NCBI GenBank assembly: GCA_018711625.1
Contig: DVID01000010.1
Coordinates: 1-37,814 of the forward strand
Length of the DNA: 37,814 nucleotides
Direction: 5' to 3'
Source of the DNA: Candidatus Limicola stercorigallinarum
GTDB lineage: Bacteria; Actinomycetota; Coriobacteriia; Coriobacteriales; Coriobacteriaceae
A program made the translations under genes and the position numbers. The notes below the pieces were generated by a model. That model was not told the DNA's origin and made no database searches. It saw nothing but the letters and a program-made list of their open reading frames with translations. This document shows, in pieces, positions 1 through 37,814 of this stretch (position 1 is the first letter of the stretch; each line of letters begins with the position of its first letter).

Positions 1-1
1 C

Positions 2-1633
2 ATGACGGTAACGGTCGACGGCGGCGTAGGTACGGTCAGCAATTACAAGGGACAATATAAAAATTATGTCATTACATTTCCCGACCCGGTGTTCACCAAG
101 CAACCGCAGAGCCAGTATGTCACGCCGGATAGCAGTGTCACTTTCTCCGTTGAAGCAACGCAAAACGGCACTTCTATCGAAAAATCCTCTAATTATGCTT
201 GGTATGCACAGGATAAAAGCGACCCCGATGGTCCCTGGTATCGAATTTGGGGGGGATTACCCGGAACCGTTGCTCTTCCAATCATGAGTAAAGAACTCAT
301 TATTTCCAATGTGTCGGGAACATGGAACGATAATAACAAGACGCTTTCCGGCGCCGGAGCGGATGTCACCTTCCAGCCAAAGGACGCCCGTTTCCGCTGT
401 GTTGTAACCGGTATTTATTCCGGAAGTGCTACCAGCAACGCCGCCGAGCTGTGGGTGATTGAAGGCACCGGCGGCGAAGATGGCCGGGAGGTGGAGCTGC
501 GGAATAACGGCACGCTAATCCAATGGAAATACGAGGACGAGCCGGACGCCGCATGGCGTGATCTGGTGGCGTTGGACGCTATCACCGGCGGCGATGGTGC
601 AGACGGTGCAGACGGCAGAGAAGTGGAACTGCAAGTAGCCAGTGGTTACATCCAGTGGAGATACACCACCGGCGCAGATACCGCATGGAAAAACCTGATG
701 TCCCTCTCCGATCTAAAGGGCGATTCCGGTGAAGATGGCCGCGAGGTGGAACTACATAATAACGGTACCAGCATCCAGTGGCGGTACAAGGGCGAAACAG
801 AATGGAAAGACCTGGTTGCCCTCTCCGATATTACTGGTTCGGATGGTGCAGACGGCAAACAGGTGGAGCTTCGCGTTGAGGGCGGCTACATCCAATGGAA
901 ATATGACGCCGACGGCGATTGGCAAAACCTGATTGCCCTGTCTGCCCTGCAAGGCATCAAAGGCGATAAGGGCGACAAAGGCGATCCCGGCGATACCCCC
1001 ACCATAGGCAGCAACGGGAACTGGTGGATCGGCGGCGTTGACACTGGTATTCCAGCCACCGGCAGCAGCGGCTCGGACGGCGCTGACGGCTCCGACGGGA
1101 AAGACGGTCAGGACGGCAAGGACGGCAAGGACGGCAAGGACGGCGAGGATGGCAAAGATGGCCTGACCCCCTATATCGGCAGCAACGGAAACTGGTGGAT
1201 CGGCACTACGGACACCGGCATTAAGGCCGCAGGCACCAATGGCGCGGACGGCAAAGACGGAGCCAACGGCAAGAATGGCACAAACGGTAAAGACGGTGCC
1301 GATGGCGTTGGAATTGCCGACATCAAGCTCAACGAAAATGGTGAGCTGATCGTCACACTCACCGATAGCACCGTGAAAAATCTCGGCAAGGTAAAGGGCG
1401 AGGACGGCGTTGGTATCTCCGGCGTTTCCATCAACGAAAACGGCGAACTGATCGTTACCCTCACCGATGGCACAGAACTGAACGCCGGTGCTGTTCCTAC
1501 CGCCGCAGCCGGGGATTCCAACCTGAAAACCCTTGTGTATGTTTCGATGGGAACCGCTGGTGTTTCTCTGGCCGGGTTGCTTGGTCTGCTGGCTTTCCTG
1601 CTAACAAAGCGTAAAATGCTGATTGGAAAGTAA
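2..1633 (+). CDS. Collagen-like, Ig-like repeat surface protein (5' end outside window)
   Basis: Probably a cell-surface adhesin or structural protein; the ligand is unknown. The reading frame is open to the left edge, so the true start and signal peptide lie outside. Visible parts in order: an Ig-like segment (about residues 28-155), four tandem repeats of about 40 residues (about 160-315) each with a REVEL-like strand, an IQW+Y core and a W+xL segment, a collagen-type Gly-X-Y region rich in GKDGKDG and GADG, broken by two copies of IGSNGNWWIG, then two copies of a NENGELIVTLTD module, one C-terminal membrane helix and a short basic tail (KRK). No LPXTG motif precedes the helix; the corresponding place reads PTAAAGDSN. 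Base and codon use (many AAT, AAA, ATT, CCG) differ from the GC-rich neighbours, suggesting transfer, perhaps from Firmicutes. Surface location is inferred from architecture. Confidence 0.8.
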   Translation: MTVTVDGGVGTVSNYKGQYKNYVITFPDPVFTKQPQSQYVTPDSSVTFSVEATQNGTSIEKSSNYAWYAQDKSDPDGPWYRIWGGLPGTVALPIMSKELIISNVSGTWNDNNKTLSGAGADVTFQPKDARFRCVVTGIYSGSATSNAAELWVIEGTGGEDGREVELRNNGTLIQWKYEDEPDAAWRDLVALDAITGGDGADGADGREVELQVASGYIQWRYTTGADTAWKNLMSLSDLKGDSGEDGREVELHNNGTSIQWRYKGETEWKDLVALSDITGSDGADGKQVELRVEGGYIQWKYDADGDWQNLIALSALQGIKGDKGDKGDPGDTPTIGSNGNWWIGGVDTGIPATGSSGSDGADGSDGKDGQDGKDGKDGKDGEDGKDGLTPYIGSNGNWWIGTTDTGIKAAGTNGADGKDGANGKNGTNGKDGADGVGIADIKLNENGELIVTLTDSTVKNLGKVKGEDGVGISGVSINENGELIVTLTDGTELNAGAVPTAAAGDSNLKTLVYVSMGTAGVSLAGLLGLLAFLLTKRKMLIGK

Positions 1634-1652
1634 GACTGGCCATAGCCGCATA

Positions 1653-1683
1653 TTGACCTCTGGACAAAGTGTCCAGAGGTCAA
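1653..1683 (+). terminator. Intrinsic terminator of the collagen-like gene
   Basis: A 13-bp perfect stem (1653-1665 with 1671-1683) with a 5-nt AAAGT loop starts 20 bases after the stop codon and is followed by ATTTCTTT. The arms are AT-flanked GACCTCTGGAC and its complement. Confidence 0.8.
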
Positions 1684-1793
1684 ATTTCTTTGGGGGTGTG
1701 GAATTGAGTCCAATCACGGTCTTCACAAAACGTTCGAACGAGATTAGCCATTGCATTTAAGTCGCGCTGCATCAATCTTCCTCTCGTGAGTAT

Positions 1794-1824
1794 TTGAGAC
1801 CGATTCCTCGCATTTTTCTATAAT
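1794..1824 (+). promoter_or_regulatory. Candidate sigma-70-type promoter
   Basis: A perfect TATAAT (1819-1824) lies 42 bases before the ATG at 1867. TTGAGA (1794-1799) is the best -35, but the 19-nt spacer is longer than usual. A perfect 10-bp palindrome CGTTCGAACG at 1731-1740 lies upstream and could be an operator; that role is speculative. Confidence 0.5.
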
Positions 1825-1866
1825 ACTAACGCAATGGTAAACATGCTTGTTCATAGGAGCTCAGTT

Positions 1867-2646
1867 ATGCCCATTAGCACTGACACCTATCGTGATGACC
1901 GTACCGCCAACAGCTACATTGATGCCGTGAATGCTGTCATTGACCTTATAGGCAACATGAAATTCGTTCCAAAGAACGAAAAGGGAGCGGCTGTGTTTGC
2001 CGCAGTTCAGATGGCGGCTCCAGTGCTGAAGAAGTTGACACCTATTGTTGCGCCGCGTGTGAAAAAGGCGGCCCAGGCAGTGGCCGATAAGGCTCCTGCT
2101 GCAGTGAATGCCCAGGCGGGTAAAGTCGCCGATGCCGCAAAAAGTGCGGCTGGCAAGATCGCCGGCGTTGCAAACAAGGCGGGTACCGCTGTGCATGATG
2201 CTGCGGAGGTGCGGGCTCAAGAGAAGGCGCGTAAGCTCGCTCGCAAAACGTTGCTGGCTGGCGCCAGCAAAAATATTGAGGCTCAGACATTTCTAAAAAC
2301 ATGGAACGACCAGCATGACTTGGCGCAGCAGGCGATCGAGCAGGCTGCCCTGAGCTTGGAGCTCTTTGCGTTTCCTGGCTGCTATGTGGTGGTTACCTGT
2401 GACTCTGCCGTGAAGAAGGATGATTTCAGCCGCTTCCGTGAGGTCTATGTAGGCAAGTCCGAGAGCATGGGGGAGGCTCTCCACGATGACTTTACTGGCC
2501 GCGGCAATCCTGATGTGTATGCAGACGTGAAGTACAAGCAGCATGTGTATGCCCTTCTGTACCCTTGTATTCCAGAAAAGCTTGACGAGATGTATACCTC
2601 ACTTATTGCTGCGCTTGATGCGGATTGCTCGTATAACGCACGCTAA
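1867..2646 (+). CDS. Hypothetical protein with Ala-rich helical middle and GIY-YIG-like C-terminus
   Basis: Not assigned to a named family. The start at 1867 (MPISTD) is chosen because AGGAG at 1855-1859 sits 7 nt before it; an in-frame ATG at 1834 lacks such a site. The product is 259 residues. Residues 60-125 are Ala/Lys-rich and predicted amphipathic helix, with repeated AGK/AADAAK-like steps. Residues 170-250 resemble a GIY-YIG nuclease fold: GCY (171-173), about 20 residues, then YVG (194-196), a following helix with H206, a GRGNPDVYADV segment and Glu237/Glu241 near the end. The catalytic Arg usual in the helix after YIG is not obvious, so the domain may be inactive or misassigned. No signal peptide or membrane segment is seen. 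It stands alone behind its own promoter. Confidence 0.6.
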   Translation: MPISTDTYRDDRTANSYIDAVNAVIDLIGNMKFVPKNEKGAAVFAAVQMAAPVLKKLTPIVAPRVKKAAQAVADKAPAAVNAQAGKVADAAKSAAGKIAGVANKAGTAVHDAAEVRAQEKARKLARKTLLAGASKNIEAQTFLKTWNDQHDLAQQAIEQAALSLELFAFPGCYVVVTCDSAVKKDDFSRFREVYVGKSESMGEALHDDFTGRGNPDVYADVKYKQHVYALLYPCIPEKLDEMYTSLIAALDADCSYNAR

Positions 2647-2702
2647 GTCGTCCGCCGGGCTGGGATTCCAGCCGTTGTTTCTTTGAGCATAAGGAGCCAA
2701 CC

Positions 2703-3233
2703 ATGTCATTCAGCGAACTCATCCAAAGCAGGTATTCGGAGCGTCATTTCGCTTCAACCCCTATTGAACCCGAGAAGCTGCAGCAAATCTTGGAGGCGGG
2801 CCGTGTTGCCCCTACGGCGCGTAACCTTCAGCCGCAGCGCATCCTGGTGGTTCAAAGCAAAGAGGGCCTTGAGAAGATGGACCTCTGCACGCGCTGCCGC
2901 TTTGGCGCGCCCGTTGTGCTGGTGCTCGCCTACGATCTGGAGGTTGCCTCGTACAACCCCGACGTCGTTGAGTTTGGCATCCTCGACACCTCCATTGCTG
3001 CCACGCACATGATGCTTCAGGCCCAGGAGCTAGGCATTCATAGCTGCTGGGTGGGGCTTATCGACCCGCCCGAGCTGCGCCGGCAGTTCCAGATTCCCCG
3101 CAACCTGCGCATCATCTCGGTCATGCCGCTTGGCTATCCCAGCGAGGAGAGCGCCCCGGCTCATTTGCACGAGGAGTCAATTCCTCTGGAACAGATGGTC
3201 AGGTGGGAGACGTTTGCGGATTGCTGTGGATAA
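2703..3233 (+). CDS. Nitroreductase family FMN oxidoreductase
   Basis: A flavin-dependent NAD(P)H oxidoreductase of the compact nitroreductase type; its natural substrate cannot be read from sequence. The 176-residue length suits the short subfamily. The N-terminus RYSERHFASTPI followed by AGRVAPTARNLQPQR matches the family's FMN-phosphate-binding Arg-Ser-Arg-like motif and the APTARNLQP loop. The middle carries a CTRCRFGAPVVLVLAYD segment, and the C-terminal SCWVGLIDP and VMPLGYPSE segments match the second FMN contact and the GYP motif. The protein is soluble. AAGGAG at 2691-2696 is 6 nt before the ATG. It appears monocistronic; the next gene is on the other strand. The CTRC pair is unusual and could be redox-active or bind metal, which is inference. 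Confidence 0.88.
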   Translation: MSFSELIQSRYSERHFASTPIEPEKLQQILEAGRVAPTARNLQPQRILVVQSKEGLEKMDLCTRCRFGAPVVLVLAYDLEVASYNPDVVEFGILDTSIAATHMMLQAQELGIHSCWVGLIDPPELRRQFQIPRNLRIISVMPLGYPSEESAPAHLHEESIPLEQMVRWETFADCCG

Positions 3234-3267
3234 CGGCGGGTTTCCACACTAGATTGGTAAATCCAAA

Positions 3268-3299
3268 TGCGCCCATCTCGTCCATGGCGAGTGGGCGCA
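3268..3299 (-). terminator. Terminator-like hairpin for the minus-strand membrane protein gene
   Basis: TGCGCCCA (3268-3275) pairs with TGGGCGCA (3292-3299), and CTCG (3277-3280) with CGAG (3288-3291), leaving one bulged base and a 7-nt loop. Read on the minus strand it is followed by TTTGGATTT, so it best serves the gene ending at 3406; it may also stop read-through from the nitroreductase gene. Confidence 0.5.
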
Positions 3300-3405
3300 C
3301 GTTCTTGCGCATCGCTACGTTCGGCACGTGGCTGTTGCGCCTGCGCAAACCGATGGTTTTCGGGCGTTGAACCATTCTTCCGGGCGTGGCCTTGCTTAAG
3401 CGACC

Positions 3406-3891
3406 CTACTCAAAATGGTCGTCTGGCAGGTATTTGTCGAACGGGCCGGGCTTGTTGGGGTCGAGGGGTGCGAGGCCCAAGGCATACAAGAAGCCAAACA
3501 TCATAATCATGATGGGCGCCGCCATGGCAACGTACACCACCACGACGGTGGGTAGTGCGAGCTGGCTTGCGGTGCCGGGGAAGAAGCAGGGAATGATGGC
3601 GGCTACAAAGAGCGCCAGGCATGCGATGCCGGCAAAGCGGCAGATGGAGCGCGCCATACGGCCCATCATGATGTTCTTGAACGCGATGAGCAAAAACCCA
3701 ATGACCGCCCCGAGTGCGAAGAGCAAAAGCGGGGCAGCGATGATGCGAAGAATCTCGGCAGGGCCATACACAAACTCAGATGACGCGGCATCTGCTTGGC
3801 CACCGAGATTGTACCAGGCCAAATAACCCGTGGTACCCAGGGCGATGAGCGTCCAAATGATAAAGTTTGCAAGAAACGCCGGTCGTTTCAT
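3406..3891 (-). CDS. Hypothetical four-helix membrane protein
   Basis: A 161-residue integral membrane protein with no recognised family. Four hydrophobic segments are visible at about residues 7-26, 46-70, 82-104 and 109-140. The first loop (GQADAASSEFVYGP) is polar. The C-terminal tail LAPLDPNKPGPFDKYLPDDHFE is acidic and Pro-rich and probably cytoplasmic. No catalytic or transport motif is seen. GGGAGG lies 6 nt before the ATG on the minus strand, supporting the start. The gene stands alone between two plus-strand genes with its own terminator-like hairpin. Function unknown. Confidence 0.75.
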   Translation of the reverse strand: MKRPAFLANFIIWTLIALGTTGYLAWYNLGGQADAASSEFVYGPAEILRIIAAPLLLFALGAVIGFLLIAFKNIMMGRMARSICRFAGIACLALFVAAIIPCFFPGTASQLALPTVVVVYVAMAAPIMIMMFGFLYALGLAPLDPNKPGPFDKYLPDDHFE

Positions 3892-3933
3892 GATGTCCTC
3901 CCTTGGCGCTTGGCGCCGTTTGGCAATGGGTTC

Positions 3934-3939
3934 ATTATA
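3934..3939 (-). promoter_or_regulatory. Candidate -10 element for the membrane protein gene
   Basis: A perfect TATAAT on the minus strand, 42 bases upstream of the ATG at 3891. No good -35 hexamer was found at the usual distance, so this is a tentative call. The rest of 3892-4189 shows no gene and no other clear signal apart from the AGGAAGG ribosome site before yccF. Confidence 0.35.
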
Positions 3940-4189
3940 GCCATGCCTAGGATGGTTCCGCCGTCATCTGCGCGATGGACGGGAACGCCGTGCGGACGTT
4001 TTGGAGCGGCAGTACCTGCGTGCTTCGGGTGCAATCGGCCCGCACGGTCGTCTCGCGTGGCTAAACGCTGGCGCTATGGGGCATGATGCTCTTTGAGTTG
4101 TTCGTCGCGGTGCGATTCGCATCCGTTGTAGAACCCTTGGTATTCCGCACCGGAGTTTTGGACTCATCGGGCAAGGAAGGAACGGTCGC

Positions 4190-4558
4190 ATGGGCTGCTT
4201 TGGCGTGCTCTTTAATATCATCTGGATTATCACGGGTGGTCTTATGACCGCCCTTGGGTTTCTCCTGGTGGGCGTTGTCTGCTGCATCACCATTGTCGGC
4301 ATTCCCCTGGGCCGCCAAGCCTTCAAAATGGCCTCACTCACGCTTGCTCCGTTTGGTCGAACCGTTTCATTTGGCGGCGGCGCCCCCTCTTTTGTGGCAA
4401 ATGTGTTTTGGGTGCTCTTGTTTGGCTGGTGGGCAGCGCTGATTTACTTCTTGGAAGGCGCTCTTTACTGCATCACGATTGTCGGTATTCCGTTTGGCCT
4501 ACAACTGTTCAAGATGGCCAAACTGATGCTGTGCCCCTTCGGCGCTACCGTACAATAA
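4190..4558 (+). CDS. yccF: YccF domain-containing inner-membrane protein
   Basis: A small membrane protein (122 residues) made of two copies of the YccF domain. Each copy has a hydrophobic hairpin ending in CITIVGIP-(L/F)-G-x-Q-x-FKMA, followed by a short (S/A)-L/M-x-L-x-PFG tail; both copies are plain to see (near residues 32-55 and 92-118). Four membrane segments result. The biochemical role of the family is not established. AGGAAGG at 4173-4179 precedes the ATG. Its stop codon overlaps a downstream ATG (TAATG at 4556-4560), which would couple it to the next gene if that frame were open; see the G-run entry. Confidence 0.88.
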   Translation: MGCFGVLFNIIWIITGGLMTALGFLLVGVVCCITIVGIPLGRQAFKMASLTLAPFGRTVSFGGGAPSFVANVFWVLLFGWWAALIYFLEGALYCITIVGIPFGLQLFKMAKLMLCPFGATVQ

Positions 4559-4570
4559 TGCGGTTTGTGC

Positions 4571-5773
4571 ATGAGGGGGGGGTTAACCACGCCAGCGGGA
4601 CTGCTGCCCATCATTTATCTTGCGTTCATTAGCCTCGGCTTGCCCGATTCTGCTATCGGATCCGCGTGGCCCACCATGGTGCCCCAGCTGGGAGCCGGTA
4701 TTTCGTGGGTGGGCGCCATCACCATGATCATCTCATGCGGCACCATCTTCTCAAGCCTTATGTCGGTGCGCGTGGTCGAGCGGTTTGGTACGGGTAAGGT
4801 TACGGTTGCGAGCGTGGCGCTTACCGCGGCGGCGCTTGTGGGGTTCTCGCAAGCGCAAGCATTTTGGCAGCTTGTGATTCTTGCCGTTCCTTACGGGTTC
4901 GGTGCGGGCGCGGTCGATGCGGCGCTCAATGCTTACGTCGCCATACATTATGAGTCTCAGCACATGAGCTGGCTGCACTGCATGTGGGGTGTAGGTGCCA
5001 GCGCTGGTCCCATCATCATGGCACAGTGCCTAAACGGCACCACGTGGTCGCTTGGTTTTCTGGTGCTTGGTGGCATTCAGGTGCTCATCGCGGTTGTGAT
5101 TACGCTGTCGCTGCCTTTGTGGCGTGATAAACAGCTTCCTCACGTCTCGGATGACGTGTCGGCGGGGGAGAACGCTCCGCACCACAAAACGCGTGCCGAG
5201 CTCCTGCGCATCCCCGGTGTTCCGGCGGTGCTCATCTGCTTTTTCTGCTATTGCGCGCTCGAGGGCACCTGCGGTACCTGGGCCGCCACCTATTGCAATC
5301 TTGGCCGCGGCATCGATGCTGCCACGGCGGCTGGATGGGCGTCCCTGTTCTATCTGGGTATCACCTTTGGGCGCGCGGTGAGCGGCTTTGTGTCCATGAA
5401 GATGCGCGATCACAATATGATCCGCCTTGGCCAGGGTATCATCCTGGTGGGGCTTCTTCTGGTGGTGAGCCCATGGAGCTCCACCATGCTCGCTCCGGGT
5501 CTGGTGCTCCTCGGCGCAGGGTGTGCCCCCATTTACCCCTCTGTCATTCATGCCACGCCGGCCCGCTTTGGCGACGAGGTGGCGCTTGAGCTTACGGGCA
5601 TGCAGATGGCGTTTGCAAACATTGGATCGCTCGCCATGTCACCGCTCTTCGGCGTGATTGCCCAAAACGTCAGCGTCGAGTTGTACCCGCTTTATCTGGG
5701 CGTGCTCCTGGTGGTCATGGTTGTTGCCGGTGAAAAGCTCAATCGAATCATGGTACGTCAGTCTAGAATATAG
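4571..5773 (+). CDS. MFS transporter, sugar/fucose-permease-like
   Basis: A major facilitator superfamily permease of about 400 residues and 12 expected helices. The N-terminal helix LPIIYLAFISLGLPDSAIGSAWP and the internal R-V-V-E-R-F-G-T-G-K loop after helix 2 match fucose-permease-like carriers; the substrate is not predictable. The central loop (RDKQLPHVSDDVSAGENAPHHKTRAE) separates two six-helix halves. The start is uncertain. ATG 4571 is the first ATG in frame but has no ribosome site, and TTG 4565 is possible. ATG 4558, which overlaps the yccF stop, is in another frame unless the G8 run at 4575-4582 is one base shorter. The gene follows yccF directly and ends just before the amidase gene. 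Confidence 0.85.
   Translation: MRGGLTTPAGLLPIIYLAFISLGLPDSAIGSAWPTMVPQLGAGISWVGAITMIISCGTIFSSLMSVRVVERFGTGKVTVASVALTAAALVGFSQAQAFWQLVILAVPYGFGAGAVDAALNAYVAIHYESQHMSWLHCMWGVGASAGPIIMAQCLNGTTWSLGFLVLGGIQVLIAVVITLSLPLWRDKQLPHVSDDVSAGENAPHHKTRAELLRIPGVPAVLICFFCYCALEGTCGTWAATYCNLGRGIDAATAAGWASLFYLGITFGRAVSGFVSMKMRDHNMIRLGQGIILVGLLLVVSPWSSTMLAPGLVLLGAGCAPIYPSVIHATPARFGDEVALELTGMQMAFANIGSLAMSPLFGVIAQNVSVELYPLYLGVLLVVMVVAGEKLNRIMVRQSRI
4575..4582 (+). repeat. G8 homopolymer at the start of the MFS gene
   Basis: Eight consecutive G residues. With eight, only ATG 4571 (no ribosome site) or TTG 4565 opens the transporter frame. With seven, the ATG at 4558 that overlaps the yccF stop reads MRFVHEGGLTTPAG straight into the transporter. 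Length change here would therefore switch the start used, and possibly expression. A sequencing error in the run is the plain alternative. Confidence 0.7.
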
Positions 5774-5804
5774 GCATGAGTTCCCGTGGGTGAGGGGGAT
5801 GCCT

Positions 5805-8609
5805 ATGCGTGCTGCTGTTCGGACAACGAGCGCTGCCTTGATGCTTGCGCTGGCTGGTTGTTTGGCGCTGCCTGTTGCTGTTCATGCGGAGTCGAAGCCT
5901 GCCGTTGCTGCTGCTGAGAGTGCAGAGGGTGGTACGAACTTCGGAGAGTCCACTGGGTCCGAGGTGGCAGATTCCGCAAACGAAGCGGGACTTGTTTCTG
6001 ATGATGCCACCGTCGGTACGGGCGAAACGGGGCTTGCCGGGAATGATGAGCTTTCGTCGGATGCGGCGGATTCTGCTGCGGAGGGCGCCACGTCTGCGGT
6101 AAACGGTGCCAACTCTGTCGCGCGCGAGGACGCGGTCGCACAGAACGCCGATGCTTCTGCCCCCGTTGAGGCCGCATCCGTGCCCACTATCCGCTATCGC
6201 GCCCATGTGGCAAACATCGGCTGGTTGAACCAGGTGGAAAACGGCGCCGATGCGGGTACCGCCGGAAGCGCTGCTGCTATGGAAGCGCTTGAGGTGGAGC
6301 TCGCTGGCTTGGACGTTGCCGGTGCGGTTGAGCTTCGCGGCCACGTGGCTGACATTGGCTGGCAAGATTGGCAACAGGGCGGCGCAGGCACCACGGGCAG
6401 GGCGCTGTCGCTGCAGGCGGTTCAGATTCGTCTTACGGGCGCGGCGGCGTCTCGCTACTCTGTGTACTACCGTGCCTGCGTCCAAGGCAAGGGCTGGCTC
6501 GGATGGGCCAAAGATGGTGAAAGTGCGGGCACTCAGGGATATGCCCTTCCGCTTGAGGCGATTCAAATCATGCTCGTTCCCGTAGGCACGTCTGGGCCTG
6601 CGCAGGATGGTCCAGCGTTTGAAGCGCCTAACACCTATGTGTCCGTTACGGCACACACTTCTGCCGGTTGGACTTCACCTTCTGGTGAGAATGCTCCAGC
6701 AGGAACCGCAGGAGGAAACTCCATTGACGGCTTGACGTTTGCGCTTAAGCATATCGCCGATGTTCCGGGCGGTATTTCGTATCAAACACACACGGCACTC
6801 TCCACATGGCCCCAAAAGTGGACTGATGGTGCCACTTCCGCTGTGGCAGAAGGCCTTCCGGTAGAGGGTTTGCGCCTGCGACTAACGGGAGCTCTGGCTG
6901 AGACCACCGATGTGTGGTACCGCGTTTACAGTGCTGGTATAGGATGGCTCGGCTGGGCGTCCAACGGAGCCGATGCCGGAACCGAGGGTCTTGCCGCTCC
7001 CATTACCGCCGTGGAGGTGCGCCTGCTTAAGCGGGGTTCCGCCGCTCCGGGTGCTACCGATGGCGCATACCGCTCATCTTCTACGCCAAACCTCATTGCC
7101 CAGGCCCATGTGTCTGACATTGGTTGGATGGAGCCGGTTGCCGAAGGCACCGTAGGCACCACCGGCAAGGCCAAGGCGATGGAGGCACTGCGTATTGGTA
7201 TCCCCGGTCTTGGGCTGACGGTTCGTGCCCGCGCTCACGTGGCCAATATCGGCTGGCAGGCGTGGCAAACCTGCACGTCCAGCACGATTGTTGGAACCAC
7301 GGGACGTGCCCTTGCGCTCCAGGCGGTTCAGTTTGAGCTGACGGGGGCGGAGGCAGCGCACTACCACCTCTACTATCGCGTCCACGTTTCCGACATAGGC
7401 TGGATGGGCTGGGCACACGATGGAGAGGCGGCAGGAACTACCGGCTATGGGCGCTCCGTTGAGGCTATAGAGTTCAAGCTGCTCCCCGAGGGTGCAACCC
7501 CTCCCGTCTCAGACGGGCCTGCGTCTATCGAAAAGCCTACGGTCTCGATCGAAGCGCACGTCTCAAACAAGGGCTGGCTTGCTGCTGTGGGCTCGGGTGC
7601 TACAGTGGGCGACCCAGACATCGTCAATAATCTCGAGGCCTTCCGCGCCACCTTCACGGCAAGCGTTTCGGGCGGGTTTACGTCTGCGGCGTATGTGCAC
7701 GGCAGCGGCTGGACAAGCGATGTCGCTAACGGCGCCATCACCGGAACGGTGGGCAAGGCGCGCGCCATCGAGGCGGTGCGTATTGCGCTTACCGGAGAGG
7801 CGGCCGAGCAATTTGACGTGTGGTACCGCGTTTACCTCACAGATATAGGCTGGCTAGGCTGGGCATCTAATGGTGAGCCTGCTGGCGCTACAACAGGAGG
7901 CTTTGCCGCTAAGGGCATGCAGGTCAAGGTGCTGCCCAAGGGCTCTGCCGCGCCGGGTTCTGCAAGTGGCGCCTATTACGACTCATCCAATCCCCTGCGC
8001 TACTATGCCAACTACCTGCCCGGCGGTGCTCCCACCTGGGTTGGTGCGCGTTATTTCTCGCGTGGCCGCGAGGGCAATACCTGGGATTACATTGTGATTC
8101 ACATCTCGGAGTGCCCCACGCTTTCTGCCATAGACAACACCTTCCACGGGACGCGCCGGGCCTCTGCCCACTTTGGCGTGGGCGCGGGCGAGATTCACCA
8201 GTATGTGAGCTTGGCCGACACCGCTTGGGCGGTAGGCAACTGGCCGTGGAACACGAGGTCGGTTTCCATTGAGCATGTGGGCACTACGCGCAATCCGCCC
8301 TCGCTCGCCACGCTCGACACGAGCGCGCAGCTTATGTGTGCGCTTGCCAAGCAAAAGGGTTGGACGCAGCTGATCCTGGGCCAGAATGTGGGCATTCACA
8401 AGTGGTACACGGCGACATCGTGCCCGGCCACGCTCGATGTGACTTACCTGGTGTCCCGGGCAAACCAGCTGCTCAACGGGCGCTTCGAGTGCCCCACGGT
8501 TCCCAATGGTCCCGCTGTTCCCAAGGATCGTTCCACTGTTGGCATGCTTTCGCTTTCCGAAACGCTTTCCGACACGTCGTGCCTCGCCTGTGCCGGCAAG
8601 GGCATCTAG
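5805..8609 (+). CDS. Secreted ChW-repeat protein with PGRP-type N-acetylmuramoyl-L-alanine amidase domain
   Basis: Predicted to cut the bond between N-acetylmuramic acid and L-alanine in peptidoglycan, outside the cell. The start at 5805 is chosen because GAGGGGG at 5792-5798 precedes it by 6 nt; ATG 5799 and the upstream in-frame extension into the MFS gene are less likely. Residues 1-28 form a signal peptide ending AVHA, though an LAGC lipobox-like string is present inside it. Residues 29-125 are Ala/Ser/Gly/acid-rich linker. Twelve ChW (clostridial hydrophobic W) modules with GW motifs fill about 127-715, in four sets of three. The C-terminal Amidase_2 domain has VIHIS (His near 765), SAHFGVG, AWAVGN, and GIHKWYTATSC with His and Cys eight residues apart, matching the zinc ligands of T7 lysozyme. 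No sortase or membrane anchor follows, so ChW modules may hold it at the wall. Confidence 0.88.
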   Translation: MRAAVRTTSAALMLALAGCLALPVAVHAESKPAVAAAESAEGGTNFGESTGSEVADSANEAGLVSDDATVGTGETGLAGNDELSSDAADSAAEGATSAVNGANSVAREDAVAQNADASAPVEAASVPTIRYRAHVANIGWLNQVENGADAGTAGSAAAMEALEVELAGLDVAGAVELRGHVADIGWQDWQQGGAGTTGRALSLQAVQIRLTGAAASRYSVYYRACVQGKGWLGWAKDGESAGTQGYALPLEAIQIMLVPVGTSGPAQDGPAFEAPNTYVSVTAHTSAGWTSPSGENAPAGTAGGNSIDGLTFALKHIADVPGGISYQTHTALSTWPQKWTDGATSAVAEGLPVEGLRLRLTGALAETTDVWYRVYSAGIGWLGWASNGADAGTEGLAAPITAVEVRLLKRGSAAPGATDGAYRSSSTPNLIAQAHVSDIGWMEPVAEGTVGTTGKAKAMEALRIGIPGLGLTVRARAHVANIGWQAWQTCTSSTIVGTTGRALALQAVQFELTGAEAAHYHLYYRVHVSDIGWMGWAHDGEAAGTTGYGRSVEAIEFKLLPEGATPPVSDGPASIEKPTVSIEAHVSNKGWLAAVGSGATVGDPDIVNNLEAFRATFTASVSGGFTSAAYVHGSGWTSDVANGAITGTVGKARAIEAVRIALTGEAAEQFDVWYRVYLTDIGWLGWASNGEPAGATTGGFAAKGMQVKVLPKGSAAPGSASGAYYDSSNPLRYYANYLPGGAPTWVGARYFSRGREGNTWDYIVIHISECPTLSAIDNTFHGTRRASAHFGVGAGEIHQYVSLADTAWAVGNWPWNTRSVSIEHVGTTRNPPSLATLDTSAQLMCALAKQKGWTQLILGQNVGIHKWYTATSCPATLDVTYLVSRANQLLNGRFECPTVPNGPAVPKDRSTVGMLSLSETLSDTSCLACAGKGI

Positions 8610-8621
8610 CAGATTAACCGG

Positions 8622-8654
8622 AGCTGTCCGTTCGCCACATGTGGGCGGGCAGCT
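8622..8654 (+). terminator. Terminator-like hairpin after the amidase gene
   Basis: AGCTGTCC pairs with GGGCAGCT (one G-U pair), with an inner CGCC/GGCG stem and a GTT bulge, 12 bases after the stop codon. TCTTGTTT follows. The pairing is imperfect. Confidence 0.5.
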
Positions 8655-8780
8655 TCTTGTTTGGATGGACCTTGGGTCACGGGCTGGCTGCTCGTGGAAG
8701 CAGGGCGGCTCACGCCGGTTCTGCGGTGAAGGTGTCCTGCGGAGGCGAGGCTGTGTGAGGATGGCACGAGGAGGTGCGAG

Positions 8781-9404
8781 ATGCGCATAGGCTGTGTGGT
8801 CATGGCGTCGGGAGCGGGCGCGCGCTTCACCGCGGCTGGCGGTGTGGGCGAGAAGCTCATGGCAAACGTGTGCGGCGCGCCGCTTATCGCGCGCACCGTT
8901 GCCTCCGTTCCACGTGACCGCTTTGAGCTGGTGCTCTCCACACGCTCGCAGGCTGTGGCTTCGGCGGCTGAGCAAGCGGTGCCTGATCTGCGCGTGGTTT
9001 TGCATGATGCTGAAGAGCGTAGCGCTTCGATCAAGGTGGGCCTTATGCTGGGGTCCGATGAGTGGGACGGGTGCCTTTTTCTTCCGGGCGATCAGCCCCT
9101 GGTAAGCCAGGCGAGTTTTGAAGCGCTTGCCAGAGCGTTTGAGCGTTTCCCTCGTCAAGCGTGGCGCCTGGCCTGGCAGGGCGCGCCGGCCAGCCCTGTG
9201 CTCTTTCCTCGGTTATGCTTTGGCGCGCTCGTGGATCTTCAGGGTGCAGAGGGCGGGTCGCATGTGCTGCGTTCGGGCTTGGTGCCGCAGGGGTTCGTTG
9301 AGGCTCAAAGCCCTGATGAGCTTTGGGATGTTGATACTACGGATGATCTGCGCCACGTGGCGGCGTGCTATGCGGAGCGGTTGGGTTGTACTACCGCCCG
9401 GTAG
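8781..9404 (+). CDS. MobA-like NTP transferase, molybdenum hydroxylase accessory (YgfJ/MocA type)
   Basis: Likely transfers CMP or a similar nucleotide to molybdopterin during cofactor finishing for a molybdenum hydroxylase. The 207-residue length fits. The N-terminal IGCVVMASGAGARF is the nucleotide-binding G-x-G-x-R-F loop followed by GEKLMA with the expected Lys; LFLPGDQPLVS is the metal-binding GDQP motif. The later GAPASPVLFPRLCF segment matches the family's substrate loop, and ELWDVDTTDDL is the terminal DIDTPED-like signature. GAGGAGG precedes the ATG. The gene converges with yqeC; XdhC-family and yqeB genes follow within 2 kb, supporting the role. MobA (guanylyl) function for other enzymes is a less likely alternative. 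Confidence 0.82.
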   Translation: MRIGCVVMASGAGARFTAAGGVGEKLMANVCGAPLIARTVASVPRDRFELVLSTRSQAVASAAEQAVPDLRVVLHDAEERSASIKVGLMLGSDEWDGCLFLPGDQPLVSQASFEALARAFERFPRQAWRLAWQGAPASPVLFPRLCFGALVDLQGAEGGSHVLRSGLVPQGFVEAQSPDELWDVDTTDDLRHVAACYAERLGCTTAR

Positions 9405-9489
9405 TACGCTTTGTGCGGCTGGTGCGTGGGTGGCGCAGGGGTAAGTTCGGCCCGTTCTGCGGTTTGGCCCCGGCAGCGCATCTCCGCAG

Positions 9490-10239
9490 TTAGCGCAGAC
9501 GCATCAGTTGCTCGCGCACGTGGTCAACGGCAAGCACGGGCGCGTGCCATGCACGTTGAAATTGCTCGGCTTGTTCGCGTCGCGCTTCGCTATCAACGTG
9601 GGTGATGAGCACCGAGATTGTTTTGAGCTGCGGCCGGTCCTGCGTAAGGCGGGGGAGTTCTGCCAGAAGAAGGCGTGCGGCAAATTCAGCCGTGGCAAGG
9701 TCGCTCGGGCTGGCGTTGAGCTGTTCGCACGCAAGGGCGGGTCTGTGCACCACGGCTTCAATCGGTTGGTCGAAGCCATGTGCTCCCACCACAACAACCA
9801 GCGTGGACGCTTCCAGAGGAATCACCGGCTCGTGTTCGGCATGTGCCTTGAGGGGAAGCCCTCGCGATCCGTCCGCCTCAAGGAGTGCGTAGTCTGCGAG
9901 GCGGGCAAGTTCTGCCGCCGCGATGGGCGATGCGGCGAGTTTCCCATCCTCAACAGGTGTGCCGCAGCAGACGGTGCCATGCTCGGCAAGTGCCTGCCCA
10001 AGCTCGACCGGGTTGTCGCGCGTGAAAAGCGGCGTGTGAGGAAACGGGCGAATATGCGTGGTTGTGCTAAGGATAATGCGCGGGCGCTTACCGGCAGGGC
10101 TTGCGAGCTTGCCGGCGGCGATGAGATGGGCGAGCGCGGCGAGCGTCGTGGTTTTGCCGCCGCTGCCTATGACGGCGGTCACGCTTGGGCGGAGCGCAAG
10201 CGCTTGCGGGAGCTGGCTATAGGAAAGCGGTTCGATCAC
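9490..10239 (-). CDS. yqeC: YqeC family putative selenium-cofactor biosynthesis ATPase
   Basis: Accessory protein of the selenium-dependent molybdenum hydroxylase system; its reaction is not established. A P-loop GSGGKTT (residues 25-31), STTTHI and YALLEADGSRGLPLKAH segments fit YqeC. VVVVGAHGFDQPI and VLITHVD follow, as in P-loop NTPases. I place the start at GTG 10239 (MIEPLSYSQ), because AAAGGA lies 5 nt before it on the minus strand and the family begins close to this point; an in-frame ATG at 10275 would add 12 residues. It runs against the other accessory genes, so it is transcribed separately, in a convergent pair with the transferase gene. Confidence 0.82.
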   Translation of the reverse strand: MIEPLSYSQLPQALALRPSVTAVIGSGGKTTTLAALAHLIAAGKLASPAGKRPRIILSTTTHIRPFPHTPLFTRDNPVELGQALAEHGTVCCGTPVEDGKLAASPIAAAELARLADYALLEADGSRGLPLKAHAEHEPVIPLEASTLVVVVGAHGFDQPIEAVVHRPALACEQLNASPSDLATAEFAARLLLAELPRLTQDRPQLKTISVLITHVDSEARREQAEQFQRAWHAPVLAVDHVREQLMRLR

Positions 10240-10543
10240 GGGTGTCCTTTCGAGGAGGTTTGGGCTAACCCTCATGGGGCTTGTCCTATTGTGCCACGCG
10301 GGAGCACAGCTGAGGTAAGGCATGGGTTGGGGTGCTAGCAGTCTGGAGGCGTACCAATTTTGTGCTCATGCTGCTCTTCAACCGCCCCGCGTCTCCTTGG
10401 TCGCCTCTTACGGACGCCTCTTACGGACGCCTCAGCCGTCCTCTCCTTTGCCTAAAGGGTAATGGCACTGGCATCGTTGTCGCTCCTCCCAGATAATGAA
10501 GGAAACCATACGGTTGTGGCTGCGTGTACGAATGGGAGACAAG
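10240..10543. other. Divergent intergenic region between yqeC and yqeB
   Basis: About 300 bases between the chosen starts. It holds the tandem repeats listed at 10402-10433 and a stretch ATGGCACTGGCATCG without a clear -35/-10 pair. Promoters for both yqeC (minus) and yqeB (plus) are expected here, but none could be called with confidence. No stable riboswitch-like fold was recognised. Confidence 0.5.
10402..10433. repeat. Tandem 13-bp direct repeats
   Basis: Two perfect copies of CGCCTCTTACGGA (10402-10414 and 10415-10427) and a partial third CGCCTC (10428-10433), in the divergent region upstream of yqeB. Such spacing (13 bp, a little over one helical turn) is compatible with a protein-binding array, which is inference, or with simple slippage duplication. 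Confidence 0.7.
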
Positions 10544-11338
10544 ATGCTTGTGGTGATCAGGGGTGCCGGCGACCTTGCGAGCGGTATTGCCGTGCGCCTG
10601 CACCATGCGGGTTTCTGCATCGTGATGCTTGATATCGCGCATCCCACTACGGTGCGTCGTACCGTGGCATTTTCGGAGGCCATCCGGCTGGAGAGCATGA
10701 CGGTGGAGGATGTCTGTGCGCGGCTGGTAGGAACACCCGCCGAGGCGCGGGCATGCGTGGAGCAGGGCTCTATCGCAGTGTTGGTAGACCCTATTGCGGC
10801 GTGCGTTTCCCAGCTGCAGCCTCACGTGCTTGTGGATGCCATTATCGCCAAGCGCAACCTGGGAACACGCATCACCGATGCCCCACTCGTGATAGGTGTG
10901 GGGCCGGGATTCACAGCGGGCGTGGATTGCCACGCGGTCGTGGAAACAAAGCGGGGGCACCATCTGGGGCGCGTGTTCTGGGAAGGTTCTGCGGCCCCCA
11001 ACACGGGTGTTCCCGGTGTGATCGCAGGGCATAGCGCCGACCGTGTGCTTCGTGCGCCGGCAGCCGGGGTGTTTGAGCCCGTACTCTCAATTGGCGACGA
11101 GGTGCATGCTGGCGATGTTGCCGCCATGGTTGACGGCGTGCCCATGAGGTGCACCATCGATGGCGTCTTGCGTGGGCTTCTGGCTCCCGGTGTTGAGGTG
11201 ACGTCCGGCATGAAGGCGGGCGATATCGATCCGCGCGATGTGCGCGACCACTGCTGGACCGTTTCGGACAAAGCGCGCTCCATCGGCGGCGGCGTACTTG
11301 AGGCCATCTTGGCGTCCGCTACACGATCTACGCTGTAG
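10544..11338 (+). CDS. yqeB: YqeB family selenium-dependent molybdenum hydroxylase accessory protein
   Basis: A member of the EF2563/YqeB family, which tracks with selenium-dependent molybdenum hydroxylases; the reaction is unknown. The Rossmann-like N-terminus VVIRGAGDLASGIAVRLHHAG is the family hallmark. Further conserved stretches are VLVDPIA, VDAIIAKRNLGTR, VIGVGPGFTAGVDCHAVVET and GVIAGHSADRVLRAPAAG, followed by a C-terminal biotinyl-like hammerhead region (DEVHAGDVAAMVDGVPM) and the ending IGGGVLEAI. The start at ATG 10544 follows GGGAGA (10534-10539) and aligns with the family start; ATG 10496 or 10532 would add residues outside the family's core. It is followed 30 bases later by the XdhC-family gene, likely the same transcript. 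Confidence 0.85.
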   Translation: MLVVIRGAGDLASGIAVRLHHAGFCIVMLDIAHPTTVRRTVAFSEAIRLESMTVEDVCARLVGTPAEARACVEQGSIAVLVDPIAACVSQLQPHVLVDAIIAKRNLGTRITDAPLVIGVGPGFTAGVDCHAVVETKRGHHLGRVFWEGSAAPNTGVPGVIAGHSADRVLRAPAAGVFEPVLSIGDEVHAGDVAAMVDGVPMRCTIDGVLRGLLAPGVEVTSGMKAGDIDPRDVRDHCWTVSDKARSIGGGVLEAILASATRSTL

Positions 11339-11368
11339 GGGATAGGTCTGTTTGAGGAAGGTGCGTTT

Positions 11369-12442
11369 ATGGAGGCAATGGTGCTGCAGAGGATAGCGGA
11401 TGAGCTTGCAGCAGGCAGAGCAGCTGAGTTGTGCCTGCTCACAGCGGTTGAGGGCTCGTCCCCGCGCAAGCCTGGCGCCTGCCTTGCTGCTTTCGCTGAC
11501 GGTACGTTTGTGGGCACGGTGGGTGGCGGTGCACTTGAGCGCCTGGTGCTCAAGTGCGCGGTGTCAAATCTGGCGGCTGGTCGGTCTGAGCAGCGCGTCT
11601 ATACCATGGATGGGGCGCAGAGCACTACGGGCATGATTTGCGGCGGTGGGGCGGCCGTGTGCCATCTTTTGCTCGAGCCCGCAGCGCTTCCGGCTATCGA
11701 GGCGGTGCGAGCAGCTCGCGCGCGCGGCGCCGCTTGCTGCTTGGTTGTTGATGCCGCGCACGCAACGCTTGCTGCAACGTGTGCGGTAGATGTCAACGGG
11801 TCGCCCACAGCCTATCCGCTTTCTGGAACGCCCGCCCCGCTCGCCCCTGATGTTCTCCTGCAAGCGCTCGCCTGCGCAGAGCCCGCTTCCATTGGCGAGA
11901 TGGGCGAGCATTTTGTGCTTCCGCTTGCTGCAGAGGGCAGTGTCTACATTGTGGGCTGTGGCCATGTGGGGCAGGCGCTGGTTCCGGTGCTCGCGGGCCT
12001 GGGCCTGAGCGTTACCGTGGTGGACGACCGTCCCGCTCTTCTTGAGGCTGCCTCTATCCCTGCGGGGGTGAATACCCTCTGTATTCCATATGCTGAGTTC
12101 TCACAAGCTGTGAGCCTTACCTTGCGTGACTACGTGATTGTGTGCACGTCTTCGCACGCGACCGATCTGGCCGTGGTGCGCCAGGCGCTCGCAGCGCACC
12201 CCTCATTTGTGGGCTGCCTTGGAAGCAAACAGAAGGCAGCGTTTATCCGAGGCAAACTTGCCGAAGATGGTTTGAGCGCAGACGACATGGCTCAGTTGCA
12301 CATTCCGGTGGGGATTCCGCTTGGTGACGAGACCCCGGCAGAGATCGCTATCTCCATTGCAGCCCAGCTCATCATGCATCGTCATAGTTTTGTCCCTCAG
12401 GCCAGCGCTGCGGCGCGCGATTCAGAGAACGAGACGGCATAA
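11369..12442 (+). CDS. XdhC/CoxI family molybdenum hydroxylase maturation protein
   Basis: XdhC-type chaperones bind molybdenum cofactor, protect its sulfuration and insert it into xanthine-dehydrogenase-like enzymes. The 357 residues show both expected halves. The N-terminal XdhC_CoxI domain has LLTAVEGSSPRKPGACLAAF, VGTVGGGALE and a GMICGGG motif whose Cys is typically conserved. The C-terminal Rossmann domain has VYIVGCGHVGQALVPVLAGLG, VVDDRP, CTSSHATDL, FVGCLGSKQK and the ending PVGIPLGDETPAEIAISIAAQLI, which is canonical. GAGGAAGG precedes the ATG. It lies downstream of yqeB with a 30-base gap. The client is most likely the three-subunit enzyme at 17.6-21.4 kb. Confidence 0.92.
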   Translation: MEAMVLQRIADELAAGRAAELCLLTAVEGSSPRKPGACLAAFADGTFVGTVGGGALERLVLKCAVSNLAAGRSEQRVYTMDGAQSTTGMICGGGAAVCHLLLEPAALPAIEAVRAARARGAACCLVVDAAHATLAATCAVDVNGSPTAYPLSGTPAPLAPDVLLQALACAEPASIGEMGEHFVLPLAAEGSVYIVGCGHVGQALVPVLAGLGLSVTVVDDRPALLEAASIPAGVNTLCIPYAEFSQAVSLTLRDYVIVCTSSHATDLAVVRQALAAHPSFVGCLGSKQKAAFIRGKLAEDGLSADDMAQLHIPVGIPLGDETPAEIAISIAAQLIMHRHSFVPQASAAARDSENETA

Positions 12443-12530
12443 CGGGATGGGTGCCGGATAACGCGATGTTCGGTCCGCACCCGTCCGCCTTGGTTAAGCA
12501 GCAACGAAGCACGTTAATAAGGAGCTACGC

Positions 12531-13514
12531 ATGAAACTCGGAATGGTTGGCACGGGCATGATTGCCCAGACGATGGGTCCACACCTCGGCGCATGGGGGT
12601 GTCCGCTCACGGCGCTTTGCTCAACGCCGCGGAGTCTCGACCGCGCTCGCGAGCTCGCGCAGGTGTGGGGCGTTGCCGAGGTGTTCAGCGACTACGCTGC
12701 TATGCTTGAGCAGGCAGACGTCGATACAGTTTATATCGCCGTTCCCAATCATCTGCACGCCTCGTTCACGTTGCAGGCGCTCGCGGCGGGCAAGCACGTG
12801 ATTGTGGAGAAGCCGTTTGCGAGCACCGACGCCGAGGTTGCGCAGGTTATCGAGGAGGCCCGGACGCGTGACCTTCTGGTGTATGAGGCGGTGTCAACGC
12901 TGTATTTGCCCAACTATCTGCGTATCAAGGAATGGCTGCCGCGCATTGGTACCGTGAAGATCGTCACCTGCAACTACAGCCAGTACAGCAGTCGCTACGA
13001 TGCGTTTTGCGCGGGAACGGTGCTGCCTGCGTTCAACCCGGCCATGTCGGGCGGAGCGCTCATGGACCTTGGCGTGTACAACCTCAACTACATTATGGGC
13101 CTCTTTGGCGCGCCGCAGCACGTGGCATACGCTGCCAATGTGGATCGCGGTATCGACACGTCCGGCGTTGCCATACTCGATTACGGCGCATTCAAGGCGG
13201 TGAGCATTTGCGCCAAAGATTGCGGGGCGCCCACAACAAACGTCATCCAAGGAACGAACGGTTACATCATGCAGACCACGCCGGCCAACCGCTGTGGGGC
13301 GGTGACGCTGCATCTTAACGATGGCACCGAGGAGGTCTTTGACGAGAGCCCCGAGCTGCAGTGGGAGTCTGAGTTCCGTGCGTTTGCGGCGGGCATTGAA
13401 GCCGGTGATCGCGCGGGTTGCGCGGAAAAGCTGGAGCACAGCCTTGCAGTTGCGCGCGTGCTTACCGAGGCACGCCGGCAGGCGGGTGTGGTGTTTCCCG
13501 CAGATAAGGCGTAA
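12531..13514 (+). CDS. Gfo/Idh/MocA family NAD(P)-dependent oxidoreductase
   Basis: A dinucleotide-dependent dehydrogenase of 327 residues, usually acting on sugars or cyclitols; the substrate is unknown. The Rossmann N-terminus KLGMVGTGMIAQTMGPHL, the VDTVYIAVPNHLHASFTLQAL segment and the catalytic-type EKPFAS (Lys near 90) are standard. The C-terminal alpha/beta domain has SGGALMDLGVYNLNYI, matching the family's GGG-x-LxDxGxY motif. AATAAGGAG is 6 nt before the ATG. The gap from the XdhC-family gene is 88 bases, so co-transcription is possible but a link to the molybdenum enzyme is not shown. The name MocA in the family title is unrelated to the molybdenum transferase. Confidence 0.9.
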   Translation: MKLGMVGTGMIAQTMGPHLGAWGCPLTALCSTPRSLDRARELAQVWGVAEVFSDYAAMLEQADVDTVYIAVPNHLHASFTLQALAAGKHVIVEKPFASTDAEVAQVIEEARTRDLLVYEAVSTLYLPNYLRIKEWLPRIGTVKIVTCNYSQYSSRYDAFCAGTVLPAFNPAMSGGALMDLGVYNLNYIMGLFGAPQHVAYAANVDRGIDTSGVAILDYGAFKAVSICAKDCGAPTTNVIQGTNGYIMQTTPANRCGAVTLHLNDGTEEVFDESPELQWESEFRAFAAGIEAGDRAGCAEKLEHSLAVARVLTEARRQAGVVFPADKA

Positions 13515-13633
13515 GAGGCGACTTTGCTTGTCATCTTTGCGGCGGCAGGGGATGCACGCTAGTTGAAGGGTGCCCTTGCGTCCCGCTTCCAGGCCACGGC
13601 TCCCAAACTACCCGTGGACTTGTGATGTGGTGG

Positions 13634-13661
13634 TTGCTCTTGGGTCGATTTGCCCTATAAT
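13634..13661 (+). promoter_or_regulatory. Promoter of the tRNA-Pro/tRNA-Gly pair
   Basis: A perfect TATAAT (13656-13661) lies 15 bases before the tRNA-Pro 5' end, with TTGCTC (13634-13639) 16 nt upstream. A CCACGG/CCGTGG hairpin (13594-13617) just before may end the preceding oxidoreductase transcript. Confidence 0.65.
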
Positions 13662-13676
13662 ACTTGCTCTGGACGT

Positions 13677-13753
13677 CGGGACGTGGCGCAGCTTGGTAGC
13701 GCGCCTGCTTTGGGAGCAGGATGTCGCAGGTTCAAATCCTGTCGTCCCGACCA
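13677..13753 (+). tRNA. tRNA-Pro (anticodon TGG)
   Basis: A complete cloverleaf of 77 nt with encoded CCA. The acceptor stem CGGGACG pairs with CGTCCCG (13743-13749), the discriminator is A, the D stem is GCGC/GCGC, the anticodon arm CCTGC-TTTGGGA-GCAGG carries TGG, and the T arm contains GGTTCAAAT. It reads CCN proline codons. Confidence 0.95.
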
Positions 13754-13757
13754 TATT

Positions 13758-13831
<74 letters not shown>

Positions 13832-13842
13832 AGTAACAGATA

Positions 13843-13873
13843 GGCCAGGGCACGGTACCCTGGCCTTTTCTCG
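13843..13873 (+). terminator. Intrinsic terminator of the tRNA pair
   Basis: GGCCAGGG (13843-13850) pairs with CCCTGGCC (13858-13865) around a 7-nt loop and is followed by TTTTCTCG. Confidence 0.85.
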
Positions 13874-14041
13874 TTATGGGTTCATGCTGGCCGTTCTGTT
13901 TCGATGTTGTTGCGGTGACGTTTCCGCACAGGTTGTTCCTCCGTGCGCAACAATCGCGTCGTATTCTATGTGAGGCAAAATGCGCTGTTTGGGTATTACG
14001 CCCGCGCAGCACATTTCTGGCCGTTTGTTTGTGCGCCGTAA

Positions 14042-15424
<1,383 letters not shown>

Positions 15425-15442
15425 CGGCACATGTCGTAAAGT

Positions 15443-15467
15443 TTCGGTGCTCCGTAAGAGCGCCGAA
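15443..15467 (+). terminator. Hairpin just after gdhA
   Basis: A 10-bp stem (one G-U pair) with a CGTAA loop begins 19 bases after the gdhA stop. It is not followed by a T-run, so it is a weak terminator or an mRNA 3' stabiliser. Confidence 0.4.
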
Positions 15468-15513
15468 GATACTTGCAAATTGAGCTGCAACAAATGCGCT
15501 CACTGGATAGGCA

Positions 15514-15548
15514 AGAGGAGCATGGCGGGATGCCCGCCATGCTCCTCT
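15514..15548 (+). terminator. Strong 16-bp hairpin after gdhA
   Basis: A perfect 16-bp inverted repeat, AGAGGAGCATGGCGGG and its complement, around an ATG loop. The trailing bases GCTGTTCTC are only slightly T-rich. Probably the main gdhA terminator, possibly acting both ways. Confidence 0.55.
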
Positions 15549-15852
15549 GCTGTTCTCAACAGTCGTTCACTGTGGTGTCTTGTAGCACGCGTCGTAAGTG
15601 CGTTAGTTATGTCATCGGTTCGGACTGCATGCAGCGTGCTCTATCGCGTGTTGCACCGATTTGTGATTCTCCGCCCGCATGCGCATGCTGCAGGATGCGG
15701 GTGGGGTGCGGAAGTGAGGCGAGCTCAATAGGCCCGCCTTGCTGGTGGTCGAGCAAGCTGGTTTTAAAATGCATAAAACAGGCAGTAAGGTGCATACGTT
15801 TTGCGTCAAAGAGAAGGGAAATCGACAGTTTCTCAGAAGCACCCTGTCTAGG

Positions 15853-16003
15853 TGGACAAAAATCCGAGAAGTCGGCGATACATCCCGGGTTTTGGCGGTG
15901 CGAATCCTCCACCGGGGCGATCCATGCAACAAAATCCCTGGATAGATTTATGCATGGACACCCCTGACGGCCCAAAATCGCCGACTTCTCTGATTTTTGT
16001 CCA
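15853..16003. repeat. 151-bp palindromic element with 27-bp terminal inverted repeats (MITE/REP-like)
   Basis: The left arm (15853-15879) begins TGGACAAAAATC and ends GAGAAGTCGGCGAT. The right arm (15977-16003) is its reverse complement with one mismatch in 27. Inside lies a second inverted pair, TCCATGCA (15921-15928) and TGCATGGA (15951-15958), around ATCC/GGAT. The flanks TCTAGG (15847-15852) and TCTGGG (16004-16009) look like a near-perfect 6-bp target duplication. No open frame inside encodes a transposase. Mobility is inference; a large cruciform or transcript hairpin is the other reading. Confidence 0.7.
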
Positions 16004-16187
16004 TCTGGGTCACTGGATTCTGATTTGACTGACCGTGTGAGGCCGGGCTGCGGCCTCAGGTGTGTCACCGTCGCTAGGTATGTTTGCTTTTCGGCTGGCA
16101 GCGGTACGCTACCAGCCGAAGATTGTAGATGGGCAAACTGGGGCTGCGTGTTGGCGGTGATTTCACTCATGCGCTGGCCGCTGCGCG

Positions 16188-17243
16188 CTAGCAGGCGGGC
16201 CAGCCAAATGCTGTGCGTAAACCATTGAGGAGTTCGATCTGCTTGACACCATAACCGCTCGTTCTGTTGCGATAGCGCATACCTGCGCGCTGGTACAACA
16301 GGCGCGCAATCGATTCGAGCGCTTCGATGCGCCTCAATTGCTCGCGGTTGATAACGATAGTGGTGATGCCCATAGCCTCAAGCCCCGCTGCGCGTTTGTC
16401 GTCATGGAGGCGTGCTCCTGGCTGCTCGTGATACGAGCCGTTGTATTCCAACGTGGCACGCGCCGCGGTCACGTAGGCGTCGCAAATAGCGTAGGGCATA
16501 CCAGCGGCTTTCTGTGCGTCATCAGAGAAGTCGACTTGATGGTTGAGGATCATCTCTTTGATTGCGAACCCACCCCGCGCAAATGGCGCATGGTAAAGCG
16601 ATGCCATAATGGCCTCACCGGGGGAGCGCGCGTCGTCGAGCGCACAACGAGCAGCAGGGATAGCCCGCGAGCAACCGCGTAGGGCCGAGAGCTTCTTGAG
16701 CTTTCGCTGAAGTTCTTTTGCGTGCAAGGCAGATTCGGCTTTTGCGTAGTTCTGCGATTCGTTCTCTGGTGATGCGCGCCACACTACACCCGCGCGGTGA
16801 TCTTCTGGAAGCGAAAATGCTCCACAGAGCTCTTGAATAAGTGCCAGCACCTCAGGAAAGCAGTGTGTTTGAGCATATTGGGCAACCACAACGGCCGGCG
16901 CTACGACATAGATCCCTGGACTCATTTCAAGGATGCTGCCCGCAGGAAGCGGCGTACTAACAATGTGGCACCGGAACTCCGGCCTTGTGCGTTTGAGTGC
17001 TTTGCTCGAGCTGAGTACATCAATGCGGTAGCTAGAATCTTCGTGATTCCAAAGCCCGAGCCGGCACAACGTGTCCAGGTCGGCCAGCTGCCTGCCGATT
17101 ACGCATGAGCTGAGCGCCCATTGCTGTTCCATGGTGTCCAACGGTCGCCAAGGCAGATACGCGTACCGACGACGAGCAACGCGTATGGCGCGTAAGGCGG
17201 CCATATGAGAGATGACGATTGTTTGGCTGGGGACATATTCCAT
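16188..17243 (-). CDS. Protein with DUF559-like (PD-(D/E)XK) C-terminus, AbiEi-antitoxin-like architecture
   Basis: Function unknown. The start at 17243 (MEYVPSQ) is chosen because AAGGAG is 7 nt upstream on the minus strand; an in-frame start at 17273 lacks a site. The N-terminus has ISHMAALRAIRVARRRY, resembling proteins that start with a short helical domain before a nuclease-like tail. Residues 205-310 fit a DUF559/Vsr-type fold: Glu210 in an early helix, CDAY (Asp255), ATLEYNGSYHE (Glu266, His272), then DDKRAAGLEAMGITTIVI (Asp281/282, Arg284). In actinobacteria such tails often sit in AbiEi-type antitoxin-related proteins, but no partner toxin gene adjoins it here. Residues 164-190 are Lys/Ala-rich helix. 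It ends in a palindrome-rich non-coding region. Confidence 0.6.
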   Translation of the reverse strand: MEYVPSQTIVISHMAALRAIRVARRRYAYLPWRPLDTMEQQWALSSCVIGRQLADLDTLCRLGLWNHEDSSYRIDVLSSSKALKRTRPEFRCHIVSTPLPAGSILEMSPGIYVVAPAVVVAQYAQTHCFPEVLALIQELCGAFSLPEDHRAGVVWRASPENESQNYAKAESALHAKELQRKLKKLSALRGCSRAIPAARCALDDARSPGEAIMASLYHAPFARGGFAIKEMILNHQVDFSDDAQKAAGMPYAICDAYVTAARATLEYNGSYHEQPGARLHDDKRAAGLEAMGITTIVINREQLRRIEALESIARLLYQRAGMRYRNRTSGYGVKQIELLNGLRTAFGWPAC

Positions 17244-17579
17244 GGGTGTTCTCCTTTGTGTGAACACCATCAAACTACGGGCGCCGCCCGGCTGGGAAGC
17301 ATGTGTTCATAGCTTTCGGTAAACGGTATCTACCTGCTGAAACAGAAAGATTCGACGTACATTTCTGTAAGACGGATGCGACAAATTGGTAAGAATTAGG
17401 GAAGGTTGCGGCAAAGCTATAGAGCAGACTCGCGCGTATCGCCACGGGGCAGAGGAGCGAGAGGTTTCATGGTCGTTTTGTTTGCGGGGCTAGTCAGGCT
17501 GTTCGGCACCTTCAGCGAGCGTGCTTCTTCGATACACTGGCATCAAACTACAAAAGCGCGAAGAGAGAGGACGGGGAGC
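17244..17579. other. Divergent intergenic region upstream of the hydroxylase operon
   Basis: About 336 bases between the DUF559-like gene (minus) and the hydroxylase FAD subunit (plus). It contains the AAGGAG site of the minus gene and a weak plus-strand promoter candidate, TTCAGC (17511-17516) and TACACT (17533-17538), with a 16-nt spacer. The FAD-subunit frame stays open upstream to 17406, but that part does not align with the family and has no ribosome site. Nothing else was recognised. Confidence 0.45.
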
Positions 17580-18434
17580 ATGCTCGCATTCGCGCGGTAT
17601 GAGCGCCCTGCAACGGTGGATGAGGCGCTGCAGCTGCTGCATAGCAAGCGGGGAAGTCGCGTTTTGGGGGGCGGCATGTGGATGCGCCTTTCCAAGCGCA
17701 CCGTGCCCTGCGTGATCGACCTGTCTGATTGCGGGCTCAACACCATCGAGGAAACCGACGGTGCGTTTCGCATCGGCGCCTACGTTACGCTGCGCGACCT
17801 TGAGCGCGCCGATGCGTTCAACGAGGCAACGGGCGGTGTTCTCAACGCCGCGGTTCAAGACATTGTGGGCGTGCAGTTTCGTCGTCTAGCTACGGTTGGC
17901 GGAAGCGTGTTTGGTCGCTTTGGCTTCTCCGACGTTCTTTGCGCCCTGCTAGCGCTCGACACCGAGGTGGAGCTTGCCGAGGCGGGGCGGGTGCCGCTCG
18001 CAGCCTTTATGAATATGCCCTACGAACGGGACATCCTCACACACGTTATCGTGCGCAAGCATGCCTACCGAGCCTCCTATCAGTGCCTGCGCAAGGCCGC
18101 GACCGACTTTCCCACGATTAACGTGTGCGCCGCTCGCTGGGGCGGCGCCTGGCATCTTGCGGTGGGGGCGCGTCCGGCGAAGGCACGTTTGGTGGTAGCC
18201 GCGCATTCCCTCTCCGAGCGTCCTGATTCTGCGGAGCTGGCAAGTATCGTCGAGGACGTGCGCGCCCTCACATACAGCTCGAACCTGTGGGGGAGCGAGC
18301 GGTATCGCCGTCACCTTGCTGGCGTGCTGGCGGCCCGCGCCATAGCGGATGCTGCGGGCTACACCGAGGCTGAGGCAGATGCCCTGATCGCAACGCTTGA
18401 GGCGACGATCGAGGCAAAGGAGGTGCGCGCATGA
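17580..18434 (+). CDS. Molybdenum hydroxylase FAD-binding subunit
   Basis: The FAD subunit that passes electrons from the 2Fe-2S clusters to NAD or another acceptor in a xanthine-dehydrogenase-family enzyme. The start at ATG 17580 (MLAFARYERPATVDEAL) matches the family start and follows AGAGG at 17566-17570. Motifs are VLGGGMWMRL, the first FAD loop where AGGTDL is usual, VQFRRLATVGGSVFGRFGFSDVLCALLALD, the second FAD loop, and FPTINVCA in the C-terminal CO-dehydrogenase flavoprotein domain. At 284 residues it fits. Its stop overlaps the start of the iron-sulfur gene by ATGA. The substrate is unknown: purines, nicotinate or an aldehyde are all open. Confidence 0.9.
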   Translation: MLAFARYERPATVDEALQLLHSKRGSRVLGGGMWMRLSKRTVPCVIDLSDCGLNTIEETDGAFRIGAYVTLRDLERADAFNEATGGVLNAAVQDIVGVQFRRLATVGGSVFGRFGFSDVLCALLALDTEVELAEAGRVPLAAFMNMPYERDILTHVIVRKHAYRASYQCLRKAATDFPTINVCAARWGGAWHLAVGARPAKARLVVAAHSLSERPDSAELASIVEDVRALTYSSNLWGSERYRRHLAGVLAARAIADAAGYTEAEADALIATLEATIEAKEVRA

Positions 18435-19003
18435 GCCAGAATCTCATCGAGGTGGCACTTACCCTTAATGGCAAAAACGTAACTGCACGCGTTGCTCCCG
18501 ATACCACGCTCTACACCTTTGTGCGCGAGCGCGGGTGTGCGTCGGTCAAGTGCGCCTGCGAAACCACCAACTGCGGACTCTGCACCGTGTGGCTTGACGG
18601 TAGCGCGGTGCTTTCGTGCGCGATCCCTATGGCGCGCGTGAACGGTCGCGAAGTGACGACGCTCGAGGGCTTACGGGAAGAATCGGCCGCCTTTGCTCGT
18701 TGCTTGGCCGAGGAGGGGGCCGAGCAGTGCGGTTTCTGCTCGCCCGGCCTCATCATGAACGTGCTTGCCATGGAGCGCGAGATTCGCGAGCGCGCGGCTG
18801 GGCAGGGCGTGGAGCCTACGGCGCCCACGGATGACGAGCTCAACGCCTACCTGGCGGGCAATCTGTGCCGCTGCACCGGGTACGAGGGGCAACGCCGTGC
18901 ACTGAGGCGTTATGTTGCCGAGCGTTTCGCACCGGCGGCGGGCACGGACCAGGACGTATCGCCCGCACCAGCCACCGCCACAGCAGGGGAGGAGCGAGCA
19001 TGA
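18431..19003 (+). CDS. Molybdenum hydroxylase 2Fe-2S subunit
   Basis: Carries the two 2Fe-2S clusters of the enzyme. The ferredoxin-like first domain has Cys43, Cys48, Cys51 and Cys63 in CETTNCGLC...LSC. The all-helical second domain has QCGFCSPGLIMNV and NLCRCTGYEGQRRAL, the canonical C-x2-C and CRC ligands. Two extra cysteines (36 and 41) stand near the first cluster; the usual Gly at that place is replaced. At 190 residues it is a little longer than the typical 150-170, due to a loop RERAAGQGVEPTAPTDDE between the two cluster motifs and a C-terminal Ala/Pro-rich tail of about 25 residues. Coupled by ATGA overlaps at both ends. Confidence 0.94.
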   Translation: MSQNLIEVALTLNGKNVTARVAPDTTLYTFVRERGCASVKCACETTNCGLCTVWLDGSAVLSCAIPMARVNGREVTTLEGLREESAAFARCLAEEGAEQCGFCSPGLIMNVLAMEREIRERAAGQGVEPTAPTDDELNAYLAGNLCRCTGYEGQRRALRRYVAERFAPAAGTDQDVSPAPATATAGEERA

Positions 19004-21432
19004 GCATGATCGTCACGCGCGCCGAGGAGCGTGCGCATCTCACGCACCTGGGCGCCGCCGAGGTTAAAAAAGACGCCGCCGCCCTCCTGCAGGGCAAGCC
19101 GCTCTTCACGGCAGATATCGCTCCGGCAAATGCCCTCACGGTGAAGATTCTCCATAGCCCGCATGCCCACGCGCGCATCACCTCGATCGACACTTCGCGC
19201 GCCGAGCGCGTGCCCGGCGTGGTGGCCGTCTACACCTATCGCGATGTTCCGCAGCGCCGTTTCACCCTGGCTGGTCAGAGCTATCCCGAGGCGAGCCCCT
19301 ACGACCGTCTTATCCTGGACCAGGTTGTGCGCTACGTGGGCGACGAAGTGGCCATTGTGGCCGCCGAGACCGAGGAAGCGGCCACCAAGGCGCTTCGCCT
19401 CATCAAGGTTGAGTACGAACTCCTCGATGCCGTTCTCGACTTTACGCAGGCCATCGACAATCCCACGGTCATCCATCCCGAAGACAACTACCACGTTAAC
19501 GGCGCCTGGATCAACAACGATCGCATGCGCAACATCGTCTCTTCTGGTTTGAGTGAACATGGCGACCTGGACGAGGCGTTTGCCGCCTCCGACGTGGTGC
19601 TCGAGCGTACGTATCACACGCTCGCCAACGCACAGGCCATGATGGAGACCTTCCAGGCCTTTGCCGAGCAAGACGCTTATGGTCGCATCACCGTCACGTC
19701 GTCTACGCAGGTGCCCTTCCATGTGCGCCGCATGGTGGCGGGCGCGCTCGATATTCCGCAGTCGCAGGTGCGCGTGATAAAGCCGCGCATCGGCGGTGGC
19801 TTCGGCGCCAAGCAGAGCGGCTGCGTCGAGATTTTCTGTGCCTTCGTAACCGCCATGACGGGCCGCCCGAGCAAAATCTTGTACACGCGCCAAGAGACCT
19901 GCTCGGCAAGCAACTCGCGTCATGAGATGCAGATGCAGGTGAAGATCGGCGCCACACGTGACGGGCAGATTCTCGCCATCGACCTGTACACCCTTTCCAA
20001 CCAGGGTGCGTACGGCGAGCACGGCCCCACCACGGTGGGCCTCTCCGGCCATAAGACCTTGCCTCTCTACAACCACATGCGCGCCAGTCGCTTTGCCTTC
20101 GACGTGGTGTACACCAACACCATGCCGGCGGGCGCCTTCCGCGGCTATGGTGCCACGCAGGGCCTGTTTGCGGTGGAGTCGGCGGTGAACGAGCTGGCCG
20201 ACACGCTGGGGATGGATCCCTGCGAGCTCAGGCTCAAAAACATCGTGCGCGAGGGTGAACGCCTGCCGCAATACGATGACAACACGCTCTATTCGTGCAG
20301 CTTGGAGGCGTGCCTCACGCGCGCCATGGACATGATTGGCTGGCGCGAGAAGGGCATGGTGCGCGACATGGGAAGCCATGTGCGCGCCTTGGGCGTGGCG
20401 CTTGCCATGCAGGGCTCGGCCATCGCGGGGATCGACATCGCTTCGGTTGATCTTCGCCTTGAGGAGACGGGCTTCTACACGCTTTCCATCGGTGCGACCG
20501 ATATGGGCACGGGGTGCGATACCATCCTGGCGCAATTCGCTGCCGAGGCGCTTGGCTGTCCCACGCGCCGCATTGTGGTCCACGGCGTGGACACCGACGT
20601 CTCGCCGTTCGATACCGGCTCATATGCGAGTGCCACCACCTACCTTACCGGCATGGCGGTGGTGAAGGCGGCCGAGAATCTCATTGCTGAGCTGCGAGCG
20701 CGAGCCGCCGAACACATGGGGGTCGCGGCGGAGGACGTGCTCTTTGACGGCGAGCGCCTGCTGGCGTACGAGCCGGGTGTGCTCGCGCAAGCATCAGCGG
20801 CCAACGCGGGCACCGCCGAGTTCTCGGGCATCTACGACGATGTGGACGCCTTGGCGCGGAGCTACCGGGTGGCAACACAGGCGCCTGCGGTGGAGCCTGT
20901 GGCTACGCTTTCCCTCACCGAGCTTGCAAACGAGCTCGCGGCAGGCGGCAACGGCGACTGCCTCACCGCACACGGTGCCGCAAGCTCGCCCACGAGCCCT
21001 CCGCCCTTCATGGCGGGTATCGCCGAGGTGGATGTAGATAAGCTCACGGGCAAGATCGACGTGGTGGACTACGTTGCCGTGGTGGACTGCGGCACCGTTG
21101 CCAATGCGAACCTCGCCCGTGTGCAGGTGGAAGGCGGCATTGCCCAGGGTATTGGCATGGCGCTCACCGAAGACGTGCAGTACAGTGTGCACGGTCGCAT
21201 GCGCACGGATTCGTTCATGACCTACAAGCTGCCCACACGCATGGATATCCCGCCCATCCGCGTTGACTTTGTGCCCAGCTACGAGCCCACGGGGCCCTAT
21301 GGGGCCAAGTCCATTGGCGAGATTGTTATCAACACACCGGCGCCCGCGATTGCAAGCGCTGTGGCACACGCGACGGGGCATCAGGTGCGCACCCTGCCCA
21401 TCACGCCCGAGAAGGCGCTGTTTGGCGAATAG
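19000..21432 (+). CDS. Molybdenum hydroxylase large (molybdopterin-binding) subunit
   Basis: The catalytic subunit of a xanthine-dehydrogenase/aldehyde-oxidase family enzyme, 810 residues. The start at ATG 19000 overlaps the previous stop (ATGA) and follows GGGGAGGAG; the open frame further upstream is inside the iron-sulfur gene. Motifs in order: the small a/b hammerhead domain with PLFTADI and HSPHAHARI, then IGGGFGAKQSG (first cofactor loop), GAFRGYGATQ (second), GATDMGTGCDT (Q-loop region), FDTGSYASATTYLTG and PTGPYGAKSIGEI, whose Glu is the catalytic base position. No in-frame TGA suggests selenocysteine; selenium, if present, would be in the cofactor. The maturation genes YqeB, YqeC, XdhC-family and MocA/YgfJ-like 6-10 kb upstream make a selenium-dependent hydroxylase plausible. 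Substrate unknown. Confidence 0.93.
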   Translation: MSMIVTRAEERAHLTHLGAAEVKKDAAALLQGKPLFTADIAPANALTVKILHSPHAHARITSIDTSRAERVPGVVAVYTYRDVPQRRFTLAGQSYPEASPYDRLILDQVVRYVGDEVAIVAAETEEAATKALRLIKVEYELLDAVLDFTQAIDNPTVIHPEDNYHVNGAWINNDRMRNIVSSGLSEHGDLDEAFAASDVVLERTYHTLANAQAMMETFQAFAEQDAYGRITVTSSTQVPFHVRRMVAGALDIPQSQVRVIKPRIGGGFGAKQSGCVEIFCAFVTAMTGRPSKILYTRQETCSASNSRHEMQMQVKIGATRDGQILAIDLYTLSNQGAYGEHGPTTVGLSGHKTLPLYNHMRASRFAFDVVYTNTMPAGAFRGYGATQGLFAVESAVNELADTLGMDPCELRLKNIVREGERLPQYDDNTLYSCSLEACLTRAMDMIGWREKGMVRDMGSHVRALGVALAMQGSAIAGIDIASVDLRLEETGFYTLSIGATDMGTGCDTILAQFAAEALGCPTRRIVVHGVDTDVSPFDTGSYASATTYLTGMAVVKAAENLIAELRARAAEHMGVAAEDVLFDGERLLAYEPGVLAQASAANAGTAEFSGIYDDVDALARSYRVATQAPAVEPVATLSLTELANELAAGGNGDCLTAHGAASSPTSPPPFMAGIAEVDVDKLTGKIDVVDYVAVVDCGTVANANLARVQVEGGIAQGIGMALTEDVQYSVHGRMRTDSFMTYKLPTRMDIPPIRVDFVPSYEPTGPYGAKSIGEIVINTPAPAIASAVAHATGHQVRTLPITPEKALFGE

Positions 21433-21464
21433 GGGAGTACCAGGGGGAGCGCCACAAGCGAAGA

Positions 21465-21495
21465 AAGGGCGCGAGGCCACGTGTCTCGCGCCCTT
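21465..21495 (+). terminator. Terminator-like hairpin of the hydroxylase operon
   Basis: An 11-bp perfect stem, AAGGGCGCGAG with its complement, 9-nt loop, starts 33 bases after the stop codon. There is only TTCGG behind it, so termination may be inefficient. Confidence 0.55.
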
Positions 21496-21606
21496 CGGCC
21501 AATAGCCCGGCTCTGCGGCCCGCGCACCGCGCTTCATGTGTTCCATGTGCGCGAAGCGTGAGCTTCGGACGAACACACGGCGGCGCGCACGCAAGCTGGT
21601 GCTTTC

Positions 21607-21615
21607 TGCTATCAT
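21607..21615 (+). promoter_or_regulatory. Extended -10 promoter of tRNA-Leu
   Basis: TG-C-TATCAT: the extended -10 TG (21607-21608) followed by TATCAT (21610-21615), 19 bases before the tRNA 5' end. No good -35 is seen, as is common with extended -10 promoters. Confidence 0.5.
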
Positions 21616-21633
21616 GCAAAGTCTGTGCGCAAT

Positions 21634-21717
<84 letters not shown>

Positions 21718-21829
21718 GACCCCGTCTGAGCGCGCCACCTGCGCCTGGGCATGCAGCCCAGCGCCGGACTTATATGTCATGAGGTGTGCCCAGCACCTGA
21801 GACCAGCTGGGCTTGTAAGAGGAGGAACG

Positions 21830-23131
21830 TTGAACATCACTCAGTCTGAGGTGCAAGACGGCAAGCTTACCGCGACGGTCACCATTCCCGCCGCCGACGT
21901 CGACGCCGAGATCAAGAAGGCTTATCGCGAGGCTGCTAAGCGCTACCGCTTCCCGGGTTTCCGCTCGGGCAAGGCTCCTCGTCCCGTGATTGACAGCGCG
22001 CTGGGTGCCGAGGCCACGCTTGCCCAGGCCACCAACGCTATCATCGGCTCCAACGAGCCCAAGGTGCTCGACGAGCTCGACATCGTGCCGGTTACCGATG
22101 GCGAGTACAAGGACATCGACATCTGCAAGGATCACGAGGACTACACCTACACGGTGACGTTCAAGCTCCGTCAGAAGGTCGAGCTCTCCTCCTACGAGCC
22201 GGTTGAGATTGAGATGCCCCCCGCGGAGGTCACCGAGTCCGAGATCGACGCGCAGGTTGAGATGCTTCTCAGCTATCATGCCTCCTTCGAGGACGTTGAG
22301 GATCGCGGCGTGGAGAAGGACGACTTTGTCACGACCGAGATCAAGAACGTCAAGAACGCTGAGGCCCTTGCTGGCGATTCCCGCATGGTCATCGCTGGCT
22401 CCGGCAACCTGCCCTCCGCTGTTGACGAGGGCATCCTGGGCATGAAGCTCGAGGAGACCAAGGAGATCTCTTGGACGCCCGAGACCGAGGGCGCCGAGGA
22501 GGCTGCCGTCGAGGTCACCGTCAAGAGCATCCGTGCCCGCAAGATGCCCGAGCTCACGGACGAGTTTGCGAAGAGCGCCTTTGGCTTTGACGATGTTGCC
22601 GCTATGCGCGAGGCTGTTAAGTCCGAGATTGCTCAGGACAAGGAGGCGCAGCTCCCCGGCCTCAAGGAGAACCGCGCTGTGGCGAAGCTCGCTGAGCGCC
22701 TTGACCTCGAAGAGGTCGACAAGGACTACGAGCAGTCCGTCTTCTCCGAGCTGGGCCAGAACTTCCTGCAGAGCCTGTCCGCCCGTGGCATGTCGCTCGA
22801 CACCTGGCTTCAGGCCAACCGCATTTCCTCGCAGGACTTCATCGCCGACCTGCATCATCAGGCCGACGACGTAGCCCGTGAGTCCCTTGCGCTCGACGCG
22901 CTTGCTCGCGAGCTCAAGATTGAGGTCACCGACGAGGACATCGACAACGAGTTTGTCCGCGCTGGTGTGGAGGACCCCGAGGCTTCCAAGGCTCAGTTTG
23001 TTGCCGAGGGCCGCATCCCCGCTGTTCGCGACTCCATCCGCCGCTCCAAGGCGTGCGACTGGCTGGTTGAGACCGCCAAGGTCACCGAGGTGGATCAGAC
23101 CGCCCAGGCCGACAACGCGGACGCCGAGTAG
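21830..23131 (+). CDS. tig: Trigger factor, ribosome-associated chaperone
   Basis: Binds the ribosome near the exit tunnel and shields nascent chains. The start is taken as TTG 21830 (MNITQSEVQDG) because AGAGGAGG ends 4 nt upstream and the family begins here. The N-terminal domain shows the ribosome-binding signature FPGFRSGKAPRPVI (near residues 40-53). The middle region (about 150-240), where other trigger factors carry an FKBP-type prolyl isomerase, has DDFVTTEIKNVKNAEALAGD and GSGNLPSAVDEGILGMKLEE but lacks several aromatic pocket residues, so isomerase activity may be weak or absent. The C-terminal helical arms follow, ending in an acidic tail. At 433 residues the length is normal. clpP and clpX follow, a common order. 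Confidence 0.94.
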   Translation: MNITQSEVQDGKLTATVTIPAADVDAEIKKAYREAAKRYRFPGFRSGKAPRPVIDSALGAEATLAQATNAIIGSNEPKVLDELDIVPVTDGEYKDIDICKDHEDYTYTVTFKLRQKVELSSYEPVEIEMPPAEVTESEIDAQVEMLLSYHASFEDVEDRGVEKDDFVTTEIKNVKNAEALAGDSRMVIAGSGNLPSAVDEGILGMKLEETKEISWTPETEGAEEAAVEVTVKSIRARKMPELTDEFAKSAFGFDDVAAMREAVKSEIAQDKEAQLPGLKENRAVAKLAERLDLEEVDKDYEQSVFSELGQNFLQSLSARGMSLDTWLQANRISSQDFIADLHHQADDVARESLALDALARELKIEVTDEDIDNEFVRAGVEDPEASKAQFVAEGRIPAVRDSIRRSKACDWLVETAKVTEVDQTAQADNADAE

Positions 23132-23137
23132 GCTTGT

Positions 23138-23164
23138 TTGACAACCCGCTTATGCGGGTATGAT
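23138..23164 (+). promoter_or_regulatory. Candidate clpP-clpX promoter with a dyad in the spacer
   Basis: A perfect TTGACA (23138-23143) and TATGAT (23159-23164) stand 15 nt apart. The spacer is almost wholly a palindrome, ACCCGC-TTAT-GCGGGT (23144-23159). A bound repressor or activator there would affect RNA polymerase directly. The 5' leader (23165-23268) holds a GATGCGG/CCGCATC outer pair (23187-23193 with 23220-23226). Confidence 0.5.
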
Positions 23165-23268
23165 TGGTGCCGGATTTCCGGTAAAGGATGCGGTGGCCGG
23201 GTCGCTTGCGAGCCGGGTGCCGCATCTGCACGTTATGTGCCTGATGGGTTCAACCGATGGGAGACCAT

Positions 23269-23891
23269 ATGATTCAACAGGTCACGTCGGCCCTTGTGCC
23301 GTATGTTATCGAGCAAACTCCGCGCGGTGAGCGCAGCTACGACATCTATTCGCGCCTGCTCAACGACCGCATTGTGTTTCTGGGCGAAGAGATCAACTCT
23401 GTCACGGCTAACCTCGTAATTGCGCAGCTGCTGCACCTTGAGAGCCAGGATGCCGAGAAGGACATCTCGCTCTACATCAACTCGCCCGGCGGGGAGGTGT
23501 ACTCGGGTCTGGCGATTCTTGACACCATGAACTTCATCAAGCCCGATGTCTCCACCATCTGCGTGGGCATGGCCGCCTCTATGGCGGCGGTGCTTCTGGC
23601 CAACGGCGCTCACGGCAAGCGCTTCTGCCTGCCCAACTCGATGGTCATGATCCACCAGCCGAGCGGCGGTGCCCAGGGTCAGCAGACTGAGATTGAGATT
23701 GCGGCGCAAGAGATTAAAGAGACGCGTCGCAACCTTAACCAGATTCTCTCCGATGCCACGGGTCAGCCGGTTAAGCGCGTTGAGCGCGATACCGAGCGCG
23801 ACCACTACATGCGTGCCAAGGATGCGCTTGCCTACGGCATCGTCGACCGCATCATTGGTACGCGCAACGACGCAGCGAAGGGTGCTGAATA

Positions 23892-23892
<1 letters not shown>
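23269..23892 (+). CDS. clpP: ATP-dependent Clp protease proteolytic subunit
   Basis: The serine peptidase barrel of the Clp system, working in the cytoplasm with ClpX. With the start at ATG 23269 ([31 protein letters not shown]) the catalytic triad is Ser104 in GMAASMAA, His129 in MIHQPSGG and Asp178 in [10 protein letters not shown]; the His-Asp spacing equals that of E. coli ClpP. GGAG at 23260-23263 is 5 nt before this ATG; an in-frame ATG at 23257 would add MGDH. The handle region [16 protein letters not shown] is intact. Its stop overlaps the clpX start (TAATG), so the two are translationally coupled. Only one clpP is in the window; some actinobacteria have two. Confidence 0.96.
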
Positions 23893-25310
<1,418 letters not shown>

Positions 25311-25354
25311 CGCCGGCTGCGCAGTGCCTCGCGCGCTCAAAACCAAAGAGATGG

Positions 25355-25395
25355 AACGGGCCCGTTTCGCCTTTAAGGGGTGAGACGGGCCCGTT
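25355..25395 (+). terminator. Terminator-like hairpin after clpX
   Basis: A 14-bp stem with one G-U pair (25355-25368 with 25382-25395). Each arm itself contains the palindrome CGGGCCCG. The loop is about GCCTTTAAGGGGT. It is followed by TTGCGTGTTGACG, a poor T-run. Located 45 bases after the clpX stop. Confidence 0.6.
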
Positions 25396-25502
25396 GCGTG
25401 TTGACGTTTCAGGCGATATCCGCCATCACCATTCCAGCCGTGCGCCCTCGCGTAGAAGCTCTGTTTCATCGCCTAGAGCCTCAACAGACCTTCCAGCTAC
25501 TG

Positions 25503-25511
25503 TGCTATCCT
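25503..25511 (+). promoter_or_regulatory. Candidate extended -10 promoter of valS
   Basis: TG-C-TATCCT (TG at 25503-25504, hexamer 25506-25511), 38 bases before the valS ATG. TCAACA at 25481-25486 is a poor -35 with a 19-nt spacer. No T-box leader sequence was found between clpX and valS. Confidence 0.4.
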
Positions 25512-25548
25512 TCTAGCTCGTATATAGCGATGCGGGGAAGGACCCTTC

Positions 25549-28254
25549 ATGGAAGAGATGCCCAAAACCTATGATCCCGCCGAGAACGAGCCCAAAATCC
25601 TCGAGAAGTGGCTTGCCGGCGGATATTACCAGCGTAGCCCCGAGCGCCGTCCGGGCGCGGGCGATTGCACCGTTGTTATTCCGCCGCCGAACGTAACCGG
25701 CGTGCTTCACATGGGCCATGCGCTCGACGATTCCATTCAGGATGCCATCGTGCGTGAGGCACGCATGCGCGGCCGCTCCACGCAGTGGATCTTGGGCACC
25801 GATCACGCTGGCATCGCCACGCAGACCAAGGTTGATAAGAAGCTCAAAGAAGAGGGCAAGAACCGCCTTGAGATGGGCCGCGAGGCTTTCTTGGATGCCT
25901 GCTGGGACTGGACGCACGAGTACGGCGGCACCATCAAAGAGCAGATCAAACGCATGGGTTGTTCAGTTGACTTTGAGAACGAGCGCTTCACCATGGATGC
26001 CGACTACGCCGAGGCAGTGCGCCGCGTCTTCTGCGATTGGTACCACGACGGCCTTATCTACCGTGGTAAGCGCATCGTCAACTGGTGCCCCTCTTGCACC
26101 ACGGCCATCTCGGACGACGAGGCGGAGTACCAGGATGAGGCGGGCCACCTGTGGCATCTGCGCTATCCGCTCACCGAGCCGGTGAACGGCCAGGAATACA
26201 TTGTGGTTGCCACCACGCGTCCCGAAACCATGCTCGGCGACACGGGTGTGGCCGTGAGCCCCAAGGACCCCGAAAAGGCGGCCTTTGTGGGCAAGACGGT
26301 GAAGCTCCCCATCGTGGACCGCGAGATCCCCATCTTTGAGGACTGGCACGTGGACGCAGGCTTTGGCTCGGGCTTTGTGAAGGTTACGCCGGCCCACGAC
26401 CCCAACGATTACGCCATGGGCCAGGCGCACAACCTGCCGCAGATCAACATTTTCGACGAGCATGCCGTCGTGGTTGATGGCTACGGCGAGTTCAGCGGTA
26501 TCACGCGCGAGGAGTGCCGCGAGAAGGTGCTCGCGTGGTTTGAGGAGCACGGCCTGCTCGACCACGTGGAAGACCACGAGCACTCCGTTATGCATTGCTA
26601 CCGCTGCGACACCACGCTGGAGCCGTGGCTCTCGGAGCAGTGGTTCGTTGCCGTGGACAAGCTCAAGGGCCCTGCCATCGAGGCTGTGACTTCTGGCCGT
26701 GTGCGCTTCAACGCCGAGCGCTGGAAGCAGTCCTACCTCACCTGGATGGAGAACCTCAAGGACTGGTGCATTTCCCGCCAGCTCTGGTGGGGTCACCGCA
26801 TCCCGGTCTTCTACTGCGAGGATTGCGGCTGGGAAGACGCCCTCATGGAGGACACCGACGTATGCCCCAAGTGCGGTGGCCACCACGTGCATCAGGATGA
26901 GAATGTGCTCGACACGTGGTTCTCGAGCCAGCTGTGGACCTTCGCCACGCAGGGCTGGCCGCAGCACCCCGAGCGCTTGGCGGGTCATCATCCCACCACG
27001 GCGCTCGTGACCGCGCGCGACATCATTGCTCTTTGGGTTGCCCGCATGATTATGAGCTCTGAGTATTTCCTCCACGAGGAGCCGTTCCATGACGTGGTGA
27101 TTTACCCCACCGTGCTCGCGAAGGACGGCAGCCGCATGTCCAAGAGCAAGGGCAACGGCGTGAACCCCATGGACCTCATGAGCATGTATGGCGCCGATGC
27201 CATGCGCTTCAACCTGCTTTCGCTCTTCACGGCCAACCAGGATGTGCGCTTCGACGCGGACTTTGACAAGAACAAGCAGTTTGTAGGCTCCGCCCGCACC
27301 GAGCAGGCCAAGGCCTTCATCACCAAGATTTGGAATGCGAGCCGCTTCCTCCTCATGAATATGGAGGGCTACACGCCGGGTGAGCCGGTTGCCGAGACGG
27401 CGGCCGACGCCTGGATCTTCAGCCGTTTGGCCAAGATGGTGCGTGATGTGACGGCTGGCATTGAGAACTACACCTTTGGCGAGGTGGCCCGTACGGTGCA
27501 GGCGTTCTTCTGGAACGAGGTCTGCGACTGGTACGTTGAGGTTACGAAGGCCCGCCTCAAGGACGAGGGTGCTCGCCTGCAGGCGCAGCGCAACCTCATC
27601 TTTGTGCTGGATACGAGCCTGCGCCTGATGCATCCGCTCATGCCGTTTGTGACCGAGGCCATTTGGGACACCATGCCTGCAAGCTGCCTGGACGAGGATG
27701 GCGCCCGCGCCGAGGCCCTCATGGTGGCCGCCTGGCCCGAGCCCGAGGCGTACGAGCGCTGGATCAACGAGCCGGCCGAGCGCGCCTTCGAGCTCACGCG
27801 TGCCGTGGTGACCGACGTGCGCTCCACGCGCGCCCGGTATCGCCTGAGCCCCAAGGAAGCCCTGCCGTGCGTGATTTGCGCACACAGTCCCGAGGTTGCT
27901 GAGGCAATCGAGGGTATGGGCACCTTTATCTGCGCAAATGCCAACCTCCGCGAGCTTTCGGTGTGGGGCGAGGACAGCTTTGTGAAGCCCGCTGAGGCCA
28001 TCGCGCTTGCTGGTCCCGATTTTGATGCGTACGTGGTGGTGGGCGATCTGGTCGATTTCGCTGCCGAGCGTGCTCGCATTGAGAAGACCATCGCCAAGAG
28101 CCAAAAGGAGCTCGCAAGCGCTCAGAAGACGCTCGCCAATGAGGGCTTTATCGCGAAAGCGGCGCCTGACGTGGTCGCGAAGAAGCGTGAGCGTGCGGCT
28201 GAGCTTGAAGCTGAGATTGCCGCACTTGAGGCGCAGCTTGCCGACTTTGCGTAA
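25549..28254 (+). CDS. valS: Valine--tRNA ligase
   Basis: Charges tRNA-Val with valine, class I synthetase, cytoplasmic. The 901 residues are the usual bacterial size. The HIGH motif is HMGH in NVTGVLHMGHALDDSIQD (near residue 50), and the KMSKS motif is RMSKS in GSRMSKSKGN (about 527-532). The editing domain has TTRPETMLGDTGVAV and HDPNDYAMGQAH, standard for clearing mischarged threonine. A CEDCG...CPKCGG pair near 420-440 could bind zinc. The C-terminal coiled coil (about 835-901), typical of ValRS, is present. AAGGA precedes the ATG; an in-frame ATG four codons on is a less likely start. It appears monocistronic with a hairpin behind it. Confidence 0.97.
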   Translation: MEEMPKTYDPAENEPKILEKWLAGGYYQRSPERRPGAGDCTVVIPPPNVTGVLHMGHALDDSIQDAIVREARMRGRSTQWILGTDHAGIATQTKVDKKLKEEGKNRLEMGREAFLDACWDWTHEYGGTIKEQIKRMGCSVDFENERFTMDADYAEAVRRVFCDWYHDGLIYRGKRIVNWCPSCTTAISDDEAEYQDEAGHLWHLRYPLTEPVNGQEYIVVATTRPETMLGDTGVAVSPKDPEKAAFVGKTVKLPIVDREIPIFEDWHVDAGFGSGFVKVTPAHDPNDYAMGQAHNLPQINIFDEHAVVVDGYGEFSGITREECREKVLAWFEEHGLLDHVEDHEHSVMHCYRCDTTLEPWLSEQWFVAVDKLKGPAIEAVTSGRVRFNAERWKQSYLTWMENLKDWCISRQLWWGHRIPVFYCEDCGWEDALMEDTDVCPKCGGHHVHQDENVLDTWFSSQLWTFATQGWPQHPERLAGHHPTTALVTARDIIALWVARMIMSSEYFLHEEPFHDVVIYPTVLAKDGSRMSKSKGNGVNPMDLMSMYGADAMRFNLLSLFTANQDVRFDADFDKNKQFVGSARTEQAKAFITKIWNASRFLLMNMEGYTPGEPVAETAADAWIFSRLAKMVRDVTAGIENYTFGEVARTVQAFFWNEVCDWYVEVTKARLKDEGARLQAQRNLIFVLDTSLRLMHPLMPFVTEAIWDTMPASCLDEDGARAEALMVAAWPEPEAYERWINEPAERAFELTRAVVTDVRSTRARYRLSPKEALPCVICAHSPEVAEAIEGMGTFICANANLRELSVWGEDSFVKPAEAIALAGPDFDAYVVVGDLVDFAAERARIEKTIAKSQKELASAQKTLANEGFIAKAAPDVVAKKRERAAELEAEIAALEAQLADFA

Positions 28255-28277
28255 GCTCGCCAACTGAGATTTGTCAG

Positions 28278-28314
28278 GCCGCGGGCGTTGTCACCTTTAC
28301 GCAGCGCCCGCGGC
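28278..28314 (+). terminator. Hairpin after valS
   Basis: GCCGCGGGCG (28278-28287) pairs with CGCCCGCGGC (28305-28314) and three further inner pairs, leaving an 11-nt loop. It starts 24 bases after the stop codon and has no T-run. Confidence 0.55.
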
Positions 28315-28336
28315 TGCTCGCATCATGTCGAGATAT

Positions 28337-28409
28337 CGTCGATGCACTACGTTTCGGCCAAGAAAGGGCTGTTTTCTGACCGAAACGTAGTGCATCGACG
28401 TTTTTCGTT
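28337..28409 (+). terminator. 21-bp perfect inverted repeat followed by a T-run
   Basis: A 21-bp perfect stem (28337-28357 with 28380-28400), with an inner AGAAA/TTTCT pair, then TTTTTCGTTT. The U-run suits a plus-strand terminator, though the stem is much longer than usual and the preceding hairpin already follows valS. It may instead be a mobile palindromic element. Confidence 0.6.
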
Positions 28410-28574
28410 TGACGATATTCGCATGCCACGTTCCTTGTGCCGGTGATTATCTGTTCTCATCAGCGCTCTGTAAACCTTGCGCATACCGCCCAGGATCGTC
28501 GGGGTCGCGGTAGTATGGAAGGGCGGCAGAACACCATAGCGACAGCATCGACGCCGCAAGCGATGGGGGTTACC

Positions 28575-29654
28575 ATGGCAGACCTGGGAGCAATGCGCGA
28601 GTTTCACAAGCATTGGGAGGCATACGTGGCCGATGAGCAGGCTGCGGCGTTGCTTCGCACCCGTCCTCCGCTTGATGTGGCTGCGTTAACGCCTGCTGAT
28701 CGCGCGCGCCCCATGTTGGAACAGCCTGCCTCTGCCGCCTATGATGAGCATGCGCTCCATGATGCGCTGGCGCGCGTACAGTCCACCTCACACCCCAGCA
28801 CTGATGCGCCCCGCGATACATTGTGGGGCTGGTGGCTCGATGATCCGGTGTGGTCGGTGATGGGGGAGCTCCGCCATGCCATGGCGGCGCGCGATGCGGC
28901 ACACGCAACGCTTGCTGGCCTTGCGCTCAGCGCGGCGCAGCAGATTGATGCCGATGAAGCGTATAGCACGGCGCGGGCATCCATTGCCTCGTACCTCGTG
29001 GCGAACGAAGAAGACGAACGCGTGCGCGATGACCTTGCCGCCCGCCGTGCAGAAGTTACGGCTCAACCCCCGGTGCCGGCAGGCTTTTTTGCACGCCTCA
29101 AGGCTCGCATCATGTTTGCTCTGGTGGGTCGCCGGCGCCAGCGCGAAGAGCAGGAGGCGCTCGACCGGCGTATGGCCGATGTCCAGGCCCGGATGGACTT
29201 GCGTGCGCGTGAGATAACGCGCCTGGAAGAAACGGTTACCGCGCGTCGGTTCGAGGTGGAGAGCGCGGTGGAGGAGGCGCTTGCTACCACGACACAAGAG
29301 CTTGCCACCATCGAGGAGCACATCGTGGCCCTCTTGGACGATGACCTCACCCGTCGCGACGCTACCTATGAGCCGGGCTCGCTGCTTGACCTTCCCTTTG
29401 ACGAGGCGTTTGCGCAGGCAAACGACCACGAGTGGTGTGTGCTCGCCGCATGGATGGATGCCTATGCGGCGCATCTGCCCGAGGTGCTCGAGCGTGTGAG
29501 TAATGCTGCCGCGAGTGAGGCGGTGTGGCTTGAAGGCCATGCGCCGTATGGCAAGCGTTACTGGCCGCTTACGCCCGAGGTCGTTGCCCTTATGGAATCG
29601 GGCCGTGCACACGCAAGCAACACAGCGCTCAACGTGGTGCTCCAGCGCGTGTAG
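28575..29654 (+). CDS. Hypothetical protein with central coiled coil
   Basis: Not recognised. With the start at ATG 28575 (MADLGAMREFHKHW), preceded by GGGGG at 28565-28569, it has 359 residues; ATG 28563 and 28515 in frame are alternatives. The N-terminal half (about 1-140) is Ala/Asp-rich helix with GWWLDDPVWSVMGELRHAM. Residues 155-185 (RAEVTAQPPVPAGFFARLKARIMFALVGRRRQ) are a basic, partly hydrophobic linker that could touch the membrane. A long charged coiled coil follows (about 185-260: EEQEALDRRMADVQARMDLR, ARRFEVESAVEEAL). The C-terminal globular part has WCVLAAWMDAYAAHLPEVLERV and YGKRYWPLTPEVVALM. No signal peptide or catalytic motif is seen. It lies alone between valS and the one-carbon operon. 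Confidence 0.7.
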   Translation: MADLGAMREFHKHWEAYVADEQAAALLRTRPPLDVAALTPADRARPMLEQPASAAYDEHALHDALARVQSTSHPSTDAPRDTLWGWWLDDPVWSVMGELRHAMAARDAAHATLAGLALSAAQQIDADEAYSTARASIASYLVANEEDERVRDDLAARRAEVTAQPPVPAGFFARLKARIMFALVGRRRQREEQEALDRRMADVQARMDLRAREITRLEETVTARRFEVESAVEEALATTTQELATIEEHIVALLDDDLTRRDATYEPGSLLDLPFDEAFAQANDHEWCVLAAWMDAYAAHLPEVLERVSNAAASEAVWLEGHAPYGKRYWPLTPEVVALMESGRAHASNTALNVVLQRV

Positions 29655-29807
29655 CGCCATAGGCGCGTTCGGCATTGTCTTATAAGCAGGGCAGATTCCC
29701 TGAGACATCATCTCGGCGGGTCGTCTTGAGGCCATGCCCTTGCAGCGCCGCGCTACCCGCTCAATGTCGATTGCGTAGCCGCGCCCTCCGTTTACCCGAT
29801 GGCACGC

Positions 29808-29834
29808 TTGCACGTTCGCCCGATGGGCTATCCT
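29808..29834 (+). promoter_or_regulatory. Candidate promoter of the one-carbon operon
   Basis: TTGCAC (29808-29813) and TATCCT (29829-29834), 15-nt spacer, about 57 bases before the fhs ATG. The leader has a GGTGCC-TTCG-GGCGCC tetraloop hairpin (29855-29870) just before the ribosome site. Confidence 0.38.
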
Positions 29835-29891
29835 AAAAGCCTGCGGTGCAATTGGGTGCCTTCGGGCGCCACGACGAGAGGGGAGTTGCGC

Positions 29892-31565
29892 ATGGCGGAA
29901 TACAAGTCCGATATCGAGATCGCACAAGAGGCGGAGATGTGGCCCATCTTGCGGGTGGCAGAGCAGGTTGGCCTCACCGAGGATCAGCTTGAATACTATG
30001 GCCGCTACAAGGCAAAGGTCGACATCCACGCGCTTGCCGATGCGCCTCGCAAGGCCAAACTCGTGCTCGTGACCGCCATCAACCCCACGCCCGCCGGCGA
30101 AGGCAAAACCACCACATCGGTGGGTCTTGCCGACGCGCTCTCGCGTTTGGGCAAGAAGGCCGTGTTGGCGCTCCGTGAGCCCTCACTCGGCCCTGTCTTT
30201 GGCATCAAGGGCGGTGCTGCCGGCGGCGGTTACGCTCAGGTGGTTCCCATGGAGGATATCAATCTGCACTTCACGGGCGACTTCCATGCTATCGGCGCGG
30301 CCAACAACCTCCTTGCGGCCATGCTTGACAACCACATTCAGCAGGGCAATGCCCTTGGCATCGATCCTAAGTCCATCACCTGGAAGCGTGCGGTCGATAT
30401 GAACGATCGTCAGCTCCGCCACATTGTGGATGGCTTGGGCGGCAAGATGCAGGGCGTGCCGCGCGAGGATGGCTTTGATATCACGGTCGCGTCCGAGGTT
30501 ATGGCGGCGTTCTGCTTGGCGAAGGACCTCATGGACCTCAAGGCGCGCCTGGGCCGCATGGTGGTGGCATACACCTACAGCGGCGAGCCCGTTACCGCGT
30601 CTGACCTCAAGGCCGAGGGTGCCATGGCGGCGCTCCTCAAAGATGCCATCAAGCCCAACCTGGTGCAGACGCTCGAGCACACGCCCGCTTTTGTGCACGG
30701 CGGCCCCTTCGCTAATATCGCCCACGGCTGCAACTCGGTGCAGGCTACCGAGACGGCGCTCAAGCTGGGCGAGTACGTGGTGACCGAGGCCGGCTTTGGT
30801 GCCGACCTGGGTGCCGAGAAATTCCTCGACATCAAGTGCCGCATGGCCAACCTTGACCCCGATGCCGTCGTGGTGGTTGCTACCGTGCGTGCCCTCAAGT
30901 ACAACGGCGGCGTGCCTAAGGCGGAGCTCACCACCGAGAACCTCGAAGCGCTTGAGGCGGGCCTGCCCAACCTGCTGCGTCACGTCTCGAACATCCGCGA
31001 CGTGTACGGCCTGCCCTGCGTGGTGGCCATCAACGCCTTCCCCACAGACACCGAGGCCGAGCTCAAGCTGGTGGAGGAGAAGTGCCACGAGCTGGGTGTG
31101 AACGTCGCCCTCTCTGAGGTGTGGGCCAAGGGCGGTGCCGGTGGCGAGAACCTGGCGCGCGAGGTCATGCGCCTGTGCGAGGAGCCGCACACCTTCCACT
31201 TCTCGTATGAGACGGGTTCCTCGGTCGAGGATGCGCTTGAGGCCGTTGCCACCAAGATCTACCACGCCGACGGTGTGGATTACACGCCGGCAGCCAAGAA
31301 GCAGCTCGCTCAGCTCAAGGCAACGGGCTTTGGCAACCTGCCCGTATGCATCGCTAAGACGCAGTATTCCTTCACCGACGACCAGCATGTGCTGGGCGCT
31401 CCCGAGGGTTTCCGCATCACGGTGCGCAACCTCAAGGTGTCGGCCGGCGCTGGTTTTGTGGTGGCGCTTACGGGCGACATCATGACCATGCCGGGCCTGC
31501 CCAAGGTGCCTGCTGCCGAGAAGATCGACGTGCTGGAAGATGGCACCATCGTAGGCCTCTTCTAG
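29892..31565 (+). CDS. fhs: Formate--tetrahydrofolate ligase
   Basis: Makes 10-formyl-THF from formate, THF and ATP, the first folate step of the methyl branch or a route to purines. The start at ATG 29892 ([10 protein letters not shown]) follows GAGAGGGGAG and matches the family; the open frame upstream to 29799 does not. At 557 residues it is full length. The P-loop is [13 protein letters not shown] (residues 66-78). Further family signatures are [21 protein letters not shown] and the HFTGDFHAI segment. The C-terminal part has [15 protein letters not shown] and KTQYSFTDD. It heads the fhs-fchA-folD-folE-FNT-fthC-folC series; a terminator-like hairpin separates it from fchA, so downstream expression may be partly independent. 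Confidence 0.97.
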
Positions 31566-31579
31566 CATCCGTTTGTTCC

Positions 31580-31633
31580 AACCCCGATGAGCTCTTCTGC
31601 GGTTATGTCGCAGGGGGCTCGTCGGGGTTTTGT
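31580..31633 (+). terminator. Hairpin with T-run between fhs and fchA
   Basis: A long stem (AACCCCGATGAGC at 31580-31592 with GCTCGTCGGGGTT at 31617-31629, one G-U pair), with an inner CTGCG/CGCAG hairpin, followed by TTTT. It should end part of the fhs transcript, leaving fchA and its followers to read-through or to an unseen promoter. Confidence 0.75.
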
Positions 31634-31668
31634 GCGCACGAGACGTGCCAAGTAAAGGACGAAATCGT

Positions 31669-32301
31669 ATGACAGAATCGTTGACGGGGCTTCGCCTCGA
31701 TGAGTTCTGCTCTGCCCTGGCGGCAAAGCGGGCTGTACCGGGTGGTGGCGGAGCGGCCGCCCTTACCGGCGCGCTCGGCGTGGCGCTTTGTTCCATGGCG
31801 GGTAACTTCACCGTGGGAAAGCCTGCCTATGCCCATGTTGAAGACGAGCTTAAGCGCATGCTTGCCGAGGCAGAGGACGTGCAGAAGCACTTGGTGGCCC
31901 TTGTTGACGAGGATGCTCGTGCCTTTGAGCGCGTATCGCAGTCATGGCGTATACCCAAGGACGATCCTGCGCGCGCCGAGCGCGTGGAGGAGGCTACCCG
32001 TAACGCCTGCCAGGCTCCGCTGGAGATGATGCGGCAATGTGGTCGTGCGCTTAAGCTGCTCGAAGAGATGGAGGAAGCGGGGAGCCATCTGCTGCTTTCT
32101 GATGTTGCCTGCGGAGCCTTGCTGTGCTCGGCAGCCTTGGAGGCGGCGAGTATCAACGTGTTTGTAAACACTACGTCGCTCCACGACCGCGCGCTTGCGC
32201 ATACGATTGAGTCCGAGGCCGATGCCCTGCTTGATACGTGGCTTCCGCGTACCCGCGCGTTGGCGACGCGGGTAGCGCTGCGCGTCCGAGAGGTGGTGTA
32301 G
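31669..32301 (+). CDS. fchA: Cyclodeaminase/cyclohydrolase family protein (FchA)
   Basis: The family either removes ammonia from formimino-THF or opens methenyl-THF to 10-formyl-THF. The start at ATG 31669 (MTESLTGLRLDEFCSALAAK) follows AAAGGA; the frame upstream is inside the fhs-fchA leader. At 210 residues it fits. The signature PGGGGAAALTGALGVALCSMAGNFTVGK (about 25-52) is the FTCD-C folate-binding stretch, and the rest is helical with SDVACGALLCSAALEAASINVFVNT. Placed between fhs and folD, with the folD stop-start gap only one base, the cyclohydrolase reading is the better one here. No histidine- or glycine-fermentation gene is nearby to supply formimino-THF. Confidence 0.9.
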   Translation: MTESLTGLRLDEFCSALAAKRAVPGGGGAAALTGALGVALCSMAGNFTVGKPAYAHVEDELKRMLAEAEDVQKHLVALVDEDARAFERVSQSWRIPKDDPARAERVEEATRNACQAPLEMMRQCGRALKLLEEMEEAGSHLLLSDVACGALLCSAALEAASINVFVNTTSLHDRALAHTIESEADALLDTWLPRTRALATRVALRVREVV

Positions 32302-32302
32302 T

Positions 32303-33181
32303 ATGGCTGAGCTCTTGCGGGGCGCCCCCGTTGTTGCTGCCATTACCGAAGATCTGCAGGCGCGTGTTGAGCGCCTTGCTGCCCATGGTGTCACACCTGG
32401 CCTTACCATCGTTCGCGTGGGCGAGCGCGAGGACGACATCTCCTATGAGCGTTCCATATGCTCGCGCGCCGCTAAGGTGGGTGTGGCGGTTACCGTCCAG
32501 GCGCTCGATGCGTCGTGCACCGATGCGGACCTACATGCGGTAATCGCTCAGGCAAATGCCGATGCGAGCGTTCACGGCATCTTGCTCTTTCGCCCGCTGC
32601 TGGCAACACTTGATGAGGCGCGTGCCTGCGCGGCTCTCGAACCGGCGAAGGATGTCGATTGCCTTACGCCGCAGTCGCTCTTTGGCGTGTTTGCCCGTCA
32701 GCCGGTGGGGTATCCGCCTTGTACGGCCCAGGCTATCATCGAGATGCTTGACCACGCGGATGTTCCGCTTTCAGGCGCCAACGTAGTTGTAGTGGGACGC
32801 TCGCTTGTGGTGGGCAGGCCGGTCTCGATGATGCTTCAGGCAAAAGATGCCACGGTGACCATGTGCCACACAAAAACGCGCGACCTTGCGCACGTGTGCT
32901 CGCAGGCAGACGTGCTGGTGGTGGCTGCGGGGTGTCCGGGGCTTATTGGTGCGGACGCGGTGCGTCCCGGCCAGGTGGTGATTGATGCGGGCGTAAACTG
33001 GGATGCCCGGGAGGGCCGCTTGGTGGGCGATTGCCGCTTTGATGAGGTGGAGCCCATCGTGCGAGCTGTGACGCCGGTTCCCGGTGGCCTGGGTGCCGTT
33101 ACGACGGCGGTGCTCTGCAAACATGTTGTGAACGCGGCGGAGGCCGCGGCAGGGGAGGAGTGTGCCCATGGCGGTCGATAA
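32303..33181 (+). CDS. folD: FolD-family methylene-THF dehydrogenase, probably lacking cyclohydrolase activity
   Basis: Oxidises methylene-THF to methenyl-THF (or the reverse) using NAD(P). The 292-residue length and fold signatures (KDVD near 116-119, [41 protein letters not shown]) are those of FolD. Aligned without gaps to E. coli FolD, Tyr50 is kept (Tyr48) and Asp121 is kept (Asp119), but Lys54 is Ile52 and Gln98 is Phe96 (VQLPLP has become LFRPLL). Those Lys and Gln positions are the ones needed for cyclohydrolase action, so a monofunctional dehydrogenase is likely. The start ATG 32303 is one base after the fchA stop; translation is probably coupled. Its 3' end overlaps folE by 14 bases. 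Confidence 0.9.
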
Positions 33182-33740
33182 GGCGCGTGCCGAGGCGGCT
33201 ATTCGCGAGTTTCTCTATGCGGTGGGCGAAGATCCCGACCGCCCCGGGCTTCTGGAGACGCCTGATCGTGTTGCCCGTGCAGCCGAGGAGCTCTTTGCGG
33301 GGTACGAGGATGACCCCGCTCATCATCTGCGTAAGCAGTTCCACGAGAGCGGCAACGAGGAGATGGTGATTGTGCGCGATATCCCCTTCTCTTCCATGTG
33401 CGAGCATCACATTCTGCCCTTCACAGGCAAAGCGCACGTGGCCTACATCCCGCGCGATGGCCGCATCACCGGGCTCTCCAAGATCGCACGCTGCGTCTCG
33501 GGGTTTGCGCACCGGTTGCAGCTACAAGAACGCCTGACCGCCCAGATTGCTGACGCCATGATGGACGAGCTTGAGCCCTTTGGCGTGCTGGTGGTGCTTG
33601 AGGCCGAGCATACCTGCATGACCATGCGCGGCATCAAAAGCGCCGGCGCCCTTACGGTGACCTCGGCGGTACGCGGCACGTTTAGGGCAGATATCAAAAC
33701 GCGTGAAGAGGCTCTGCGTTTGCTGGGGCTGAACGGATAG
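33168..33740 (+). CDS. folE: GTP cyclohydrolase I
   Basis: Converts GTP to dihydroneopterin triphosphate, the first step of folate pterin synthesis. The start at ATG 33168 follows GGGGAGGAG (33152-33160) by 7 nt; GTG 33162 would add two residues. At 190 residues it is a standard type I enzyme. The zinc ligands are Cys78 and His81 in [11 protein letters not shown] and Cys150 in EHTCMTMRG. The [23 protein letters not shown] stretch and the ending [14 protein letters not shown] are characteristic. It overlaps folD by 14 bases, placing de novo pterin synthesis in the same unit as one-carbon transfer. Confidence 0.96.
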
Positions 33741-33748
33741 GGGGATCC

Positions 33749-34567
33749 ATGGCGTTTCGTGCAAACGAGTCGGCCGCGGCGATGCTTACGGCTGAAGCTC
33801 TTGAGGCCGCGGCAGAGGAGGCAGGCGCGAAGAAGGTGGCGCTTTCTTCGCCCAAGGCGTTCTTGCTGGGTATATGTGCTGGTGCCTTTATCGCTTTGGG
33901 CGCAACCTTCATGTTGGTGGTTAAGGCGGACGCCTCGCTTTCGTTTGCCGTTTCCCAGGTGCTGGGCGGCTTGGTGTTTTGCCTCGGCCTCTTTTTGGTG
34001 TTTGTGGCTGGCGCCGAGCTCTTTACCGGCGACAACCTGATGGTGTGCGGTGCGCTTTCGCACAAATACAGCTGGCTTCAGGTGTTGCGCATCTGGGTGC
34101 TCGTGTATGCGGGGAACCTGGTGGGGTCGCTTGCTATTGCCGGGCTTCTCACCGCAGCGGATTTCGCTGCGCAGGGCTCGGGTGGCGTAGGTGCGGCGGC
34201 GCTCGCCGTCGCCACTTCTAAGGCGGTCTTGACGCCGGGCGTGGCGTTTGCCCGGGGTATCCTCTGCAATGTGGTGGTATGCCTGGCTGTGTGGATGGGC
34301 TTTGCAGCGCGAAACGTGGTGGAGAAGCTCACCTGCGCCGTGCTACCTGTTACGGCTTTTTGCGCATGCGGGTTTGAGCACTGCGTGGCCAACATGTTTT
34401 TCTTTGCTTACGGTCTGCTTGTGCAGGGTGGCCCTGTAGCATCGATTGCCGACGGCATTACGTTCGCCGGTGTGGCAAGCAACCTTCTTTGTTCTACCGC
34501 GGGCAACATAGTAGGTGGCGCTGTGCTGGTGTCGGTTGTCTATTGGCTGGCCTACGGCAAAAAGTAA
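33749..34567 (+). CDS. Formate/nitrite transporter family channel
   Basis: A pentameric inner-membrane channel of the FNT family, moving formate (or nitrite/hydrosulfide) across the membrane. The 272 residues contain six helices after a cytoplasmic N-terminal stretch (about 1-35). Family signatures are AGAELFTGDNLMV in helix 2/loop, where the family has AGxELFTGN, and GFEHCVANMFFF in helix 5, with the conserved FEHxxANM histidine. The gene sits 8 bases after folE and its stop overlaps the fthC start (TAATG). Formate as substrate is inferred from the fhs-headed operon; direction (import for Fhs or export) cannot be told. Confidence 0.93.
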   Translation: MAFRANESAAAMLTAEALEAAAEEAGAKKVALSSPKAFLLGICAGAFIALGATFMLVVKADASLSFAVSQVLGGLVFCLGLFLVFVAGAELFTGDNLMVCGALSHKYSWLQVLRIWVLVYAGNLVGSLAIAGLLTAADFAAQGSGGVGAAALAVATSKAVLTPGVAFARGILCNVVVCLAVWMGFAARNVVEKLTCAVLPVTAFCACGFEHCVANMFFFAYGLLVQGGPVASIADGITFAGVASNLLCSTAGNIVGGAVLVSVVYWLAYGKK

Positions 34568-35295
34568 TGGACGCTTGTGGGATCGATGCCGGAGGAACAG
34601 AAGCGCTCCCGGCGTTTGATATAGAGGCTGTGCTTGCGCAGGCTGGAGCTAAACGCACTGCTCGGGAGCGTTTGCGTGCTCTGCGTGATGGTATGGACGC
34701 TCAGCATGCTTCCTCGTACGACAGGGCGATTGCGCACCGGGTGCTTACGCTGCTTGATGAGCTCAATGCGTCGTGCGTGTATACCTACATCTCGGTAGCT
34801 AGCGAGGTTGATACGCGCCAGATCGTATCGGAGCTTTGTAAGGCAGGGGTGCCGGTGGCGGTGCCGCGCGTGACGGATGCGCATAACCTTGCCTGGCACG
34901 AGTTGCATGCGCTTGAGGAACTTGTGCCGACGCATCACGGTCTTTTGGAGCCCCGCGTGTCCGCGCCATTGGTTTCGTTGCCAGCGGTGCCCGGCGCGTC
35001 CAACGAGCTCGATGCGTCCGCTGCGTTCGATGTGCCCGGCGCACGTCGCACAGCAGCCCTTGTGCCGGGGCTCACCTTTGACCGTGCGGGGTTTCGCCTG
35101 GGCTATGGCGGCGGCTTTTACGATGCATTTCTGGCACAATTTCCGGATGTTGCCATCGGGCTTTGTCGCGCTATCTTTCTGGCCGGGTGTCTTGAAACCT
35201 GTGGCCTTGTTGAGGCGCACGACCAGCCTGTTTCCTATGTTGTCACCGAAACCACGACGCTGCGCGCCTACGCGCCGGCTCGAAAGGATGGGTAG
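34567..35295 (+). CDS. fthC: 5-formyltetrahydrofolate cyclo-ligase
   Basis: Turns 5-formyl-THF back into methenyl-THF with ATP, rescuing the dead-end folate. The start at ATG 34567 overlaps the channel's stop codon (TAATG), which fits the coupling seen elsewhere in the operon. The 242 residues begin with an extra N-terminal stretch of about 25 (ACGIDAGGTEALPAFDIEAV) before the usual KRTARERLRALRDGM start, so a later real start is not excluded, though no other ribosome site is seen. The signature LTFDRAGFRLGYGGGFYDAFL (ATP/phosphate-binding loop) is perfect. Also known as MTHFS, ygfA or fau. Confidence 0.92.
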   Translation: MDACGIDAGGTEALPAFDIEAVLAQAGAKRTARERLRALRDGMDAQHASSYDRAIAHRVLTLLDELNASCVYTYISVASEVDTRQIVSELCKAGVPVAVPRVTDAHNLAWHELHALEELVPTHHGLLEPRVSAPLVSLPAVPGASNELDASAAFDVPGARRTAALVPGLTFDRAGFRLGYGGGFYDAFLAQFPDVAIGLCRAIFLAGCLETCGLVEAHDQPVSYVVTETTTLRAYAPARKDG

Positions 35296-35298
35296 TTC

Positions 35299-36699
35299 AT
35301 GACGAACTCCATGCAGCATGTGCCTTCGTCGGAGAAGTCCTATACGCCGCCCTTCGCGGCGGAGGAGCTGAGTTTTGCCGAGGCGGTTTCGCTTGCGGCT
35401 GATACTGGCACGCTCACGGGTGATGCGGGCCCGCTGCTTGAGACGGTTATCGACATGCTTGATGAGGCGGGCCGCCCGGACCGGTATGTTGACTGCATCC
35501 AGATTGCCGGCACCAACGGCAAAACATCAACGGCGCGCTTCGCCGCTGCCATCTTGCGTGGCGAGGGCTTGAATACCGCACTCTACACCTCGCCACAACT
35601 GGTGCGTTATCCCGAGCGCATGGAGATCAACGGTACCGTGGTGGATGATGCCACCTTTGCTCATGGCGTTTCTGTTGCCGTTGAAGCGGGGCGGCGTGTG
35701 AATGCGCACAGGCGTGCAGCTGGACTTCAGACCTACACCATCACGCCGTTCGACCTGCTCACCGTGGCCGCGCTGGTGATCTTTGCCGAGCGCCCTGTTG
35801 ATGTGGCCGTGCTTGAGGTGGGCATGGGTGGCCGCTGGGATGCTACGAGCGCAACCGATCCTGTTGCGGTGGCCATCACCGGCATCGGTCTTGACCACAT
35901 GCATATTCTGGGCAATACGCTCGGCGAGATTGCGCAGGAAAAGGCTGCTGTCATCAAGCCAGGCCGCATCGTGGTGCTGGGCGAGGGCGTGCACGACCCC
36001 GAGGTTGAGCCTGTGATGATGGGGCAATGCCAGGCGTGTAACATCGCGCCCCTTGTCGCTGAGCACACGCTTATCCACGCGCCGGAGCATATAGGCGACG
36101 CCACGACGCTGCAGGTAACCACACCGCGCACCACCTATACCGTCTCGCTCCGTAAGCCGGCATATCAGGCGCAAAATGCCGCGTGCGCCATCATGCTTGC
36201 CGAAGCGTATTGCGCTCGCGAGCTTGCGCAGGATGCGCTAGAGGCCTCGCTCCTCAACTGTCCCACACCGGGCCGTTTTGATGTGTTGAGCACCTATCCC
36301 CTGGTTTTGGTGGATGCTTGTCACAATCCGCAGTCGTGCGCGACCTTTGTGTCCTCGCTCGATGAGATCGCACCCCAGGTGGATGAGCGGCCCGTGCTGC
36401 TCGTGGCGGCGCTTAAAGACAAGGATGTTTCGGGCATTGTTGAGCACCTGTTGCCGGCGTTCCCGCGTGTGGTCGTTACCCAGACGGCGTCCGATCGCGC
36501 GGTGCCCCATGAGGAGCTTGCAGAGCTCGTACGCACAGAGCTTGACCATGCGGGGAGGCCCGCCGATGATCTGGTGGGGGTGTATCCAACGGTTGCTGAT
36601 GCGGTGGAGCATCTGCAGGGATGTGGCCATGCTTTTGTTGCCGCGGGAACCATCACCCTTGCTGGCGAGGTCACCGCGTACTTTCGCGGGCAGCGATAG
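35299..36699 (+). CDS. folC: Bifunctional folylpolyglutamate synthase/dihydrofolate synthase
   Basis: Adds glutamate to dihydropteroate and to reduced folates in the cytoplasm, keeping them in the cell. The P-loop IAGTNGKTSTARF (residues 69-81), YTSPQLVRYPERMEING (the folate-binding SPH loop), FDLLTVAAL and VLEVGMGGRWDATSATDP are all canonical Mur-ligase-type features. The C-terminal domain has DACHNPQS and LVAALKDKDV. The 466 residues include about 25 more at the N-terminus than usual (MTNSMQHVPSSEKSYTPPFA). AAGGA precedes the ATG by 10 nt. Whether it also acts as dihydrofolate synthase cannot be decided; no folP or folB lies in the window. Confidence 0.95.
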   Translation: MTNSMQHVPSSEKSYTPPFAAEELSFAEAVSLAADTGTLTGDAGPLLETVIDMLDEAGRPDRYVDCIQIAGTNGKTSTARFAAAILRGEGLNTALYTSPQLVRYPERMEINGTVVDDATFAHGVSVAVEAGRRVNAHRRAAGLQTYTITPFDLLTVAALVIFAERPVDVAVLEVGMGGRWDATSATDPVAVAITGIGLDHMHILGNTLGEIAQEKAAVIKPGRIVVLGEGVHDPEVEPVMMGQCQACNIAPLVAEHTLIHAPEHIGDATTLQVTTPRTTYTVSLRKPAYQAQNAACAIMLAEAYCARELAQDALEASLLNCPTPGRFDVLSTYPLVLVDACHNPQSCATFVSSLDEIAPQVDERPVLLVAALKDKDVSGIVEHLLPAFPRVVVTQTASDRAVPHEELAELVRTELDHAGRPADDLVGVYPTVADAVEHLQGCGHAFVAAGTITLAGEVTAYFRGQR

Positions 36700-36708
36700 G
36701 AGGAACCT

Positions 36709-37800
36709 ATGCAAACGGTGAACGAGGGGCGCATCGATCGCGTTCTTGCCTATGTTGATGAGCTTCAGCCGCATGCACAGCTTTTGGTGTGCGATCCGCG
36801 CTCCATCCAGTACCTCACGGGCTATTACGCCGAGATGTACGAGCGCTTCTCGGGCGTGGTGCTGCGGCGTGGGGCAGAGCCCGTGATTGTGATGAACGCG
36901 CTCTATCCCATCGATGATTACGAGAACGCCCAGGTGGCAATCTATTCCGATACCGATGACGTCACGGAGGTTTTGAGCACCTACCTTGACCCCACGTTGC
37001 CCTTGGGCGTGGATGCTGCCATGCGCAGCGGTTTTCTTATCCCGCTTGAGGAGCGAGCGGTTGCCTCGCGGTTTTTCTTGGGCAGCCCTGCTGTGGCTCG
37101 CGCCCGCGCTCACAAGGATGCTCAAGAGCGCGAGCTCATGCGCACGTCGAGCGCGCTCAACGATGCCGTGATGGAACAGCTCCCCGCGCTGGTGCACGAG
37201 GGCGTAACCGAGGTTGAGATAGCCGATCAGCTGCTTAACCTGTATCGCGCGCAAGGTTGTGAGGGCTTTTCGTTCACGCCGATTGTGAGCTTTGGCGCCA
37301 ATGCGGCAAATCCGCATCACGAGCCGGATGGTACGGTGCTCAAACCGGGCGAGGTTGTGCTCTTTGACATCGGCGGCAGGTATCGCGGCTATTGCTCCGA
37401 TATGACCCGCACCTTCTTCTGGGGCGATGTGGACGAGGAAACAAAGCGCATCTACGACGTGGTGCGTCGTGCAAACGAGGCCGCCGAGCGCATGGTGGCG
37501 CCGGGCGTGCGTTTCTGCGACATCGATCGCTGTGCGCGCACCATCATCGAGGACGCAGGCTATGGCCCGTATTTCACGCACCGCCTGGGTCACTCCATTG
37601 GGCTTGAGGATCACGAGCCTGGTGATGTTTCGCTCGCGAACACGGCGGTGGTGGAGCCGGGCATGACGTTTTCCATCGAGCCGGGTATCTACCTTCCGGG
37701 CCGGACGGGCGTGCGCATCGAAGACCTGGTGCTCGTGGGCGACACCGGCGCCGAGGTGCTCAACCGCTACACCAAGGAACCTGTGCGCATCGACGCGTAG
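36709..37800 (+). CDS. M24 family Xaa-Pro peptidase
   Basis: A two-metal aminopeptidase P or prolidase-like enzyme removing residues next to proline, cytoplasmic. The 363-residue form has the creatinase N-terminal domain (about 1-130) and the pita-bread catalytic domain. The five metal ligands are all visible: Asp220 in LFDIGG, Asp231 in CSDMTRTF, His295 in RLGHSIGLEDHEPG, Glu324 in FSIEPGIYLPG and Glu338 in RIEDLV. TAGGAGG lies 5-6 nt before the ATG. It directly follows folC with a 9-base gap, probably on the same transcript, though no metabolic link is evident. Substrate length preference (dipeptide or longer) is not predictable. Confidence 0.93.
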   Translation: MQTVNEGRIDRVLAYVDELQPHAQLLVCDPRSIQYLTGYYAEMYERFSGVVLRRGAEPVIVMNALYPIDDYENAQVAIYSDTDDVTEVLSTYLDPTLPLGVDAAMRSGFLIPLEERAVASRFFLGSPAVARARAHKDAQERELMRTSSALNDAVMEQLPALVHEGVTEVEIADQLLNLYRAQGCEGFSFTPIVSFGANAANPHHEPDGTVLKPGEVVLFDIGGRYRGYCSDMTRTFFWGDVDEETKRIYDVVRRANEAAERMVAPGVRFCDIDRCARTIIEDAGYGPYFTHRLGHSIGLEDHEPGDVSLANTAVVEPGMTFSIEPGIYLPGRTGVRIEDLVLVGDTGAEVLNRYTKEPVRIDA

Positions 37801-37814
37801 GCTGAGGGCGCAGC

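Follow-up and report, generated by a model that had tools for sequence, protein, structure and literature searches.

Inverted-repeat elements with helically phased lengths in gut Coriobacteriaceae suggest ends drawn together by a putative protein

The element behind gdhA and its copies

The gap behind gdhA in Candidatus Limicola stercorigallinarum raises the question of what its long inverted repeat is: a mobile element, a protein site on the DNA or a structured RNA. The window, which is the whole stretch of 37,814 nucleotides that was analysed, is contig C48 of a 1.96-Mb draft genome in 49 contigs (G000). The first-pass annotation had described a 151-bp unit with 27-bp terminal inverted repeats and an inner palindromic pair in a 763-bp gap. 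Reading of the sequence confirmed the unit, its arms, the inner pair and the placement in the gap (Table 1). The right half of the inner pair contains the inner TGCATA box, and the pair is lost in the copies of G002, the genome of Collinsella sp. An2. With covariance model R1, built from its own family with this copy in the training set, the window copy scores 137 bits.

Table 1. Features of the window around the inverted-repeat element
Feature	Position	Strand	Basis or remark
gdhA	14069-15424	+	PF00208
Gap holding the element, 763 bp	15425-16187		between gdhA and the 361-aa gene
361-aa gene	16188-17273	-	DUF559 match below threshold only
Inverted-repeat element (core unit), 151 bp	15853-16003	+	direct sequence reading; 1 of 10 genome copies
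Left arm, 27 bp, TGGACAAAAATCCGAGAAGTCGGCGAT; bipartite site TGGACAAAA-NNNN-GAGAAGTCGGCGAT	15853-15879	+	sequence; arm conservation in sister copies
Right arm, inverted copy of the left arm, reverse complement TGGACAAAAATCAGAGAAGTCGGCGAT	15977-16003	-	26/27 match
Inner palindromic pair, TCCATGCA (15921-15928) and TGCATGGA (15951-15958)	15921-15958	.	sequence
Larger repeated unit, ~236 bp: left extension and element	15770-16003	+	common to 6/10 copies
Box 1, TGCATA, 83 bp 5' of the left arm	15770-15775	+	position kept in most copies of three genus members; near it in G051
Box 2, TGCATA, 62 bp 5' of the left arm, 21 bp from box 1	15791-15796	+	box-position count
Inner inverted TGCATA box (TATGCA on +), at 97 of 151	15949-15954	-	fixed position 97-100 in G000, G001, G002 and G051 elements

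A strong GC-rich hairpin (GAGGAGCATGGCGGG..CCCGCCATGCTCCTC) was seen by eye at 15515-15547, about 90 bp past the gdhA stop. It is probably the terminator of gdhA itself and would separate this gene from the element; a terminator scan that requires a T run did not list it. Homologues of the 361-aa gene adjoin elements in G001, G002 and G005, and a paralogue lies elsewhere in G000. The presence of a DUF559-like gene beside the element was judged not significant; it recurs at few loci.

When G000 was searched with the unit, ten dispersed copies were found on ten contigs, each 151-152 bp long. They are 70-88% identical to the window copy over the 151-bp unit and are best conserved in the arms. The flanks differ, so that the several copies with varied flanks that had been named as support for mobility are present. 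In six copies, the window copy included, a left extension of about 84 bp (window 15770-15852) that starts at a TGCATA box is shared, and the copied unit there is therefore about 236 bp. The other four have the 151-bp unit in common and differ in their left flanks. Counted from the left arm, the similarity between the window copy and the copy on contig C37 spans -82 to +153 (236 bp, 85.6% identity). Almost every within-genome comparison shows a sharp right edge of the element (TTTGTCCA). The neighbours of the G000 copies are unrelated housekeeping genes, and no transposase was found among 30 neighbour genes scanned in Pfam. The gene context of the copies showed no regular pattern; the 19 loci of the first two species lie between convergent, tandem and, in a few cases, divergent genes.

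The single-strand fold of the element has -85 kcal/mol (z = -9). None of 200 shuffles was equally stable, and the inverted-repeat structure is therefore not due to chance. If the long hairpin served as a structured RNA or a two-way transcription terminator, this would agree with the very stable fold, with the T runs at the arm ends and with the intergenic position. However, we regard this reading as unlikely. The copies lie between genes in all three orientations, no Rfam match was found in the window gap (a lone sub-threshold chance match lies outside the element), and no sigma-70-type promoter was found there.

Relatives and the change of the arms

Of 64 Coriobacteriaceae genomes, 27, from five of six genera, gave matches at an E of 0.1 or better to a covariance model built on 23 elements from four genomes. 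The distribution is patchy, and many Collinsella genomes were without a match. The arms are lineage-specific around a scaffold close to TGnnCAAAA..., with TGGTCAAAATCCGGAGAAATCAACGATT in G051, TGTGCAAATATTCGAGCTATGGACGATT in G003 and G005, and TGGACAAAAATGACGCTAGTCGGTATTT in G029. G001 and G002 are the two other species compared from the genus of the window genome; since G002 is Collinsella sp. An2, the host was placed among the gut members of the family. The nine elements of G002 have the outer arm TGGACAAA and TGTA in place of GGCGAT as the inner arm. They are 151-153 bp long, with one of 162, and their interiors mostly cannot be aligned with those of G000.

A single copy conserved at the same locus in relatives would have suited a gdhA-linked regulatory RNA, as had been pointed out at the start. 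This was found in part: the gap behind gdhA is occupied in G001 and G002 too, by an element that has the same architecture and points the same way but carries different arms (TGTGCAAAAAATCGATTTGTCGG in the 152-bp element of G001, TGTTCAAAAATCTATTTTCTCGGC in the 160-bp element of G002). However, the element is neither single-copy nor specific to gdhA. The idea that the element had inserted behind gdhA only recently, with the site still empty in a sister species, was rejected, because both of them carry an element there. The arm of the G001 gdhA-site element is also that of the other G001 loci, and therefore the arms change in concert within a genome, even at a site common to several species. 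The closest relative of the window copy is another G000 copy and not one of the gdhA-site counterparts, and thus whole units have been copied or replaced within the genome.

An element of the G001 arm type and its flanks are nearly identical at L281 of G001 and L296 of G002, although the gdhA proteins have clearly diverged. This suggests a recent horizontal transfer of the region between the two species.

At two loci that recur in several Collinsella species, the length is constant (213 and 215 bp). G003 and G005 both retain an element at one uppP locus, although its interior has diverged strongly. A uppP locus common to two genera was rejected, since the G001 copy lies on the opposite side of the gene.

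In ten sister pairs, the divergence was 6.7% in the arms versus 23.4% in the interiors (Fisher p 1.6e-18), and the interiors of these pairs, about 1030 sites, had only 3 gap columns. The orthologous 215-bp Collinsella element has up to 40 changes in 161 interior positions with zero gaps, and at most 3 in 54 arm positions; the flanks of this locus are mostly about 3-11% changed, with one unrelated right flank (L243). The arms and the length are protected, unlike what is expected of dead miniature transposon copies. The copies are either used in place or subject to continuous homogenisation and turnover.

Changes on both sides were observed in 14 of 22 arm pairs, almost without G-U intermediates. 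One-sided changes that keep the pairing are limited to the innermost pair, and many unpaired cells are A-A or T-T, which speaks against the RNA or terminator. Since the left and right arms change together and unpaired cells are often A-A or T-T, the arms fit better as two copies of one predicted double-stranded binding site than as an RNA stem.

Helical phasing of lengths and boxes

The arm-to-arm lengths of 90 elements (strand duplicates merged, one partial G061 match entered as 161) cluster at 68, 150-153, 160-163, 169-174, 180-183, 193-194 and 213-217 bp. Trial periods of 5-20 bp were scanned, and p was calculated against uniform lengths for the best of 10.2-10.8. The best period was 10.50 bp for the 14 genus-level class medians (R 0.79, p 0.00025) and 10.45 bp over all 90 elements (R 0.80). 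The helical repeat of B-DNA is 10.5 bp. The covariance model has a smooth insertion penalty and no reason to prefer this period. For an RNA loop, length steps of 10.5 bp would be meaningless. A few lengths, such as 169 and 181, agree poorly with a 10.5-bp lattice.

Composite elements in G001 and G051 have extra arms at 68-69 bp (inverted) and at 83 or 103 bp (direct). One G051 element (L224:18939-19172) is nested or doubled, with a 68-bp arm pair within a 234-bp arm pair and an arm spacing of 83 bp on both sides.

TGCATA boxes were counted 11 to 23 times each in the left flanks of G000, G001, G002 and G051, compared with about 1 expected (in G000, 23 versus 1.5). Their main positions are near -83, -73, -62 and -53 in the left flank and near 38, 48, 59 and 98 in the interior, with +48 as a further position in G001. 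A period of about 10 bp describes their spacing better than one of exactly 10.5, and the phasing of the boxes is therefore supportive but not decisive. G003, G005, G029 and G061 lack the left boxes, which are placed beyond the arms; the 181-bp elements of G003 and G005 have boxes in the interior only. Together, the symmetric arms, the phasing and the constraint point to paired double-stranded protein sites and DNA looping rather than to an RNA hairpin.

With a probability of roughly 0.48, we favour a non-autonomous miniature mobile element, Correia- or REPIN-like and of helix-quantised length, with ends that would be paired as double-stranded DNA by a lineage-specific protein. The two arms of 25-28 bp would be the double-stranded binding sites of one such protein, most likely a transposase or recombinase supplied in trans, which would pair them by looping the intervening 150-215 bp. 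A host DNA-bending factor at the phased TGCATA boxes may assist the loop. If pairing is possible only when the arms face the same side of the helix, lengths would shift by whole helical turns and indels would be removed, with the interior sequence free to vary. Copies would multiply within a genome and be inherited vertically, and every arm in a genome would follow the specificity of the current protein. To the copies, geometry, phasing, symmetric arm change and constraint read from the sequences, this proposal adds an arm-binding protein, a loop and mobility, which we infer. It is favoured because helical quantisation has a precedent in Paramecium and because Correia elements of near-equal lengths carry an IHF site proposed for synapsis. 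Against it count the negative results on a recombinase, an autonomous copy, a target duplication and a clean empty site, the conservation of the arms after the copies have separated, the gdhA site occupied in three species in the same orientation, the left boxes outside the arms and their absence in four genomes, and the poor lattice fit of lengths such as 169 and 181.

The main rival is a host architectural or DNA-looping site, a possibility that we hold as tentative. Here, a fast-evolving DNA-binding protein and a TGCATA-binding factor would form a looped complex that organises or insulates the chromosome at about 10-20 intergenic sites in each genome, with copies arising by rare duplication and each kept by selection. 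Arms and length conserved at fixed loci while the interior changes, the gdhA site retained in three species, the boxes at fixed and nearly helix-phased positions, and the uppP element kept in G003 and G005 despite its interior would all agree with such a site. The patchy distribution with many Collinsella genomes lacking a match, the gain of copies and the empty sites, the different arms of closely related species and the irregular gene context argue against it.

Mobility and comparison with known systems

The TCTAGG/TCTGGG flanks had been taken for a near target duplication. The flanks exist, but they are not a duplication: flush left and right flanks matched over 0.46 bp in 63 copies, compared with 0.51 bp for shuffled pairs, and no target duplication was found in these copies or for the unit bounded by box 1. 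Empty sites in relatives were found in part: three orthologous positions in a sister species lack the element. None of these is a clean pre-insertion site, and all three species carry an element behind gdhA. The elements resemble MITEs in having terminal inverted repeats, short length, no coding capacity and several dispersed copies, and differ in that no target duplication was found. In these draft assemblies, no transposase gene with matching ends, no recombinase for the arms and no autonomous copy was found. The idea of a non-autonomous mobile element or large REP-like unit thus stands on the dispersed copies and the three sites without an element, with the patchy distribution as a further point for mobility, and loses the target duplication, a matching transposase and a place in the RAYT/REP system.

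In the main set of stretches, every arm that could be recognised had a partner. Neither single nor widely spaced arms were found in G000, G002 or the other stretches examined; the assemblies are drafts of 49-110 contigs, in which insertion sequences can be lost. BLAST of the window unit gave no match in plasmids or phages, and the arms of four other lineages gave no match in viral contigs. The first arm pattern gave five unpaired matches in viral sequences and 26 in genome contigs; of the latter, the two Collinsella sp. An2 contigs were inspected, and both had true elements. No recurrent neighbour gene family stood out as a candidate recombinase, and the most frequent of the shared families look like transporters and regulators. 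A composite transposon formed by two G001 elements 2.6 kb apart was rejected, since inspection by eye showed ordinary genes in between (deoC- and udp-like).

G000, G001 and G002 each have one gene for a RAYT-like tyrosine transposase (L163, L164 and L165), flanked by species-specific REPIN-like palindromes (GGGGACGTGTTCC.., GGGGACGGGTTCATT.. and GGGGACGGGTACAAATG..). G051 has many palindromes of this kind, about 70 bp long, and further loci are L169, L170, L221, L228 and L229. The elements might be REPINs mobilised by this single-copy REP-associated tyrosine transposase (RAYT), given the Y1_Tnp gene in each of the three genomes and the dispersed copies, lineage-specific ends and diverse spacer that resemble REPINs (PMC8049555). 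We consider this very improbable, because the RAYT genes are flanked by the other short palindromes (GGGGACGTGTTCC.., 71-78 bp in G000) and never by these arms, and because REPIN processing on single-stranded hairpins would not impose helical phasing. RAYT as a partner of the window-type elements was therefore not supported.

A second, larger set of inverted-repeat elements of 127-159 bp has many arm families and a common core GAGTAG..CTACTC and ACCTGCGGTTTT. It was seen at L216, L220-L223, L225, L227 and L229 of G051, at L201:951-1083 and L210:11425-11558 of G001 and at L156:13522-13664 of G002. In one of its arm families the distances are 115 and 125-126 bp, about one helical turn apart. Its core motif AAAACCGCAGG also occurs inside window-type G051 elements, and both sets may therefore be one superfamily.

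A helix-quantised length would be evidence, readable from the sequence alone, that repeat ends are joined by a protein as double-stranded DNA, and would separate the family from hairpin-type repeats such as REPINs. Half-turn inserts would be predicted to abolish function and whole-turn inserts would not. Such a length also points to a putative arm-binding protein with a specificity that has shifted between species. A broader and tentative proposal is a family-wide element class in which evolution itself would have run a helical-twist experiment, where paired sites for a fast-changing putative protein are kept in helical register across genera by a new synaptic or looping complex and the arms of all copies in a genome change together. 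No description of such a repeat class in gut Coriobacteriaceae was found in the literature searched, and the family adds one.

Among known systems, the GTAG/CGTC REPs and the TIR repeat families, some of which are not linked to REPs (PMC3733652), are likewise repeated palindromes. The REPs, however, are 20-40 bp with tight hairpin loops, and their GTAG motif does not border the family arms. REPINs with their RAYT have two inverted conserved ends and a diverse spacer, are dispersed between genes, non-autonomous and long-lived (PMC8049555), as is seen here. The family differs in arms of 25-28 bp, in a length set by helical turns and in the RAYT being tied to a different palindrome; neither GTAG nor a strong hairpin within an arm was found, and membership fails because the RAYT link is absent.

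Correia elements (CREE) of Neisseria have inverted repeats around a core and lengths of 153-157 and 69-73 bp, close to the 150-153 and 68 bp of the family, and an IHF site in the long form has been proposed for end synapsis (PMC2649163). The CREE arm variants AACAAAAA or AAATTTAAA resemble the family arms CAAAAATC and CAAATTTT, in a comparison limited to the motif printed in PMC2649163. CREE duplicate their target, whereas the Coriobacteriaceae family does not in 63 copies, and for this reason membership fails. In addition, the arms of the family vary by lineage, two elements of one genome may have unrelated interiors, and TGCATA boxes are found beyond the arms.

The internal eliminated sequences of Paramecium are eukaryotic, excised in development, far more numerous and mostly under 150 bp. 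However, their sizes have a periodicity of about 10 bp, which was read as looping between the ends in the excision complex or transpososome, with reference to helical-twist work on IS50 (PMC3464196). In the Coriobacteriaceae family, ends held about whole helical turns apart likewise suggest that a putative protein pulls both ends together, as in miniature mobile elements.
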